Below are positions 1 through 64,000 of a DNA stretch of 64,000 bases, one piece after another (position 1 is the stretch's first letter; each line of letters opens with the position of its first letter). Made by a program: the position numbers and the translations under genes. Location: NCBI GenBank assembly GCA_016235065.1, contig JACRMB010000005.1, forward strand, positions 332,733 to 396,732, in the 5' to 3' direction. This DNA is from Actinomycetota bacterium. GTDB taxonomy: Bacteria > Actinomycetota > Thermoleophilia > BMS3ABIN01. Under the pieces are notes generated by a model. The model searched no databases and was not told the origin of the DNA. It saw only the letters and a list, made by a program, of their open reading frames with translations.

Positions 1-823
1 CACCGCATTCAACATAGAGGTCCAATGATTCCTTCTCCTGGGACAGGTACTGGCGCTGGCGGGACATCAGCACGTCGAAGTCTACCTGGTGTCCGTCGAA
101 TTCCGGCCCGTCGACGCAGACGAATTTAGTCTCGCCGCCGACCGTGACCCGGCAGGCGCCGCACATGCCTGTGCCATCGACCATGATCGAGTTCAGACTG
201 ACGATGGTCTTGACGTTGTATTCCTCCGTGGTCTTGCAACAGAATTTCATCATGATGCCCGGACCGATCGCGTAGATCAGGTCGATGCCGCCGGCCTCGC
301 AAAGCTCCTTGAGTGGCTCGGTGACCAGGCAATGGCGGCCGCAGCTGCCATCGTCGGTGGTCACGATCAGCTCGTCGCTGATCTCCCGCATCTTGTCTTC
401 CCAGAGCAGCAGGCTCTCGTTACGGGCGGCAACGATGGAGATGACCTTGTTGCCTGCTTCCTTGAGAGCACGGGCGATCGGATATACCGGCGCGACGCCG
501 ACGCCACCGCCGGCGCAGATGACTGTTCCCACATTCTCGATCTCGCTGGGCATGCCCAGGGGTCCGATGAAGTTGGCGAGCGAATCGCCCTTGCCGAGTT
601 TCTGCAGGTGGCGGGTCGATTTGCCTACCGCCTGGACGACGATGGTGATAGTTCCGGCCTCGCGGTCGAAGTCGGCGATGGTGAGAGGGATCCTCTCCCC
701 CTCTTCGTGGATGCGCAGGACGATGAACTGTCCCGGCTGGCAGGCGGCGGCCACGGCCGGCGCCTCGATGACCTGCATATACACGTCATCTGAATAATCT
801 ACTTTGTCAAGTATCTTGTACAT
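1..823 (-). CDS. NfnA/SudB/PyrK-like FAD and [2Fe-2S] electron-transfer flavoprotein (3' end cut by window edge)
   Basis: The reading frame opens with an ATG at 823 behind a strong GGAGG ribosome site and stays open for about 274 codons to the left edge, so only the last few residues are missing. It resembles the small subunit of NADH-dependent ferredoxin:NADP oxidoreductase (NfnA) and sulfide dehydrogenase, the family that includes the dihydroorotate dehydrogenase electron-transfer subunit. An N-terminal FAD-binding barrel is followed by an NAD-binding region with a Gly-rich AGGGVGVAPVYPIAR stretch. Near the C-terminus lies a [2Fe-2S] motif, MCGACRV then FVCVDGPEF. It is last in the Wood-Ljungdahl operon seen here, so it may pass electrons between NAD(P)H and ferredoxin for that pathway. 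The partner large subunit would lie beyond the window. The family is clear; the exact partner and nucleotide are inferred. Confidence 0.85.
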   Translation of the reverse strand, partial: MYKILDKVDYSDDVYMQVIEAPAVAAACQPGQFIVLRIHEEGERIPLTIADFDREAGTITIVVQAVGKSTRHLQKLGKGDSLANFIGPLGMPSEIENVGTVICAGGGVGVAPVYPIARALKEAGNKVISIVAARNESLLLWEDKMREISDELIVTTDDGSCGRHCLVTEPLKELCEAGGIDLIYAIGPGIMMKFCCKTTEEYNVKTIVSLNSIMVDGTGMCGACRVTVGGETKFVCVDGPEFDGHQVDFDVLMSRQRQYLSQEKESLDLYVECG

Positions 824-840
824 GTCCTCCTCTTGCTATC

Positions 841-1010
841 GTGGTTCCGCGTTCTTACACGTGGTTCCGGTTCTTATTGCTGACCGCAGCTGATGCGGCG
901 GGTGACATCTCGCCAATTAAGCTCCGCGCTGAGCCTTCGGGCGATCAGGGTCTATATCAGCTCCGTGCTGAGGCTGCAGTCGATTATGATCTACTTCAGC
1001 TCCGCGTCGG
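841..1010. repeat. Degenerate tandem repeats at the acsE 3' end
   Basis: Two 20-bp imperfect direct repeats begin at 841 and 861 (GTGGTTCCG...TTCTTA). Three 39-bp imperfect repeats begin at 920, 959 and 998 (AGCTCCGYG...), and the last of these lies in the final codons of acsE. The 39-bp period is exact. The gap between acsE and the downstream flavoprotein gene is therefore largely repeat-derived. Confidence 0.6.
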
Positions 1011-1779
1011 AAACCGAGTAAAGCGACTCGTTCTTGAGCGCGTTGATCAGCCTGATTGTCCGCATCATCTCGGGGTCCTTGGCGTTGCAGATGCACGAGG
1101 TCATGCCGCAGGCTGCCAGCATCGGCAGGAAGGCACGCTCGATGGCGCCGCGCAGTTCGTCAGGGGCTCCGTTCGAGGTGTTGGAAAGACCGCAGGTCGA
1201 CTGGACCGGCTCTTCGAAGAGGTCCGGGAACGACTTGAGCACATTCTGGACGGCGACCGCGTGAGCCTGGCCGACCTCCACGCCGATCGGCAATATGATC
1301 GGATCGATCCAGATACGGGAATTGGGGATGCCCAGGGCGTTAGCCGCGGCTACCAGCTCGTAGGCGATGGCGATGCGCTCGTCGGCGTCGATCGGTATAT
1401 GGGTCGACATGGTCAGGCCGATGATCTCGCAGTCGTATTTAGCGGCCAGCGGCAGGATGTTCTCCATCTTGTCGGGCTGGGCGCTGAAAGAATTCAGCAG
1501 CGGCGGCTCGTTACAGACCTTGATTCCCGCTTCCATCGCCTCGTGGTTGCTGGTGTCGAGGCAGAGCTGCAGGTCAGACACTTCCTGCACAGTCTGCACT
1601 ACCCACTCCATCAGCTCGGGACCGCCCTTGCGCGCCGGACCCAGGTTGATGTCGAGCAGGTGGGCGCCGGCCTCGGTGCACTCCTTGGCCAGCTGCTGGA
1701 TCGGCTCGGCGACGCGGTTCTGCATCGCCTCTCCGATGGACTTGCTCATAACATTGATATTCTCAGCGATCGCCTTCAT
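991..1779 (-). CDS. acsE: Methyltetrahydrofolate:corrinoid/iron-sulfur protein methyltransferase
   Basis: This 262-residue pterin-binding TIM-barrel enzyme moves the methyl group from methyl-tetrahydrofolate to the Co(I) of the corrinoid iron-sulfur protein AcsCD, the step joining the methyl and carbonyl branches of the Wood-Ljungdahl pathway. The length matches the AcsE/MeTr family. The pterin-binding signature HLLDINLGPARKGG sits near residue 40, and the conserved Asp/Asn positions DTSNHEA (near 75) and GLTMSTHIPID (near 122) are present. The ATG start is preceded by GGAGG. It lies 46 bp downstream of metF, as expected for one operon. Confidence 0.95.
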   Translation of the reverse strand: MKAIAENINVMSKSIGEAMQNRVAEPIQQLAKECTEAGAHLLDINLGPARKGGPELMEWVVQTVQEVSDLQLCLDTSNHEAMEAGIKVCNEPPLLNSFSAQPDKMENILPLAAKYDCEIIGLTMSTHIPIDADERIAIAYELVAAANALGIPNSRIWIDPIILPIGVEVGQAHAVAVQNVLKSFPDLFEEPVQSTCGLSNTSNGAPDELRGAIERAFLPMLAACGMTSCICNAKDPEMMRTIRLINALKNESLYSVSDAELK

Positions 1780-1825
1780 AGAACCTCCGGTAGTGATTAC
1801 AGATGCTTATTGATTTCAGATTTGG

Positions 1826-2740
1826 TTATTCAGACCCCGGCCTCAGACCCGCCCGGGATAAGATCTCGGGAACTGCGGCTTCCCATTCTACAGCCATCAC
1901 GTGCACTCCCGCGACCCCATCGATCTCCCTCACCCGGTTTATGACCTCCACGCAGACGTCGATGCCCTCGCTCTGGGCGTCTTCAGCAGCGCTCAAACGC
2001 TCGACGATCTCATCGGGGACATCCATGCCGGCAACCCGGTTCTTCATGTATTTCGCCATCCCGGCGCTCTTCAGCGGGGCGACACCGGCCAGGATCTTGC
2101 ACTTCTCAGTCACGCCCAGCTCGCGGCACTGGCGCATGAATTCCTCAAACTTTTCCACGTTGTAGATGATCTGGGTCTGGCAGAAGTCGATGCCGGCCTC
2201 GACCTTCTTAGCCAGCCGCACCGCCCTGAAGGGGAAGGGGTCGGCGTAGGGATTCGCAGCAGCGCCGATGAACAGCTTCGGAGCGAACGTGATCTCTTCG
2301 CCACACTGGAACTGCGGTACATCCCTCATGTCCCTGACCATCCTGATCAGAGTGATCGAATCGAGATCGAAAACGCCGAGCGCCTCGGGATGGTTGCCGA
2401 AGCTCTGGTGGTCGCCGGTGAGGCAGAGCAGGTTCTTCACACCGAGTGCCGCTGCACCGAGGATATCCGCCTGCATCGCCAGCCGGTTTCGGTCGCGGCA
2501 GGTCATCTGCATGATCGGCTCCAGCCCCTGCTCGATGGCGATCTTTGCCGCCGCCATGCTGCACATGCGCGAGATGGCGGTCTGGTTGTCGGTGATGTTG
2601 ACGGCGTCGGCGTGGCCTTTGAGGATATTGGCCTTGTCGACGATCACCTGGGGATCGGCTCCCTTGGGAGGGCCGAGCTCCGCGGTCACCGCGAATTTGC
2701 CGTCAGTCAGGACCTGTTCGAGTACGGAACCTGATCTCAT
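1826..2740 (-). CDS. metF: 5,10-methylenetetrahydrofolate reductase, catalytic subunit
   Basis: This 304-residue FAD enzyme reduces methylene-tetrahydrofolate to methyl-tetrahydrofolate. It is a MetF-type TIM barrel, with the early FAVTAELGPPKGADP, the LTGDHQ motif and the QTQIIYN segment typical of the family. The reading frame extends further upstream, but the ATG at 2740 overlaps the metV stop codon as ATGA, so translational coupling fixes the start. With metV next to it, this is the MetVF form found in acetogens, in which MetV carries electrons to MetF. The immediate electron donor is unknown; the flavoprotein encoded at 3559-5562 is a candidate. Confidence 0.95.
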   Translation of the reverse strand: MRSGSVLEQVLTDGKFAVTAELGPPKGADPQVIVDKANILKGHADAVNITDNQTAISRMCSMAAAKIAIEQGLEPIMQMTCRDRNRLAMQADILGAAALGVKNLLCLTGDHQSFGNHPEALGVFDLDSITLIRMVRDMRDVPQFQCGEEITFAPKLFIGAAANPYADPFPFRAVRLAKKVEAGIDFCQTQIIYNVEKFEEFMRQCRELGVTEKCKILAGVAPLKSAGMAKYMKNRVAGMDVPDEIVERLSAAEDAQSEGIDVCVEVINRVREIDGVAGVHVMAVEWEAAVPEILSRAGLRPGSE

Positions 2741-3405
2741 GGCTCGAATCCTTCCTTCTTCATGGTGCGCGGACCGCCGCTCGACGACTTGGACCAGTTC
2801 TTGGGTCCACCGATGCGGGAGAGGTTGCCTTCGAGCCCGAATGACGCAAGCTTGTCGTAGATCAACTGCCAGACGCAGGGTACATCCGGCGATATCTCGC
2901 AACGCCCGCCCTGGGAACCGCCGCAGGGGCCGTTCAGCAGGGTTTTGGCGCAACGGACGATCGGGCAGATGCCACCGGTATTGAATATGCCGCAATCGCC
3001 GCAGGCGGCGCAATATTCGGTCCAGACATGGTGCTGCTTGACCACGCCCAGCATATTGGTGTTCATCGCCGGAGCGACCCGAACCTTGGGGAAACGGTCG
3101 GCGAAAAGCTGCGGCCCGATGCTGCAGGCGGTAGAGAGGATCAGGTCCTTGCCCTCCACCTGGGCCGCGACTGAGTCTACATACTCGTTCTCACACTGGC
3201 GCAGCACTGTGACTGTCTCTACGGTGCCGCCGACGCCGTCGTTCTGTCTCTGCAGGCGCAGCTGAGAAGCAAGCTGCTCGGCTTCCTTCTCGCCGCCGGT
3301 CAGGCAGACCGCGACACAGGTATTGCAGCCGACGACCAGGATGTTCTCGAACTGGTCGGTGACCGCTTTTATCTGCTCGAATGGTTTTCGTTCTGCTGTG
3401 ATCAA
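2737..3405 (-). CDS. metV: Methylenetetrahydrofolate reductase iron-sulfur/zinc subunit
   Basis: This 222-residue protein is the MetV partner of MetF (methylene-THF reductase C-terminal family). It is cysteine rich: GCNTCVAVC near residue 28, STACSIGPQ near 90, YCAACGDCG near 131, then CPIVRCAKTLLNGPCGG, which gives enough ligands for Fe-S clusters. The best start is a TTG at 3405, since the nearest upstream ATG runs straight into a stop codon. It overlaps metF by 4 bp. A 113-bp inverted-repeat segment separates it from the flavoprotein gene upstream. Confidence 0.92.
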   Translation of the reverse strand: MITAERKPFEQIKAVTDQFENILVVGCNTCVAVCLTGGEKEAEQLASQLRLQRQNDGVGGTVETVTVLRQCENEYVDSVAAQVEGKDLILSTACSIGPQLFADRFPKVRVAPAMNTNMLGVVKQHHVWTEYCAACGDCGIFNTGGICPIVRCAKTLLNGPCGGSQGGRCEISPDVPCVWQLIYDKLASFGLEGNLSRIGGPKNWSKSSSGGPRTMKKEGFEP

Positions 3406-3433
3406 ATCATGTTCCTAACAATATAATTACGCC

Positions 3434-3546
3434 GCGCCGGGCGGGATGTTTCCTCCCGGCGACACTGGTGAGGCGCAATCGGCCACGGAAAATACTCCAG
3501 TATCCATGCCGAACCGTTGAGCCAGAGGGAACATCCCGCCCGGCGC
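3434..3546. repeat. 113-bp segment bounded by 22-bp inverted repeats, inside the Wood-Ljungdahl operon
   Basis: The arms at 3434-3455 and 3525-3546 (core GCGCCGGGCGGGATGTT) are inverted copies with one mismatch and enclose 69 bases. The interior can fold further, for example around ATAC-TGGA-GTAT. It fills the gap between the flavoprotein stop (3559) and the metV start (3405). It could be an mRNA processing or stability hairpin, a partial terminator that lowers downstream expression, or a MITE-like insertion. No gene is visible in it. Confidence 0.7.
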
Positions 3547-3558
3547 AACACCATAATA

Positions 3559-5562
3559 CTATGTGCTTTGCATGCATTTCTTGACCGCTACCAGCTCCAG
3601 TGCGATCTTTTCCGGGTCCAGACCGGCTTCTTCAAGCAACTTCTTCGCCTCGGTTACGGCCGCTCTTGTCTGGCGGTGGCCGTGGACGAAGTGGCCGTCA
3701 TCATCTTCGCTGCAGACGGCTACGTGGACTTTCGTGGCCCCGGCTTCAAGTGCCCCAAGGAGCAGGCTCACACTTAGTCTCGACGTACATGGCAGCGCCA
3801 CCAGGGCCGCATCCGGCGCCACTCGTGACTGAGAATACCAGCATCCCAGCTCCAGATCTCCCCCAGCCGACACAGCTTCATAGATGCGCCCGGAAATCTC
3901 ATCCTCTGATAGCATCACCAGGTCGATCGCCTTGGCCGGACACTGGGTGAAACAGATGCCGCAGGCCTGGCACTTGTCGGGGTCGATACCGCCGAGACCG
4001 TCCTTGTCTTCCCACGGCGCGCCATAAGGGCAGACTCGCACGCAAGTGAGACAGGCTATGCACTTGGTCTCGGAGAAACGGGCGCCGCTGCCGCAGAGCA
4101 GGCAACGCGAAGCCTCGCAGCGGCCGTCTACTTCCCCGAGCCCTGTTTCAACTTCCTCAAAATCTTTTAAACGCTCGCCGGAATCACGGGCGGGCATCTG
4201 GCGGCGCGGCGCAGACTTTATCTTCTCTTTGACATCAGTCGGAACTTCACCGATAGCCACGGGCTCGTGGCTGAAATTGACGTCGACACCAAGGTAGCGC
4301 GCCACCGCGATCGCCGCCCGCTTGCCGCTGGCGAGAGCGTTCACCGCCGCTCCCGGTCCGGTGACGACTTCGCCGCTGGCAAAAACACCGCGTCGGCTGG
4401 TCGTGCACTGCTCCCGGTCAAAGATCAGGATGCCGCGCTCGTTCACGGCCGGTCCGTTTTCCGTCAGGAAAGTAAGGTTCGACATCTGGCCGATGGTCAC
4501 GATCACCGTGTCGCCGGGGATGACGGAAAGCTCGGTCTCGCAGAAGGTCGGCGAGAAACGGCCGTGCTCATCGAAAACCGACTCGCACTTCTTGACCTGA
4601 AGCCCTTCGACCTTGCCATCGCCGACAAAAGCGCTCGGCCCCTGGCTGCAGATCATCTCAATGCCTTCAGCCCGGGCGTCGGCTATCTCCCAGTCGTGGG
4701 CGGGCATCTCGTGGTCGGCTTCGAGACAGACCATGGTCACCTTGCCGCCGGTGATACGCTTTGCTGAACGGGCGACATCGATGGCTACATTGCCGCCACC
4801 GATGACGATGATGTCCTTGCCAAGACCAGAAGTCTCGCGGCCGGCGTTCACATCTTCCAGGAAGGGAACCGCGAGCAGAACCTGTGGCAGATCGGCGCCG
4901 GGAATCGGCAGTGGCCTGCTCTCGGAAAGGCCGACGGCGATCAGCACCGCGTCATATTCCTGAACCAGGTCATCAAAGTTTATTTCGCCGCCGATGGCGG
5001 AGCCGGTCCTGATCTCTACGCCCATACCGCGGATGTAATCTATGTCTTCATCGAGGATATTCTTGGGCAGTCTGTAGTTGAGGATGCCGGTCCGGAGGAA
5101 TCCGCCCGCCTCGGGCTGCTTTTCGAAGATAACCGATTGCACGCCTAGCAGCGCCAGATCGTGCGCGGCCGCCAGCCCCGAGGGACCGGAGCCGATTATC
5201 GCCACCTTTTTACCGGTCGTAAATTCGACTTTTGGCGGCTCATAGCCCAGACCTGAAGCCTTGGCCCCGTCACTGGCCACCCGCTTTAGGTTGCAGATGG
5301 CGATAGGTTCATCAACTCCGCCCCGGCGGCAGGCTTCCTCGCAGGGATGGGCGCAGATGCGGCCGATCGATTGCGGCAAAGGGTTTGTCTCGCGGATTAT
5401 TGCGAGTGCCCAATCATAGTGGCCCTCAGCCACTAGCTGGATGTAGCGCTGCGCATCCGTATGGATAGGGCAGGCTACTTCACAGGGAGGCCTCAGCCGC
5501 GCGTCACCTGGAACAGGGCGCGCAGATGACCTCGATATGTTTTCAGTTAGTTTGCGCTCCAC
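3559..5562 (-). CDS. Fusion flavoprotein: GltD-like NAD(P)H oxidoreductase, 2x[4Fe-4S] ferredoxin and MvhD-like domain
   Basis: This 667-residue redox protein is built from modules. Residues about 1-110 carry the Fe-S helical domain of glutamate-synthase small subunits (CEVACPIHTD, RICAHPCEEACRRG). Residues 115-460 form two Rossmann folds for FAD and NAD(P)H (GSGPSGLAAA and VIGGGNVAIDVARSA). Then come two ferredoxin motifs, CIACLTCVRVCP and CQACGICFTQCP, and a C-terminal MvhD-like domain with only some of the usual cysteines. The GTG start at 5562 overlaps the end of acsC by 16 bp, so translation is probably coupled. Placed immediately before metVF, it is a plausible electron donor for methylene-THF reduction, perhaps in place of separate HdrA and MvhD proteins. 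That role is inference. Confidence 0.88.
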   Translation of the reverse strand: MERKLTENISRSSARPVPGDARLRPPCEVACPIHTDAQRYIQLVAEGHYDWALAIIRETNPLPQSIGRICAHPCEEACRRGGVDEPIAICNLKRVASDGAKASGLGYEPPKVEFTTGKKVAIIGSGPSGLAAAHDLALLGVQSVIFEKQPEAGGFLRTGILNYRLPKNILDEDIDYIRGMGVEIRTGSAIGGEINFDDLVQEYDAVLIAVGLSESRPLPIPGADLPQVLLAVPFLEDVNAGRETSGLGKDIIVIGGGNVAIDVARSAKRITGGKVTMVCLEADHEMPAHDWEIADARAEGIEMICSQGPSAFVGDGKVEGLQVKKCESVFDEHGRFSPTFCETELSVIPGDTVIVTIGQMSNLTFLTENGPAVNERGILIFDREQCTTSRRGVFASGEVVTGPGAAVNALASGKRAAIAVARYLGVDVNFSHEPVAIGEVPTDVKEKIKSAPRRQMPARDSGERLKDFEEVETGLGEVDGRCEASRCLLCGSGARFSETKCIACLTCVRVCPYGAPWEDKDGLGGIDPDKCQACGICFTQCPAKAIDLVMLSEDEISGRIYEAVSAGGDLELGCWYSQSRVAPDAALVALPCTSRLSVSLLLGALEAGATKVHVAVCSEDDDGHFVHGHRQTRAAVTEAKKLLEEAGLDPEKIALELVAVKKCMQST

Positions 5563-6893
5563 TGGCGCAGGAATTTCGGGATGTCGGCCGCTTCGCGGAC
5601 GCCGACCTGAACTTCCCAGCCATCACCCAGTTCTTCGTCTAATTCGCCGGAGATCTGGGCGACATAGCCGGGGATGATGACCTTCTTGTGCGGAGCCTTC
5701 TCCTCGATACCGCTCTTCTTGAGGAAGGGTGCGATGGCGTCGGCTACGAACTTGCCTGCAGCCCAGGCCGTCAGCACTGACTGGCCTTCGACATCCATGA
5801 TGCAGAGCCAGGCCGGCACCTTGCTGGCCTCGACCTCGGAGGAGACCGTAAAGTAGGTGAGCGAGAAGTTGGTTGTCACCAGGATCGGCGCGTCCGGTCC
5901 CGGGTCGTTGATCGGATAGACACCCTGGTCCATCTGCATCGGCCGCTGCGGGTCGGTGTAGATGTTCTGGCTGAGATAGAGAAGCGGCAGCACCCGCGCC
6001 GGATCCAGATCTGAGAGGATGACGAAGCCGGCGTACTTGGCCACGAACACTGAGGCGTAGACGGCTTCTAGCATCTTGTCATCGGTCATGTCGCAGGGGA
6101 AACCGATAGTCGGGAATCCCAGCGCCCGGAAAGTCTTCTTGATGGCTGCGCGGCGGATCAGAGTCTGGTCGAGCAGTACATCGCCCAGCGAAGTGGATGA
6201 CGGATCGAGCACAACCTCCTTAAAATCGCCGTCGAGGGCCTTCTGGCCGAGGTCAGCCAGAGTCTCGAGTGAATCAGCCTTGATGGCGAAGGGTACATCC
6301 AGCTCTTTGGCAACTGCGGTGACCGCATCGAAGTTGGACTCGTTAGCGGCGTAAAGCAGCGGCTTCTTGTCCTTGATCGGCTCTGCGGCGGCTTTCAGGG
6401 CGGCGGCGTCATCGTTGATCAGGATGATTGCTGCGCCCGCCTTTTCGTCAGCCTTAGCGGCCAGGGCTGCCAGCTTTCCTGCATCCGCTGCCCTGATGGC
6501 AGCGACACGCGGCCTCAGGTTCTGGCCGACATAGTTGAACTCGGTATTCTTGAGCTGCTCCAGAAGGCCGTCGACTGTTGCGTCGTCCATGTCTTCCGTG
6601 ATCAGTACGCCCAGGCCTGGCATGTGCTCGAAGCGCTTCTCGTGCCGGTAGAGGACTGTCTCCTCACCGACCGTGACGGCCATGTCGCCGGCACCTACTG
6701 TGACTTTACGAACTGGAGGAGCTGAAGCCTCACCCAAGGCCGCCTTGGCCTCATCAGTGACATATGGGCACTGATCCAGCTCAGCCTTACCAGCAGCCAG
6801 CTGCATGGCAAAAGCCATACAGGTAGGAAATCCGCACTCCTTGCAGTTGGTCTTGGCCAACAACTTGAATATCTGCAAGCCACTAAGAGCCAC
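5547..6893 (-). CDS. acsC: CO dehydrogenase/acetyl-CoA synthase corrinoid iron-sulfur protein, large (gamma) subunit
   Basis: This 448-residue protein carries the methyl-cobamide that delivers a methyl group from AcsE to the A-cluster of AcsB. The N-terminal [4Fe-4S] motif is C17, C20, C25 and C42 (TNCKECGFPTC then QCPYV), exactly as in AcsC/CdhE. A TIM barrel and a C-terminal cobamide-binding domain follow, with the NDPGPDAPILVTTNFSLTYF segment in the second half. It starts with GTG at 6893, behind GGGAG. It pairs with AcsD, encoded upstream. A REP-like hairpin lies between it and acsB. Confidence 0.96.
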   Translation of the reverse strand: MALSGLQIFKLLAKTNCKECGFPTCMAFAMQLAAGKAELDQCPYVTDEAKAALGEASAPPVRKVTVGAGDMAVTVGEETVLYRHEKRFEHMPGLGVLITEDMDDATVDGLLEQLKNTEFNYVGQNLRPRVAAIRAADAGKLAALAAKADEKAGAAIILINDDAAALKAAAEPIKDKKPLLYAANESNFDAVTAVAKELDVPFAIKADSLETLADLGQKALDGDFKEVVLDPSSTSLGDVLLDQTLIRRAAIKKTFRALGFPTIGFPCDMTDDKMLEAVYASVFVAKYAGFVILSDLDPARVLPLLYLSQNIYTDPQRPMQMDQGVYPINDPGPDAPILVTTNFSLTYFTVSSEVEASKVPAWLCIMDVEGQSVLTAWAAGKFVADAIAPFLKKSGIEEKAPHKKVIIPGYVAQISGELDEELGDGWEVQVGVREAADIPKFLRQWSAN

Positions 6894-6936
6894 AGCTCAC
6901 TCTCCCTTCGAATTTGACAAAATATCTTATTCAATT

Positions 6937-6983
6937 CTGGGGGACACATTACTTAATTCATAATTAAGTAATGTGTCCCCCAG
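6937..6983. repeat. REP-like perfect hairpin between acsB and acsC
   Basis: This is a perfect inverted repeat with 22-bp arms (6937-6958 and 6962-6983) and a CAT loop. The outer part is GGGGGACACATTAC. The GGGGACA...TGTCCCC form resembles REP-type elements moved by RAYT (Y1 REP-associated) transposases, an assignment made from memory. On the mRNA it may stabilise the acsB transcript or dampen read-through into acsC. Confidence 0.85.
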
Positions 6984-6997
6984 GTGTTCCAGCATTA

Positions 6998-9202
6998 TTA
7001 GAACATCGGGTCCATCTCGAGAGCAGGATGCCCGACTGAGGTCAGGTATTCCAGCACCTCTGACTCCTCAACTCCGTTTTCTTCGGTGGCGATCTTGTCC
7101 ACCAGGTCCGGTACGCCGGCACGCTCGCCAGCGGCCACCAGTATATCGCGCATCTCCTCCTTGAGCTCCTTGGGCATCCATACCAGGCGCTTGATGCCAC
7201 CGTCGGCGGAGATGAACTTGGGCGAGCCCATGTAGTAGCGTGAATGGCCGAGGAAGCCAGGGCTCTGCACGCCGCCGCCGACCGAACCGGCCAGAGTCGA
7301 GAACTTCATTCCTGAAGGCGTGTCACCCTTGTACTCGCGATTGACGGTCATGATGCCGTTACACATGGGCAGGATGCAGCTGATGACTTCGAAACAGCCG
7401 CATGAAGTCATGGGGTTCTCCAGCATCGAGTAGGTGTTGAACGCCTCGACGGCGCCCTGCGAATGTTCCTTCACATATTCGTTGACGCCGCTCCACTGGC
7501 CGCGCTCTTCATCAACAGTGACACCCTTGGGTACCGGCTGGTTACCGCCGGTCGGGTTCATCTCGTAAGCAGCCTTGCCGTCGAGCCAGTTGTAGGAACC
7601 ACAGAGGCCCGGGCGCTCCGGCGTGATCACGCAAACGTGCGTGGGCGCGAAGCTTTGGCAGAGGATACAGGAATAGAAGGTGTCGACACTCTCGTCGGTG
7701 AGGCTGCCAAGGCGGTCATCCCGCTCCTGGTAGGCGACCTGCGCCCGCTCGAGCAGTTTCTCGACATCTTCCTGCTTCGTATAGATGGTGACCTGCACCT
7801 TGTCCACCACTTCGCCGAAATCGGCGTGGTAGCGGGCATGGATGATCTTGCCCAGGTGCTCGAAGTTGAAGCCGGCGTCGTGGGCACGCTTGCTGATGCG
7901 CATCCAGATGGTGTCGCGCTGTCCCATGTGCAGGACGCCCTCGGCCTCGTTGAAGAAGGAGTGGCCCTGGCGCTCAAGGATCGGCTCGAAGTCCTTCTGC
8001 ATCTTGCGGCCAGAGACTTCCACATGAACGGCGAAAGGAATAGTGGCGCCTTCCTCGACATCGTCGATTTCGGGCCCGACCACGGTGACTTTGCCATCTT
8101 CCACGTCGTCAGCGATCTCGGTGAACTCGCATCCGGCGGATTTCGGCCCGGCCAGCTCTACCCAGTACTCGCCCTTGCGGATGCGCTCGCCCTCGAATGC
8201 GGGGCTGTAAGAGACAGGAACCGGCACTTCGGTGACGACGACCTTCAGGCCTCGTACCTCTATCGCCCTGGCGACCATCTCGTCATGAGGGACGTTGCTG
8301 ACCACGTGCTCATAGGTGCAGACACCAGTCGGCAGGATCTCCGGGATGTCAGTATCTGCGATCGTCGGGAAACCATACGAGATAGCGCCAGCGGCGGTCG
8401 CGTATTTCTTGTCAGATACCTCGTCCATAGCCAGCACAAAGGCAAAGACGCGATCCTTGTTGTACTTGAGGACGTTTCGGTAGTCACCGGCCTGGACACC
8501 GCCGAAGGCGAGCGCCGCGCGGGTGGCGAAACCGAGTGAGAAGATATGACCCGATACAAACGGGCTGAACGGAACCAGGCGGGTGTTCCAGCCCATCTCC
8601 ACGCCGCCCTCGACCAGCTGGTCGGCGAAGCTGACGCCGGTGTTCTGGTTCTTGCCGGCGATGAAGACGTAGAGCATCTTCTCCTTGAGCTCCTGGGCGA
8701 TCTTGACGGCGGTCTCGACATCCGGTGCCGCGCCGGTGATGGCGGCGAAGCCAGGCGCTGTGCCGTCGACGAACTCGACTCCGCGCTCACGCATGATTAC
8801 GTCGTCAGCCGCGCCAAGCCAGAGGTTGTCAGCGGTTGGTGCGATAGTCTCCGTATAGAAACCAGGCTGCAGCAGGTACCGTAGCGATTCGATTATCTCC
8901 TGGGAGAATAGAGTTGCGATACCGGCGTCGAGAGCCGTTCCCAGATACGGAGTCCACAGCGACGCAGCCGGGCCTTCCGGCAGCAGCTCGCGGGCGTGGT
9001 CCATGACCTGCTCCATGTCCTTGATCTTCTCGATCTTGATGCCGGTAAGGCCATAGATGACCGGCAGGTAGTATCCTGTGTTGGGAAGCTCGATAGCCTG
9101 CTCTGGACCGAACTGGTCGATCGCCCGCTGCAATGCTTCCTCGGCCTCGCTAACCCACTGATGGGCGCCGGCGATTACTGATGTCGCAATAAGTTTGCTC
9201 AT
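6998..9202 (-). CDS. acsB: Acetyl-CoA synthase catalytic (A-cluster) subunit
   Basis: This 734-residue enzyme condenses CO, the methyl group from AcsCD and CoA into acetyl-CoA. All six A-cluster cysteines are present: C512, C515, C524 and C534 (SCILCQSFAPTHVC, then GLCGSYNW) and C601/C603 (SCGCFEV). The spacing equals that of the Moorella enzyme with an offset of six residues. The length is that of bacterial AcsB with its N-terminal CODH-binding domain (bacterial Moorella/Carboxydothermus type, not the archaeal split form). The ATG follows AGGAGGAGAGC. The cooS stop is only 9 bp upstream. Confidence 0.98.
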   Translation of the reverse strand: MSKLIATSVIAGAHQWVSEAEEALQRAIDQFGPEQAIELPNTGYYLPVIYGLTGIKIEKIKDMEQVMDHARELLPEGPAASLWTPYLGTALDAGIATLFSQEIIESLRYLLQPGFYTETIAPTADNLWLGAADDVIMRERGVEFVDGTAPGFAAITGAAPDVETAVKIAQELKEKMLYVFIAGKNQNTGVSFADQLVEGGVEMGWNTRLVPFSPFVSGHIFSLGFATRAALAFGGVQAGDYRNVLKYNKDRVFAFVLAMDEVSDKKYATAAGAISYGFPTIADTDIPEILPTGVCTYEHVVSNVPHDEMVARAIEVRGLKVVVTEVPVPVSYSPAFEGERIRKGEYWVELAGPKSAGCEFTEIADDVEDGKVTVVGPEIDDVEEGATIPFAVHVEVSGRKMQKDFEPILERQGHSFFNEAEGVLHMGQRDTIWMRISKRAHDAGFNFEHLGKIIHARYHADFGEVVDKVQVTIYTKQEDVEKLLERAQVAYQERDDRLGSLTDESVDTFYSCILCQSFAPTHVCVITPERPGLCGSYNWLDGKAAYEMNPTGGNQPVPKGVTVDEERGQWSGVNEYVKEHSQGAVEAFNTYSMLENPMTSCGCFEVISCILPMCNGIMTVNREYKGDTPSGMKFSTLAGSVGGGVQSPGFLGHSRYYMGSPKFISADGGIKRLVWMPKELKEEMRDILVAAGERAGVPDLVDKIATEENGVEESEVLEYLTSVGHPALEMDPMF

Positions 9203-9211
9203 GCTCTCCTC

Positions 9212-11179
9212 CTACAACTCTCGCCGGGCGGCCATATCCAGCAGCACGCGCTCTTTTTCCTCGTTGATGCCGAGGGCTTCTCTTTTTTCCTGGATCTTGT
9301 TCAGCACCATCTCCAGGATCTTTTCCTTCTGGGGCTCGAAGACAAGCTGGCCTCCGACTTTCTCTTCCCAGCCGTTGGACATGATGTCCACGACTTCCTT
9401 ACAGTCTTCAACGGGGTTGCGAACACCGAAGACTACATAGGCGCCGGAGGCAGCGGCATAGGTGCCGATGGCCAGGGCCTTCTCGCAGTAGTATTCGGGG
9501 CAGATGGCCGCGATCGGCAGGTCGGAGATGTCCTCGCCGAGCCCGCCTTCCTCAACCACATGGGAGAGGATGGTCATGATGCGCGAGTTGTCCACGCAAC
9601 TTCCCAGGTGCAGCACCGGCGGCATCCCGACGGTCTCGCAGACCTCGCGCAGGCCGTCGCCCGCTTCTTCGAGTGTTTCCGGCGCCAGCAGACCGTACTT
9701 GGCTGACGCGTGCGCCGCGCAGCCGGTCTGGACGACCAGGATGTTGTTCTTGATCAGCTCGCGAACCAGGTAGATGATGCTCTCGTCCTGGGTGACCCGC
9801 GGATTGTTGCAGCCGACGATAGCCACCGCTCCCTGGATCTTGCCGTTCATGATGTTATCGTTCAGAGGCCGGAACGAAGCGCGATACTTGCCGCCCAGCA
9901 TGTAGTTGATGTATTCGTGTGAGAAACCGGCAACCATGTCGCCGGTGAACTGCGGGATGGCGACTTCGCCGCGGTTGGCGTAGTTATCGATTCCCATCCT
10001 GACGATATCCTTGGCGATGTCGAGGGCATGCTCTTCCTCGAACTCGACGTGAGTCGCACCGGGGATCTTCGCCTTCGGCGAGGTCGTGATCAGCTTGGTA
10101 TGGAACTTCTCAGCCAGCGGCTGCAGAGCCTGCAGCACGCACTGGACGTCGACGATCATGGCGTCCACGGCGCCAGTGATGATCGCCAGCTCCTGGTGCA
10201 GGAAGTTACCCGCGGGCGGGATGCCGTGCCGCTGCAGCACTTCGTTGGCGGTACAGCAGATGCCGGCGAGAGTGATACCCTTGGCGCCCTTGCTCTTCGC
10301 GTATTCGATGACTTCGGGGTCCTGGGCGGCGGCGACGATCATCTCCGAGAGCGTCGGCTCATGACCGTGGACGATTATGTTGACGTCTTCTTCCTTAAGT
10401 ACGCCCAGGTTGGCCTGCGAGACGATCGGCTTCGGCGTACCGAAGAGGACGTCGGACAGGTCAGTGGCGAGCATGGCGCCGCCCCAGCCGTCGGCCAGGG
10501 AAGTGCGCATGCCCTGGTCCAGCAGGTGGTCGGCATCCTGATCGACGCCCACATGGGTGCGATGCATGCTCTCGACGACCTCACGGTCTACGCCGCGGGG
10601 CACGATCTTCAGCTTGCGCCAGATATCCTGGCGTTTCTGCGGCGCACGCGAGACGTAATCGAGTTCGTCATCGACCACACCGTTGAAATTATCCAGCGCC
10701 CTCTGCGCCACCTCACCGGCGATATCATTGACTTCGCGTCCTTCCGTGGGGATCTTCATCAGGGCCGCCACAGCATTCAGCTTCTCCGGGTCCTTGATCG
10801 AATAACCCTGGACTTTGCCCTTGGATACCGCCAGCAGCGTGCGGGCGATGTCACGGCCATGGTCTGAGTGCGCCGCGACTCCGCCGGCGATCGCCCTGAC
10901 CATGTAACGGGCGCCGATGGTGCCGTGTGTGGCGCCGCAGATGCCGGTCTTCTCCTCGGCGTTCTTCCCTACCAGCCTGCAGGGACCCATGGCACACAGC
11001 TGGCAACAAGAACCAGCGGCGCCGATAGGACAGGCTTTCATCTCGTCGACTCGGGAAAACACAGTGCTGATTCCCGCGGCGTCGGCTTTCTGAAGCATTT
11101 CCAGCGCGGCCGGATCTATGCTCTTGGCGCGTGGCTCAGCCTTTTTCTTTTTGTCTTTTGTATCTTCTGAATCACTCAT
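9212..11179 (-). CDS. cooS: Carbon monoxide dehydrogenase catalytic subunit (Ni-Fe-S)
   Basis: This 655-residue CooS/AcsA reversibly reduces CO2 to CO at the C-cluster and feeds CO to AcsB. The N-terminal cysteine motifs for the B and D clusters are clear (KACPIGAAGSCCQLCAMGPC, then GICGATHGTIGAR). Later C-cluster ligand regions include ICCTANEVLQRHGIP, VGCNNPRV, QTGCAAHASAKYG, LGSCVDNSRI and CPEYYCEKA. It starts with a lysine-rich, charged leader of about 20 residues. The ATG overlaps the acsD stop by 4 bp (ATGA). Nickel insertion probably needs the CooC encoded at 15559-16317. Confidence 0.97.
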   Translation of the reverse strand: MSDSEDTKDKKKKAEPRAKSIDPAALEMLQKADAAGISTVFSRVDEMKACPIGAAGSCCQLCAMGPCRLVGKNAEEKTGICGATHGTIGARYMVRAIAGGVAAHSDHGRDIARTLLAVSKGKVQGYSIKDPEKLNAVAALMKIPTEGREVNDIAGEVAQRALDNFNGVVDDELDYVSRAPQKRQDIWRKLKIVPRGVDREVVESMHRTHVGVDQDADHLLDQGMRTSLADGWGGAMLATDLSDVLFGTPKPIVSQANLGVLKEEDVNIIVHGHEPTLSEMIVAAAQDPEVIEYAKSKGAKGITLAGICCTANEVLQRHGIPPAGNFLHQELAIITGAVDAMIVDVQCVLQALQPLAEKFHTKLITTSPKAKIPGATHVEFEEEHALDIAKDIVRMGIDNYANRGEVAIPQFTGDMVAGFSHEYINYMLGGKYRASFRPLNDNIMNGKIQGAVAIVGCNNPRVTQDESIIYLVRELIKNNILVVQTGCAAHASAKYGLLAPETLEEAGDGLREVCETVGMPPVLHLGSCVDNSRIMTILSHVVEEGGLGEDISDLPIAAICPEYYCEKALAIGTYAAASGAYVVFGVRNPVEDCKEVVDIMSNGWEEKVGGQLVFEPQKEKILEMVLNKIQEKREALGINEEKERVLLDMAARREL

Positions 11180-12135
11180 GATGCGACTTTCTCCTTGGTT
11201 TGTGCCTGAAGTCCTTCTATAGCCGTCCGAACCAGTTTGACCGCATCCGGATGACGCATTACCAGGATGTCGGTACCGGCGAGCAGCAGGGTTGTAGCGG
11301 TGATAGCCTCCCAGAGGACGCCCCGGGTCTCTACATTGCCGTACGTGGGTTCTTCTTCCTCGCTGACCCTGGATTCCTTGGCTTTCCAGGTCTCAGGCGC
11401 GAGGTTGTTGAGGATCGGCATCTGCATCTTGCCGTCGTTCTGCATGAGTGCGGCGAGCCGGTCCCTCTCCATAATAGAATAGCAATACTCCAGGCCGTAA
11501 CCCAACGCGCCAGTGGTAGGATCGATGATGATCTTGTCCTCGGGAACACCCAGCTGGGTGAGCAGCACATTCAGCTGTTTTGCCAGGTTCACGTCCATCG
11601 AGGTGAAGCCGACCACCGGCTTTTTGTAGCCCATCGCCGCGGCTCCGATCAGGCGGTGGTTGGATTCTTCAACCGGGCCGATGGGGATGTTCGCGTCCGG
11701 CAGGGCCTCGGCCACCTTCTTGAGCACGTCGGCGTCTTTGTCGGGAGTGCCCGTGCCGTAGACGATGAGCGGGACGCTGATCGCTTCATAGACTTTCTTC
11801 ACGGTCTCGGCAGCTGACTCAGGCGAAGCGTCACTGCCGTTGGGATCGATGCTGCGAAGCTGCAGACAGATGGCGTCGGCGCCGAACTCGTCCTGGCATT
11901 TCTTCGCCCAGGCGACCGGATCGCTCATAACATCGTCATAGACCTTGCGTACAGTCTCAGGCCAGTCAGGTTGGGCTTCGTCGTATACTTCCATGGCGAT
12001 CATGGGCGCGTTCGGCATATCGCCTTCCCAAAGGTGGAAGGGGAAAGTGGTCTCGCCACCGACCTTCTTGTCCGCTCCGATGGTTACTTCGCGGATGACA
12101 CCCTTACACGATTCAACAGGCGGTTCAAATGACAA
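11176..12135 (-). CDS. acsD: CO dehydrogenase/acetyl-CoA synthase corrinoid iron-sulfur protein, small (delta) subunit
   Basis: This is the 319-residue small subunit of the corrinoid iron-sulfur protein, a TIM barrel that forms a heterodimer with AcsC. Family segments include PIGPVEESNHRLIGAAAMGY and IIIDPTTGALGYGLEYCYS. It is the first gene of the operon. A longer frame starts at an ATG at 12171, but that codon lies inside a REP-like hairpin. A clear ribosome site, GGAAGGAGAGG, sits just before a TTG at 12135, which I take as the true start. The gene is followed by cooS with a 4-bp overlap. Confidence 0.95.
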   Translation of the reverse strand: MSFEPPVESCKGVIREVTIGADKKVGGETTFPFHLWEGDMPNAPMIAMEVYDEAQPDWPETVRKVYDDVMSDPVAWAKKCQDEFGADAICLQLRSIDPNGSDASPESAAETVKKVYEAISVPLIVYGTGTPDKDADVLKKVAEALPDANIPIGPVEESNHRLIGAAAMGYKKPVVGFTSMDVNLAKQLNVLLTQLGVPEDKIIIDPTTGALGYGLEYCYSIMERDRLAALMQNDGKMQMPILNNLAPETWKAKESRVSEEEEPTYGNVETRGVLWEAITATTLLLAGTDILVMRHPDAVKLVRTAIEGLQAQTKEKVAS

Positions 12136-12469
12136 GGCAATCCTCTCCTTCCTAATATATCCAGGGGACATGATTATTCGTGTCCCCTGACTAACAAGGT
12201 TTCCCAGGGGACATGATTATTCGTGTCCTCTGACTAACAAGGTTATTTGGCATATGGCAGGGGCAGACAGCGTTACCGCAGTGCAGTCCTGGGTCCGCCC
12301 AGCCCGTAAAAATTAAAGGTTCGAGGCGCAAGCCAGAAAACTCAACCTCCGGCTTGACGAACTCGGACCTTATATCAAGAACCCGTCCGGCTACCGTCCC
12401 TGGCGGTCCGGCTCCGTCCGAGCCTCAACGCGTCCGTACTTAGTTCTTTGTTTCACAAGCGTACGGTAA
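12136..12469 (-). promoter_or_regulatory. Long structured 5' leader of the Wood-Ljungdahl operon, with attenuator-like hairpin
   Basis: From the predicted transcription start near 12469 to acsD there are about 334 untranslated bases. In transcript order I see CCGTAC/GTACGG with an inner TTGT/ACAA, then GGCTC-GGACG-GAGCC, then CCGG-ACCG/CGGT-CCGG. Next is a long stem, AAGGT-CGAG...CTCG-ACCTT with inner CAAGCC/GGCTTG (12316-12371), followed by an A/T-rich tail with five Us. This last hairpin looks like a Rho-independent terminator. A further GC-rich fold and the two REP-like hairpins follow. The arrangement suits a riboswitch or protein-dependent attenuation. I cannot match it to a known riboswitch class. 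Confidence 0.5.
12162..12244. repeat. Two tandem REP-like hairpins in the acsD leader
   Basis: Two 40-bp copies at 12162-12201 and 12205-12244 differ at one base. Each is a hairpin, CAGGGGACATGA-loop-TCGTGTCCCCTG, followed by CTAACAAGGTT. The period is 43 bp. They end about 10 bases before the acsD ribosome site, so they form part of its 5' untranslated region. The type is related to, but different from, the hairpin at 6937-6983. Confidence 0.85.
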
Positions 12470-12475
12470 GGGTGA

Positions 12476-12505
12476 ATAATAACACCGTCCGGAGGCACTC
12501 GTCAA
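12476..12505 (-). promoter_or_regulatory. Sigma-A-type promoter of the acsD operon
   Basis: On the minus strand, TTGACG (12505-12500) and TATTAT (12481-12476) are separated by 18 bases and point toward acsD. The same TTGACG -35 hexamer occurs before fhs. Confidence 0.6.
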
Positions 12506-12513
12506 TAAGAAAT

Positions 12514-12537
12514 GCAGATACCATGACCGGTATCTGC
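12514..12537. promoter_or_regulatory. Inverted repeat GCAGATACC-N6-GGTATCTGC, candidate operator
   Basis: Perfect 9-bp arms with a 6-base spacer sit just upstream of the -35 box of the acsD promoter and about 140 bp before the divergent small gene. The position suits an activator site for the Wood-Ljungdahl operon or a shared operator. It lacks a T-run, so a terminator is less likely. Confidence 0.5.
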
Positions 12538-12676
12538 AACACTGCAACAATGAGCACAAACAGGCTTAATAATCACAGCAATTGGATATTTATATAACAT
12601 CAGTTTTCATGGGTGGACAGCTCTGCGGTTCCTGAGCCGGAAATCCTCGATCCAGACAGGAAGAAGGAGGAAAAAA

Positions 12677-12940
12677 ATGGGATATACACAGGTGGGACTT
12701 GAAGACAGGATCTACGAGATGTACCCGGAACTCATGCAGCATCGGATAGCGATCAAGCTCAGCTTCGATGAGGGGCGGAACGCATGGGTCGTGACCTTTG
12801 AGAAGGACGGCAAAAACAGGCACGCGTTCCTCGACAAGGGCGACGCCGACGAGTGTATGGACGGCCAGAGCTGCATCTACCTTGGGACACTGGTTGCCCA
12901 GTACATAAAGGACCTCGAGGAAGAGCTGGGGATATCATGA
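12677..12940 (+). CDS. Small protein of unknown function, co-transcribed with a DsrC-like gene
   Basis: This 87-residue acidic, soluble protein has no signal or membrane segment that I can see. It has only two cysteines, close together (ECMDGQSC), and a mixed alpha/beta look with a C-terminal amphipathic helix (VAQYIKDLEEELG). I do not recognise the family. The start is well supported: AAGGAGG followed by six A's and ATG. Its stop overlaps the start of the DsrC-like gene (ATGA), so the two are coupled and may act together. It is divergent from the Wood-Ljungdahl operon, across a 432-bp non-coding stretch. Confidence 0.75.
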   Translation: MGYTQVGLEDRIYEMYPELMQHRIAIKLSFDEGRNAWVVTFEKDGKNRHAFLDKGDADECMDGQSCIYLGTLVAQYIKDLEEELGIS

Positions 12941-13242
12941 ATTTCAACCTCAACGAAGAAGGCTACCTGGCGGATACGGACAGCTGGGATGAGGATGTCG
13001 CCAAAGCCATCGCCGGCAATGAGGGTATCGATTCCCTGACGCCGGAGATGATGGATGTCATCCGTTTCATGCGCAGCTATTATCAGAGCTACAATTCGTT
13101 CCCCATCCTCAACACGGTCTGCAAGAACGTGCACCAGCCGCAGGACTGCGTCAATGAGGAGTTCATAGATCCGCTCAAGGCGTGGAAGATCGCGGGACTG
13201 CCAGACCCTGGTGACGAAGTCGTCACATATCTTAAGCGCTAG
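12937..13242 (+). CDS. DsrC/TusE-family protein lacking the C-terminal cysteines
   Basis: This 101-residue protein shows the DsrC/TusE/DsvC fold: GYLADTDSWDEDVAKAIA, then LTPEMMDVIRFMRSYYQSY, and a C-terminal KAWKIAGLPDPGDEV. Active DsrC and TusE carry one or two cysteines here (ACKIAGLPKPTGC type). In this protein the first position is Trp and the last is replaced by GDE, so the redox arm is absent. The two remaining cysteines sit mid-protein (TVCKNVHQPQDC). A sulfur-carrier role is therefore doubtful; a regulatory or binding role is possible. The ATG overlaps the upstream gene by 4 bp. Confidence 0.82.
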   Translation: MNFNLNEEGYLADTDSWDEDVAKAIAGNEGIDSLTPEMMDVIRFMRSYYQSYNSFPILNTVCKNVHQPQDCVNEEFIDPLKAWKIAGLPDPGDEVVTYLKR

Positions 13243-13269
13243 CAGTCACGTCAGCTACCAGTACAGTAG

Positions 13270-13911
13270 TTATCTCCTGCGGGATCGAGTCCTGATGACA
13301 TAGCCGCCTGCGCCCACAGCCAGCAATCCAGTCACCGGCGCCATCAGCATTAGACCGGTGCCGGGAAGCGAGGCTGGCAACGATGTGGCCGTCAGGACAT
13401 ACGCGTCTTCCTGAACGGTCGTAGTGACAGTGAAGTCTTCACATGCCGGCGTCGTTCCCTGAACTATCAGTACCGCGACCTGATGCTGGCCGGGAGCCGA
13501 CGTCGCCGGCACCATGAAACTACCGCTAAAACTCGCCAGCATGGTGGCGGTATCGTAGTCAGAAGGCATGGTTCCCAGAAGCATCGCGCCGGCCATATCG
13601 GTCTCGACCCACCAGACTTCGAAATCAGGCCCCGGCATGACGATTGAAGGATCGGATTCGGGAGCATCAAATGCTCTCGAGGTTGGAGACAGCATCACCG
13701 AGCCAGACACCGAAAACGCGCTTCCCGCTGGCCCCTGGGACGGGACAACGGAAAATATGCCCCTTTCCGCTCCGCATTCCTGGACTGGCACCTGCGCAAA
13801 AGTTGTCGCCGGAACCAGGCAGAAGAAAGCCAGCGTAAAAGAGAATAAGGCAAGGGCCATCAGCCGATGATTGGGTTTTCCGGGAATCATTCGTGAAATT
13901 CGAAGATTCAT
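13270..13911 (-). CDS. LPxTG-type surface protein (LPGTG), paralogue of the adjacent gene
   Basis: This 213-residue secreted protein has a long signal peptide (hydrophobic core about 17-35, cut after TTFAQ), a single beta-sandwich-like domain with PSQGPAGSAFSVSGS near residue 55, and a C-terminal sorting signal: LPGTG, a hydrophobic stretch and RTRSRRR. Sortase would anchor it to peptidoglycan. It is 4-bp coupled to the upstream paralogue and has a GAAAGGG ribosome site. The domain looks IPT/TIG- or Ig-like, but I cannot name it firmly. Two cysteines (ECGAERG, PACEDF) match those of the paralogue and may form a disulfide. Confidence 0.8.
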   Translation of the reverse strand: MNLRISRMIPGKPNHRLMALALFSFTLAFFCLVPATTFAQVPVQECGAERGIFSVVPSQGPAGSAFSVSGSVMLSPTSRAFDAPESDPSIVMPGPDFEVWWVETDMAGAMLLGTMPSDYDTATMLASFSGSFMVPATSAPGQHQVAVLIVQGTTPACEDFTVTTTVQEDAYVLTATSLPASLPGTGLMLMAPVTGLLAVGAGGYVIRTRSRRR

Positions 13912-14528
13912 GAAACGCCCTTTCTTCCGTTTTTAGATACTCGCCGGCTCCGGCGGACTAACGCACCCGATCCCAGCGCAAGCAGACCAGCCGCAGGAGC
14001 CATGAGTGTCAAACCTGTCGCAGGCAGGGAATTCGCTGTCTGCACATATGCATCCCGGCTCACTGCCTCGGTGACCTGAAAGGCCAGGCATGCCGGATCG
14101 ATATATCCCTGTGGCAGGAAGCCGACGTCGTGATTTCCGGAGGCGGCGTCTGACGGGATCATGATAGTGCCACTGAAGCTGGCAATATCGTTCTGATCGA
14201 TATCCGTTGGCAGCTCGGCGAGCACCTCGCCGCTGTCCATCCATACCATTGCCGTCACCGGGCCGGCGATGCCGGCGGCTGGCACAGGCGCTCCCTCCGT
14301 GGCTCCGCCACCTATATCAAGCCCATACATAACCGCGAACGAGCCGGAAACATCCACGGTGCTTCCCGCGGGGCCAGATTGCGGCGAAAGGAAGAACTCT
14401 CCCTGGATCGAATCCTGGCTGTTGCAGGTACCGATTTGCGTCTGCCGCCCGAGGGCCGGTCCTGTGATGGAAGCCAGGATTGCCAGCATCCCGGCGAAAA
14501 GCATGAGTATCATTAAACGCCGTTTCAT
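13908..14528 (-). CDS. LPxTG-type surface protein (LPATG)
   Basis: This 206-residue secreted protein has the same plan as its downstream neighbour: signal peptide (about 1-27), the shared motif SPQSGPAGSTVDVSGSF, a conserved second cysteine (DPACLAF) and a sorting signal (LPATG, hydrophobic stretch, RRSRRVSKNGRK). The two probably arose by tandem duplication. No cell-surface sortase is adjacent; the nearest is at 56820-57572. The ECF-type promoter motif seen near that sortase is not found upstream of this gene, so it is probably regulated differently. Confidence 0.8.
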   Translation of the reverse strand: MKRRLMILMLFAGMLAILASITGPALGRQTQIGTCNSQDSIQGEFFLSPQSGPAGSTVDVSGSFAVMYGLDIGGGATEGAPVPAAGIAGPVTAMVWMDSGEVLAELPTDIDQNDIASFSGTIMIPSDAASGNHDVGFLPQGYIDPACLAFQVTEAVSRDAYVQTANSLPATGLTLMAPAAGLLALGSGALVRRSRRVSKNGRKGVS

Positions 14529-14547
14529 CCTGCTCCCCTTTCCGGTT

Positions 14548-14581
14548 TAAAAAAGCATGGGCGGCCCTGAAGGCCGCCCAT
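14548..14581 (-). terminator. Rho-independent terminator after folD
   Basis: On the minus strand, ATGGGCGGCC, a 5-base loop and GGCCGCCCAT are followed by GC and six Ts. It lies downstream of folD and before the LPATG gene, and so ends the RACo-cooC-folD transcript. Confidence 0.85.
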
Positions 14582-14661
14582 TAATTACCCTGATATTACA
14601 GAGCCTATTCCTGTATGCATAATATCCGCGCCTTTCCCGCTTTTTGCAGGAACATTCGTGA

Positions 14662-15519
14662 TCAAGACTTATTGATTCTCATCTCGGCCGCTATCAGCGT
14701 GTTCCGCATCAGCATGGCGATGGTCATCGGACCGACTCCGCCAGGCACAGGGGTGATGGCGCGGGCTTTCTGGCTGGCCGCCTCAAAGTCCACATCACCC
14801 ACGAGACCGTTATCCGTGCGGTGGATGCCCACATCGATGACGGTCGCCCCTTCCTTGACCATGTCGCCCTTGATCAGCTGGGGCACGCCGACCGCCGCTA
14901 CCAGCACGTCTGCATTCCGGGTGACCGCGCCGAGGTCCTTCGTCCGTGAGTGGCAGATGGTGACCGTGCTGTTCTCGGCGAGCAGCAGCAGCGCCGCGGG
15001 CTTGCCGACGTTATTGCTCCTGCCGACCACGACCGCGTTCGCGCCTTCGAGTTCGGTGCCGCTGCGCTTGAGCAGCTCGATCACGCCCGCAGGCGTGCAG
15101 GAGACAAAACCCTGGACGCCGATGGCCAGCCTGCCCACGCTGGTCGGATGGAAACCGTCGACATCCTTGTCGGGATCGATGCTGAGGATCACCTTCTCCT
15201 CGTCGATATGGCCGGGAAGCGGCAGCTGCACCAGCAGGCCATGGACATCCTCCTGCCGGTTGAGCTGATCCACCAGGGCCAACAGGTCTTCCTCTGAAGT
15301 CTCCGCCGGAAGAACATGCTTGATCGACTTGAAGCCGATCTCCTGGCAGGCCTTCTCCTTGTTGTTCACATAAACCTGGGACGCCGGGTCCTCGCCCACC
15401 AGCACAACCGCCAGGCCGGGAGTGACGCCATACTCCGCCTCCATCTTCTTGACTTCTTCAGCGAGCTCGGCACGGATGTCGGCCGAGATCTGCTTGCCGT
15501 CGATGATCTCTGCTGCCAT
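14662..15519 (-). CDS. folD: Bifunctional methylenetetrahydrofolate dehydrogenase/methenyltetrahydrofolate cyclohydrolase
   Basis: This 285-residue enzyme carries out two steps of the methyl branch: formyl-THF-derived methenyl-THF to methylene-THF, using NAD(P)H. Signatures include the catalytic Lys region [24 protein letters not shown], the Rossmann segment [18 protein letters not shown] and [16 protein letters not shown] start it at the ATG at 15519 behind AAAGGAA rather than at an in-frame upstream ATG. It is the last gene of the RACo-cooC-folD group and is followed by a strong terminator. Confidence 0.96.
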
Positions 15520-15558
15520 GAAAATTCCTTTCGATGTCATTTCTCTGCTGATACTGCT

Positions 15559-16317
15559 TCAGACAATGGCGAAAATCTTATCAAAAAGAGGGGTTACGCC
15601 GCCAACGGAAGGTGAATCGTCAGGTAGAGTCAGCAAGGACTGGCCTGCCACTTCGGCTGCAAAAAGGCCCGGGTCCTCGGGAAGGGTGGCGACCAGCGGC
15701 AGCTGCAGCCGTTCTATCTCAGGCTGCAGGGCGGCGGCTGATTCCGGTGTGGCGCGGTTGAGGACGAACATCTTCTCCCCCAGGTCCAGCTTCATCTCGT
15801 CGGCAAGGTCGAGCACGTTTCGCGCCGCGCCCAGGCCTCTGACGCCCGCGTCCGAAACCACCAGGAGGATATCGGTCCTGCGGGTCGTCCGCCTCGACAG
15901 ATGCTCGAGCCCTGCCTCGTTGTCCATGATCACATGCCTGTAGTCGCCGGCGAGCGCATCCATATAGCGGCGGATAATGTTGTTGGCGAAGCAGTAACAG
16001 CCCGCTCCCTCAGGCCGGCCCATGGTGAGCAGGTCGAAACCTTCACCCTCCGCCAGGGCCTCCTGCATCTTGTATTCCACGAACTGGTCCTTGGTCATGC
16101 CGCCGGGGATGTCCCGGTCGCCGGCAAAGCCCTGCTCACGCGCAGAACCGACAGTGATCGGCACCTCGATGCCGAGGGTCTGTCCCATGTTTGAATTGGG
16201 ATCTGCGTCGACGACCAGAACCGGCGTCTCCCCCCGGTTCACCAGGTAGCGGACCGCCAGCGAGGCGATGGTCGTCTTGCCGGTGCCGCCCTTGCCTGCG
16301 ACTGCGATGGTAGTCAT
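15559..16317 (-). CDS. cooC: CooC/AcsF-type nickel-insertion ATPase
   Basis: This 252-residue MinD-like P-loop ATPase matures CO dehydrogenase by inserting nickel. It has the deviant Walker A GKGGTGKTT at residues 8-16, VVDADPNSN, and the CooC metal-binding pair in GAGCYCFANNIIR near residue 110. VIMDNEAGLEHLSRRT follows. It lies between RACo and folD and serves the CooS/AcsB proteins of the operon about 3 kb away. The ATG is preceded by GCGGAGG. Confidence 0.94.
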   Translation of the reverse strand: MTTIAVAGKGGTGKTTIASLAVRYLVNRGETPVLVVDADPNSNMGQTLGIEVPITVGSAREQGFAGDRDIPGGMTKDQFVEYKMQEALAEGEGFDLLTMGRPEGAGCYCFANNIIRRYMDALAGDYRHVIMDNEAGLEHLSRRTTRRTDILLVVSDAGVRGLGAARNVLDLADEMKLDLGEKMFVLNRATPESAAALQPEIERLQLPLVATLPEDPGLFAAEVAGQSLLTLPDDSPSVGGVTPLFDKIFAIV

Positions 16318-16396
16318 GGAAACCTCCGCTTAAGCAATCATGTGGATCGATCAGTCTGATTCTTAGCCTGCCAGGCAATCACAGGCTGCACAGAAC

Positions 16397-18343
16397 CTAG
16401 TTCAGCTTCTTCAGGATCCCTTCCATCCTCGGGAACCATCTCATGTCAGTATGCGGGAAGAAGAGCGATGCCATGTACTCGTCCATAAAGTACTGGTTGT
16501 CAGAAAGTTCGATATTGGTCATGGTGCGGGCTACGTTCTCGGCTGCGCTCAGCATGTCCTTCGAGAACGAGACCAGCCGGGCACCCAGCAGGGAACCGTT
16601 GCCGACGAATGTGAAGCGCTCCGGGTCGAGTTCCGGGAACAGGCCGATGGCAGCGGCGCGGTCTACCTGAAGGTACTTGCCGAATCCACCGGCTACGTAT
16701 ACCTGTTCGACCGCGTCCAGATCCATGCCCACGCTGTTGAGCAGGGTTGTGATGCCGGCGAAGATGGCGCCCTTGGCCCGCATGAGATTGTCGATGTCGG
16801 GCTCGGTGATGACGATATCCTGCCCGGTCGCGGTATATTCGCTGCCCGCCAGCACGTACTCCCATAGCCCGTCAGCGTTTCGCCGCAACCACTGGCTCGC
16901 TTTTGCTTCCTTGAACTTGCCGTTCTGGCCGATGATGCCGGCTTCCAGCAGCTCGGCGATGGTATCGATTATCCCGGAGCCGCAGATGCCCAGAGGCGGT
17001 TTGCCTCCGATCGTGAGGATGTGGGGTTCGCCGCTGGAGGGATCGATCTGGACCGCCTCGATGGCTCCTCTCGTCGCCCGCATACCATGCTCTATTCCGC
17101 CTCCCTCGAAGGCCGGGCCAGCCGAACATGACGTCGCCACCAGCCATTCGCTGTTGCCGACCACGGCTTCACCGTTGGTCCCGATGTCTATATAGAGAGT
17201 AACCTTCTCTGTCTGGAAGACGCCAGAACCGACTATGCCGCTGACGATATCGCCGCCCACGTAACTGGATACGCACGGGAATGTATACAGAAAAACATGG
17301 TCGCAGACATCGATGCCCAGATGGCCGGCGCGCACAGGTGGCAGGAAAGTGGCAGCAGGAACGTAGGGGGCTATGCGGATATGTTTAGTGTTCACACCAG
17401 TGAGCAGGTGAGTCATCACCGTATTCCCGGCGGCCACCATATGCGATACCTGACAGCGGTCCACCCCACCCTTCTCAAGGACTTTCTCGATCACCGTGCT
17501 TATGGTCTGTACGACCGACTCCTGGAGCTGCTTGCGGCCGCCGGCTTTCTGGGAATAGACGATGCGGGTGATCACGTCGTCGCCGTAGCTGATCTGGCCG
17601 TTGTACTCGGAAGCCTCGGCGACGGTCGTGCCCTTCTTCAGATCCAGGAGCTGCGCGTAGACGCTGGTGGTTCCGATGTCGAGCACGATGGAATAATCCT
17701 CAGCCGTCCTGTCGCCGGGCACCACCTGGATGACCTTGGGCCCTTTCAGCCGCTCGACCAGCGTGACCGTTACCTCCCAGTCCTCGTGCCGCAGCATGAG
17801 CGGCAGATCGCGGACCACGTGAAAATCAACCGAGACATCCTCGATGCCGTGCTGGGCTTTCAGTGCCAGCTTCAACCGGTCGAGGTCGTTGATGTTGTTG
17901 GCCGCGTCCGGAGGGGCCAGCTCGAGATGATATTTTTTTACCACCGGATCGACCGCCCAGCCGGTCACCAGGCTTTCCAGATCCTGCGCGGTCAGCACCC
18001 GGCCGGGGCCCGGCCGCCGCTCGTGGGTGAGCGCCACGGCGTCGCCCATCCGCGATTCCTCGGGGATGGATACCGTAAGGTCGCCCATGACTTTCACCCT
18101 GCAGGCGAGCCGCTGCCCGGCCTTGTAATCCTCGTCGGAGAGCTTGGCGGATTTACCGCCCTCGTATTCGCCCTCAAGGATCTCGACCTTGCATTTACCG
18201 CAGGCGCCGGTACCGCCGCAGGAGGCGTTTATGTGGACGCCTTCCAGCAGCGCTACCCGCAAAAGGTTGGCTTCGTGAGGAACGCCCTCGCAGACGATAT
18301 CGCCGGGCTGGAATGTGATTGTATGTGTCAGCTGTTCATTCAT
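16397..18343 (-). CDS. acsV: RACo: ATP-dependent reductive activator of the corrinoid iron-sulfur protein
   Basis: This 648-residue protein re-reduces inactive Co(II) in AcsCD to Co(I) at the expense of ATP. An N-terminal [2Fe-2S] ferredoxin domain has CGGTGACGKC near residue 42 and a further Cys in LACRV near 80. A linker and middle domain follow, then an ASKHA-type ATPase domain with VLDIGTTSVYAQLLDLKKG, IDIGTNGEAVVG and VAGGFGKYLQVD. The length and order match RACo/AcsV (DUF4445 family). It is 20 bp downstream of a response-regulator gene, so it may share the transcript of the signalling cluster. Confidence 0.93.
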   Translation of the reverse strand: MNEQLTHTITFQPGDIVCEGVPHEANLLRVALLEGVHINASCGGTGACGKCKVEILEGEYEGGKSAKLSDEDYKAGQRLACRVKVMGDLTVSIPEESRMGDAVALTHERRPGPGRVLTAQDLESLVTGWAVDPVVKKYHLELAPPDAANNINDLDRLKLALKAQHGIEDVSVDFHVVRDLPLMLRHEDWEVTVTLVERLKGPKVIQVVPGDRTAEDYSIVLDIGTTSVYAQLLDLKKGTTVAEASEYNGQISYGDDVITRIVYSQKAGGRKQLQESVVQTISTVIEKVLEKGGVDRCQVSHMVAAGNTVMTHLLTGVNTKHIRIAPYVPAATFLPPVRAGHLGIDVCDHVFLYTFPCVSSYVGGDIVSGIVGSGVFQTEKVTLYIDIGTNGEAVVGNSEWLVATSCSAGPAFEGGGIEHGMRATRGAIEAVQIDPSSGEPHILTIGGKPPLGICGSGIIDTIAELLEAGIIGQNGKFKEAKASQWLRRNADGLWEYVLAGSEYTATGQDIVITEPDIDNLMRAKGAIFAGITTLLNSVGMDLDAVEQVYVAGGFGKYLQVDRAAAIGLFPELDPERFTFVGNGSLLGARLVSFSKDMLSAAENVARTMTNIELSDNQYFMDEYMASLFFPHTDMRWFPRMEGILKKLN

Positions 18344-18363
18344 GGCGCTCCATTATATAAAGT

Positions 18364-18762
18364 TCAGCAGGTGTTATCCCCCAACTTCATGTCCCGGTAA
18401 ACGATCTCGATCTTGTCGACAAGTTCATCGAGAGGCACCGGTTTCAGACAGTAGTCGTTGGCGCCATTCTCAAGGCAGGTGAGGCCGGTGTGCACCGAAG
18501 CGTGGCCGGTCAGCATGATCACAGCCAGGCTTGGATAGTCCTTTCTGAGCTCCTTGAGGCAGTCGTTGCCGTCCATGTCCGGCAGCATCAGGTCAAGGAC
18601 AACTACATCCACTGGCGAACCGGCGAGGCTGGCCAGCCCGCTCCTGCAGTCTGATGCGGTCGTGACCTCGTATCCGCGCCGGGTCAGCCGCTTGGCGGTC
18701 ACCTCGAGATAATCCGTCTCGTCGTCAACCAGCAACACCCGTATCTTTTCTGATGCTTCCAC
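18364..18762 (-). CDS. Single-domain response regulator (1 of 5)
   Basis: This 132-residue CheY-like receiver has no output domain. The acidic pair is in VLLVDDETD, the phospho-acceptor Asp in VVVLDLMLPDMDG near residue 57, the Thr in MLTGHAS and the Lys in YCLKPVPLDEL. The GTG start overlaps the TAG of the PEP-synthase-like gene by one base. It is last in the signalling cluster and directly before RACo. Without an output domain, it must act by phosphotransfer or protein contact. Confidence 0.92.
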   Translation of the reverse strand: MEASEKIRVLLVDDETDYLEVTAKRLTRRGYEVTTASDCRSGLASLAGSPVDVVVLDLMLPDMDGNDCLKELRKDYPSLAVIMLTGHASVHTGLTCLENGANDYCLKPVPLDELVDKIEIVYRDMKLGDNTC

Positions 18763-21317
18763 TATCCGCCTCCATTCGGTTCCGGTTCTGCGATCTCGTC
18801 AAGGTCGCCGATTATCGAGTTCCGGTAACGGTCCACCATGGACTGCTCACCCATGACCATGTCGATCTGCCTGGTGTGGATAAGAAGATACCCGAGTACC
18901 TTCAATCTCTCAATCAGGTATTCCTTGGGCTTCTTCTCGATCCGCGCGGTCAGCGCGTCCAGTTTTACTTCCACCCTGAAGCCGTACCGCTCCAGGATCT
19001 CTCGCAGCAGATAGACCCGGGTGAAGCGGCGGCTCCTGTCGGCTGCGCCTCCCTTGAACTGGAAGCTCACGTAATTCTCGGTAAGCAGCTCGCCCAGATA
19101 GGCCTCGGCGAGAGTGAAATGATAACCCAGCCTCATGCTCAGGTTACAGAAATTCCGGGAGATAAGGAAAAAATTCCGGTTGCCCAGGGAAGCGCGCACG
19201 GCCGGATCCAGGCTGGGATTCATGGTCGAACGGAAAAGGATGGAACCGAAGCCTTTCATGCTTACGGGAGGTGGTCCCAGCCACGGCTTGACCGTCATGC
19301 CGTCCCAGATCGCCTTCATCGGCTCGGAGACGATGTCGTCCCAGCTCACATATTTGTTCTTCACATCAAAACCCTCACGGAAACCGTCGTCCAGATCCAG
19401 TACCCACCACTGGAACGGCGACTCCCCTACAAGCTGCTTGGCAGCCTTGGCGTCGAAGCCGGACATCTTGCCGAAAGTGAACATCTGGTCGACGGCCTTC
19501 TCATGGCAGAAACGGGTCAGGTCATGCAGCGTCTCGCACTGTGACGGCCTGAAAAACGGCGATGAAGGATCGGTGAGATTCAGCGGCGACACGAGCGCCA
19601 TTATCTCTTCGAGTATATGGTAGATCGGGCTACCCACCATGAGGTTCGGCGGCGGGACAGCCCTGGAAAGGATTTCCTCCCGCTTCCCCCGATAAACGCG
19701 CCTGCTGTCGGCGTCGACTGTGACTTCAGTGCCGTTATCCAGATGCTCCAATGCGTGCTCCAGGCCGAAAATGGCGGGCACACCAAACTCTCTTGCCACG
19801 ATCGCCAGATGAGTCGCCGCATGGCCGGTCTCGCTGATGACAGCAGCAGCCCGGTTCATCAACGACGCCCATTCCGGCATCGGATGCTCGACAAGCAATA
19901 CGGCTCCCTTTGGAAACTCCAGCAGGTCCAGATTGCCACGGACCCTGAATACAGGGCCGAATGCAGTGCCCCGGCTCACCGAAAGTCCTCCGCGCATCAA
20001 AAGGTCCTTCCCCCTGATGTCGGAATCGTTTATTAACAGTGAATCGCCCTGGGCCAGCTGCGCCAGCGGCCGGCTCTGCAGGATGATGACCCTGCCGCCA
20101 TCCTCGATCGACCATTCTATGTCCTGGGGGACTCCGAAATGCTGCTCGAGGCTGATGGCGATGCCAGCAAGTTCGCGCTGCTTCTCCGGAGTGAGATAAG
20201 TGCTGACATTACCCGGACCGCGGTGGCAGACTTCCGTAGGATCCTCACGGTATACCTGAAAATAATCAGTGTCAGCGGTGCCCTCAACCACACGGCGCCC
20301 CAGCCCCGGTGCAGCATTGATCTCGACCAGGGAGCTACTGGTATCACGGGGAGAGCGCGAGAACATGACTCCGCTCACGGCCGCGTCGACCATCACCATG
20401 CAGCCGACACACATGATCACATCCTGGTGGCGGAATCCACGCTGATGGCGGTAGATGATCGCTTGGCTGCCATATTTACTGGCGACGATCTCCTTGAATG
20501 TCTCGAGGATGGAATCCTCGCTGATGTTCAGCTGGGTGCGGTACTGGCCGGCGAAAGAAGCGCCGGAACCGTCCTCCTCCGTGGCGCTTGAACGCATGGA
20601 TATCAGCGGCCCTGCACCATCCTTTTCGGGAAGGGAGCGGTAGCTTTCCATGATCTGGCGCTCAAGATCTTCTGGCAGAGGCGCGGCGCTGATCAGGCGC
20701 TGGATCCTGGCGCTGGTGGTATAGAGCGCTTCGATATCATCCAGGTCCACAGTCTTCAACAGGCGGTTGATCTCGTCCTGGAGGCCGGTCGAGTGCATGA
20801 AATACTGTGTCGCCGACGCGGTTATGGCAAATCCCGCGGGAATCACCAGACCGGCACGGTTGTGTACTTCCCCGAGGTTTGCCAGCTTTTCTCCCACCGC
20901 GTCCGCGTCTTCCTTGCTGATCTGCGATAGCGGAAGGATGTATTCTCCGGGCGCTACCTCGGGCTGCCTCGCAAGAATCTCTTCGATCCTGGCGGAAATC
21001 TTCTCGAACGCCGGATTCAGATCCTGATATCTGCCGTCAGATATCTGCTGGAGATTGTGGATCATCTTGTAGACGTTCACGGTCATGGCAGTACACTGGC
21101 CGCGGACGAACGCCATACCGAAAGGCCGGCCCCGGGTGAGCGCCAGCTCCATCGCCGCCATCAGGTCGAGGGCGCTGTTGTTGGCGGTCAGGAGCGCGCG
21201 GAAATCACGGTAGTGGTTTCGGAAGGACTCCTCAAGCACGGCCGGATCCGCCGATTTCCCAGGTGTGGAAAAATAGGCCGTGATCTTATGCATGCCTGTT
21301 CTGAATCTGCCGCTCAT
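18762..21317 (-). CDS. PEP synthase/pyruvate phosphate dikinase-like protein without the PEP-binding barrel
   Basis: This protein is about 851 residues from the ATG at 21317; an in-frame TTG 36 bases upstream has no ribosome site. Residues 1-145 are a novel N-terminal region. The ATP-grasp (PPDK-N) domain spans about 150-420, with MRSSATEEDGSGASFAGQY near 241 and FSRSPRD near 319. The swivelling phospho-His domain holds ATHLAIVAREFGVPAIFG, with the likely catalytic His near 503. The last 300 residues are not the PEP/pyruvate TIM barrel and are unfamiliar. It may phosphorylate itself and pass phosphate to another partner. Its position among response regulators and a TauE permease suggests a signalling role or a metabolic role under tight control. 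Confidence 0.82.
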   Translation of the reverse strand: MSGRFRTGMHKITAYFSTPGKSADPAVLEESFRNHYRDFRALLTANNSALDLMAAMELALTRGRPFGMAFVRGQCTAMTVNVYKMIHNLQQISDGRYQDLNPAFEKISARIEEILARQPEVAPGEYILPLSQISKEDADAVGEKLANLGEVHNRAGLVIPAGFAITASATQYFMHSTGLQDEINRLLKTVDLDDIEALYTTSARIQRLISAAPLPEDLERQIMESYRSLPEKDGAGPLISMRSSATEEDGSGASFAGQYRTQLNISEDSILETFKEIVASKYGSQAIIYRHQRGFRHQDVIMCVGCMVMVDAAVSGVMFSRSPRDTSSSLVEINAAPGLGRRVVEGTADTDYFQVYREDPTEVCHRGPGNVSTYLTPEKQRELAGIAISLEQHFGVPQDIEWSIEDGGRVIILQSRPLAQLAQGDSLLINDSDIRGKDLLMRGGLSVSRGTAFGPVFRVRGNLDLLEFPKGAVLLVEHPMPEWASLMNRAAAVISETGHAATHLAIVAREFGVPAIFGLEHALEHLDNGTEVTVDADSRRVYRGKREEILSRAVPPPNLMVGSPIYHILEEIMALVSPLNLTDPSSPFFRPSQCETLHDLTRFCHEKAVDQMFTFGKMSGFDAKAAKQLVGESPFQWWVLDLDDGFREGFDVKNKYVSWDDIVSEPMKAIWDGMTVKPWLGPPPVSMKGFGSILFRSTMNPSLDPAVRASLGNRNFFLISRNFCNLSMRLGYHFTLAEAYLGELLTENYVSFQFKGGAADRSRRFTRVYLLREILERYGFRVEVKLDALTARIEKKPKEYLIERLKVLGYLLIHTRQIDMVMGEQSMVDRYRNSIIGDLDEIAEPEPNGGG

Positions 21318-21353
21318 TACATACCTATAACCATTCCTGGCCACAACAATCAA

Positions 21354-21399
21354 GTGGCCCCCTGCGAACCGCTCTGGCGCGATTCGGCGAGGGGGCCAC
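21354..21399 (-). terminator. Strong hairpin before the PEP-synthase-like gene
   Basis: Perfect arms GTGGCCCCC/GGGGGCCAC (21354-21362 and 21391-21399) enclose an inner CGAA/TTCG pairing. It sits between the membrane-protein stop and the start of the PEP-synthase-like gene. The trailing sequence is only mildly T-rich, so it may be a partial terminator or an mRNA-processing hairpin. Confidence 0.5.
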
Positions 21400-21432
21400 C
21401 ATATCAGCTTCAGATCGATACTGTAACAGCTA

Positions 21433-22209
21433 TCAGTGCTCCAGCTTCAGTCCCCAGCCTTCGAACATGAACAGCAGGGCAAAGCCGTACCATACTGTGT
21501 ACAGGACGTAACCGATATTGGCCAGCACCAGCGCCAGCCACTCGGTCTTTGGCGACGATGATTCGATGCCGTAGTAGTTATACGCCGGCTCCACGGACCT
21601 CTCGTTCAGCTCCATGAGGATCTTCGACTGATCGAATTCCTCCAGGGCCGTCAGGTCCCTCTGGGCGTTGTCGATGCCCATGTACCAGTCATACATCACC
21701 ATCTCATCGGCCAGGCCTTCCTGGCTCAGCTCCCTGTTCGCGACCGGCTTGTAGCCCTGAGTGGGATAGCCGTATTTCTTCTGTAGCGCTCCCTGGTCGT
21801 TACCAAAGGCAAGCTCGGAGTCAGTGACTGCAGCCGCCATTATCTTGCCGAGGTCGCCCTCTACCTTGACCTTGGTCTTGTCGACGCTGACAGTCGCGCC
21901 TGCCTTCCTGAACAGCTCGGCGATACGCTGCGCCTGTGCCAGGCGTACTTCCTGGTCGCTTTCGTCAGACTCGCGGATGGGACCAGTCGTGAACGATACC
22001 GGGACTCCCATCTCCTTATGCGCTTCCTCAGTCATCTTCTCATTGAAGTCAGACGAGTACTTGGAGACACGGTTGAACAGGTCGTCGATCATGTTCAGGC
22101 CGTTCTCGGTACCACCCTGCCACAGAGGCAGGAAGAGCAGCACCAGTACCACGAAGAAAGAAAGCAGCATTCCAAGGCCAAGTCCGAACAGTCTCTTGTT
22201 GGCTATCAT
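21433..22209 (-). CDS. Membrane protein of unknown function, partner of the TauE/SafE permease
   Basis: This 258-residue protein has one N-terminal membrane segment (about 7-28), a soluble, charged region of some 190 residues predicted to lie outside, and one C-terminal membrane segment (about 228-250). I do not recognise the domain. Its start overlaps the end of the TauE/SafE gene (shared base at 22209), so the two are coupled and probably form a complex. It may be the sensing or accessory part of that transporter. Confidence 0.8.
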   Translation of the reverse strand: MIANKRLFGLGLGMLLSFFVVLVLLFLPLWQGGTENGLNMIDDLFNRVSKYSSDFNEKMTEEAHKEMGVPVSFTTGPIRESDESDQEVRLAQAQRIAELFRKAGATVSVDKTKVKVEGDLGKIMAAAVTDSELAFGNDQGALQKKYGYPTQGYKPVANRELSQEGLADEMVMYDWYMGIDNAQRDLTALEEFDQSKILMELNERSVEPAYNYYGIESSSPKTEWLALVLANIGYVLYTVWYGFALLFMFEGWGLKLEH

Positions 22210-23546
22210 CAGGCCTCACCACCTTCAGCGGCACTCGGACCCGAGTGGGGTGGTTCCTCCCCCTTCAGCACCTTGATATTGCTGAAGAATACCTTGAACA
22301 CCCAGAGGGCGAATACAAGGATCACCCCGAAGAAGACAACCATTCCGATCTTGTCTATGAATGAAGTCGTAGCCTTCGGCAGGTCGATGTAGCCCAGCTT
22401 GCGGAACTTGTCAGGCAGTGCGAACAGCCTGTTGATGAAACCGGCGATGATCGTGATGGCATAGAAACCACGGATGACAGAGCCGGATACGACTTTGGTC
22501 ACGATCGAGCCGACCTGCACGCCCAGTAGTGAGCCGAGCAGCATGCCCAGGGCCAGCGAGAAGAACACGAAGCCGTAGATGGCATACTGGAACAGGCTTG
22601 CATAACCGGCGGTGAACACGATCTGGAAGATGTCGGTACCGACTGTCGTAGCCGAAGAGACACCGAGTACATAAACGAAGATGGGGAACGTCAGGAAACC
22701 GCCGCCTACACCCATGATCGCGGCAGCAAGTCCGACCAGCATTCCGCTGAGCACCAGGAAGATCGATGAGATCTTGCGACCCCCCGGCACCACACCCTGG
22801 TCGAAGGTGACCATCGGCGGGATCTTGACTCTCTGCAGCTTCTCGGCGAATCCGGTCAGCGCTTCACCCTTGTCCCTTACTTCTTCCTCATGAGGCTCAA
22901 GGGTGCGGGAGGCCTCAGCTGCGGATTTCTTCGACTTCAAAAAATCCGTCATCGCATAGATACCGAGGAATCCGAGCATCACTACGTAGACGATGGTGAT
23001 GAAGGCGTCGCTGATGGTCGGGTTATATTCGTATAACGTGCGGTTCAGATAACCACCAGCTGTCGTGCCCGCTATCGATCCCACCAGGAACGCGATCGCG
23101 AGGACGAACGAGATGTTGCCCAGCTTTCTGTGCAGCACGCTGCCCATGATCGCCTTGGCGAAGATATGGAACAGGTCGGTACCTACCGCCAGGATACCCT
23201 TGACACCGGCGCTCATGAGGGCCGGTGTGATGACGAATCCGCCACCGGCGCCGATGCAGCCGGTGATCAGACCGGCGGCAAGGCCGACGAAGATAGATAT
23301 CAGGAATATCTTGGGCGAATAGAAAGCCGGGCTGTACGGCTCCTTGCCTCCCACGATGTTCGGCAGGGTCTGGTTGATCTCTTGCGCGAAAGCGATGCCA
23401 CCGATGATCACGAACGCCAACATCGCGCCCAGGATCATCAGCCGTTTCCGGCTGCGGAGAATCCGCTGCGAGACCTCCAGTTCCCATTGGGCGTGGGCGC
23501 GGCTGCTCATGACGAGCATGCTGCCCACATATCTGAAGACCTTCAT
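22209..23546 (-). CDS. TauE/SafE-family (DUF81) permease
   Basis: This is a 445-residue polytopic membrane protein. The repeated glycine-rich motifs of the family are present: GCIGAGGGFVITPALMSAGV near residue 90 and IMGVGGGFLTFPIFVYVLGV in the second half, each followed by VGTDLF or VGTDIFQ. About nine membrane helices are visible, with a cytosolic loop of about 60 residues in the middle. The family moves sulfite, sulfonates or other small organic anions; the substrate here is unknown. I start it at the ATG at 23546, behind GGAGAGAGAAAGG. The two kinases and receivers upstream suggest that transport is linked to sensing. Confidence 0.9.
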   Translation of the reverse strand: MKVFRYVGSMLVMSSRAHAQWELEVSQRILRSRKRLMILGAMLAFVIIGGIAFAQEINQTLPNIVGGKEPYSPAFYSPKIFLISIFVGLAAGLITGCIGAGGGFVITPALMSAGVKGILAVGTDLFHIFAKAIMGSVLHRKLGNISFVLAIAFLVGSIAGTTAGGYLNRTLYEYNPTISDAFITIVYVVMLGFLGIYAMTDFLKSKKSAAEASRTLEPHEEEVRDKGEALTGFAEKLQRVKIPPMVTFDQGVVPGGRKISSIFLVLSGMLVGLAAAIMGVGGGFLTFPIFVYVLGVSSATTVGTDIFQIVFTAGYASLFQYAIYGFVFFSLALGMLLGSLLGVQVGSIVTKVVSGSVIRGFYAITIIAGFINRLFALPDKFRKLGYIDLPKATTSFIDKIGMVVFFGVILVFALWVFKVFFSNIKVLKGEEPPHSGPSAAEGGEA

Positions 23547-23616
23547 CCTTTCTCTCTCCTTTGTAGTTTGAACAGTACTGTTTCTAAGCAAATGCCAGTG
23601 AATACCCCGATTACAT

Positions 23617-23973
23617 TCAGGCCCTGACGATCTTCTCAAAGAGAGTCTCGAACTCCACGGGCTTTATCAGGTAATCGACGGCTCCCTGGCCTATCCCGGC
23701 GCGGGCCGCGCTGGCTGAAGCATATCCCGAGAGGATCAGGAACCTGGTCTCCGGGCTCATGCCCTTCAGTTCCTTTAACACCTCATTGCCGTCCTCACCC
23801 GCAAGCCTCATATCCAGCAATACCACATCGAAGCCGCGGTCCATCATCTTGCTCTTTGCGCCGTCACCCGAATATGCACCGTCGCACTCAACGCCCTTCC
23901 TTCTCAGGCGTTTGAGCAACGTGTCCACGAAGTCCTGCTCATCGTCAACCACCAGCACGCTTGGTACACCCAT
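23617..23973 (-). CDS. Single-domain response regulator (2 of 5)
   Basis: This 118-residue stand-alone receiver has the acidic pocket VLVVDDEQD, the phospho-acceptor in VVLLDMRLAGEDG near residue 53, Ser instead of Thr in ILSGYAS, and the Lys in YLIKPVEFE. It lies between the sensor kinase (24000-25805) and the permease, and is the nearest receiver to that kinase. Confidence 0.92.
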   Translation of the reverse strand: MGVPSVLVVDDEQDFVDTLLKRLRRKGVECDGAYSGDGAKSKMMDRGFDVVLLDMRLAGEDGNEVLKELKGMSPETRFLILSGYASASAARAGIGQGAVDYLIKPVEFETLFEKIVRA

Positions 23974-23999
23974 TTTTGCATCACCTCAATTCCTGTGGT

Positions 24000-25805
24000 C
24001 TAGTTTTTCTGCTTACCGCCGGTCGAATCCGGCAGGAATACCTGGAAGATACTGCCTCCCTGCTCGTTGTTGTCCGCCTTGATGTCACCTCCAAGCCTCT
24101 GGATGATGTTGAAAGAGATAGACAGGCCCAAGCCGGTGCCCTTGCCGTTCTTGGTCGTGAAGAATGGGGCGAAGATCCGCTGGCGGACCTCCTCGCTGAG
24201 CCCCGGCCCGGTGTCAGAGATGGAGATGACGATCCCGCCGCCAGCTACCGCGGCTGTGCTGACGGTAATCTGGCCGACACGCTCGATGGCGTCGATGGCG
24301 TTGTTGACCAGGTTCAGCAGGACCTGTTGAAGCTGTGAGGAGTCGGTCACGATCCCGGGAAGATCCGGCTGGAATTCCCTGATTATGGTTATGCCGTTCT
24401 TGTTGGCTTCGCCTTCGAGGAACGAGACAGTCTCGCTGACGACCTGGTTGATGTCGGTCCTGGCCATAACCATCTCACCGGCATGGGAAAATCCCAGGAG
24501 CCTGTGGGTTATCAGCTTGGCCCGGTTCACATGAGTGCGGATCTTGGCTACAGCCTGCCGATACTCACCCAGGTTCTCGACGCTTCCTTCTTTTTCATCA
24601 GAGAGCAGTTCGTCGATCCAGCCTGCCTGGCCTTCGATGATCTGCAGCGGATTGTTGATCTCATGGGAGACGCTGGCGGCGAGCCTGCCGATAAGCGCCA
24701 TGCGCTCGGATTCGAGCACCCGGTTGTTCAGGCTCGTCCGTTGATGGTCGGCATCCTGGATGCGGTTGACCATGGATGAGATCAGGACTGTCGCCGTGCC
24801 CACGATGGCCACTATGGCCAGGATCACCATGACGATCACCTTGTTCCTGGCGCTGAAGAACTCTGTGAGGGCGCTGTCGATGTCTTCCTTGAGAACGAGG
24901 ATCCAGTTGCCGTCGTTGAGGCTGGTGGCGCTATATATATAATCGTCTGTCTGGATCACGGTGGTCCCGGTTGCAGGCAGCTCTGACAGCTGGAATGGGG
25001 TCTCGAGGTTATTCGCCCGGCTGGGCGTCTGAGGCTCACCAGCCCTGTTGACGATGAAGGCGTCACCACCAGGGCTCAGCTCGGCGCTGGCCAGCAGCGC
25101 GTTGAAAAGGTCGGAGTTGATCGTGGCCCTGAGTATCTGCGTCCTCTCGGGATTCGCCACCGCGACGACAAAATGGGGCACTCCTCTGAAGCCGCTGAAG
25201 ATATCACTCGTGTAATTGCCCTTGCGCATGACTTCGGTGAACCAGTCCTCGTGGGCGTAATTCACTCCGGCAAGCTGCTCGGTGAAGGGCCCGACATAAG
25301 CGACATGATTCCCGGTCTGGTCGATCACGCCAAGATCGGTCATGACCCCGGTCCGGTTCGATGACTCGTAAACATGCTGAAGATTATCCTGCTGAGCCAG
25401 GAATTCCGGGCTGTAGAGAGAGATGAGGCTGCCCAGACGCACGTTCTGGTTGAGCAGGAAAAGCTCGATCGTCTCACGCCGGCTATCCGCCAGGCTGCCC
25501 AGTTCCGCCGAGGTCTTCTCGATCCAGGAATCCTTGTAGTAGTTCAGTGACAGGTAGCTGATGCCGATCAGGGGGAGCACGGAGACCAGGGTGACTATCA
25601 GTACCAACAGGAGTTTCTGCCGTTTATAATAGGCGATGCGCGACCTCGGCTCGAGGATGTCCTTTTTGATTGTGGCCGCGTACATTTTCATATCCAGGAT
25701 CTTTTCTCTCATGCCGGCGCTGAAATCAGCTGCGCCGGGCCGCATATGTATCTCAGGCAAAACCTGCGCCATCATCCCGCTGCCAGATTCTTCCCTTCCG
25801 GACAC
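24000..25805 (-). CDS. Membrane sensor histidine kinase with extracellular Cache domain
   Basis: This 601-residue kinase has membrane helices at about 64-86 and 322-345 that bracket a double-Cache-like ligand domain (TSDIFSGFRGVPHFVVAV near residue 205). The cytosolic part has a HisKA domain with the phospho-His in ASVSHEINNPLQII (H381) and a HATPase domain with N-box LLNLVNNAIDAIE, G1 SDTGPG and G2 GKGTGLGLS. The GTG at 25805 is 8 bp after the upstream receiver gene. It is paralogous to the kinase at 28148-29890, including the same Cache motif, so both may sense related small ligands. Confidence 0.92.
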   Translation of the reverse strand: MSGREESGSGMMAQVLPEIHMRPGAADFSAGMREKILDMKMYAATIKKDILEPRSRIAYYKRQKLLLVLIVTLVSVLPLIGISYLSLNYYKDSWIEKTSAELGSLADSRRETIELFLLNQNVRLGSLISLYSPEFLAQQDNLQHVYESSNRTGVMTDLGVIDQTGNHVAYVGPFTEQLAGVNYAHEDWFTEVMRKGNYTSDIFSGFRGVPHFVVAVANPERTQILRATINSDLFNALLASAELSPGGDAFIVNRAGEPQTPSRANNLETPFQLSELPATGTTVIQTDDYIYSATSLNDGNWILVLKEDIDSALTEFFSARNKVIVMVILAIVAIVGTATVLISSMVNRIQDADHQRTSLNNRVLESERMALIGRLAASVSHEINNPLQIIEGQAGWIDELLSDEKEGSVENLGEYRQAVAKIRTHVNRAKLITHRLLGFSHAGEMVMARTDINQVVSETVSFLEGEANKNGITIIREFQPDLPGIVTDSSQLQQVLLNLVNNAIDAIERVGQITVSTAAVAGGGIVISISDTGPGLSEEVRQRIFAPFFTTKNGKGTGLGLSISFNIIQRLGGDIKADNNEQGGSIFQVFLPDSTGGKQKN

Positions 25806-25813
25806 AGGCAGAC

Positions 25814-26227
25814 TTACCGGTCAGCCCGGCCATCATCTGATCTGAGCAATTCATCCCTGCGCCTGTAGGCTCCCCTGATGCGGTCGATCAGGAGGTCGAT
25901 CTCGACCGGTTTTCTCAGATAGTCGAAGATCCCGAGCTGCCAGGCTTCCGCCTCATCCAGATCGTTGCCGTGCGCCGTATGGACGATCACCTGCATCAAC
26001 GGATATTTCCTTCTGACCGTACGCAGCACTTCCATGCCGTCGATTCCCGGCATCCTCAGATCGAGTACCATCACTTGGGGCTCATTCTCCTCAACATACT
26101 CGAGAGCCTGAACGCCATTGAACGCGGTATGGCCGGCGAGGTCGCGGAGGTTGAGCCGCTCGGCAAGCGCCTTGATGAACTCCTCCTCGTCATCAACAAG
26201 GAGCAGGCGGATGTCATTGTCATTCAT
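25814..26227 (-). CDS. Single-domain response regulator (3 of 5)
   Basis: This 137-residue receiver starts at the ATG at 26227, overlapping the previous stop by 8 bp. It has LLLVDDEEEF, the phospho-acceptor in VMVLDLRMPGIDG and the Lys in YLRKPVEID. The conserved Thr is in an unusual VHTAHGND context. The C-terminal tail is short and charged (RRRDELLRSDDGRADR). Confidence 0.9.
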   Translation of the reverse strand: MNDNDIRLLLVDDEEEFIKALAERLNLRDLAGHTAFNGVQALEYVEENEPQVMVLDLRMPGIDGMEVLRTVRRKYPLMQVIVHTAHGNDLDEAEAWQLGIFDYLRKPVEIDLLIDRIRGAYRRRDELLRSDDGRADR

Positions 26228-26768
26228 CGCTCTGCTTGTCGTTCTTTGCATCCCTGCCGCCGTTGTTGTCTTCTTTTTCTTCCGACAGGGCGGACTTCAG
26301 GCTGTTCATGGCGCTCTCCTTCATCATGTCAGTTGCCGTGTCGAACTCACCGCTCTCGGCAAATGCGACGGCCGCCATCGAGTCCTCAAAACTTGCCTTG
26401 TAGGCGATTCGGATCTTCTTCATCAGGTTCTCGGTCTCAACGGGTTTCTTGAGGTAGTCGAATGCGCCCAGCTCGCGAGCCTTCTCCTCGTCGCGCTCGG
26501 TGCCATGTCCGGTCAGGATGATCACCTGTATCGCGGGGTGGAACCTCTTGACCCAGCGAAGCACTTCGAGGCCGTGTATGCCTGGCATCTTCAGGTCCAG
26601 TACCAGCACGTCCGGCTCTTCTTCAGAGACCGACTCGATGGCCTGTTCGCCATCAAAAGCGGTATCGCTGTCAACATCGCGCATCTGCAGGCGCTCGGAC
26701 AGGGTTTTGACAAACTCCTCCTCATCGTCAACAAGCAGTACCTTGATTTTGTCCTGCTTCTTCTTCAT
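26220..26768 (-). CDS. Single-domain response regulator with charged C-terminal tail (4 of 5)
   Basis: This 182-residue protein has a receiver at about 1-125: VLLVDDEEEF, phospho-acceptor in VLVLDLKMPGIHG, ILTGHGTERD, and Lys in YLKKPVETE. A tail of about 55 residues follows (ESGEFDTATDMMKESAM, then mostly Lys, Glu, Asp, Asn). The tail is not a DNA-binding domain. It is close in sequence to receiver 3, suggesting tandem duplication. Confidence 0.9.
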   Translation of the reverse strand: MKKKQDKIKVLLVDDEEEFVKTLSERLQMRDVDSDTAFDGEQAIESVSEEEPDVLVLDLKMPGIHGLEVLRWVKRFHPAIQVIILTGHGTERDEEKARELGAFDYLKKPVETENLMKKIRIAYKASFEDSMAAVAFAESGEFDTATDMMKESAMNSLKSALSEEKEDNNGGRDAKNDKQSDE

Positions 26769-27065
26769 GTTGCTGATCCTCGCTTTCTATTAAAAAAAGC
26801 TTTATTGGCCGACCGCTCTCCCGGCTAAACGGGATACATTTTAAGACATTTTGAAACTATTATTAGCTGAATAAGGTAAATCTATAGCAGTATTTTGGAA
26901 AAATCAAGCATTTTTTGGATAAAATACCGATTTTTTCCTGAGGGGCGAAATTGGGGAGTCAATGTCGGACACTTTGAAACATCAACTATTCTGCGCAGGG
27001 ATCAGCAATAAGATGAAAAACTGGATGTGTCAGACCCTGGGGACTCGGTAAGGAGAAGGGTCTAC
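26769..27065. other. AT-rich non-coding gap inside the signalling cluster
   Basis: No gene is visible in these 297 bases. The half near 26830-26930 is very AT-rich and may hold the promoter of receivers 3 and 4; a weak TTGATT...TATAGA pair, with a short spacer, points toward 26768. At about 26963-27040 there are loosely inverted segments, GTCGGACAC and TGTGTCAGACCCTGGGGAC, that recall degenerate REP/RAYT-type repeats. Confidence 0.4.
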
Positions 27066-27740
27066 TCAGGAAAGCGAAGGTACAGAAAGAACCAGCTTCT
27101 TGCCCTTCCGGCCGCCGTCATCGACGACGAATGTGCTGCCTAGACGGGAAAGGCACGCTGACATGAGCCCGGGTTCCATAAGGTCCTGCTCCATCAGGGT
27201 GGTATCACCGCCGCTGGATGTCACGATCACCTGCGGAACCTTCCCCTTGCCACGTTCGGTGCTGATATTGATGCCGCCGTTCTCGGGCAGTGCCTGCATC
27301 AAAGGCGCTATCAGGGAAGAGACGAGGAACTGGAGCAGGGAGGCGTCGCTGGAGACCTCCGGGATCTTCCGGCCATGTGACGCTTCAAGGATGATCCTCA
27401 GCTGATTCGCCGGCCTTTGCATCAAAGACACAAGGTCTTCCACCACTTCCTCAACCCGAAAGATGCTCCTGGCGGTATCTCCCCTATGGGTGAAGCGATT
27501 GAGGATGTCCACCATGTCCGCCGCCAGTCTGGCACGCTCGTTGATATTGCCCGTGATCTCCCGGCAACGTCTGACACATCCGTCCAGGTCATGCTGCTGC
27601 GATTGCAGCAGGTCGGCGATGAGGCCGTTATACTCCTTGATCACAGCGAAATGGTTCTGGATCTCGTGGGTGGCGTCGGCCACTATCCTGCTGTGAAAAG
27701 CGATCCTGGCCTGACAAAGATCGTCTTCGGCAATGCTCAC
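27066..27740 (-). CDS. Degenerate histidine-kinase-like protein, possible phosphotransfer protein
   Basis: This 224-residue protein has no membrane segment. A HisKA-like dimerisation helix carries a candidate phospho-His in DATHEIQNHFAVIKEY near residue 24. The C-terminal half has the outline of a HATPase, but the N-box is replaced (LLQFLVSSLIAPLMQAL) and no clear G1/G2 ATP-lid motifs remain. This pattern recalls Spo0B-like phosphotransferases, which carry phosphate between receivers and do not bind ATP. It overlaps the neighbouring receiver gene by 4 bp. That function is inference. Confidence 0.75.
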   Translation of the reverse strand: MSIAEDDLCQARIAFHSRIVADATHEIQNHFAVIKEYNGLIADLLQSQQHDLDGCVRRCREITGNINERARLAADMVDILNRFTHRGDTARSIFRVEEVVEDLVSLMQRPANQLRIILEASHGRKIPEVSSDASLLQFLVSSLIAPLMQALPENGGINISTERGKGKVPQVIVTSSGGDTTLMEQDLMEPGLMSACLSRLGSTFVVDDGGRKGKKLVLSVPSLS

Positions 27741-28141
27741 AGGGTGCTCCCTGAATCGCTGGCGGCGCTCCTCTTCTTGGCGACAGCCTGTTCTATCTTG
27801 GCGATCAGCTCGCCGATGTCGATCGGCTTCATCAGGTAGTCGAAAGCGCCGCGTTTCATTCCCTCGATACTGCTTGCAGCTGCGCCATGCCCGGTCAGGA
27901 GTATCGCCTCTATCTCAGGATCGCGCACCTTGAACTCTCCCAGCGCGTCCAGGCCGTCCAGGCCCGGCATCCTGATATCGAGCAGGACGACATCGGGTTT
28001 GAGCCCCGAGTCCATAGCATATAGCGCCTCGTCAGCGCGGCCGGCTACCGTCACGTTGAACGACCGCAGCCGCAACCTTTCCGCGAGCGTCTCCGCGAAC
28101 TCCACCTCATCATCCACAAGCAGGATTTCAATAGCATCCAT
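27737..28141 (-). CDS. Single-domain response regulator (5 of 5)
   Basis: This 134-residue receiver has ILLVDDEVEF, the phospho-acceptor in VVLLDIRMPGLDG, ILLTGHGAA and Lys in YLMKPIDIGEL. It lies 6 bp downstream of the second sensor kinase and is coupled by a 4-bp overlap to the kinase-like phosphotransfer protein. The order kinase, receiver, phosphotransfer protein looks like a relay unit. Confidence 0.92.
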   Translation of the reverse strand: MDAIEILLVDDEVEFAETLAERLRLRSFNVTVAGRADEALYAMDSGLKPDVVLLDIRMPGLDGLDALGEFKVRDPEIEAILLTGHGAAASSIEGMKRGAFDYLMKPIDIGELIAKIEQAVAKKRSAASDSGSTL

Positions 28142-28147
28142 TATGGT

Positions 28148-29890
28148 TTATCCTCCCAGATCGCAATCTATCGGAAAATCTATAATAAACGTGGCGCCTT
28201 TGCCCGGAGGACTCTCGACGCTTATCTTGCCGCACAGCTTCTTCACAATACCGTAGGTGATCGACAGGCCGAGGCCGGTGCCGCTGTATTCGTTCTTGTT
28301 CTTGGTCGTGAAGAAAGGTTCGAAAATATGGTTCATGACATTCTGGGGGATACCCGGCCCTGTGTCGGTGATTGCCGTCCGTACCCGGCCGGGCTTGCCG
28401 ATCGAAGTCCTGATAGTCACCGTGCCATCGTTCTCGACGGCATCAATGGCGTTGTTCAGGATATTCAGGAAAATCTGCTGCAGCTGCCCACGGTCGCTCT
28501 GGATCGCTGGCAGATCTTCGTCCAGGTCGAGGACCAGGCGGATGTCGCGGTAGAGAGCCTCCTTCTCGACGAAGCTCACGACTTCGCGGATGACCTCGTT
28601 CACACGCAGTGATTCCTTTTCCACGTCCATACGGCGGGCAAAGCCCAGCAGCCGATGGGTGATGTCCCGGCAGCGCTTTACTGCAGCGGCCGCTCCATCG
28701 GTCAGCGCCAGGAACTTGTCGCGCTGAGGGAATTCTTCTGAATATTTGGTCAGGTCGCGGATCAGGCCGATCTTCTCATTGATGATCGCCAGGGGGTTGT
28801 TGATCTCGTGGGCGACGCCGGCAGCCAGCTGGCCTACTGATGCGAGTTTCGCGGCATTCTGCGCCTCAGCGAGGATCTGGTCGCGCCGCCTGTCAGCGTT
28901 TTTGATCATCGTCACCATGACCCTGGTGACCCGGAAGATGATATATATGGCAACCAGGGCGCAGGCTAGTACGATCAGGATGAACTGCATCTGGAACTGG
29001 CTCCAGTTCTCACCATATACATAGCCGCGCCGCTCCAGCACAAGGATCCACGGCATTCCTTCCAGTTTGGTGAATGCAGTCAGCTCCCGCGAGCTCTGAT
29101 CGTGGCCGCTCACCAGGGTGATGTTGCCCCTGGCAGTCGACAGATCCAGATTCAGGGGATCGGTAATATTCCCATGGTTGACTGACTGGGTGCGAAGGGT
29201 GCCGTCAGGAGCTACCAGGAACATGTCGGTCGAAGCATCCGTATTGATGGTCGCGATGTAGTTCGCCAGGTGGGTGGCGTCGATGCTTGCCCGCAGCATC
29301 CAGTACTCATCGGTCCCCAGTGTGCCGTTGGTCACGGTAACCACGAAGTGAGGTACGCCGCGGTAGCCGGTGAAGATATCACTCACATAAGTCTTGCGCG
29401 CATATGCGTTCTGATACCATTCCTGGTCCGAATAATTTATGCCCTGGAAAGGATACGGCCCCACGTAAGCGCGCTGTACCCCCGATGAATCCAGCGCCCC
29501 CAGATCGATGATCCAGGAATACTCGCCCCTCAAACGGTTATACAGGTCTTCGAGCGTAGCCTGGTCGAACAACTGACCATATTCGTAGCCGTCGGCCACG
29601 ACTACCATGGTTGACAGGGTCTCCTGTATGTGGAACTCGAACGACTGCTTGGCGCTCTGCGCGTCCAGCCTTAATTTGTCATCAGTCTCACGAGCAAAAA
29701 GGTTCCGGTACTGCAGAAAGCCCAGGGTCGAGGTCACAGCAAGCGGCAATATGATGGCGATGGTCATCACCGCTATGAAGAGCCTCTGCAGATAGGTGTA
29801 GCGCTGCTTCCTGGTCAGAGTGCTTTCGGGCTCGTCCATATGGAGCGGTCCGAAGACTCTCGAGATGATATTCCTGGGAAATCCCCGCAT
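28148..29890 (-). CDS. Membrane sensor histidine kinase with extracellular Cache domain (second)
   Basis: This is a 580-residue kinase. Membrane helices at about 37-60 and 300-322 flank a Cache-type domain with SDIFTGYRGVPHFVVTV. Phospho-His is in GVAHEINNPLAII (H361), the N-box is ILNNAIDAVE, G1 is TDTGPGIPQ and G2 is SGTGLGLSI. The frame also has a GTG at 29899 overlapping the NifX-like stop, but GGAGGTGA is better placed for the ATG at 29890. It is a paralogue of the kinase at 24000-25805. Confidence 0.9.
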   Translation of the reverse strand: MRGFPRNIISRVFGPLHMDEPESTLTRKQRYTYLQRLFIAVMTIAIILPLAVTSTLGFLQYRNLFARETDDKLRLDAQSAKQSFEFHIQETLSTMVVVADGYEYGQLFDQATLEDLYNRLRGEYSWIIDLGALDSSGVQRAYVGPYPFQGINYSDQEWYQNAYARKTYVSDIFTGYRGVPHFVVTVTNGTLGTDEYWMLRASIDATHLANYIATINTDASTDMFLVAPDGTLRTQSVNHGNITDPLNLDLSTARGNITLVSGHDQSSRELTAFTKLEGMPWILVLERRGYVYGENWSQFQMQFILIVLACALVAIYIIFRVTRVMVTMIKNADRRRDQILAEAQNAAKLASVGQLAAGVAHEINNPLAIINEKIGLIRDLTKYSEEFPQRDKFLALTDGAAAAVKRCRDITHRLLGFARRMDVEKESLRVNEVIREVVSFVEKEALYRDIRLVLDLDEDLPAIQSDRGQLQQIFLNILNNAIDAVENDGTVTIRTSIGKPGRVRTAITDTGPGIPQNVMNHIFEPFFTTKNKNEYSGTGLGLSITYGIVKKLCGKISVESPPGKGATFIIDFPIDCDLGG

Positions 29891-29895
29891 AGCGG

Positions 29896-30231
29896 TCACT
29901 CACCTCCAGGGAGGATCGTGCCGGCCGCAAGCCTGTCTTCCCGCAGGAAGTCGAGTGCCTCGATATAGGACCCGATGACGCCATCGACGATCCTGATCTT
30001 CTTCCAGGCCAGATATTCATAATGGACCTCGTCGATACCTCCGCAGACGACCAGGTCGACGGCTTCGCTCACCGCCAGGCCACACAGTTCATCTCCGGAC
30101 GGCTCTGACAGAACCAGTTCCCTGGGCTCGTGGGTGAGCTCCCCGTTTTCCACCTGGACGATGATTGCCTCTACCGTCAGGTCGAACCTGGGAGCCACAT
30201 CCGATCCCGAGATTGCGATCATTACCTTCAT
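29896..30231 (-). CDS. NifX/NifB-C-type (dinitrogenase iron-molybdenum cofactor family) protein
   Basis: This 111-residue protein has the family pattern: AISGSDVAPRFDLT, then LVVCGGIDEVHYEYLAWKKIRIVDGVIGS. Members bind Fe-S or Fe-Mo cofactor precursors, and many stand-alone versions of unknown role occur in anaerobes. No nitrogenase genes are in the window. It sits between the sigma-54-type regulator (24 bp upstream) and the Cache kinase (overlapping), so it may supply an Fe-S or metal-sensing input to the signalling cluster. Confidence 0.85.
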   Translation of the reverse strand: MKVMIAISGSDVAPRFDLTVEAIIVQVENGELTHEPRELVLSEPSGDELCGLAVSEAVDLVVCGGIDEVHYEYLAWKKIRIVDGVIGSYIEALDFLREDRLAAGTILPGGE

Positions 30232-30255
30232 TGGAGCGGGTCCTTTATGCGCATA

Positions 30256-31626
30256 TCAAAGTTCATGGTACTTCAGCTTCCTGTACAGGGTACTCCGCGC
30301 CCAGCCGAGCATCTTGGCGGCCTCGCTGCGCTTGCCGCGGCTCTTGCGAAGTGCCTCGATGATCATTTCCTTTTCAACATCGTCCCACTTCATGTCCCTG
30401 CCCCGGCTGCCCTCTTCGGCCTGGCGCCGCTGAGGATCGCTGCTGGCCCGCCAGATCGACGCGTACCGCTCCGCTTCACTGCCGTGCAGCAGGTATTCCG
30501 GCAGATGCTCTGTCTTTATCGTATCTCCGTGGCTGAGAGTGATAGCGTGTTCTAGGATGTTACGCAGCTCGCGGACGTTTCCGGGATATGTGAATTCCTT
30601 CAGGATGTCGAGTGAACTCCGGTCGATCCTCGGCGTCAGCGCTCCGGGAGAGAAAGTCTTGAGGAAATAGTCCACCAGCAGGGGGATATCCTCCGCCCGC
30701 TCCCTGAGCGGCGGGATATCCAGCCTGAGTACGTTCAGGCGGTAATAAAGGTCTTCACGGAACAGCCCCTCCCTGACCATGCCTTTCAGATCCATGCTGG
30801 TCGCGGCGATGATACGCGCTGTCATCGCCACTTTCCTGGTGCTTCCTATGGCAAAGAACTCCCCATCGTCAAGCACCGTCAACAGCTTGACCTGAAGCGG
30901 CTGCGGCAGGTCGCCGATCTCTGTGAAAAAGATCGTGCCCCTGTCGGCAAGCCGGAACATCCCCGGCTTGTTGTGGTCCGCTCCGGGGAAGGCGCCGCGC
31001 ACATGGCCGAAAAGCTCTGATTCGAGCAGCTGCTCCGGAAGGGCACCGCAATTCACCTTTATGAATGGATAACCGGAGCGCTTTGAAGCCTGGTGGATCT
31101 TCTCGGCGACGTAGCCTTTCCCTGTGCCCGTCTCGCCTTCGATCAGGACCGAAGCGTCAGTGGCCGCGAACACCGAGATCTGCTCGCCCACATCCTGCAT
31201 ACGAGGGTTGAGGCTGACAATGCCGTCAAAAGTGTCCGGCCGTGACAGGCTTTCCTGCAGATAGGGCGCAAGCGTGAGGTCCTCGAGCACCACCATGGCG
31301 CCCAGCTGTTTTCCCTTATGGCTCTCGATCCTGGAAATCGTGAAGCGGATGGGGACGATCTTGCGGTTCCGGTCCAGGATATTGCCTTCATGTACGGCTG
31401 TCTGTCTGTCCTTGAGAACAGGCTCGAAATGGTCCCTGAAGGGATGGAGGCTGCTGCGGAGGATATAATCGGCATGGATTCCCGTGGCTTCGTCATTGCT
31501 GCGGCCAGTGAGCGCTTCCGCCAGATGGTTCATCCTGCTCACATCCAGGTTCGAATCCATCAGTACCACAGCATGAGGAATGCCGTCGAGAAGTGTTATC
31601 AAATTCGCATTTTGAAACATAATCAT
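30256..31626 (-). CDS. NtrC-type PAS-AAA-Fis regulator with altered GAFTGA and Walker B motifs
   Basis: This 456-residue protein has a PAS domain (about 5-115), an AAA+ domain (about 135-365) with Walker A GETGTGKG (164-171), and a Fis-type helix-turn-helix at the end (AAKMLGWARSTLYRKL). Two key motifs are changed: GAFTGA, which contacts sigma-54, reads GAFPGA (211-216), and the Walker B GTLFLDEIG reads GTIFFTEIG, losing the metal-binding Asp. It may therefore not be a normal sigma-54 activator. A TATAAT box ends only 5 bases before the ATG, so the transcript is probably leaderless. It is first in the signalling cluster. Confidence 0.9.
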   Translation of the reverse strand: MIMFQNANLITLLDGIPHAVVLMDSNLDVSRMNHLAEALTGRSNDEATGIHADYILRSSLHPFRDHFEPVLKDRQTAVHEGNILDRNRKIVPIRFTISRIESHKGKQLGAMVVLEDLTLAPYLQESLSRPDTFDGIVSLNPRMQDVGEQISVFAATDASVLIEGETGTGKGYVAEKIHQASKRSGYPFIKVNCGALPEQLLESELFGHVRGAFPGADHNKPGMFRLADRGTIFFTEIGDLPQPLQVKLLTVLDDGEFFAIGSTRKVAMTARIIAATSMDLKGMVREGLFREDLYYRLNVLRLDIPPLRERAEDIPLLVDYFLKTFSPGALTPRIDRSSLDILKEFTYPGNVRELRNILEHAITLSHGDTIKTEHLPEYLLHGSEAERYASIWRASSDPQRRQAEEGSRGRDMKWDDVEKEMIIEALRKSRGKRSEAAKMLGWARSTLYRKLKYHEL

Positions 31627-31744
31627 CCATTATTATACATATTCTTGTACCGTTATGTATCATTAACCGGTTTTATCGATATTTAACCGTGTTCTGAAGG
31701 CAAGACAGGCTTTTCAGGCAGGGGAGGCGGAAACAATCCGGATC

Positions 31745-32518
31745 ATGATCTATAACATCCATCGCTGGACCGGACAGGACCAGCGCCTGGATGTAGCCAG
31801 ACTGGCGCGCGTGATAGCCGATTCCGGCGCCGGCATGGTCGCCCTGAATGAAGTTTTGCATCCTGTGACTGGTGACGGCAGGAATCGGGAACCTCTGGCC
31901 GAGCTGGCATCGCGGCTTGGCATGGACTACCACTTCGGTCCAAGCGGCTGGCTTGACCAGGGGCCCTGCTGGCAAGGTCCAGTGGGCAACGCCCTGCTCT
32001 GCCGGGAACCGCTGGTTGACATCTCGAACACCCTGCTGCCGCGCCTGCCGGGCACAAAGCAGAGGTCGCTGCTGGGTGCCACAGTCAGCTCAGGCCCTGC
32101 GGCCGGTCTTTCAGCTTTTGTTACCCATCTCGATCATGCCTTTGAAGGTACCCGGATCACCCAGCTCAGGGGGGTCCTTTCGCGGATGACCCATGACGGC
32201 CCCCACTTCGTCTGTGGAGATTTCAACTCCCCGGGCTTTCATGGGCTACGGACCCGCCGCCTTTCACTTCCAGTGCTCCGCTGGATGCGCCGGGCTGGCT
32301 ATGAGGATGCCTTTCATGCGGCAGGAGTCGGAACAGGCCGCACTTATCCGACAGGAAGACCTGTATTCAGGGTCGACTTCATCTTCTTCCCGGCGCGCTG
32401 GGCTTGTGGTATCAGTTCGGCAATGGTGATCGACTCGACGGCCGCCCGCTGGGCGTCGGATCACCGCCCCGTTATCGTTGACTGGAAACTGCCAGCGTCT
32501 GATTCTGGCACTGCCTGA
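31745..32518 (+). CDS. Endonuclease/exonuclease/phosphatase (EEP) family protein
   Basis: This 257-residue EEP-fold metal-dependent phosphoesterase is of unknown substrate. Family motifs run in order: MIYNIHRW at the very N-terminus, ALNEV near residue 35, FVCGDFNSP near 158 and the C-terminal SDHRPVIVDW. There is no signal peptide or membrane segment in the annotated frame. The ATG at 31745 has no close ribosome site (GGGGAGG is 17 bases away), so the true start is uncertain. The gene is divergent from the regulator at 30256-31626. Confidence 0.85.
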   Translation: MIYNIHRWTGQDQRLDVARLARVIADSGAGMVALNEVLHPVTGDGRNREPLAELASRLGMDYHFGPSGWLDQGPCWQGPVGNALLCREPLVDISNTLLPRLPGTKQRSLLGATVSSGPAAGLSAFVTHLDHAFEGTRITQLRGVLSRMTHDGPHFVCGDFNSPGFHGLRTRRLSLPVLRWMRRAGYEDAFHAAGVGTGRTYPTGRPVFRVDFIFFPARWACGISSAMVIDSTAARWASDHRPVIVDWKLPASDSGTA

Positions 32519-32726
32519 ATCGCGTCCACACAGCAACACGCGATCCCCATAGACTCAACCAGCTCTTCCGATTATTTCCAGCGTTTTTTATACATCTCAG
32601 GCTTGAGCTTCCGCCCGTTCAGCAATGCGAAAGATGGGTGCATTTACTGCGTTTAGCAATATCTCAACAGGGTAACAGTTTTTTATAACGAAACATTAAG
32701 GAAGTTAAGCTACGAAAGGGGATGCG

Positions 32727-33140
32727 ATGTCAAACCACAGCACACAACTGCACGAACCGAGTTCGTGGGCGATAGGCTACACTGCCTTCGCCGGATTGAT
32801 GATGATCATGATCGGTGTCTTTCATGCACTTGCCGGGATCGCGGCTATCTGGGAGAACAACTTCTATGCCGTGACCGAAAACTACATCTTCCAGTTTGAC
32901 GTCACTACCTGGGGCTGGATACAGCTCATCGGTGGCGTCGTGGTTCTTCTGGCAGGATTCGGCGTTTTCAGCGGGGCCCTCTGGGCGCGGATCGTAGGCG
33001 TGATCGTCGCGGCGGTCAGCGGCACGATCAGCTTCATGTTCCTGCCGTATTCTCCAGTATGGTCGATCCTGATCATCGCGGTCGACGTGGCAGTGATCTG
33101 GGCGCTGACAGCGCATGGGCGGGATATCACAGAATCCTGA
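32727..33140 (+). CDS. DUF7144-type four-helix membrane protein
   Basis: This 137-residue membrane protein has four hydrophobic helices (about 17-42, 62-82, 86-106, 108-128) and the WAIGYTAFAGLMMIMIGVFH start typical of a small family common in Actinobacteria. Its function is unknown. AAAGGGG lies 6 bases before the ATG. A bidirectional terminator separates it from convergent fhs. Confidence 0.85.
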   Translation: MSNHSTQLHEPSSWAIGYTAFAGLMMIMIGVFHALAGIAAIWENNFYAVTENYIFQFDVTTWGWIQLIGGVVVLLAGFGVFSGALWARIVGVIVAAVSGTISFMFLPYSPVWSILIIAVDVAVIWALTAHGRDITES

Positions 33141-33240
33141 TTTCCGTCTTGACGCTATGATCGTCTGAGAAGTAGACCCGGTCAGAATGGCCTGTCAGAG
33201 GATGATGCGATAATGTGCCGGGCTCCAGATGGATAAAAGA

Positions 33241-33267
33241 AAGAGGCGCACTCAATGTGCGCCTCTT
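33241..33267. terminator. Bidirectional terminator between the DUF7144 gene and fhs
   Basis: Perfect 11-bp arms AAGAGGCGCAC/GTGCGCCTCTT surround a TCAAT loop. It is followed by TTATTATT-like sequence on the plus strand and TCTTTTATC on the minus strand, which serves the two convergent genes. Confidence 0.85.
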
Positions 33268-33298
33268 ATTATTCCAGCCTTATAATTCCGGGGTCTGC

Positions 33299-35002
33299 CT
33301 AGAACAGCCCCAGGATCCTGCCGGTCTCGACATCGATATCGACGTCGACGGCCGCCGGGCGTTCTGACAGGCCTGGCATCGTGCTCATCGCACCCAGGAT
33401 CGGATAGAGGAAGCCGGCGCCGATACTCGGCCGGATGTCCCGGATCGGCACCCGGAATCCGGTGGGCCGGTTCTTGAGCGTCGGATCATGCGAAAGCGAA
33501 AGGTGCGTCTTCGCCATGCAGATCGGCAGGTTGTCGTAACCCGCCTCGGTGAAGCGCTTGATCTTCTCTTCCGCCTCCGGCATGTAATCGACACCGTCAG
33601 CACCATAGACCTTGGTGGCGATGGTCTCGATCTTCTCCTTGATGGAAGCTGAATCAGGATACAGGAACTGGAAGTCACTGGGCCGTTCGCAGGCTTCGAC
33701 CACCGCATTTGCCGCTTCGATGGCGCCGTCGCCACCGTCGGAATGGACAGTGATCGGATTGCAGGCCTCGGCGCCAAATTCGAGCGCCTTCTTCTGAACC
33801 AGCTCCACCTCAGCATCCGTGTCTGCCGCGAAGCGGTTTACCGTCACCACGACAGGGATGCCGAACAGCTTCATGTTCTCGATCTGCTTGGCCAGGTTCT
33901 GGCAGCCTTCCTCAAGCACGGCCAGGTTCTCGACCTCGAGCTCCTCGCGGGTGCAGGTGCGGCCGAAGCCGTGCATCTTCAGCGCCCGGATGGTGGCGGT
34001 GATGTTGACGCAACTGGCGGCGAAGCCACCATAGCGGCAGGTGATATCCATGAACTTCTCCGCGCCCAGGTCGGCGCCAAAGCCCGACTCGGTGACTACG
34101 TAGTCCGCGAGCTTCAGGGCGATCTTGGTCGAAAGGACGGAGTTGTTGCCGTGAGCGATGTTGGCGAAGGGACCCGCGTGCATGAATACCGGACCGTGCT
34201 CAAGAGTCTGGATCAGGTTCGGCTTGAGAGCGTCCTTCATCAGCACGGTCATGGCGCCGGCGGCGCCGATATCCTCGGCGGTCAGCGGCTTGCCGTCACG
34301 GTCATAGGCGAAAACGATGCGGCCCATGCGCTCGCGCAGGTCTTTGAGATCAGTCGCCAGAGCCAGGATGGCCATGACTTCAGAAGCCACGGAGATATCA
34401 AAACCGGTCTCTCGCGGCGTGCCGTTAAGATAGCCGCCGAGGCCGACGACGGTCTGCCTGAGCACACGGTCGTTCATGTCGATGACCCGGCGCCAGCTGA
34501 CAGTCAGCGGATTGATGTTGAGCTTGTTGCGGCCTTCCATCAGCTCCGTGTCGATCATTGCGGCCAGCAGGTTGTTGGCGGCGCTGACGGCATGGATGTC
34601 GCCGGTGAAGTGCAGGTTAAGGTCTTCCATGGGGATAGCCTGGGCGTACCCGCCTCCGGCGGCTCCGCCCTTGATGCCGAATACCGGACCCAGGGAAGGT
34701 TCGCGGATACAGAGGATGACCTTCTTGCCGATCTTCCTGAGAGCCTGAGCCAGGCCGAGCGAGGTCACCGTCTTGCCTTCGCCCCATGGCGTCGGCGTGA
34801 TGGCGGTGACGTCGATCAGCTTGCCGTCGGGCTCGTCCTTGAGCCGTTCGAGGATCGACATATAGTCGACCTTCGCCTTGTATTTGCCGTAGAGTTCCAG
34901 CTCTTCTTCGAGGATCCCGGCATCCGCCGCGATCTCGGTAATCGGCTTCATCTCAGCAGCCTGTGCTATGTCGATATCTGAGGGGACTGTGGTACCAGAC
35001 AC
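33299..35002 (-). CDS. fhs: Formate-tetrahydrofolate ligase
   Basis: This 567-residue enzyme activates formate with ATP to 10-formyl-THF, the entry step of the methyl branch. The P-loop ITPTPWGEGKTVTSLGLAQAL lies near residue 60, and FTGDIHAVSAANNLLAA and GPFANIAHGNNSV are diagnostic. I place the start at the GTG at 35002 with GGAG 9 bases upstream, which gives the usual family length; a longer frame adds 28 residues without a ribosome site. It forms its own transcript with a near-consensus promoter and a terminator. Confidence 0.97.
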   Translation of the reverse strand: MSGTTVPSDIDIAQAAEMKPITEIAADAGILEEELELYGKYKAKVDYMSILERLKDEPDGKLIDVTAITPTPWGEGKTVTSLGLAQALRKIGKKVILCIREPSLGPVFGIKGGAAGGGYAQAIPMEDLNLHFTGDIHAVSAANNLLAAMIDTELMEGRNKLNINPLTVSWRRVIDMNDRVLRQTVVGLGGYLNGTPRETGFDISVASEVMAILALATDLKDLRERMGRIVFAYDRDGKPLTAEDIGAAGAMTVLMKDALKPNLIQTLEHGPVFMHAGPFANIAHGNNSVLSTKIALKLADYVVTESGFGADLGAEKFMDITCRYGGFAASCVNITATIRALKMHGFGRTCTREELEVENLAVLEEGCQNLAKQIENMKLFGIPVVVTVNRFAADTDAEVELVQKKALEFGAEACNPITVHSDGGDGAIEAANAVVEACERPSDFQFLYPDSASIKEKIETIATKVYGADGVDYMPEAEEKIKRFTEAGYDNLPICMAKTHLSLSHDPTLKNRPTGFRVPIRDIRPSIGAGFLYPILGAMSTMPGLSERPAAVDVDIDVETGRILGLF

Positions 35003-35057
35003 CTGACCGCTCCTTTCAAAAAGAGGTTGTGAACAGAAGTACAAACTTGGAAATGGC

Positions 35058-35086
35058 ATTATAATGCGGATGGAAGGAGCCGTCAA
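35058..35086 (-). promoter_or_regulatory. Sigma-A promoter of fhs
   Basis: Minus strand TTGACG (35086-35081), 17-base spacer, TATAAT (35063-35058). The predicted start site is about 48 bases before the GTG start codon. Confidence 0.85.
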
Positions 35087-35160
35087 TCCGGCTGCAAAGA
35101 AACTGTTATGAAAGACTGGTGACGGGTGACTGCCTCATCGGCGCTTGAAGCGATGGACCG

Positions 35161-36786
35161 TTACTGCGAGGGATAGCTGAAAGACTGGCCGCAGGCATCC
35201 CCTGCAGTAGCATGAACAGTGGTTCGGAAGGAGAAAACTCCCGGTGGAACATAATAACTCATGGTTAACGTGGAGGTAGACCCCGAGTTGATCATCCATG
35301 ACAGCATGTAAGGCGGTGGTTGGGTTGTCGCCCCGCCCGTGCTGACCACATTCACGATACTAAGGCTGAACGCGTCACTGCTGCCCGCATTGGTCAAGTC
35401 ATAGTCAATCGACAGTTTTCTGGCCTGGTAGTCGGCATAACTGGCCCAGCGAGAATCAGCTATAGCCAGATTGAGAGCAGGCGCTTGCCCTGTGCACGCA
35501 ATGGCATTTCCGCTAGAAACCTTAAAATAATCCTTGGCGCTATTAGTGTCACCATTAACAAGATTCGATGCCCCTGATATGAAAGCCACATAATTCCCGT
35601 TCAGAGAAAGGGTACTCGTGTGGCTCTCACCATTTGCCTGTGATCCTGTAGATCCGACTGAAACCCGTTTTACCATGCCCGTCAGCGTGTCCTTGACAAA
35701 AATATCTCGATTAATATTTGTGTCGCCACTCACAAGGTTTGACGCCGTAGATTCAAATGCCACATAACGCCCATCACCGGAAATGGACGCATAGCTCCCG
35801 CTGCTAACTTGAGCACCCGTTGAGTCCGTGGAAACTCTGGTCGTAACCCCCGTCAGCATGTCTTTGACAAACACATCCCAGTTGCTATTTGTGTCACCGT
35901 CCACCAGTGTTGAGGATTTTGTATCAAAGGCAACAAACCTTCCATCCGCAGAGATTGACGGATTCAGGCAGCCTAATAAAGGCGATTCGGTGATTGCCTG
36001 GGCGCCGGTGGAACTCGTGGATACCCTGGTAATCGTGCCTGTCAGAACGTCCTTGACATAAATATCAGCTCGTTCATTAGTGTCGTCCGGAACCAGGATA
36101 GCCGACGACGCAAACGCCACGAAATGGCCATCAGCCGAAACAGAAACCCGGCCACCAGCAACACTTGCAAACACAGACAGGCTCCCCGTCATCATGTCTT
36201 TGACCCATAAACTGGAAGTGGAATAAAAATAAACAAATCGACCATCTGCGGAAATGACTGGATTTTCGCCTGAGTTGAATGCGCTGACTTTCGTGATTGC
36301 CCCGGTTTTCATGTCTTTTACATAAACAACCGAGTAACTTCCCGGCCCCGGTGCAAGATTATTGGCAAAAGAGTCAAAAGCTACGTAGCGCCCATCTGCC
36401 GATATCGAAACCATGCTGCTGCGGCCATTGCCTTCCGCTCCATCGGCAGCGGTCGAAGCTCTTAGCGTTGTTCCCGATAAGGTATCTGTTACAAAAATAT
36501 CTGTCACACCATTTGTGTCACCGGGAACCAGGTCTGTTGCCTCCGAACGAAAAGCTACATACCGGCCATCGGAGGAAATAACGGGCTTGCTCACAGCGCT
36601 CGATCCGGTCTGCATGGCGTGGGTACCCACACGGATCGTCTCCCCTGCACCAGCCGCAGCATTGTTCAACAGGAAAAAAGGAAACATAATGCAAAGAACG
36701 GGTATTAAAGCACGAAGAACTCTATGGGAAAAAATATGCTGGCCACGTAGGCAGCTATTTGACCTGTTCAACACCACAATCCCCAT
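35161..36786 (-). CDS. Secreted TolB/WD40-like beta-propeller protein
   Basis: This 541-residue protein has a signal peptide (hydrophobic core about 26-45, AAAGAGE). At least seven blades of a PD40-type propeller follow, each with variants of SADGRYVAFxS, LVxGDTN and DIFVKDxLTGxxxRVS (residues about 65-425). The C-terminal 110 residues form a beta-rich domain. It lacks a sorting signal, so it is secreted or loosely bound. Base composition is more AT-rich than in the neighbours, hinting at transfer. A good sigma-A promoter lies just upstream. Confidence 0.85.
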   Translation of the reverse strand: MGIVVLNRSNSCLRGQHIFSHRVLRALIPVLCIMFPFFLLNNAAAGAGETIRVGTHAMQTGSSAVSKPVISSDGRYVAFRSEATDLVPGDTNGVTDIFVTDTLSGTTLRASTAADGAEGNGRSSMVSISADGRYVAFDSFANNLAPGPGSYSVVYVKDMKTGAITKVSAFNSGENPVISADGRFVYFYSTSSLWVKDMMTGSLSVFASVAGGRVSVSADGHFVAFASSAILVPDDTNERADIYVKDVLTGTITRVSTSSTGAQAITESPLLGCLNPSISADGRFVAFDTKSSTLVDGDTNSNWDVFVKDMLTGVTTRVSTDSTGAQVSSGSYASISGDGRYVAFESTASNLVSGDTNINRDIFVKDTLTGMVKRVSVGSTGSQANGESHTSTLSLNGNYVAFISGASNLVNGDTNSAKDYFKVSSGNAIACTGQAPALNLAIADSRWASYADYQARKLSIDYDLTNAGSSDAFSLSIVNVVSTGGATTQPPPYMLSWMINSGSTSTLTMSYYVPPGVFSFRTTVHATAGDACGQSFSYPSQ

Positions 36787-36814
36787 CCCAATAGTCTTGA
36801 AATAAAGCGCATTA

Positions 36815-36843
36815 AATTTACTTCGTTTCTAAGCAGATGTCAA
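36815..36843 (-). promoter_or_regulatory. Sigma-A promoter of the beta-propeller gene
   Basis: Minus strand consensus TTGACA (36843-36838), 17-base spacer, TAAATT (36820-36815). The predicted transcript start is about 22 bases before the ATG. Confidence 0.75.
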
Positions 36844-36894
36844 TTTGCTTAATGCAGATTATTGATGTGATAAATAGGAATTATCATCAAGACG

Positions 36895-36954
36895 GCTCAC
36901 TGAATTATAATTCTCAACTGGCGGATACGCCGGGCATTCCAGAATTTAGTGAGC
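36895..36954 (-). terminator. Hairpin after larC
   Basis: Arms GCTCACTGAATT and AATTTAGTGAGC (one mismatch) enclose a second small hairpin, GGCG-GATA-CGCC. It begins 2 bases after the larC stop. It lacks a clear T-run, so it may be a terminator or a processing signal. Confidence 0.45.
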
Positions 36955-36956
36955 TA

Positions 36957-38138
36957 TCAACCTGAGATTGACGCCCGCGCCGCTGCGAACACCGATTCCA
37001 GTGGAACCCCGTGTTTTTCCGCTGCCGCCCGGCAATCTTCATATTCAGGCGAGATGGTGACATCCCGGCCCCGCCAGGTACCGATCTTGACCTGGATCTC
37101 GCCATATGAGGTATGCACCGTTTCCAGACGCCGCTCCAGGCAGTGTCTTTCTACCAGGTTTGACCGCACGCCAAAGGTTGAGGATTCCTTAAAAATAAGG
37201 TCGAGCTTTGCCCCGACCTCCCCAGGCTCGCACAGGACGGACAGGACAACGCCCGGCCTGCCCTTCTTCATCACCACGGGGGCCAGCCAGGCATCCGCGG
37301 CGCCAGCGGCAATAAGCCGGTCGATCAGGTAAGCAAGATGCTCGGGAGTACTGTCGTCGATATTCGTCTCCAGCAGCACCTGCTGCTCGAGTTCGCCGCC
37401 AGCCATCGCTTCGACCCGTTCTCCGATAAGTATTCTCAGAAGATTGGGACCACGGGTCTCGCGCGTCCCTGAACCATAGCCGGTGCCGGTAAGTTTCATC
37501 GGTGGTAGCGCTCCGAAAGACCTTGCAAAGTACGAGACGAGGGCGGCGCCGGTTGGTGTCGCCAGCTCCTGGCGCTCTCCGCCCTGCAGCACGGGTAGCC
37601 CTTTCAGAAGCAAAGCAGTCGCCGGCGAGGGCACCGGCATGATCCCATGCCGGGTCTGCACTGTGCCAGAACCCAGGGCTACCGGCGAACAGAAGATCTC
37701 CCTCGGTTTCAGTTCCTCGAACAGCACGCAGGTGCTGATTATGTCGATGATGCTGTCGACCATGCCCACCTCATGGAAGTGAACGGTCTGAAGAGACTCT
37801 CCATGGGCCTTGGCTTCAGCCCGGGCAACGCGTCCGAAGATCGCTAGGCAGTGGGAACGGACTTTTTCCGAGAGTCCGCTGGAGGCGATAAGCTCCTCGA
37901 TATCGGAAAGGCTGCGGGGCTCCTGCTCTTCACCCTCTATCTCAACCGAGAACCAGGTCGCGGCGATTCCCGAGACCTGAACCGGTTCTGTGGAGATAGT
38001 CCAGCCATCGATCTTGACCTTCTCGAGTTCCGCCTGGAGCAACTGCAACGAGCCAGCACCGGCATCCAGAAGCGCGCCGACGAACATGTCGCCCGCGACT
38101 CCTGAGAAACAGTCTATGTAAACAGTAGGCCCGGTCAT
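36957..38138 (-). CDS. larC: Nickel-pincer cofactor biosynthesis protein LarC
   Basis: This 393-residue LarC (DUF111 family) is the CTP-dependent nickel insertase for the nickel-pincer nucleotide. It shows the N-terminal YIDCFSGVAGDMFVGALLDAG, the HFHEVGMVDSIIDI motif near residue 122 and the C-terminal NIDDSTPEHLAYLIDRL. It is one uninterrupted frame, unlike the frameshifted larC of some lactobacilli. No larA, larB or larE is visible nearby. Nickel fits the CooS/AcsB theme, but the cofactor target here is unknown. Confidence 0.93.
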   Translation of the reverse strand: MTGPTVYIDCFSGVAGDMFVGALLDAGAGSLQLLQAELEKVKIDGWTISTEPVQVSGIAATWFSVEIEGEEQEPRSLSDIEELIASSGLSEKVRSHCLAIFGRVARAEAKAHGESLQTVHFHEVGMVDSIIDIISTCVLFEELKPREIFCSPVALGSGTVQTRHGIMPVPSPATALLLKGLPVLQGGERQELATPTGAALVSYFARSFGALPPMKLTGTGYGSGTRETRGPNLLRILIGERVEAMAGGELEQQVLLETNIDDSTPEHLAYLIDRLIAAGAADAWLAPVVMKKGRPGVVLSVLCEPGEVGAKLDLIFKESSTFGVRSNLVERHCLERRLETVHTSYGEIQVKIGTWRGRDVTISPEYEDCRAAAEKHGVPLESVFAAARASISG

Positions 38139-38170
38139 GGTTTTGCCAATGTTTGCGAATGTATTCTACA

Positions 38171-38183
38171 GGAATACTATTCC
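38171..38183. promoter_or_regulatory. Palindrome GGAATACTATTCC in the larC divergent region
   Basis: A perfect 6+1+6 palindrome lies 32 bp before larC and about 80 bp before the divergent membrane-protein gene. It is a candidate operator, with position as the only support. Confidence 0.3.
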
Positions 38184-38262
38184 CGCTGGTGTATATTTCA
38201 TTACTCTGGCTGGCAGGAAAATACCCTCCGGCCAACCTGCATCACCTGAGAAAGGCGGAAGA

Positions 38263-39288
38263 TTGAGAGCTTACCCTCATCCACCGCGTAGATCGATCGA
38301 CTTCACCAGGCTGATGGGTGACACCTGGCGGCTGATCTGGCGCCATAAATTCCTGTGGTTCTTCGGATTGTTCGCTGGGGGAAGCAGTTCCTTCGGTGGA
38401 AGTGGCAACTTCAATTTTGATGCCGGTACCGGTGATGGTCCATCAAACGGCCGCGGCCGGGCCGACGATACAGGCCAGGAGTTCCTCGACTGGATCAACG
38501 CACATCTGACCCTGGTCCTGGTCCTCGCCGCCGCGGTCGTCACATTCTTCATCCTGATCTGGCTCTGGTCGGTCGTCTGCCGCGGCGCAGTCATCGGTTC
38601 TGTACGGGATGTTCGCCAGGAGCGGAACATCAGTTTCAGGAGTGCTTTCGCCCGCGGCCGGGAAAGTTTCGGGCGCCTGTTATTATTCGACCTCTTCCTC
38701 CTCCTTCTGGGGATATGCCTTTTCGTCATCGTCGCCGCGACAGTCCTGTTCATCCTCTTCCTGGTCATGGTGGCCGGAACCGCGGGGACTGCGATCCTTT
38801 CTATCATCGGCCTATGGCTTCTGGCCCTCGCTGTCTTCGGCCTTGGCTATCTGGCCTGTTGCACGATCTGGTTCGTCCCCTGGGTATTTTTTGGCATCAT
38901 CGTCAACTATGCCACCAGGGCGGTAGTGCTCGAGCAGATGCGTCCTATGGCGGCTTTCCGGCGGGGATGGAGGGTCATGATGGATAACCTCGGGCAGACG
39001 ATGCTCCTGTTCCTCATAAACCTGGGACTGAGCATCGGCGCCGGGATTGCCATAGTGCTTTCCGTAGGCCTGAGTTCAGTGCCGTCGATAATCGCCTGGA
39101 TCCTGGCTTATAAAGCCGATTGGCCGCTCAGTCACATAATCGTCGCTTCCGGCCTGACGATCATCCCGCTGGTTCTGATGATCCTTTCTGCAGCCGCCAT
39201 GAATACCTATTTCACTTCGTACTGGACGATAGGCTATGACAAGCTGGCAGGAAACGAGCCCGCTGACGGGTCGAAAATAGCTACATAA
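38263..39288 (+). CDS. Polytopic membrane protein of unknown function
   Basis: This protein is about 341 residues from a TTG at 38263 that follows AAAGGCGG; an ATG at 38311 is the alternative. It opens with the cytosolic segment LMGDTWRLIWRHKFLWFFGL. A Gly/Ser-rich outer loop and then five or six membrane helices follow (for example LTLVLVLAAAVVTFFILIWL and LLLFDLFLLLLGICLFVIVA). The plan resembles the glycerophosphodiester phosphodiesterase-type membrane domain or DUF7544-like proteins common in Gram-positives. There is no catalytic domain. Function is not assignable. Confidence 0.78.
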   Translation: MRAYPHPPRRSIDFTRLMGDTWRLIWRHKFLWFFGLFAGGSSSFGGSGNFNFDAGTGDGPSNGRGRADDTGQEFLDWINAHLTLVLVLAAAVVTFFILIWLWSVVCRGAVIGSVRDVRQERNISFRSAFARGRESFGRLLLFDLFLLLLGICLFVIVAATVLFILFLVMVAGTAGTAILSIIGLWLLALAVFGLGYLACCTIWFVPWVFFGIIVNYATRAVVLEQMRPMAAFRRGWRVMMDNLGQTMLLFLINLGLSIGAGIAIVLSVGLSSVPSIIAWILAYKADWPLSHIIVASGLTIIPLVLMILSAAAMNTYFTSYWTIGYDKLAGNEPADGSKIAT

Positions 39289-39360
39289 CTCGTGTTATAA
39301 AGTCCCGGTTCGCTGGTGCCGATGAACGCATCGCTGCAGGCACCTACGAAAGAGGGCAAA

Positions 39361-42300
39361 ATGGGGGTAGACCGTCGCTTGACCCTCCCCAGGGGTCTGA
39401 GTTCGAAGATCATCTTACCTACACTGCTGGTCATCAGTATGTTCAGCTTCCCCGCGTTCCTTGCCTGGCAGGGCATGCAGGGTATCCAGGAGAAGAACGA
39501 GAGCATCCGCGCCTATTCGCGGGTCCTTGTGGACGTCCATGAGATGGAATCTGGTCTTCAGGGTGAGGCGACAGCGTTCAGCCGCATGCTGGAGAGCACT
39601 GATCCCGCCTTTTCGGCAAAATTCCTGCAGGCGGGGGATGAGAGGGAGCTCAGGTTCGCCGAGCTCGTGCAGCTTGCGTCATTCCAGCCTGAACTCGGCT
39701 GGGTAGAAGAACTGGAGGAACTGGACAGCCGGACACAAGCCCTGACGGCACTCGGCGGCATCGCCACAATTGATCCGCAGATGGCCAGAGCGGCAGTGAT
39801 CGAATTCGAGAGCATCCAGGGCCGCATGCATTACCTGTTCTCCAGTCTCGTCGAATCGCTCGAGTCCCGCAGCAATGCCACCGCCGTCAGCTCCAATGAC
39901 CTGGCGGAAAGCACAGTACAGACGGTCATCCTGACCATGGTGCTCACGGGCATGGTCGGGCTGGGGCTGGCGGTACTCCTGGCCCGACGGATCACACGGC
40001 CAGCCAGGGCGCTGGCGGATGCAGCCCATGGCCTGGCTGCGGGAAGGCGCGTGGAGCGGGTAGAGATCAGCGGTAATGACGAACTTGCCGATCTTGGCCT
40101 GGCGTTCAACCAGATGGCATCCTCCCTGCACCTTCAGACCGAAGCGCTCCTGAAAGAGCAGAGCAAGCTCAGATCTGTCCATCAGAGCATCACCGACGGC
40201 ATCATCGTCTTCGGCAACAACGGTTTTATCATCTCTGCAAATCCGGCGGCGGAAGCCACCCTGGAAAGAACCGAGGCAGCCCTGGCCGGGTCGCGCACTA
40301 CGGGGATACCCGAGCTGGACGAGGTCCTGGGGCGTTCTGAACTCGTCCAGACTGAGGATATGGTGGCCTGCTGGAGGCACAACGATTGCCAGCACAAGGA
40401 ATGCCCGTCATACGAAAGCGAAGATCTCAGATGCTGGCTGCAGTGCGGCACTTATTGCCACGATGAGATCCAGGACAGTTTCATGCAGAAACGCGATGCC
40501 TGTGAGCGATGCTCTGTCTACCAGGCAAACGGCTGCGCGACCGTGGATTCAGAGTCCGGCGGACGCAGCTATTCCATATCAGTGGCCTCTATCCTCGACG
40601 ACCAGGGTTTCCAGGAAGGCCGGCTGGCGGTACTTCATGACATGACCGAAGAACGCCACCGGTCGCGCCAGCTTGTACTGCTTTATGAGATCGCCAACGC
40701 AATAGCCATGACCGGCAGCATTGAGGAATCCCTTCGCATCAGCCTTGAACTCTGCATGGGAGCGATGAAGGCTACCAGCGGCTCGATCCTGCTGCTCAGC
40801 GACGACGGTGAGCTGCATATGGCTGCGCACGAAGGATTGCCGGAGGAGCATGTTGCCGGATTCAACCAGATACTCGGTGAAGGCATCGCCGGCTGGGTCG
40901 CGCAGTTTGGCGAAGCGATCCTGCTGACCGAAAAGGATCCCGATCCAATCTTCACTGGTGTCAAACAGATATCCGACGCCGTCTGTATCCCCATCAAGGA
41001 CGAGAAGGCCGTCATCGGCGTCCTCAACCTGAACGAACGCCAGGAAGGGGACGGTTTCGACCATTCGAGCCTGGACTTCCTCGGGCCAGTCGCCCTGCAG
41101 ATCGGTATGGCCCTTTCCCGGGCAAGGCTGCACGAAAAGATCACCAGGGAGAAGGAGAAGTCTACGGCCATTGTCGAGAGCATGGGCGAGAGTCTCTGTG
41201 TGCGTGCTCCAGACCGAACGATCCTGTTCGCCAATTCGGCACACAAGGAGATATTCGGCGAGGAATGTGAGGGCAAGCACTGTTACGAGTTGTATGTCGG
41301 CCGCGTCAAGGTCTGCCGTGGATGTCCGCTGGATCGCTGTTTTGAGACCGGCGAGACGGTCCGCCGCTCCCATTTCGTGCTCGACCGCCTGGGAATCCGG
41401 CGCCAGCTTGAGACCACTACCTCGCCGCTTCGTGACGCCGACGGACAGATCTCCAGCTGCATCGAGATCAGCCGGGACGTCACGGAGATGTTGCGCATCC
41501 GCAACCAGGCCGAAAGCAGGCTTCATACATTGACCAGACTCTTCGAGGTCTCGAACATCCTGAGTTCGAGCCTGGAACTCTCAATGATCGTCGACGATTT
41601 CACCAGCTCGGCCAGGAAAGCGCTCCACGCCTCTTCTGTCTCGCTGATGCTATTCGAGAATGATTCCCACGACCTGATCATCCGTTCGCTCGCGGGCGCT
41701 AGTGAAGACTGGCAGGTTCAGGTAGGCGACACCGTCGATATATCTGCATATCACCTCAACGGGCTGATGTCCGGTGTTGGCCCGTTCAGCGCCACCAGCA
41801 CCGGCGATATGACTCAATCGACGGCCTCCATGGCTCCGCCTGGCGCCCAGTCCATCCTAGTCGGCAGACTTTCATCCCGGGGAAAGCTGCTGGGCCTCAT
41901 CGCCGTTTCCAGCATGAGGCGGGGAGCGTTCTCTGAACCGGGACACCTTGAGCTGTTCATCGACATCACCAACCAGGCAGCCGTTGCCGTCGACAACGCC
42001 GAGATGTACACGAGGCTGGAGGAGACTTTCTGGAGCACCATACGCTCGCTCGCCGAAGCCATCGACGCCAAGGATTCATATACGAGGGGTCATTCCGACC
42101 GTGTCGCCGAATACGCTGAAGCACTTACCCGCAAGCTTGGACTCGAGGATGAGATGCTCAGCGCCGTCCGTTGCGCCGGCTACCTCCACGACATCGGCAA
42201 GATAGGTGTACCCGATGCCATCCTGCTCAAGCCTGGCAAACTGGATGATGACGAGTACAAACAGATCATGAACCACCCTATACTCAGCCACAAGATCATC

Positions 42301-42594
42301 GAGCCGGTGGAATTTCCCTATGAGGTGAAACCGCTCGTCCGCCATCACCACGAACGCATCGATGGCTCGGGTTACCCAGACAGGCTTGTCGGTGATGCCA
42401 TACCGCTAGGTGCCCGGATCATAGGAATAGCCGACGCCTACGAAGCCATGACCTCCGACCGGCCGTACCGCAAGGCTCTAAGCATAGATGCGGCCCTCGA
42501 CGAGCTCAGACGCTGCTCCGGGACCCAGTTCGATTCCGATCTCGTGGACGCATTCGTGGAAGTGATCGAGGAGAATGCGGTAACAATCGGTTAA
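39361..42594 (+). CDS. Large membrane sensor: HAMP, Cys-rich PAS, GAF, PAS, GAF and HD-GYP domains
   Basis: This protein is about 1,077 residues from the ATG at 39361 behind GAGGGCAAA; an ATG 45 bases upstream is possible. A membrane helix, a periplasmic-type helical domain, a second helix and HAMP (about 190-260) come first. Then come a PAS domain with a nine-cysteine insertion (CWRHNDCQHKEC, then CERCSVYQANGC), a GAF domain, another PAS with VCRGCPLDRCF, and a second GAF. The C-terminal HD-GYP domain has LHDIGK, HPILSHKI, HHHERIDGSGYP and DAYEAMTSDRPYR. It should hydrolyse cyclic di-GMP in response to redox or small ligands. Confidence 0.9.
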   Translation: MGVDRRLTLPRGLSSKIILPTLLVISMFSFPAFLAWQGMQGIQEKNESIRAYSRVLVDVHEMESGLQGEATAFSRMLESTDPAFSAKFLQAGDERELRFAELVQLASFQPELGWVEELEELDSRTQALTALGGIATIDPQMARAAVIEFESIQGRMHYLFSSLVESLESRSNATAVSSNDLAESTVQTVILTMVLTGMVGLGLAVLLARRITRPARALADAAHGLAAGRRVERVEISGNDELADLGLAFNQMASSLHLQTEALLKEQSKLRSVHQSITDGIIVFGNNGFIISANPAAEATLERTEAALAGSRTTGIPELDEVLGRSELVQTEDMVACWRHNDCQHKECPSYESEDLRCWLQCGTYCHDEIQDSFMQKRDACERCSVYQANGCATVDSESGGRSYSISVASILDDQGFQEGRLAVLHDMTEERHRSRQLVLLYEIANAIAMTGSIEESLRISLELCMGAMKATSGSILLLSDDGELHMAAHEGLPEEHVAGFNQILGEGIAGWVAQFGEAILLTEKDPDPIFTGVKQISDAVCIPIKDEKAVIGVLNLNERQEGDGFDHSSLDFLGPVALQIGMALSRARLHEKITREKEKSTAIVESMGESLCVRAPDRTILFANSAHKEIFGEECEGKHCYELYVGRVKVCRGCPLDRCFETGETVRRSHFVLDRLGIRRQLETTTSPLRDADGQISSCIEISRDVTEMLRIRNQAESRLHTLTRLFEVSNILSSSLELSMIVDDFTSSARKALHASSVSLMLFENDSHDLIIRSLAGASEDWQVQVGDTVDISAYHLNGLMSGVGPFSATSTGDMTQSTASMAPPGAQSILVGRLSSRGKLLGLIAVSSMRRGAFSEPGHLELFIDITNQAAVAVDNAEMYTRLEETFWSTIRSLAEAIDAKDSYTRGHSDRVAEYAEALTRKLGLEDEMLSAVRCAGYLHDIGKIGVPDAILLKPGKLDDDEYKQIMNHPILSHKIIEPVEFPYEVKPLVRHHHERIDGSGYPDRLVGDAIPLGARIIGIADAYEAMTSDRPYRKALSIDAALDELRRCSGTQFDSDLVDAFVEVIEENAVTIG

Positions 42595-42624
42595 AGCACC
42601 CGCGCCGCGCTGCCATTATTCCCA

Positions 42625-44016
42625 TTAGAGAGCCTGCGCAACGCGCTCTCCCAGGGCCTGGTCGGGAGCCTGGACCAGGCTGACGGTACGCCCACGCTGA
42701 ACCAGCAGCCAGACGCCGTCTTCCGTGAGCAGGACCGGCGTCACCGGCGCCGCCAGGTCGAACTCCTCAAGATAACGGTCTTCCAGCGCACCTCCCATTG
42801 CTTCGGCGAATTCTGCCGCGTCCGCCTCGCTGTCCCAGACGAATACGACTGCCATGAGAGTCTCACCACCTGGTCCCTCGGCAAAACTGATGGCCCCTCC
42901 ACCCCATCCTGCCGCGGCACGTCTGGCGCGTGACGATGAAAGGCCCTGCAGTATCTCAAGCGCGTCGAACTCCCCGAGGACTTCATCGAATGTCACTGTC
43001 CATCCTTCTCCGGCAATCGAAGCCAGATCGGGTATCACCACCGGAACCGGCGCCTCTGCCGCAAAATACTTTTCCGGGTGCATGACCTGTTCGGTGGATT
43101 GAGGCGGATTCGAATAAGCCGCGTCAACCGCCTGCCATCCCCCTTTTTCCTTTATGGCGCCCACAAACTCGAGCCCGTTCATGTAAGGGAACAAGAGGCT
43201 GTTTTCAAGATAGGAACTGCCCATGAGCCCACCGGATGCGCCCAGTGATCCCATAAGCAGGTTGAGGAGGTCGACACCACTGAGATTGCTTGCAGTATAT
43301 GCTTCCTCGGTAAGGGTCGCGTCCCCCTCGACCAGCGACAGGCGGGCAAGGTCTGAATCGGCGTTACCACTGTCATCAGGCAGGAACTCGGTCAGCTGGA
43401 AGCTCTGGTCCTGCAGGGCATGAGTGACCTCGTGAGCCAGTGTGACCTGGTTCATCAGGTTGAGCTCAGGCGTCTCACTTACCAGTTTGAGCTCCTTGGT
43501 CTCGTCGTCGTAAAAACCGGCTATCTCACTGCTGAGCATCTCTTCGATGACCGCAGCCAGGTCGGCTTCCGCCGGCAGAAGGTCGAGACTCTTCAGCACC
43601 TTTTCTTCGGTAGCGATCTCTGCCGGATCATATTCCTTCTCCATCTCTTCCTTCATCTCCTGGCGCAACTGGTCGCGATTGACATAAGAAACCGCGATGT
43701 CGTTCCTTATGGGAAGATTTCGGATGCGTGAGACTTCGCGCTCGATGGACTGGATAGTGACGCCAGCGCCTGTCGTCCCGGTCCTGGAGCCAGTCGAGGT
43801 TCGGGTATCATCCGGTGTCGAGTCGGTATTCGTCGAGACTGTCACACCGCTGCTGGCAGCCCCTCCGGAGTCTCCAGACCCGCAACCAGTCAGGGCGAAG
43901 ACGGCCATCATCAAAGCCACCAGAGTCATCAGTACCGAGGGCTCGGCGCTATGGTGATTGTGTTTCAGATCCGGCTCCGTTTCACTGCGGCTGCGTATGC
44001 ATACTGGATTACTCAT
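42625..44016 (-). CDS. Lipoprotein with HExxH zinc-metallopeptidase motif
   Basis: This 463-residue protein starts at the ATG at 44016; a longer frame would run into the divergent gene. A lipobox, ALTGCGSGDSG, follows a hydrophobic segment (about 29-45), so it is anchored outside the membrane. A Ser/Thr-rich linker follows. The zinc site is in LAHEVTHALQDQSFQL near residue 200, with a possible third ligand in LSLVEGDATLTEE. The C-terminal 170 residues look like a separate beta-rich domain. Substrate is unknown. Many actinobacteria have similar putative zinc-dependent lipoproteins. Confidence 0.82.
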   Translation of the reverse strand: MSNPVCIRSRSETEPDLKHNHHSAEPSVLMTLVALMMAVFALTGCGSGDSGGAASSGVTVSTNTDSTPDDTRTSTGSRTGTTGAGVTIQSIEREVSRIRNLPIRNDIAVSYVNRDQLRQEMKEEMEKEYDPAEIATEEKVLKSLDLLPAEADLAAVIEEMLSSEIAGFYDDETKELKLVSETPELNLMNQVTLAHEVTHALQDQSFQLTEFLPDDSGNADSDLARLSLVEGDATLTEEAYTASNLSGVDLLNLLMGSLGASGGLMGSSYLENSLLFPYMNGLEFVGAIKEKGGWQAVDAAYSNPPQSTEQVMHPEKYFAAEAPVPVVIPDLASIAGEGWTVTFDEVLGEFDALEILQGLSSSRARRAAAGWGGGAISFAEGPGGETLMAVVFVWDSEADAAEFAEAMGGALEDRYLEEFDLAAPVTPVLLTEDGVWLLVQRGRTVSLVQAPDQALGERVAQAL

Positions 44017-44172
44017 CGTATCAAAAATCTGCCGGACCGGGTTCGCCCGCCAACGCGGCGCCCGCGCCAGCAAGTGGCGGCAATCCGGCCACCAGACGCA
44101 GGCGGACCCTTTAAAGCCCGGCTGCAATCGGCTAGTATTCTGCCTGTCCGGCACTCTACCGCGGGAGGCAGC

Positions 44173-45168
44173 ATGCCATCGCTATCCGACCCCATCTCCA
44201 TAGACAACCTTTCACTCAAGAACCGCATAGTCATGCCTCCACTTGCCAACGATTTTTCAAGCGCCGGGGGAGAAGTCACAGGTAAACACCTCGACCACTA
44301 TCGCGCCCGCGCCAGTGCCGGCGTCGCCCTGATCATCGTCGAGCACAGTTACATTGTCCCGGAAGGCAAGATGACTAAAAAGCAGCTGGGCATCCATGAT
44401 GACAGCCTGATACCGGGATTGACCGAGCTGGCAAGCACGATCCGCTCGGCCGGCGCGAAGAGCGCGATCCAGCTGACCCATGCCGGAGCCAACACCAGCG
44501 CCAAGATCTGCGGCTGCCAGCCGGTCGGCCCCTCCACAGTTGCGTCACCCGGGCGCGACGAGACGCCCCGACCCCTCGAAATCGGGGAGATCGAAGCCCT
44601 CGTCGAAGCTTACCGCCAGGCAGCCCGGCGGGCAAAGACGGCAGGTTTCGATGCGATCGAGATCCACGGCGCCCATGGCTTCCTCCTCAGCCAGTTCGCC
44701 TCCCCCTACACAAACCAGCGCACCGACCAGTATGGAGGCAGTACCGGGAACCGGGTACGATTCCCACTGGAAGTCATCGCAGCCGTCCGGGAGGAGACCG
44801 GCCCGGGCTTCCCGCTCCTGTACCGCTTCGGAGCCAGCGACTTCCTGCAGGGCGGACTGGCCCTCGACGAGGCCCAGAAGATAGCTCCGATGCTGGTTGA
44901 CGCAGGCATCGACTTGCTCGATATATCAGGCGGCCTCTGCGGCTCCCGTCCCAAAGAACTGGGTGACATGCCCGGTTTCTTCGTACCGCTGGCCCAGAGC
45001 ATCAAAGATGTCGTGGATGTCCCGGTAATCGCGGTCGGCGGTATCACCGACGCAGTCTTTGCCAACAGCATCATCGCCGAAGGCAAGGCGGATCTTGTCG
45101 CTGTAGGCAGAGCCCTGCTGAAGAATCCTGACTGGGCTGCGGAAGCTCTGGAGCAGCTGGCAGGATGA
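44173..45168 (+). CDS. Old yellow enzyme family NADH:flavin oxidoreductase
   Basis: This 331-residue FMN TIM barrel shows the family motifs KNRIVMPPLANDFS at the N-terminus, IQLTHAGANTS near residue 96, IEIHGAHGFLLSQFASPYTNQRTDQYGGS near 160-185, and a C-terminal IAVGGITDAVFA then VAVGRALLKNPDW. The 4Fe-4S and FAD domains of the long 2,4-dienoyl-CoA reductase type are absent. The ATG follows GGGAGG by 4 bases. An acyl-CoA ligase gene lies 69 bp downstream, so a role in enoate or fatty-acid metabolism is possible but inferred. Confidence 0.92.
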   Translation: MPSLSDPISIDNLSLKNRIVMPPLANDFSSAGGEVTGKHLDHYRARASAGVALIIVEHSYIVPEGKMTKKQLGIHDDSLIPGLTELASTIRSAGAKSAIQLTHAGANTSAKICGCQPVGPSTVASPGRDETPRPLEIGEIEALVEAYRQAARRAKTAGFDAIEIHGAHGFLLSQFASPYTNQRTDQYGGSTGNRVRFPLEVIAAVREETGPGFPLLYRFGASDFLQGGLALDEAQKIAPMLVDAGIDLLDISGGLCGSRPKELGDMPGFFVPLAQSIKDVVDVPVIAVGGITDAVFANSIIAEGKADLVAVGRALLKNPDWAAEALEQLAG

Positions 45169-45237
45169 GCCGTCCGCTCACACGAGTCCGGTACGCCTTC
45201 TAATGATGTCAGCCCGGGCATTCAGGTTGCTTCAGCT

Positions 45238-46908
45238 ATGACCTGGTACCCACCGGAAATCCCCCGGGAGATCTCCTGGACGCGCCGGACCGTCCAGGCG
45301 TTCCTAGAAGATTCAGCGCTTAAACACCCGGATGCCGAGGCGACCAGCTTCTTCGGCGCTACCATGACCTTCACCGGGCTCGACCAGGAAGCCAACCGTT
45401 TCGCTCACGCGCTCATCGGTCTCGGCGTCCAGCCGGGCGACCGGGTCGCCATCCACCTGCCGAACTCGCCGCAGCTGCTTATATGTCTGTATGGATCCCT
45501 CAAGGCTGGGGCAGTTGCGACAATGGCCAGCCCTCTATATGAAAGCCGCGAGCTCACCTACCAGCTCAAGAGTTCAGGCGCCCGCATCATGGTTACCCTC
45601 AGCCAGAATGACATCCTGACAAAAGCCGAAGCGGCGCACCGGGAAGTAGGCCTGCACCACCTGATAGTCACCAACATCAAGGATTACTTCCCGACGGCGC
45701 TCAGGACACTTTTCACAATGTTCAGGGAGAAGAAAGAGGGCCACCGGGCTGATCTCGATCCGTCACGAGGGCAGCTGTGGTTCAGGGACATCCTCCGGGG
45801 ACAGCCTGCCAGCCGTCCCGAGCTGCAATTCGACACCGCAGCCACCGCCATACTTCAATATACCGGCGGCACTACCGGTCTGCCGAAGGCAGCCGAGCTC
45901 ACTCACGACAACCTGGTGGTGAATGCCGCCCAGGTCCGCGCCTGGCTCCACGAGCTCAAAGAGACCGAAGAGCGGATGCTTATGGTGCTGCCTCTATTCC
46001 ACGTCTATGCTCTTACCTGCTGCAACCTGATCATGGACCTGGCCGGGCCGGCGATACTCGTACCCAGATTCGACCTGGCCGAAGTGCTTAAAACCATCGA
46101 CCGGGAAAAACCCACGGTTTTCCCGGGTATCCCCGCAATGTACGCGGCGATCAACCATTCGCTGGAGCGTGGCGGCAAGGAGGCGACCGCCGACCTCTCC
46201 TCCATTCGTCTCTGCTTCAGCGGCGCCGACCGGCTGCCCCGCGAGGTCCAGGCGGATTTCGAGCGCCTGTCCGGCGGCCGTGTCATCGAAGGCTACGGAT
46301 TGACGGAATCCTCACCTGTGACCCACGTGAATCCCCTGCACGGCCCGCGCAAGGAGGGCAGCATCGGCCTGCCGATCCCGAACACGGAGGTCCGGATCAT
46401 CGATCTGGAGACAGGGAACGACGTAAAGCCCGGCGAGGAAGGCGAGATGCTGGTCCGGGGCCCGCAGGTCATGAAGGGCTACTGGAACGAGCCGGAAGAA
46501 ACCGCCGCCGCAATCAGCCCTGATGGCTGGCTACACACGGGCGACATCGCCCGCGCTGACGAGGACGGCTTCTATTACATCGTCGATCGGAAGAAGGACA
46601 TCATCATCACCGGCGGCATCAACGTCTATCCCCGCGAGGTCGAAGAAGTCCTGACCCAGTTCTCCAAGATCAGAGAGGTCGCCGTGAAAGGCCTGCCCCA
46701 CAAACTCAGGGGCGAAGTCGTGAAGGCCTATGTCGTCCTCAAGAAGAACGAGCAGGCTACGGCCGGCGAGATCCGCAAGTTCGCCAGAGAGAAGCTGGCC
46801 GAGTACAAGGTTCCCCAGAAGATCGAATTCATCGACGAACTGCCTCGCAGCGTGCTTCGTAAAGTGCTGAAACGCAAGCTTGATGATGGTGAAAACGGCG
46901 AGTCCTGA
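45238..46908 (+). CDS. Long-chain acyl-CoA synthetase (AMP-forming)
   Basis: This 556-residue ANL-superfamily enzyme activates carboxylic acids with ATP and CoA. Its motifs are the AMP/phosphate loop YTGGTTGLPKAAELTH near residue 205, EGYGLTESSP near 348, WLHTGDIARADEDGFYYIVDRKKDIIITGG near 425-455 and the catalytic Lys in PRSVLRKVLKRKL at the end. The length and the FadD-like motifs favour long-chain fatty acids. It lies downstream of the old-yellow-enzyme gene on the same strand. Confidence 0.93.
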   Translation: MTWYPPEIPREISWTRRTVQAFLEDSALKHPDAEATSFFGATMTFTGLDQEANRFAHALIGLGVQPGDRVAIHLPNSPQLLICLYGSLKAGAVATMASPLYESRELTYQLKSSGARIMVTLSQNDILTKAEAAHREVGLHHLIVTNIKDYFPTALRTLFTMFREKKEGHRADLDPSRGQLWFRDILRGQPASRPELQFDTAATAILQYTGGTTGLPKAAELTHDNLVVNAAQVRAWLHELKETEERMLMVLPLFHVYALTCCNLIMDLAGPAILVPRFDLAEVLKTIDREKPTVFPGIPAMYAAINHSLERGGKEATADLSSIRLCFSGADRLPREVQADFERLSGGRVIEGYGLTESSPVTHVNPLHGPRKEGSIGLPIPNTEVRIIDLETGNDVKPGEEGEMLVRGPQVMKGYWNEPEETAAAISPDGWLHTGDIARADEDGFYYIVDRKKDIIITGGINVYPREVEEVLTQFSKIREVAVKGLPHKLRGEVVKAYVVLKKNEQATAGEIRKFAREKLAEYKVPQKIEFIDELPRSVLRKVLKRKLDDGENGES

Positions 46909-46986
46909 CTGATTTCCCCATTTTTCTCCCGATTCCCTTTCCCGGGCCGATAACAGTTTTAAGGGGGAGGCCTGAGGGGAGAAAAC

Positions 46987-47910
46987 GTGGGGAGCAATCT
47001 TCCAAGTTACCCTGGGCTTCTAGGGCATAATCGTTGCTCAGCGCATCCATCAGAACCACTGGTCGGGATGTGCGGATGCGGCACTCTTTTCTGCCGGCGG
47101 TGTTCGCCGTCGGCGGTTTTTTGTGCCCGCTGCCATCAGGAGCATCTGAAAGCATCCCGACAGGCGACTCGTGCCGCTGTAGTCCAAAACAGCTGGACAG
47201 CATTTCCTCATCCGGCTCATGCCCATGGCCGGCCGCTTTCCCAGAAAGTCATGCTCGAGGCTTTATTCCTGACTATCCTCGCCACTCTGGCGCTGGCGGC
47301 CATGTTCGGTTTTCAGGAGCGCAATTTCTCCCTGGACACCGGCAGGAGCGCTATCAACTATGGCATAAATCCAGGAACCGAGCCCGTGCAGAATGAGACC
47401 TCCTGGTACCAGACTACGGTTGATGTCCCCGGGGGATCAGCAACCCTTTCCAGTGATGCTTCATTCACTATCAATGCCAAAGTCGAAGGCTCAAAGGCCT
47501 ATGATGACGCGATCAGCGACCTGGTCCCCTACGACCTCCTGCTGACCTGGGGTGATATGGCCGACGATGAGATCGACAGCAAGCTTGTCTGGGAACAGGG
47601 TGACCGGCGCGGCCAGGTCTCCGGCTCGCTGGGAGGGGCAAGCGGCGTCGAGCTGAGCACAGACTATGTCATCAGGCATGTGAGCAATAACCACCTGATT
47701 CCTTCAACGGACCGCATCGAAAAGGCCATGAGCAGGATCAAGCCCGGTGATCTGGTGCGTATAGACGGCCGCCTGGTCGACGTGAGGATGTCCCTTAACG
47801 ACGGTCGCATTCTCACGGTGAATACGAGTAAAACCCGCACTGATCAGGGCGAAGGCGCCTGCGAGATCATCTATGTGGAACACCTCCGGGTCAACGGCCA
47901 GACCTACTGA
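46987..47910 (+). CDS. B-box-type zinc-binding, single-pass membrane protein
   Basis: This 307-residue protein starts at a GTG behind GGGGAG. The N-terminus carries a B-box-like zinc site: CSAHPSEPLVGMCGCGTLFC, then CRRCSPSAVFCARCHQEH (residues about 17-52). One membrane helix (about 90-107) follows, then an outside-facing beta-rich domain of about 200 residues with no cysteine until the C-terminal ACEII. Such zinc-finger/membrane proteins are common but poorly characterised. The C-terminal domain is unfamiliar to me. Confidence 0.8.
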   Translation: MGSNLPSYPGLLGHNRCSAHPSEPLVGMCGCGTLFCRRCSPSAVFCARCHQEHLKASRQATRAAVVQNSWTAFPHPAHAHGRPLSQKVMLEALFLTILATLALAAMFGFQERNFSLDTGRSAINYGINPGTEPVQNETSWYQTTVDVPGGSATLSSDASFTINAKVEGSKAYDDAISDLVPYDLLLTWGDMADDEIDSKLVWEQGDRRGQVSGSLGGASGVELSTDYVIRHVSNNHLIPSTDRIEKAMSRIKPGDLVRIDGRLVDVRMSLNDGRILTVNTSKTRTDQGEGACEIIYVEHLRVNGQTY

Positions 47911-47971
47911 TTCGACCGGCTTTCGGCCGGACTTCCTGTCGCGTCATTCCTTCACTGCAGACCTAAACGGC

Positions 47972-48000
47972 TTTCCAAGTGCTCTCCAGCCTAATATAAT
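47972..48000 (+). promoter_or_regulatory. Promoter for a predicted leaderless small gene
   Basis: TTTCCA (47972-47977), 17-base spacer, consensus TATAAT (47995-48000). The next gene's ATG is at 48010, so the transcript should begin at or a few bases before the start codon. Confidence 0.6.
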
Positions 48001-48009
48001 CCATGAATC

Positions 48010-48264
48010 ATGCAGATCAAGATCGATTCAATATGCAGAGAGTTTGATATACGCGCTGAGGAGATCTTTGCTTTCATGGATGAGGAGAATATCCATCTTG
48101 GAGGCAGCCTCATGCACGATATCGCCATAGACATGCCTGACTTCCGCAAGTTCGTGGAGTACTGGCGCCGCCAGCTGAAGCTGAAGATCGAGCGCGCTGA
48201 GCAGGACCTGGAGCAGCTCGACGGCAAAGTGGATTCCTTCCTGCACACCGTCAAGGGCTGGTAG
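48010..48264 (+). CDS. Small protein of unknown function
   Basis: This 84-residue, soluble, mostly helical protein is of unknown family. The N-terminal half (ICREFDIRAEEIFAFMDEENI) loosely recalls the small helical domain at the start of IF-2 and some RNA-binding proteins. The C-terminal half is a charged amphipathic helix (FVEYWRRQLKLKIERAEQDL) that could form a coiled coil. There is no ribosome site, but a TATAAT box ends 9 bases before the ATG, which supports leaderless expression. Confidence 0.7.
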   Translation: MQIKIDSICREFDIRAEEIFAFMDEENIHLGGSLMHDIAIDMPDFRKFVEYWRRQLKLKIERAEQDLEQLDGKVDSFLHTVKGW

Positions 48265-48333
48265 CCTGCGCCCAAAACCGGGAACAATTGTACTAGAGGC
48301 AATAACGCTTCTATTGGTTCCGGGAGGTGGGCA

Positions 48334-48534
48334 ATGAGCGGTAAAGGTACAGGGAAGAAGCACAATCGTGCTTCCCAGAGCCTGCAGCATGGTTACCAGA
48401 AACATCCTGAAGATGTCGCTGTGAAGCCTGACAAACGGACCCGCAAAACGGTGATCCACGATGACCGCACCGACAGGCAGAGGATCCTTGACCAGCTGAA
48501 GGAACTGGACCAGAAACGGCGCGAGCAGGAATAA
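48334..48534 (+). CDS. Small basic protein of unknown function
   Basis: This 66-residue, very hydrophilic, basic protein begins MSGKGTGKKHNRASQ and ends in a charged helix (ILDQLKELDQKRREQE). It has no cysteine or membrane segment. GGGAGGTGGGCA before the ATG is a strong ribosome site, which makes it a likely real gene. I do not recognise it. Its composition would suit nucleic-acid or ribosome binding. Confidence 0.65.
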   Translation: MSGKGTGKKHNRASQSLQHGYQKHPEDVAVKPDKRTRKTVIHDDRTDRQRILDQLKELDQKRREQE

Positions 48535-48576
48535 TCAGGAACTAAATGTCATGCATTCAGACGATGGTGTGATGCT

Positions 48577-48963
48577 TCAGTCAGGGCACGGAAAACAGCT
48601 GCTGACGTCGAAGTAGAATCTGCGGTATGACCCGCCGGATGTGCAGGCAGCGTCGACAATATCGTAATGCCTGTCATCCAAAGCGACGACCTCAACGTGA
48701 GTCTTTCGGAAGAATCCGCCTTCCCCGCAGGGTGTTCCGTTCATGACGTCGAGTTGCTCGCCTATACTTCCCACCTTTATGGCAGTCTCATAACTGACGC
48801 CGGCTCCAGAAGCCGTGGAAGTGTTCGTGCTGTTGCCGGACCCCCCGCATCCAGCCACCCACACCGATACCGCGAAGACCAGGAATGCACCGGCTATAGC
48901 TGCTGCCTTGCTCGCAAACGCACTGCCGAAGAAGCTGGTCGCCGGTTTTGGCTGGTCAATCAT
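48577..48963 (-). CDS. Small putative lipoprotein
   Basis: This 128-residue protein has a late hydrophobic segment and lipobox (FAVSVWVAGCGGSG, Cys near 39), a Ser/Thr/Asn-rich linker, and a compact domain with five cysteines (NGTPCGEGG, DAACTSGG, SSCFPCPD). A disulfide-stabilised surface lipoprotein is likely. It is convergent with the small basic gene and divergent from the DUF3786 gene. I do not recognise the family. Confidence 0.7.
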   Translation of the reverse strand: MIDQPKPATSFFGSAFASKAAAIAGAFLVFAVSVWVAGCGGSGNSTNTSTASGAGVSYETAIKVGSIGEQLDVMNGTPCGEGGFFRKTHVEVVALDDRHYDIVDAACTSGGSYRRFYFDVSSCFPCPD

Positions 48964-49047
48964 GGTCGATCCCGGGTGTCTGCCTGAGAGGAATTCATGT
49001 CCACCGGCAATTTATCACACCGGCGCCCGGCAGTGTAGAATATCCAG

Positions 49048-49665
49048 ATGCTTGCCGGAGAACTAGAAGCCTGGAAGAGACTGGAAGCGCTGGATCCCTA
49101 CGAGGTGGCCGAGCGCACCGGTGCCGAATACTGGGAGGACGACGACGTATTCGTCGTCCTCGTGTTTGGTGAGCCGTATATCGTCAACGTAACCGAGCGG
49201 GAGATCCGCGAGATCGGCCCGCACCACACTTTTCATGCTCACGAGTCGACCCATTTCGGGCTGCTGGTGCCCTTGTACCTGGTCAACTGTACCGAGGCCG
49301 AGCCGTCAGGATCCCTGGTGGCTCCCCTGTCCCTGCCCCACGGCGCCGCTTTTTTCCGGGGTCCGCACGAGTTACCTCTGGAAGTAATCGCCCACCATTT
49401 CGGCTCTAACCCGCGACATTTCATCGATGTAGGCAAGAAGCTGGGTGGCGTGATCGTGGACCACGGTGATGCGGCAGTGACTATTCCTGCGTTTCCGCGC
49501 CTGCCGGTTACAGTCATCCTCTGGGTAGGCGATCTTGAATTCCCGGCCAGGGCACAGATACTGCTTGATGAGACCGCTCCCAGACAGCTGCAGCTCGACG
49601 GGCTCTGGGCAGCCATCCTCATGACCTCCGAAGCCCTCATCCAGGTGGGCGGCCCGCACCACTGA
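49048..49665 (+). CDS. DUF3786-domain protein
   Basis: This 205-residue soluble protein matches the DUF3786 pattern: LDPYEVAERTGAEYWEDDDVFVVLVFGEPYIVN at the N-terminus, a middle GPHELPLEVIAHHFG, and LPVTVILWVGDLEFPARAQILLDETAPRQL near the end. The family is found mainly in strict anaerobes, and its role is unknown to me. There is no ribosome site. A TAGAAT box (49036-49041), with TTATCA 18 bases further upstream, lies 6 bases before the ATG, so it is probably leaderless. Superoxide reductase follows on the same strand. Confidence 0.85.
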   Translation: MLAGELEAWKRLEALDPYEVAERTGAEYWEDDDVFVVLVFGEPYIVNVTEREIREIGPHHTFHAHESTHFGLLVPLYLVNCTEAEPSGSLVAPLSLPHGAAFFRGPHELPLEVIAHHFGSNPRHFIDVGKKLGGVIVDHGDAAVTIPAFPRLPVTVILWVGDLEFPARAQILLDETAPRQLQLDGLWAAILMTSEALIQVGGPHH

Positions 49666-49741
49666 CTTCCGTTTAGAACTTTCCGGAAGGGGTAATCGTA
49701 GATTATCTACCGGGAATAATGCACTAAATGGAGGTATTTCA

Positions 49742-50101
49742 ATGTCACCGCACCACGAATCCAGTATCCATGCAGCGAAAGACCTCGCCAACATGTCCGA
49801 TCTGGAGAAAAAGCATGTGCCGATGATCCACATCGGCGGGACCCCGAAGGCCGGCGAAGCCTTCGAGGTGACTGTATGGGTCGGTGAGCAGCTGGCTCAT
49901 CCCAATGAAGCCGAGCATCACATCGAGTTCATCGATCTCTACCTTGACGACATGTTCATCGCCCGCTGCGACCTCACCTGGGGCTACACCGAGCCCAAGG
50001 CCTGCTTCACGGTCAGAGTCGACAACTCGGGGACCCTTCGCGCCTACGAGCGGTGCAACATCCATGGCGACTGGACCTACAGCGTGGATATCACCATCTG
50101 A
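49742..50101 (+). CDS. sorA: Class II superoxide reductase (neelaredoxin/desulfoferrodoxin-type)
   Basis: This 119-residue non-heme iron enzyme reduces superoxide to peroxide in anaerobes. The mononuclear Fe(His)4Cys centre is complete: HVPMIHIGG, then LAHPNEAEHHIEFIDLYLDD, then RAYERCNIHGDW. There is no N-terminal rubredoxin-like domain, so it is the one-iron form. GGAGG lies 7 bases before the ATG, and a terminator follows. Its presence supports an anaerobic lifestyle with some oxygen exposure. Confidence 0.93.
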   Translation: MSPHHESSIHAAKDLANMSDLEKKHVPMIHIGGTPKAGEAFEVTVWVGEQLAHPNEAEHHIEFIDLYLDDMFIARCDLTWGYTEPKACFTVRVDNSGTLRAYERCNIHGDWTYSVDITI

Positions 50102-50169
50102 ATCCATGGCATGAGCCATGTCAGTAGAGCCGCCAGACCACTGGCAGATTTCGGCACCGGCACAAAAGT

Positions 50170-50198
50170 AACCCCTGCCCATCCAGGCAGGGGTTTCG
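50170..50198 (+). terminator. Terminator after superoxide reductase
   Basis: AACCCCTGCC, a 6-base loop and GGCAGGGGTT are followed by a short T-rich tail (TTTCGTGT). Confidence 0.8.
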
Positions 50199-50318
50199 TG
50201 TGTGATGGTGAATGCATTTGAGTCGGGAATGCTTCTGGCTGGTTCGGCATGCGCCGAAAACAGATCTGGCTTACAAGCATACTCATCGAGTGTGAATTCA
50301 TTGCGAGAAAGCAGATAG

Positions 50319-52895
50319 ATGGAATCTCAGAGAGCCACATTGAGCCTCAGTAACCGCAAACGGCTATCCTACCTGGGCACCGCCACTGGAGCATGCGTTC
50401 TCGGCCTGATCGCTGCCTACCTGTCAGGAGGTGTCCTCGACGCACATATCGACGGGCAACGATATCTGGTTTTTCACCTGATGGCCGAGTTCGCCAGCAT
50501 CGTCGTCAGCTTCGCCATCTTCACGATCGGCTGGTATGGCTACAAACAGCGCTCCGATACCCGCAACCTGGCCCTGGCCATAACTTTCTTCACCGTCGGT
50601 ATCCTCGATTTCATACACACGCTTTCTTTCCAGGGCATGCCCGACTTAATCTCGACCAACTCGGTCAGCAAGGCAGCTACTTATTGGATAGCCGCGAGGC
50701 TGGTCGCAGCTGTCGGGCTCCTGCTGGTTCCATTGATCCCGGAGAAGGCACCGCCGGGATGGCTGCGACCGCGGCTGCTGGCCCTGGCTTCGTTAGGCCT
50801 GGTAGCGCTGCTGGTTGTGATGCTCAACTATACCGACCTTGTTCCGGCCATGTTCGAAGAGGGTGTCGGTCTTACCCGTCTCAAGACCGGGCTTGAGTAC
50901 CTGGTCATCACGCTGAACCTGGCCACGATCGTGGTTTTGTGGAAACGTCCGGTTTTTGGCATCCGGGCCACGACCCTGCTTCAGTCGGCACTGGTCATAA
51001 CCGTTTTCACCGAACTCGCCTTCACGCTCTACGCCAGCGCCGACGACAGCTACAACTTCCTGGGACATATCTTCAAGGCTGTCGCCTATTATCTGATCCT
51101 CAGGGCGATCTTCGTCTCCTCGCTGCAACAGCCATACCTGGAACTGAGCCAGGCGCGCGAGGATCTGCAGCGCTCGTTCGACAGCATCGGCATGGCGCTG
51201 TCATCCAGCCTCGACCTGAACAAGACTCTCGACCTCATAGTCAGGCTGGCTTCGGACCTGCTGCATTCACCTGCCCTGGTCGCCCTGCAGCAGCGAGAGC
51301 CTGACAGCCTGACTGTTCTTGCGACTCACGGCGTTAGCGATGCTCCACAGACGATAGCGCTGAAGGACAACCTGGCCTCCAAAGTCTGGCACGACCGCGC
51401 GCCCGTTTGGATCGACGAAGTCGACGCCCTGTCACAGGCATATCCGTCGATCATGCAGGGCGGCGTCTTCCGTTCGGCGCTGGCTGCGCCGATCCTCAAG
51501 GACGGTTCCATCCTTGGTGAGATCGCTGTCTACTCACGTTCCCCGGCAGCTTTCAAGGAACCAGAAGCCCGCCTGCTTACCGCCTTTGCGCGCCAGGCTG
51601 CAGTCGCGATCGAGAACGCCCGGTTGTACCAGAGTGAACTGGAATCGCGGACCCAGATCCAGAACTACGTGAGCCAGCTATCGGTGCTGCACAATATTAG
51701 CCTGTCCCTCAACCGGGAGACCGATCAGGGGCGGCTGCTTCGCATGGTGCTGAAGAACGCCGCCCAACTCACCGGCGCCGGCGCCGGGATCATGACACTG
51801 ATCAGGGAAGGCAAGACAGAGGTGATCTCGGAATACTATGCGCCCTGGTACGAGGACCGCTGCAATATCGACGAGCGGGCGTCGACACTGCACCAGCGGG
51901 TTGAGCGGCTTGCGCAGGGTGATGCCACGAGGATCGCCGACACCAGCGGTCTGGAGATGTTGCCGGTGGGTCACATCAGCCTGAGGGGATTGCTGGTTGG
52001 CACTCTCCGGGATACCCGCGGCCGGACACTCGGACATTTCATGTTGAGCGAAAAGTCAGGCGGCGGCGAATTCACCAGCGAGGACGAGGAACTGATAGCC
52101 CTGCTGGCGGCCCAGAGCTCCGTTGCCCTGGTCAGCGCAGAGAGTTTTGGCAGGGAGCACCGGGTGGCCGAGACCCTGCAGGCGGCCCTGCTGCCGGCAG
52201 TCCCCGAGCGCGACGATGTGGAAGTCGGCCTGCTATATCGATCCGCTGGCTCGTATGGGAAGGTCGGCGGCGATTTCTACGATTTCATCGAGCTGGGAGG
52301 CAGCCGCATCGCGGTAGTCGTGGGTGACGTCTGCGGCAAGGGACTTGAAGCCGCGACATACACGGCGATGATCAAGTACATGCTGCGCGCCTATCTTGGC
52401 GAAGGCATGCTGGCGGGCGATTGCCTGACAAGGCTGAACCGGGCAGCACACGACCAGGTCCCGCTCGAGAAGTTCATCACTGTTGGCCTGGCTGTCATCG
52501 ACACCTCGACACAAGTCATCAGCTACTCCTCCGCCGGACATCCTCACCCCTGCATCTGCCATGACGGGAAATCCACAATCATGCAAACCACCCAGGCGGT
52601 GCCGCTCGGCGTCCTTCCCGATACCCGCTACCTTACGACCCAGATCTCGGCAGAGGAAGCCTGTTCTATCTTCATGTATTCCGATGGACTGATAGAAGCG
52701 CGTCCGGCAGACGGTGAACCATTCGGGGAAGCGAGGCTGACCGAGGTCCTGGGTGGCCGCTGCTGCGACCAGGCCCAGCAGGTCGCTAACGACGTGCTGC
52801 AGGCAGCGGTCGATTACTCCGGCGGGGAGCTCAGGGACGACATCGCTCTGGTCGCTGTCAGGCTCATCAAGGAGCAAGGACCAGGGCACAGTTGA
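50319..52895 (+). CDS. Membrane MASE3-GAF-GAF-SpoIIE phosphatase
   Basis: This 858-residue protein begins with about eight membrane helices (residues 15-270) of MASE3 type (FHLMAEFASIVVSFAIF, FLDFIHTLSFQGM-like segment). Two GAF domains follow (about 285-425 and 450-600), then a PP2C-type SpoIIE phosphatase with VGGDFYDFIELGGSRIAVVVGDVCGKGLEAA near residue 650 and SYSSAGHPHPCI and ELRDDIALVAVRL later. It should dephosphorylate an anti-sigma-factor antagonist or similar protein. It is closely similar, from the second GAF onward, to the next two reading frames. Confidence 0.9.
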   Translation: MESQRATLSLSNRKRLSYLGTATGACVLGLIAAYLSGGVLDAHIDGQRYLVFHLMAEFASIVVSFAIFTIGWYGYKQRSDTRNLALAITFFTVGILDFIHTLSFQGMPDLISTNSVSKAATYWIAARLVAAVGLLLVPLIPEKAPPGWLRPRLLALASLGLVALLVVMLNYTDLVPAMFEEGVGLTRLKTGLEYLVITLNLATIVVLWKRPVFGIRATTLLQSALVITVFTELAFTLYASADDSYNFLGHIFKAVAYYLILRAIFVSSLQQPYLELSQAREDLQRSFDSIGMALSSSLDLNKTLDLIVRLASDLLHSPALVALQQREPDSLTVLATHGVSDAPQTIALKDNLASKVWHDRAPVWIDEVDALSQAYPSIMQGGVFRSALAAPILKDGSILGEIAVYSRSPAAFKEPEARLLTAFARQAAVAIENARLYQSELESRTQIQNYVSQLSVLHNISLSLNRETDQGRLLRMVLKNAAQLTGAGAGIMTLIREGKTEVISEYYAPWYEDRCNIDERASTLHQRVERLAQGDATRIADTSGLEMLPVGHISLRGLLVGTLRDTRGRTLGHFMLSEKSGGGEFTSEDEELIALLAAQSSVALVSAESFGREHRVAETLQAALLPAVPERDDVEVGLLYRSAGSYGKVGGDFYDFIELGGSRIAVVVGDVCGKGLEAATYTAMIKYMLRAYLGEGMLAGDCLTRLNRAAHDQVPLEKFITVGLAVIDTSTQVISYSSAGHPHPCICHDGKSTIMQTTQAVPLGVLPDTRYLTTQISAEEACSIFMYSDGLIEARPADGEPFGEARLTEVLGGRCCDQAQQVANDVLQAAVDYSGGELRDDIALVAVRLIKEQGPGHS

Positions 52896-53061
52896 AAATC
52901 TCATCGCGGTTAGTATACTTGTAATGTTCCTGGTAGCAGGTCTGATTCACCTGCCCCTCAGGTGTTCATCAGGATTTGCCAATTGTGCTTTGTCATTTCC
53001 TTGCCTTCAAGCCAATGGATCGAAAGATGACCCTGCTCACCCTTAAATCCGGAAGTGAACA

Positions 53062-54663
53062 ATGATCTGGGGCAGGAAGAATAAATCAGAGACGGGAATT
53101 CCGGGGGAGTTTGAAGTCGAGGGCCTGGCAACCAGGCATCAGGATGCTACCCGGGAAGCCAGGCAGCGCGGCGCCGAGACGGCAGCCCTGCTCGCCGCGT
53201 CACGGGCGGTGCAGGAATTCCAGGAATTCGCTGACGTGGCCCGCTCCATATTTGACTCCTGCAAGAACCTGATCGGCGCCACCAGCGGCTATATCGCCCT
53301 GCTCAGTGATGATGGTTCCGAGAATGAGGTGCTGTTCCTCGATGCCGGCGGACTCCCCTGTTCTGTCGACGAATCGCTACCGATGCCGATCCGAGGACTG
53401 CGTGGCGAAGTCTACCTTTCCAACAGCGCCGCGTATGAGAACGACTTCATGAACAGCAAGTGGATCGGTTTCATGCCGGAAGGCCATGTGCGCCTCGATA
53501 ACGTCCTGTTCGCGCCACTTCTGATCGATGGCAAAACGGTGGGGCTTCTCGGCATCGCCAACAAGCCCGGCGGTTTCGTGGACAACGACCTGAGGCTTGC
53601 ATCTGCGTTCTGCGACATGGTTGCTTCCGCTCTCTACAACGCCCGAACTTTCGAGTTGCTTGAGAAGAGCGAGGAGCAGTTCCGGAGTTTCGTGGAACAG
53701 TCATCCGATGGAATCGTGATCATCGACAGCAGGGGAACGATCATCGGCTGGAACCGTAGTCAGGAGAAGATAACCGGCATATCCAAAGACAGGGCTACAG
53801 GGCAGCCCCTCTGGGATGTCCAGTACAGCCTCAATCCTCCGGATAACCGGACACCTGAAGCCAAGGTCCGGCTACAGAAAATGATCGTCGACTTCCTGGA
53901 GAACAGGAATCCTTTCTGGACGAACAAACTTATCGAAAGCGAGATCCAGAGGACCGACGGCTCCAGGGCTTTTATCCAGACTATAACTTTCCCTATCAAC
54001 ACCAGCAGCGACTTCATTGCGGCATCCATCACCAGGGATGTCACCCGCCGCAAGACGACGGAAGTGCTGAGCGAATCCCTGAACGATATCAACGCCGCCA
54101 TGAGCTCGACGATGGACCTTGACGAGATCATGGAACGTGTGGCCGGCGAGGCGGTCAAGGTCATGGATTGCGATTCAGCTGCCATCTTCCTGAATGACGG
54201 GGAATACTGGATCCTGAGTGCGCAATATGGCATGCCGGCAAACCTGACCGGCCAGCGCTTTACCGCGGACGAGGCGCCTGCCATGGTGATCGCCGCCAAT
54301 GAGAAGCGGCCGGTTTTTGTTGGCGACGTCCTTTCTGATGACCGGCTCACACGAAAGAAGGACGGCCTTGATGTCGATGTGCGATCGTTCCTGGCCGTGC
54401 CGCTGATCGCGCGTGAAGCAGTAATCGGCGTCATCACCTTCAACCACCATGGGTCACCTTCCAGCTTCGGCGGCGAGCAGGTGGATTTCGCCAGCAAGTT
54501 GAGCGCCTCGGTATCGCTCGCCATCGAGAACGCAAGGCTTTACCAGCAGGAGCAGGATATCCGGGCCCAGATCCAGAGCCATGCGAACCAGCTTTCCATC
54601 CTTCACCGAATCGGACTTTCCCTGACAGCTTTCCATTCTTCACCGCATCGGACTTTCACTTAA
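53062..54663 (+). pseudogene. GAF-PAS-GAF half of a frameshifted SpoIIE-type sensor
   Basis: This 533-residue frame has a GAF domain (about 45-195), a PAS domain (about 205-335, SFVEQSSDGIVIIDSRGTIIGWN), a second GAF (about 345-490) and the start of a linker (LSILHRIGLSL). The frame then breaks. A 37-bp tandem duplication at 54590-54663 adds a few wrong residues and a stop. Deleting one copy restores a single 920-residue protein joined to the phosphatase frame downstream. The encoded protein lacks the MASE3 membrane region of its paralogue and should be cytosolic. The break may be a real mutation, but an assembly error is more likely. Confidence 0.85.
54590..54663. repeat. 37-bp imperfect tandem duplication that breaks the reading frame
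   Basis: Copies at 54590-54626 and 54627-54663 begin AGCTTTCCAT. They differ at a few third-codon positions (ATC/ATT, CGA/CGC, TCC/TCA, CTG/CTT) and by one base at the end. All the substitutions are synonymous in the ancestral frame. Removing exactly 37 bases makes 53062-55861 one open frame. Confidence 0.92.
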
Positions 54664-54685
54664 CCGGGAGACAGACAAACACAGT

Positions 54686-55861
54686 TTGTTGAGGATGGTC
54701 CTCAAGAGCGCCGCCGAACTGACCCTTGCCGGGATCGGCGCCATGATCCTGGTGCGCGAGGGCAAGACTGAGCTGGTGTCGATGTACTACGCTCCGTGGT
54801 TCAGCGAGCGGTGCGAGATCGATCAGGATGCGTCGACTCTGCATCAGAAGATCGGCGCTTTACTCGACAGCGACCGCGATGTCCTGCGAGTCGGAGACCT
54901 AACCAGGCTGTCACGGCCTCTGAATTTCCCCGAAGGGCATCCGGGACTGAGAGGGCTGCTCGTTGGTACGCTGCGCGATACCCATGGCTCTGTCATCGGA
55001 CACTTCATGCTCAGTGACAAAGCCGGAGGCGAGGTATTCACCGTGCAGGACGAGGAGATAATCTCCCTGCTGGCAGCCCAGAGTTCCGTGGCCCTGCTCA
55101 GCGCCGAGACCTTCGAGCGTGAGCATTATGTGGCCGAGACACTACAGTCGGCGCTGCTGCCGCAAGTCCCACTGAGGGAGGATATGGAAGTCGGCCTGCT
55201 ATACCGGTCCAGCGGCAGATACGGGCGGGTCGGTGGCGATTTCTACGACTTCGTCGACCTGGGAGGCAACCGGATCGCCGTGGCCGTGGGCGACGTCTGT
55301 GGCAAGGGGCTCCGGGCCGCGACTTACACAGCCATGATCAAATACATGCTCCGGGCTTATCTCGAGGAAGGACTGCTCCCTGGAGACTGCCTGACCAGGC
55401 TTAACCGGGCGGTGCATAAGGAGATCTCCATCGAGAAATTCGTGACCATGGGTCTGGCCCTCATCGACACGGAACGGATGTCGATCACATATTCTTCCGC
55501 GGGTCACCCTCCGATCATGGTCTGTCGCGACGGCCAGGCAACGCCGCTCTTTGCCCGTTCGGCGGTCCCCCTCGGCGTACTTCCTGATTATAAGTTCCTT
55601 TCTTCCCAGGAACCGCTTGGCGAAAGCAGCTCTGTGGTGATGTACACCGACGGGCTGATCGAAGCGCGGCCCGAGCAGATGGAGCCTTTCGGACAGGAAA
55701 GGCTGGCAGCTGAACTTTCAAAGTGCGAGTCGTTATCTGCTCAGGCTATCGCAGACAAGCTCATCGAATCGGCGATGCAATATTCAGGGGGATCACTGCG
55801 AGACGACATCGCCGTGATGGTCGTCAGGCTTGCCGAAGGCAAGCCTGACCGTACTTCCTGA
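54686..55861 (+). pseudogene. GAF-SpoIIE phosphatase half of the same frameshifted gene
   Basis: This frame is open from about 54631 and the first ATG is at 54686, giving 391 residues. It holds the last GAF domain and a SpoIIE/PP2C phosphatase domain: VGGDFYDFVDLGGNRIAVAVGDVCGKGLRAATYTAM, FVTMGLALIDTERM, then SSAGHPPIMV and LRDDIAVMVVRLAEG. It lines up with residues about 480-858 of the MASE3 paralogue upstream. Independent translation from an internal ATG within the GAF domain is unlikely; it is the C-terminal part of the gene begun at 53062. Confidence 0.85.
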
Positions 55862-55918
55862 TCTGTCCCTATCGGCTGCTATCAGCCACGGACTCGATCT
55901 CTGTCTCATCCTCGCTGT

Positions 55919-56461
55919 CTATCTCATCCGCCGCCAATAGATAACCCGTGCTCCAAAAGCCCCTATCGCCACGATCATGCCGATCCCGGCAAGCGCCAGC
56001 AGATAGGTGCCGGTCTTCGGCAGGTTTGATGTAGTGGTCGTCGTGGGTGGTGTAACCGGAGGTGTCTCCGTGGTGCCTGGAGTGTCGTCTGGCGGGGTCA
56101 GATCGGGCGTATCATCCTCCGGAGTATCTTCGGGTGTATCTTCGGGTGTATTCTCATCGTCGAGACCGTCGTCGATGCCCTCGTCATCACCGGGAACCAC
56201 CTCGTCTTCGCCTGGGCAGTTCAGAGAATCCGGATCACCCATATCCTCGCATCCAGGGACACCATCTTCGTCGATTTCGTCAGGCAGGCCCTGCATGTCC
56301 ACGACCGGGAGCCCGGATTCGATCAACTGGATGCCGTCCTCGTGGAGCGGTTTGGAAAACTGACCTTCATCCGCCGGCTGCCAGGCCATTGCCGGAGCAG
56401 CCATGAACAGCGTTACCGCCATCACCATCATAATCATCAATGTCATCGCCATGATCTTCAT
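55919..56461 (-). CDS. Acidic LPxTG surface protein (LPKTG)
   Basis: This 180-residue protein has a signal peptide (about 1-26, AAPAMAW), an Asp/Glu-rich stalk with two cysteines (PGCEDMGD, LNCPGED), tandem TPED repeats near residues 110-120, a Pro/Thr-rich wall-spanning region and a classic LPKTG sorting signal with hydrophobic segment and RRMR tail. It should be covalently anchored to the cell wall. The ATG overlaps the small upstream gene by 4 bp. The pair follows an ECF-type promoter at 56671-56702 and lies beside a sortase-like gene. Confidence 0.85.
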   Translation of the reverse strand: MKIMAMTLMIMMVMAVTLFMAAPAMAWQPADEGQFSKPLHEDGIQLIESGLPVVDMQGLPDEIDEDGVPGCEDMGDPDSLNCPGEDEVVPGDDEGIDDGLDDENTPEDTPEDTPEDDTPDLTPPDDTPGTTETPPVTPPTTTTTSNLPKTGTYLLALAGIGMIVAIGAFGARVIYWRRMR

Positions 56462-56637
56462 CGCTTACATCCTTTCGTTGTTACTGATTGATCCTGCGAT
56501 CCTGCTGTGCTGCTTGCCGCCCCTCCATCCGTCAATTGGAGCCCGGACGCCAGTGACTGGTCAAAGTTGAGTTTAAGCGTCCGGCGGGTACTCGTGCTTT
56601 CCCCGTTGAAGCGTCTCGGCGGTGTTTGTCTGGTCAT
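56458..56637 (-). CDS. Small gene coupled to the LPKTG surface protein
   Basis: This 59-residue product starts at the ATG at 56637, which has a strong GGGAGG ribosome site (an in-frame ATG 33 bases earlier does not). It is a Ser/Thr-rich, basic, soluble peptide (MTRQTPPRRFNGES, LKLNFDQSLASGLQLTDGG) with no membrane segment. It overlaps the LPKTG gene by 4 bp, so it may work mainly as a translational coupler, or be a small regulator. Unknown family. Confidence 0.6.
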   Translation of the reverse strand: MTRQTPPRRFNGESTSTRRTLKLNFDQSLASGLQLTDGGAASSTAGSQDQSVTTKGCKR

Positions 56638-56670
56638 CTCAACCTCCCGTTTCCGTTTATCTGTTTCCAC

Positions 56671-56702
56671 CCTTATGACGGAAATAAGGCGCTGAACTTA
56701 CG
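56671..56702 (-). promoter_or_regulatory. ECF-type promoter of the LPKTG operon
   Basis: Minus strand CGTAAGTT (56702-56695), 14 bases, CGTCATAAGG (56680-56671). The same motif with the same spacing precedes the sortase-like gene and the ECF sigma factor gene. Confidence 0.75.
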
Positions 56703-56735
56703 GGGGATGATTGAATAAATCAGGTACAGGTCTTA

Positions 56736-56788
56736 GGGGTCTTGTGATGCGAAGGGGTCTTGTGATGCGAAGGGTTTTGTGATGCGCT
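56736..56788. repeat. 18-bp tandem repeat upstream of the LPKTG operon
   Basis: Three head-to-tail copies of GGGGTCTTGTGATGCGAA begin at 56736, 56754 and 56772; the third is degenerate. They lie 34 bp upstream of the ECF-type promoter, on the side away from the gene. They could be protein-binding sites or a simple slippage product. Confidence 0.8.
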
Positions 56789-56819
56789 GCAGACAGCTGG
56801 TCAGGGCTACGCTTGACGA

Positions 56820-57572
56820 TCAGGCCGGGCTGCCAGCTGGCAACACCTCATCCAGCCTGCCACGGATGACGATGCGCTGCTTGATATCCCAGGGTGGATC
56901 GCAGGTAAGAAGAGTGATCGTCTCTTCACCAGTCGGCTGCAGAACCGAGACGTCGTCCGGAGTGACGATGAAAGAGTCAGTCACAAGATACACGAAGGTG
57001 GCATAGGGCATCCGAACCGTTATCCGGTCGCCGGTGCCGACCTCATCCAGATGCAGGAAAGGAGCTCCGTAGAGCACCCGGTCGCCGGCAACGGCGAAGT
57101 TGCCGCCAGCCCCGGGGAGCTGCGTCTCCATGATATGACCGGGGCCTTTCGCCAGGGCTGCGTCATCGGAGCCTTCGACGATCATCCACTTGACATCGAT
57201 AGAGGGGATGGATATCTCGCCGACAGGATCCAGGTAATCAATATCCGCCTGCATCGCGGCGGCCTCGCCGGCAAGATATCCGGGATCCACCGAACCGCTG
57301 CCGGAGATGGAGAACAGCGAACGCAGGTCGGACTGGCCCGCGCGCGCTTCAAGAAAGCCATATCCGAAAACGATGCAGGCATAGGTGGCCAGCGCCAGCC
57401 CGGCGACGATCGCCAGCGTGGTCGTCCATCGGAATATCGTCTTTCGCAGCAAGGCCGGCGTGTGTGAGGCCGGCTTATGCAGTCGCCGGACATCGCATGC
57501 ATGGCTGCTCCGCTTCAGCTTTCTTGAGCCGATCCTGCTGCTGTGGTACCTCGTATATCCCCTGGTTTCCAT
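56820..57572 (-). CDS. Sortase-family protein (class D/E-like) with Asp in place of the catalytic His
   Basis: This 250-residue protein has a basic N-terminal tail, one membrane helix (about 50-73) and a sortase domain. The catalytic Cys is in TLLTCDPPWD (C224) and the Arg is R233 (IKQRIVIRG). The His of the usual AVAGHRVTYG-type motif is Asp here (NFAVAGDRVLYGAPF, D164), a one-base change. Sortases need that His, so this copy is either inactive or altered, or the base is wrong. The start is sound (GGAGG then ATG). It has its own ECF-type promoter and lies beside the LPKTG gene, its likely substrate. Confidence 0.88.
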   Translation of the reverse strand: METRGYTRYHSSRIGSRKLKRSSHACDVRRLHKPASHTPALLRKTIFRWTTTLAIVAGLALATYACIVFGYGFLEARAGQSDLRSLFSISGSGSVDPGYLAGEAAAMQADIDYLDPVGEISIPSIDVKWMIVEGSDDAALAKGPGHIMETQLPGAGGNFAVAGDRVLYGAPFLHLDEVGTGDRITVRMPYATFVYLVTDSFIVTPDDVSVLQPTGEETITLLTCDPPWDIKQRIVIRGRLDEVLPAGSPA

Positions 57573-57594
57573 CTTCCCTCCAGTGTCTTGTCTA

Positions 57595-57626
57595 CCTTAT
57601 GACGATGAAGGGAGCGGAAACTTACG
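57595..57626 (-). promoter_or_regulatory. ECF-type promoter of the sortase-like gene
   Basis: Minus strand CGTAAGTT (57626-57619), 14 bases, CGTCATAAGG (57604-57595), about 22 bases before the ATG. Confidence 0.75.
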
Positions 57627-57646
57627 CAGGCTGTTACTACGTTTAA

Positions 57647-59218
57647 TCAGGGATAGACAGAGAGCATCCCAACATATCCCTGCACGGCCTCACCGGCTGC
57701 ATCAGTGGCCGTCACATAAAGATGATAACCCTGGGGAGCGCCTGCCGTCCCTGACGCACCCCAGGTCTCGATACCGCCCGAGGATGACTGGAGGGCCAGG
57801 GAGACCTGGCTGCTGGAACCGTCGTAATCTGATACAAGCGTCAGGGTGGCGGTCCGGGCGTCACCCGAGATCTTCGCCGAATATTTTACGGTACCACCCT
57901 GATAGACCGGATTGGGACTGGCTGATCCAGAGATGACGTCAAGCGGCGCCGATTGCGGCTCTGGCGTCGTGGTGCTCCCCGTGTCATTGCCGGTGGAGGT
58001 TCCGCTGTCGCCTGCAGTAGCCGTATCGTCCACCACCACTCCCGCTGTGGTTTCTGTCGTGGAGGAGACCGCTCCGCTACTGCTGTCTTGTGTACTTACA
58101 GTCGCGGTCATGGTGCTCGACCTTGACGAACCTGTAGCTTCCCTGTCACCAGCATCAGAGCCACCAGTCAGTTCGGCAGTCAGCGCAGCCGCAGCCCCCA
58201 GGATCATAATCGCCGCCAGGGCGCTGATCCAGAAGGCTGGCCTCCGCAGCATCCGGGCGAACTTCGACGGCCCGCTTCCAGGCTGGCCGGAATATATTCG
58301 CGTGGCGTCGAGCGGTTCTACCGCCTCGCCCATGCCTGCGCCGCTATCTCCCGCTCCATGACCAGAACCAGCCTGCCCCGCTTCCCCCACCCCTTCCTCA
58401 GATCCATACTGCCCCATATCCCCCGCTCCACCAGATGCAATCTCGCCAAGCCGGCCCGTGAACGCCTGAGCCAGGCCCGCGGGCGGGATCACCGGGATGA
58501 ACATCCTAAAGGAACGGGAGGCCTCGTTCATCTCCTCGAGTGCGGCGAGGCAGAACGTACAGCCCTCGAGATGGCTTTCCACCATGTCCTTTTCCGCCGC
58601 CTGCAGCTCGCCGTCGATGTAGGGCGACAGCAGGGCTATCACTTCCTCACAATCCGGCGGGCACGATTCTGTCTGTATCTGTGCCATCCTGAGCTCCTCT
58701 CTGAACTTGAGGCGGGCCCGGGAGAGGAGCGCTCCGACCGCATTGCGGTTGGATTCGAGGACATCGGCCATCTGGTCGTAGTCGAGCTCCTCCAGCTCCC
58801 GCAGGATCAACGCCGCCCGCTGATTCTCGTTCAGCCCCCGGGCCGCGCGGCGCACCGTCTCCATCTGTTCCCCGAGGAGCAGAGCCCGCTGGGGGTCGGC
58901 GTAGATATTGGGATCCTCAGGAGTGAGCATCTCCTCGTCGACGTCGACGAAGCGGCTGCGGCGGCGCATCTCGTCATAAGCCAGGTTCTTGGCGGTGCGG
59001 TAGAGGTAGGCGGAGAAGTTCTGGATGTCCCTTTCACCGAGCACTGAGTACATCCGGATAAAAGCATCCTGGACGATGTCAGAGGCGTCGGCGGCATTGT
59101 CCACCAGACGGTAGACGAAGTTATAGACCGGATGCTGATAGCGCTCGAACAGCCGGCGGTATGCTTCCGCATCACCCCTGCCGGCGAGGACCGCCAGTTC
59201 TCTGTCGGTAATCTCCAT
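57647..59218 (-). CDS. ECF sigma factor fused to zinc-finger anti-sigma, membrane and extracellular domains
   Basis: This 523-residue protein has sigma region 2 (about 20-95, YQHPVYNFVYRLVDNAADAS, DIVQDAFIRMYSVL) and region 4 (about 125-175, LDYDQMADVLESNRNAVGALL). Next is an anti-sigma zinc-binding domain with HLEGCTFC (HxxxCxxC) near residue 214. A Gly-rich linker, one membrane helix (about 330-350), a Ser/Thr-rich stalk and a C-terminal Ig-like beta domain follow. Sigma factor and membrane-bound inhibitor are thus one polypeptide, so release probably needs proteolysis or a conformational signal. Its promoter shares the motif found at the sortase and LPKTG genes, which suggests autoregulation. 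Confidence 0.9.
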   Translation of the reverse strand: MEITDRELAVLAGRGDAEAYRRLFERYQHPVYNFVYRLVDNAADASDIVQDAFIRMYSVLGERDIQNFSAYLYRTAKNLAYDEMRRRSRFVDVDEEMLTPEDPNIYADPQRALLLGEQMETVRRAARGLNENQRAALILRELEELDYDQMADVLESNRNAVGALLSRARLKFREELRMAQIQTESCPPDCEEVIALLSPYIDGELQAAEKDMVESHLEGCTFCLAALEEMNEASRSFRMFIPVIPPAGLAQAFTGRLGEIASGGAGDMGQYGSEEGVGEAGQAGSGHGAGDSGAGMGEAVEPLDATRIYSGQPGSGPSKFARMLRRPAFWISALAAIMILGAAAALTAELTGGSDAGDREATGSSRSSTMTATVSTQDSSSGAVSSTTETTAGVVVDDTATAGDSGTSTGNDTGSTTTPEPQSAPLDVISGSASPNPVYQGGTVKYSAKISGDARTATLTLVSDYDGSSSQVSLALQSSSGGIETWGASGTAGAPQGYHLYVTATDAAGEAVQGYVGMLSVYP

Positions 59219-59239
59219 GGCTCTCTCCGCTTGCTCTAT

Positions 59240-59271
59240 CCATATGACGTGATGGATGACGATAAATTACG
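59240..59271 (-). promoter_or_regulatory. ECF-type promoter of the sigma factor gene (autoregulation)
   Basis: Minus strand CGTAATTT (59271-59264), 14 bases, CGTCATATGG (59249-59240), about 21 bases before the ATG. Confidence 0.7.
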
Positions 59272-59308
59272 GTCAGAAGGTCAGAAGAGACAACACCAGG
59301 ATTATATA

Positions 59309-59400
59309 TCAGGCGCGGCACACCACCCATCGCCGGCTGAGGCCCGCCCGTTCAGGCGCAGCGCATCACCCATCGCCGGCTGGGCAACTCGTTCAGGCGC
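59309..59400. repeat. Degenerate tandem repeats at the 3' end of the metallophosphoesterase gene
   Basis: Copies of TCAGGCGC begin at 59309, 59352 and 59393 (spacing 43 and 41), with a shared CACCCATCGCCGGCTG between them. The copy at 59393 holds the stop codon of the metallophosphoesterase gene. The pattern resembles the repeats after acsE. Confidence 0.65.
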
Positions 59401-60886
59401 CTAGAGCCAGCCAGGCTTCTCTCAACTCGGTATCGCGCATGACGCCTTCATCTGCTGCGAATACCCGACGCGACACCGAGAACTCCTGACTGAAACCGAA
59501 GATCGAGATGGAATCAACAGCCACGAGCTTCATGGGATCCTTCTTGATATAAAGGACCTGCAGGGAGCTTGGCGATTCGCCACCTGGCGCGATGCTGCGA
59601 AAGCCACCGCCGCCCGTAGTACCGGCATCGAGGAAAACAGTGCCATTCTCGACCACGACGCTCTCCCTGTGAGTATGGCCATTCAGGACCACCGCTACAT
59701 CGCCGTCAAGCCTCGCAGCCTGCTTGGGATCATGCACCGCGACGATGAAGGGCTTCGGATCGTGGGAATCGACGATGCCGGCGATCCTGGCTGCTTCCTG
59801 CGCCAGTCGACCGTTACTCGACGGCTGAGGACTGACGCTCAGAGACGCCGGATCCGGAAAGCCGCCAACGACAATGCCTCCTTCATCGACGAAACTGTCG
59901 TCGAGCACTGTCACACCCGCAGTCGACTCCATGGTCTTCACTATGGCAGGCGAGTCGTGATTGCCGGCGACCCAGAGATAAGGCACCTTCATCGGCAGGT
60001 AAGTCGACGGATAGCGCGCCTCAAGGGACGTTCCCAGGTCAGTCAGGTCTCCCGTATCGATCACGAAATCGACATCATAGAGTTCGGCGGCGCTCCTCAC
60101 GAGGCCGGCGGCGGCAGCGCTGGAGTGCATGTCAGAAACATGCAGTACACGGATCGTGTCAGCTTCAGGAGGAGCCTGCGGCAGCTGGTGAAGGGCGTTT
60201 ACCGTGCGATAGAGGCTCTCAGCGATCTCAGGCACGCGGTCCTCATAATCATCGAGGTTCGCGAGCGTCTCCTGTGAGAACGAAAGCACATCCGGTGCAT
60301 AAGCGAGGCTGCCGGAGTAACGTGGCTCGCTGAAGGCGTCCATCTCGTAGGTGCCATAGGCCAGCCCACCCACCACAACGGCTGTCATCAATCCGGTCGC
60401 CAGGCCCGCCAGCGCCCACTGCCAGCGCCGATGCAGGAGTCCCGCAACTGCGCCGCCTGCCAGCATTGCGACCATGACCACCCTGAAGATCATCGAGCCG
60501 GCTTCCCTCCTGACCGGCTCCCGCCAGTTCTCGAGCTGCGCCCGGGCTTGAGAGTCGGCGCTGATCAGGTCGTCAACCTCCTCCACGGAGATCTCCTTCA
60601 GGGAATAATTGACGACAGCGGGCGCAGTGTGGGTGTCGGCTTCGATCGTGCCGGCAGGTGGCAGGTCGACCACGGTCTTTCCGTGGAGTGCCGGCTTGAG
60701 CGAAAATTCCGCCCGGACAGGGCCGACCGTGAAATCAGTAGGTGACACCAGGATAAACGCGTAATATGCCGCAAGCGCGGCAACAAACACCGTGAATATC
60801 CCGAAGATCATGTGCGTGATCCTGGAGTCCTTCACACGCTGGCGGGCAGGAGTCTTGATGGTGGGGTTATGGCTTGCGGAATTCAT
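59393..60886 (-). CDS. Membrane-anchored metallophosphoesterase
   Basis: This protein is about 497 residues from the ATG at 60886. One N-terminal membrane helix (about 25-47), an outer loop of about 95 residues and two more helices (about 133-185) precede a calcineurin-like phosphoesterase domain. Its metal-binding motifs run in order: VLHVSDMHSS, VIDTGDLTDLG, WVAGNHDS, AVHDPKQ and LNGHTHRES. The catalytic domain probably faces outward. The substrate is unknown; related proteins act on nucleotides or lipid phosphates. No ribosome site is close to the chosen start, so the N-terminus is uncertain. Confidence 0.85.
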   Translation of the reverse strand: MNSASHNPTIKTPARQRVKDSRITHMIFGIFTVFVAALAAYYAFILVSPTDFTVGPVRAEFSLKPALHGKTVVDLPPAGTIEADTHTAPAVVNYSLKEISVEEVDDLISADSQARAQLENWREPVRREAGSMIFRVVMVAMLAGGAVAGLLHRRWQWALAGLATGLMTAVVVGGLAYGTYEMDAFSEPRYSGSLAYAPDVLSFSQETLANLDDYEDRVPEIAESLYRTVNALHQLPQAPPEADTIRVLHVSDMHSSAAAAGLVRSAAELYDVDFVIDTGDLTDLGTSLEARYPSTYLPMKVPYLWVAGNHDSPAIVKTMESTAGVTVLDDSFVDEGGIVVGGFPDPASLSVSPQPSSNGRLAQEAARIAGIVDSHDPKPFIVAVHDPKQAARLDGDVAVVLNGHTHRESVVVENGTVFLDAGTTGGGGFRSIAPGGESPSSLQVLYIKKDPMKLVAVDSISIFGFSQEFSVSRRVFAADEGVMRDTELREAWLALGA

Positions 60887-60940
60887 GTCAGGACGGAACG
60901 AAAGTAGCTCCTTGGAATATTCTAGCAAAGCGGCAATAAA

Positions 60941-60963
60941 AGAGAGCTGCCGAAGCAGCTCTC
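60941..60963 (-). terminator. Terminator after the TPGTG peptide gene
   Basis: Minus strand GAGAGCTGC, TTCG loop, GCAGCTCTC, then TTTTATT. Confidence 0.85.
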
Positions 60964-60994
60964 AGTAAATCAATATTAATTGTGCCTGTGGAGA

Positions 60995-61216
60995 CTAAGC
61001 CCTGGCCTTCCTTGTCAGGAAGTAACCAGCCGCGATCAGACCTGCACCGGCGACTCCGAAAAGGATAACTTCTGCACCAGTTCCAGGAGTGCTCGAGCCG
61101 CTCGACACTGCGCCGTAGCCCTGCGCATTCGCTGAGACATTCAGCCCCAGCACCATCATAGTGGCAATGACGACGCCAACCATTAACAATAAGGCAATCC
61201 GCTTTTTACTCACCAT
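60995..61216 (-). CDS. Small secreted peptide with sorting-like signal (TPGTG)
   Basis: This 73-residue precursor has a signal peptide (about 1-31, cut near NVSANAQ), a mature part of about 12 residues (GYGAVSSGSS), then TPGTG, a hydrophobic helix and a RKARA tail. The TPGTG looks like a variant LPxTG signal. After processing, almost nothing but the anchor remains, so it may act as a membrane peptide. GGGAGG lies just before the ATG. It has its own sigma-A promoter, palindrome and terminator, so it is a well-defined, probably abundant, transcription unit. Confidence 0.78.
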   Translation of the reverse strand: MVSKKRIALLLMVGVVIATMMVLGLNVSANAQGYGAVSSGSSTPGTGAEVILFGVAGAGLIAAGYFLTRKARA

Positions 61217-61285
61217 CCACCTCCCTTCGAGATGTACCGGTTGTTGGGGTGGCTAATGAACATGATGTCTTAACCATACGCCCCC

Positions 61286-61320
61286 TCTAGCCCACCACCA
61301 TATTACCCTGCTGGGCTAGA
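61286..61320. repeat. Inverted repeat in the TPGTG gene leader
   Basis: Arms TCTAGCCCA and TGGGCTAGA (9 bp, perfect) with a 17-base loop lie in the predicted 5' leader of the small peptide gene, about 70 bases before its start codon. It may stabilise the mRNA or control translation. Confidence 0.6.
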
Positions 61321-61322
61321 AG

Positions 61323-61368
61323 CCATGCTATAGCATGGTATTTTACATTTCAACCATACAAGAAACAA
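61323..61368 (-). promoter_or_regulatory. Sigma-A promoter with start-site palindrome for the TPGTG peptide gene
   Basis: Minus strand TTGTTT (61368-61363), 17-base spacer, TAAAAT (61345-61340). A perfect 16-bp palindrome CCATGCTATAGCATGG (61323-61338) covers the predicted start site, a classic repressor position. Confidence 0.7.
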
Positions 61369-61384
61369 TCCTCTATTTGCAGTT

Positions 61385-63106
61385 TTACCCGCCCTCCTCC
61401 TCATCCTCCTGCTCATCCTGCTTCAAAGGCACGACCTCGTATATCAAATATTCTTCAACTGGACCCGCCGCCAGCGATACCGGCAGTATTCCCCAGAAAT
61501 GACCGTAAAATCCTGCGCTTTCCTGGAAATCGACAGTCCGCAAGGGCAATAGCCCATCGTAGCTGACTTTTTCTATCAGCTCTACCCGGTCTTTCATGTC
61601 ATCTGAAAAAGCCCTTGGATCTGCCAGCGGCGACTGGATGACAAGATCTCCCTCGGGAATTACCCTGTCCTTTGGCAATTCCGAAAAACCCTGCTGCTCA
61701 AGGTAGTATCGAAATCCGAATTCGCCGACAAACCATACCCTGCCTCCTTTCAGATCCGCCTGGCGCCCCAGGCGTGCGCCCTCGTTCGCAGCAAATGCCT
61801 TGTTAGCGGCGGCAAGCTGATAATCAGCGCCAGCCACCAGAATCCCCGCACCGGCGGTAGCCAGCGTGGCTGCGACCATGACATTCCAGACCTTACTGTC
61901 TGCATCAAAGCGCTTTTCCACAAGGCCCGCAAAAAGCAGGATCATGGGCGGAAATGCCGGAAGCAGATACCTGACTGAGGAATACGGCATGAGCACAACC
62001 AGATAGAAAATCACTCCTCCCAGCCAGATCAGCAATAGCGCGGTGTCTGCCTCCAAAAAAATTCCTTTTGTTCGGATCTTCTGCCAGCCATCAGCAAAAA
62101 TCCGGTACAGGAACAGGATGCCAAGCGGTATGAAGAGCACAGACAGCATGGCAGCAGCCAGGCTGACAAGCCCCATCTGATATCGAATGAACTGAGATAT
62201 CCAGAAGGGGATAAAAAACGCCAGATATACAACAAAATCCCAGCGATTGACGAAAAGCACTCTCATCATGAGGATAAAAAATACGAAAGCTCCACCGATC
62301 ACGGCAAAAACGCTGGATCCCTTTTGGATGATCGAGTACCAGGCAAGCGGCTCACCCACGCCATATGAAAGCCGGGGGACCAAACCCAGAACAAAGTAAT
62401 GCCAGACAACATAGCTGAAAAATGTGCTGACCGGTAAAACAAACGGCAGAACGGCAAGCATTGAAAGCTTCCGCTTCAGAATGGCATATACAAACAGGAG
62501 CGGTATGACACTCAGGACCTGATACGAGATCAATATCCCCACTGTGATTGCCAGCGCGCAAATAACCATGAGCCTGAGGCTGTCTCGCTCAAGTCCATAT
62601 TTATAAAGAACGACTGCCGCCAGCCACATGGACAATCCAGGTATGTCAGACATTATGCCGTGGGACATCACCATGATCCCGGGAGTAGCAACAAAAATGA
62701 GTGACACCAGCAGGGCATGCCTTGAATAGCTTCTCGCAAGGAAATACATCGACACTGTGGCAATCAGGGGAAAAATCAGGAATGCCAGATGCAGGATGAT
62801 CTCCGACTCACCTGCGATCACGATCACAAGGGCGATGTAAGAGGGAACAAAAGGCGGATGCGTATCAAGAAACTTCTCATTTTCCTGGCCAAAGAATGTG
62901 TAATCGGTCAGCACCGTTTCCATCGCATTACCCTGACGCGCGCGTGCCAATTCGATGAATGTGGCGTCATCCATGTGAAACGGCCGTGCGATAAACGGCA
63001 GCATCATAAGCGTAGTCACGGCTATGACTATCAGTATCTCAGCTGTCACGGACAGTCTTTTTCGAGGAAGATGGGTCTTCATCGTCTTATTGGACGGGTC
63101 GGACAT
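61385..63106 (-). CDS. Glycosyltransferase family 39-like polytopic membrane protein
   Basis: This 573-residue integral membrane protein is of the PMT/ArnT/dolichyl-phosphate mannosyltransferase type. An acidic pair follows the first helix (ARPFHMDDATFIELAR, near residue 45) as in this family. About 11-12 helices follow, with SHGIMSDIPGLSMWLAAVVLY near 150. The C-terminal outside domain (about 440-570) contains VWFVGEFGFRYYLEQQGF. It would move a sugar from a lipid carrier to a lipid or protein on the cell surface. It overlaps the next gene by 20 bp and is its paralogue. Confidence 0.83.
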   Translation of the reverse strand: MSDPSNKTMKTHLPRKRLSVTAEILIVIAVTTLMMLPFIARPFHMDDATFIELARARQGNAMETVLTDYTFFGQENEKFLDTHPPFVPSYIALVIVIAGESEIILHLAFLIFPLIATVSMYFLARSYSRHALLVSLIFVATPGIMVMSHGIMSDIPGLSMWLAAVVLYKYGLERDSLRLMVICALAITVGILISYQVLSVIPLLFVYAILKRKLSMLAVLPFVLPVSTFFSYVVWHYFVLGLVPRLSYGVGEPLAWYSIIQKGSSVFAVIGGAFVFFILMMRVLFVNRWDFVVYLAFFIPFWISQFIRYQMGLVSLAAAMLSVLFIPLGILFLYRIFADGWQKIRTKGIFLEADTALLLIWLGGVIFYLVVLMPYSSVRYLLPAFPPMILLFAGLVEKRFDADSKVWNVMVAATLATAGAGILVAGADYQLAAANKAFAANEGARLGRQADLKGGRVWFVGEFGFRYYLEQQGFSELPKDRVIPEGDLVIQSPLADPRAFSDDMKDRVELIEKVSYDGLLPLRTVDFQESAGFYGHFWGILPVSLAAGPVEEYLIYEVVPLKQDEQEDEEEGG

Positions 63107-64000
63107 CGCCCATCACCTGCTCTTCGCTTTGCCAGTCGAGTTCGTTTTCGGAGATCTCATCAATCTTGCTGGTGCTGAAAGTAAACGGCACTGGCCCCAT
63201 CAGATTCCCATAGAATCCCGCTCCAGACCAAGGATTCATGCTTCTTGTCGGAAAACTGTCTTCCACATCCAGTTGAGAGATCCGCCGGTAAAAACCTTCT
63301 GGCAATGGCGCCAACACTCCTCTGCCATTTACCTCAGAGTAGTAGACCACATCTCCTGGACTGGCGACCGAATTGATACCCAGATTTTCGAAACCTTCCT
63401 TTTCCATGTAATATCGCATGCCAAATTCGCCAAGCGTCCAGACCTTGACAGGACTGTCTGCATATTTCTGCTTCGCCTGCGCAGCAACTGAACGGTATAC
63501 GCCTGCAAGCCTATAGTCTGCGATCGATGCAGCAAGTCCTCCAGCCAGAGTCAAAACCAGAGTAGCCACGATAAACGAGGTCCTCAGGCGTGGAAGCGTA
63601 GGCCAAAAATATTCAGTCTCGCGCACAAACAGCAATATGACCGGCGCGAATAGCGGCAACAGGTGGCGAACAGCAACAAAAGGCATCGTAGTCGTTCCGG
63701 CGTAAATTGCTGCAACACCTATAAACCAGAAGAGCAGAAAAATGGCATCGACCGATCCCTTCCTGGTTTTTATCAGATTCCAGGCCTCAGTAGCAGATCT
63801 GGATAGCAGCCCGTACATGATGCAAAATCCGGCAACCGCCAGAACAGCCACTTGAACTCCTTGTACCAGTGACAGTTCACCCCTGGCGACATAATAAAAA
63901 GACGCCCAGGCGACAAGCGGCGGTATCAGGGCGAAAGCAATCAATACATCGATCTTGCGGCGCAGAAAGACAATGATCATTGCCAGAGGGAAGATGATCG
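63087..64000 (-). CDS. Glycosyltransferase family 39-like membrane protein, 5' end cut by window edge
   Basis: About 304 C-terminal residues are seen; the frame stays open to the right edge, so the N-terminal half lies outside. Several membrane helices are followed by an outside domain with VKVWTLGEFGMRYYMEKEGF, matching the C-terminal domain of the neighbour at 61385-63106. The two form a tandem pair. The stop overlaps the neighbour's start by 20 bp. The donor sugar and acceptor are unknown. Confidence 0.8.
   Translation of the reverse strand, partial: IIFPLAMIIVFLRRKIDVLIAFALIPPLVAWASFYYVARGELSLVQGVQVAVLAVAGFCIMYGLLSRSATEAWNLIKTRKGSVDAIFLLFWFIGVAAIYAGTTTMPFVAVRHLLPLFAPVILLFVRETEYFWPTLPRLRTSFIVATLVLTLAGGLAASIADYRLAGVYRSVAAQAKQKYADSPVKVWTLGEFGMRYYMEKEGFENLGINSVASPGDVVYYSEVNGRGVLAPLPEGFYRRISQLDVEDSFPTRSMNPWSGAGFYGNLMGPVPFTFSTSKIDEISENELDWQSEEQVMGDVRPVQ

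Follow-up and report, generated by a model that had tools for sequence, protein, structure and literature searches.

The sigma factor, sortase and LPKTG locus

The stretch analysed here (the window) comprises 64,000 nt from an uncultured actinobacterium, Actinomycetota bacterium (GCA_016235065.1, contig JACRMB010000005.1, positions 332,733-396,732, forward strand; GTDB lineage Bacteria; Actinomycetota; Thermoleophilia; BMS3ABIN01), the genome of which (G000) amounts to 2.37 Mb in 10 contigs. Three genes on the minus strand encode, in this order, a fused ECF sigma/anti-sigma factor of 523 aa (57647..59218), a class E-like sortase of 250 aa (56820..57572) and an LPKTG surface protein of 180 aa (55919..56461). 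Upstream of each of them we found an exact copy of the motif CGTAANTT-N14-CGTCATAWGG, also on the minus strand, in agreement with the preliminary description, which had reported three copies with an identical spacing of 14 bases. These are the predicted ECF promoters of the sigma factor gene (59240..59271, CGTAATTT-N14-CGTCATATGG), where the site would serve autoregulation, of the sortase gene (57595..57626) and of the LPKTG operon (56671..56702), the last two reading CGTAAGTT-N14-CGTCATAAGG. No fourth site exists in the window even when up to three mismatches are allowed. In shuffled versions of the window 0.20 sites are expected, and three were reached in one of 100 shuffles.

The motif lies 21 nt before the start codon of the sigma factor gene and 22 nt before that of the sortase gene, within the 20-35 bases initially claimed for all three sites; this range does not hold for the LPKTG gene, the start of which (56461) is 209 nt away. 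A figure of about 33 nt for the third site corresponds to the distance to a small upstream ORF (56458-56670) that is probably no gene. We rejected this ORF as a member of the operon because its frame is not conserved and it has no start codon in G003, and the conservation of its DNA exceeds that of the reading frame, which favours an RNA or DNA element.

ECF-type promoters combine an AAC-like -35 element and a CGTC-like -10 element, which precede the regulated gene at a fixed distance from each other. The alignment of the sites gave CGTAA(G/T)TT-N14-CGTCATA as the conserved core, and its two halves, separated by 14 nt in 19 of the 21 exact matches described below, have the form of such a promoter. 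The second half had been given as CGTCATAWGG; CGTCATA is indeed conserved, and the terminal AWGG varies more.

On the plus strand of the window (53062-55861) a GAF/PAS/SpoIIE-type phosphatase gene apparently falls into two ORFs (53062-54663 and 54686-55861), the break being at a near-perfect tandem duplication of about 37 nt (around 54590-54665) that shifts the frame. This may be either a frameshifted gene or an assembly error.

The fused ECF sigma factor

Sigma factors of group 4 (ECF) have only regions 2 and 4 of sigma-70. Only these two regions are present in the fused factor, at residues 1-180 (PF04542, 5e-17; PF08281, 7e-10; TIGR02937, 6e-25). They are followed by a zf-HC2/ZAS-type anti-sigma domain at 185-240 (PF13490 zf-HC2, 1.6e-10 at 190-220) with an HxxxCxxC motif that the alignment showed to be invariant among the orthologues, by a single transmembrane helix at approximately 327-350, and then by a low-complexity linker rich in Ser, Thr and Gly. 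The protein thus has the C-terminal zinc finger, the transmembrane helix and the long outside extension of the fused groups of the ECF48/52/53 type.

The outside part ends in an Ig-like beta domain of about 95 aa (approximately 425-523), for which AlphaFold predicted a seven-strand Ig-like sandwich with a pLDDT of about 90; it is the only confident part of the model, the sigma and anti-sigma parts having none. This domain is homologous to the Ig-like domain found in the regulated membrane proteins described below (hhalign probability 97%, HMM E-values from 1e-8 to 1e-13). Pfam has no name for the Ig-like domain common to sensor and targets, and a fold search with the outside domain returned generic Ig-like matches only (sulfite oxidase, PD-1 and others).

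The sortase and the LPxTG proteins

The sortase (PF04203, 3e-30) aligned with solved sortases, among them the homologues 5go6 and SrtE1 (5cuw), and contains the catalytic His (GPGH), Cys (LLTC) and Arg (KQR). Among the NCBIfam sortase classes the best match was class_E_sortase; the score of 111 bits is below the cut-off of 160, and it is for this reason that we call the enzyme class E-like. Two more sortases are encoded elsewhere in the genome and have no motif nearby.

The LPKTG protein is composed of a signal peptide, an acidic stalk rich in Pro and Thr, the LPKTG signal, a transmembrane helix and the tail RRMR; it scores over the TIGR01167 cut-off, and its translation aligned with those of homologous LPNTG proteins. 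When the LPxTG genes of five genomes were compared, the promoter motif (0-2 mismatches) was found only at genes of the LPNTG(S/T), LPKTGT and LPMTG types, and the best upstream matches of the LPATG, LPSTG and LPGTG genes had 4-6 mismatches. The absence of the motif that had been noted at two other surface-protein genes of the window was borne out. The gene at 13908-14528, which encodes a true LPATG protein, has a best upstream match with at least 4 mismatches, and the product of the gene at 60995-61216, also without the motif, carries TPGTG, a degenerate anchor.

The LPATG gene belongs to a pair of adjacent genes without the motif (13270-14528, minus strand) encoding LPATG and LPGTG wall-anchored proteins, for which one of the other sortases of the genome is probably responsible.

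The motif in the rest of the genome

The 15-base core CGTAAGTT-N14-CGTCATA occurs at six sites of the host genome at no more than one mismatch, against 0.11 expected from base composition, and the three sites outside the window have by themselves a probability of about 2e-4. All three are upstream of genes of the predicted kind, and the motif does not occupy random positions in the genome. The first stands upstream of a gene for an LPNTG surface protein (L010, from 8054), at a distance of 67 nt; the second, 2 kb away on contig 3 (L004/L010; L010 5917-6150), precedes a decayed copy of that gene; and the third is followed after 26 nt by a lipoprotein-like gene (L011) whose product contains an Ig-like domain homologous to the outside domain of the sigma factor. 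At three mismatches the matches were outnumbered in the whole genome by those of a reversed-pattern control and represent noise. One match with two mismatches (C8:33222) is inside a gene and on the opposite strand, and was treated as chance.

In the decayed LPNTG duplicate the predicted promoter is intact, and a signal peptide and a few codons are followed by a stop.

The motif and the sigma factor in related genomes

The motif was compared in seven relatives of the family with an orthologous sigma factor, four of the same genus (one with a broken gene) and three others of the same family, and in 11 relatives without it. The orthologues are 73-86% identical over the sigma and anti-sigma parts. 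In all seven the motif is present upstream of the sigma factor gene, nearly always with the 14-nt spacer, and its conservation extends to the sortase and LPNTG genes in every case that could be checked: it precedes the sortase gene in the intact loci of G001, G006, G007, G011 and G014, and the LPNTG genes of G001, G003, G006 and G007, while in G011 it precedes an LPMTG gene (two mismatches). Unlinked targets in these relatives encode proteins with Ig-like domains (G006, G014) and LppP/LprE-type proteins (PF14041; G007, G011, G014). Scanning of spacers from 8 to 20 gave 21 exact matches in seven genomes, the two without a 14-nt spacer being a site in G003 (15 nt) and one other (20 nt); the reversed pattern gave no exact match over the same spacers. 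Together with the genome-wide counts and the conservation, this spacer test led us to reject chance as the origin of the motif.

The presence of the motif tracks that of the sigma factor. Of the sigma-positive relatives 7/7 have one or more sites with 0-1 mismatch, versus 2/11 of the sigma-negative ones (Fisher P = 0.001); the latter have two such matches in total, which is the background level. One of these, in G015, has one mismatch; the other is an exact copy upstream of a lipoprotein gene in G002 (L099 1408-1436), a genome of the same genus. From the co-occurrence, the positions and the logic of autoregulation we infer that this sigma factor recognises the motif. The G002 copy shows that the motif can persist in a genome without the orthologue or be read by another factor, and it may be either a relic or a site recognised by another ECF factor.

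The latter case can be extended to the whole set, the promoters being read by another ECF factor and the fused factor counting only among the genes under its control. Four further, ordinary ECF-like matches are indeed encoded in the host genome, and the G002 site is kept without the fused factor. Nevertheless, no genome without the fused factor has a set of several sites, ordinary ECF factors are found in the motif-poor relatives as well, and a motif before the factor's own gene is in the typical position for ECF autoregulation, so we consider this explanation improbable. Still harder to sustain is that the motif represents a transcription-factor operator and no promoter element. Operators can be as long and as strongly conserved as this motif; however, it is directional, non-palindromic and always oriented with the downstream gene, its nearly fixed 14-nt spacer, CGTC-type -10 and AA(G/T)TT -35 are those of ECF promoters, and its position about 18-22 nt before the sigma factor start codon leaves space for a transcription start just upstream of the ribosome site. 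That a single upstream region was recently duplicated nearby, with the shared motif as a by-product, might be suggested by the location of three sites within 2.6 kb and of two contig-3 sites before paralogous genes with common flanks; it can practically be dismissed, as the spacers and flanks differ among the other sites, the 14-nt spacers show no sequence relationship, and further contigs and other genera have a nearly invariant core upstream of non-homologous genes.

Outside the family the association of the genes is found once more. In G057, from another family of the class, a fused sigma factor with 40% identity follows LPFTG and sortase genes on one strand, in one apparent operon (L142 4501-7768), and the promoter motif was not found at this triad despite the same set of genes. 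No sortase gene was present within about 1.5 kb of 21 more distant homologues of the fused factor in the class, which indicates that the link between sigma factor and sortase is clade-specific.

A conserved leader element upstream of the LPKTG gene

A conserved element of about 85 nt (56523..56606, minus strand) lies downstream of the third promoter and ahead of the LPKTG gene. It is a candidate for a structured RNA, with two possible hairpins (CCGGACGC/GCGTCCGG and CTCCA/TGGAG). In G001, G003, G006 and G007 the block has 85-98% identity, and G004 retains part of it. Wherever the motif accompanies it, the element starts roughly 85 to 100 nt after the motif start. The position of the LPKTG operon promoter relative to it is kept in G001, G006 and G007 (14-nt spacer) and in G003 (15-nt spacer). 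The element is confined to genomes with the fused sigma factor; neither the remaining members of the family nor any other genome in a 399-genome sample of the class contained it. Rfam gave no credible match. As the fold of the single sequence was no more stable than those of shuffled sequences, the case for a structured RNA rests on five sequences, among which the two hairpins show three compensated base pairs.

The proposed regulon

Taken together, we regard it as very likely that the locus represents a dedicated, autoregulated cell-envelope regulon under a membrane-tethered ECF sigma factor, built around a dedicated sortase. The preliminary description had proposed that the sigma factor reads the motif, activates itself and controls a wall-anchoring module, a reading that the conservation of the motif and its co-occurrence with the factor support. 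The present analysis adds to it the unlinked members (the second LPNTG gene, the operon of the Ig-domain lipoprotein and the LppP/LprE-like proteins), the conserved leader element and the occurrence of the sensor's own domain in its targets.

By analogy with other fused factors, the protein would be made as a membrane protein, with the sigma and anti-sigma domains inside, one helix and the Ig-like domain outside, and would remain tethered until released by proteolysis. In the resting state the anti-sigma segment would hold the sigma domains. A signal from outside, or a change in the state of the outside domain, may then lead to cleavage, as in IutY and as proposed for ECF52, and the sigma domains would probably be freed in this way. 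Once in the holoenzyme they would read the CGTAAGTT-N14-CGTCATA promoters, raising the expression of the factor's own gene, of the class E-like sortase, of the LPNTG and LPKTG proteins, and also of the membrane-anchored proteins with the sensor's Ig-like domain. The LPxTG proteins of the regulon would be the substrates of this sortase.

The outside domain common to sensor and targets suggests feedback. A closed loop could be envisaged in which the Ig-like domain of the sensor binds, or competes with, the regulated Ig-domain proteins and the sortase-anchored proteins. That the factor would gauge the stock of its own surface products through this domain, with a new leader RNA, the candidate of about 85 nt, tuning the LPKTG branch, is a speculative extension which we think rather unlikely as a whole.

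One genome contains two classes of sortase substrates, the regulated LPNTG/LPKTG proteins and the unregulated LPATG/LPSTG ones, which suggests that a common promoter pairs a sortase paralogue with its substrates.

Comparison with known systems

Fused ECF factors are known, and so are sortase clusters; no description of a fused ECF factor combined with a sortase was found in the open literature searched. ECF factors of the fused, membrane-tethered kind are common in Actinobacteria; to our knowledge, promoter and regulon have been defined for very few of them. Since the regulon described here is small, conserved and coherent, its promoter, its targets and its likely output, covalent surface display, are directly testable.

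The hallmarks of ECF52 are a proline-rich linker and a carbohydrate-binding module. In the factor studied here the linker is rich in Ser, Thr and Gly, and Pfam detected no carbohydrate-binding domain; the Ig-like fold of its outside domain is compatible with sugar binding but gives no indication of it. The overall architecture of the factor is the one described for the fused groups ECF48, ECF52 and ECF53, with release by proteolysis being proposed (PMC8999054), and SCO4117 of Streptomyces coelicolor, a member of ECF52, has the putative motif CSGYN-17bp-SRHA (PMC5826349). Our factor shares with these groups the ECF sigma and zinc-finger anti-sigma domains, the transmembrane segment, the low-complexity linker and the outside domain, as well as the occurrence in Actinobacteria, the inferred autoregulation and the proposed proteolytic release (PMC5826349, PMC8999054). 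It differs from them in its outside domain, Ig-like and of about 95 aa with no annotated carbohydrate-binding or glycosidase domain, and in its predicted targets, namely a sortase, the substrates of this enzyme and proteins with the sensor's domain. The promoter motif is also different from that of SCO4117 (PMC5826349).

IutY of Pseudomonas putida (ECF243) likewise combines a sigma factor and a membrane anti-sigma factor in one chain, and its activation by regulated intramembrane proteolysis was shown experimentally (PMC8999054); however, it serves iron-siderophore surface signalling in a Gram-negative host, with another outside domain and other targets. As for the sortase, it resembles the SrtE enzymes of Streptomyces and Actinoplanes in that its best match is class E and it is related to SrtE1, and is unlike them in its predicted LPNTG/LPKTG substrates, in the linkage of its gene to a fused ECF sigma factor and in its score below the class E cut-off. 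The SigP/PorXY system of Porphyromonas gingivalis, which controls the type IX secretion system and in which the surface cargo PorA feeds back, is also governed by an autoregulated ECF sigma factor acting on a surface-attachment machine that includes a sortase, PorU (PMC7712824). Nevertheless SigP is activated by a response regulator and has no fused anti-sigma domain, and its sortase and secretion system are unrelated to those described here.
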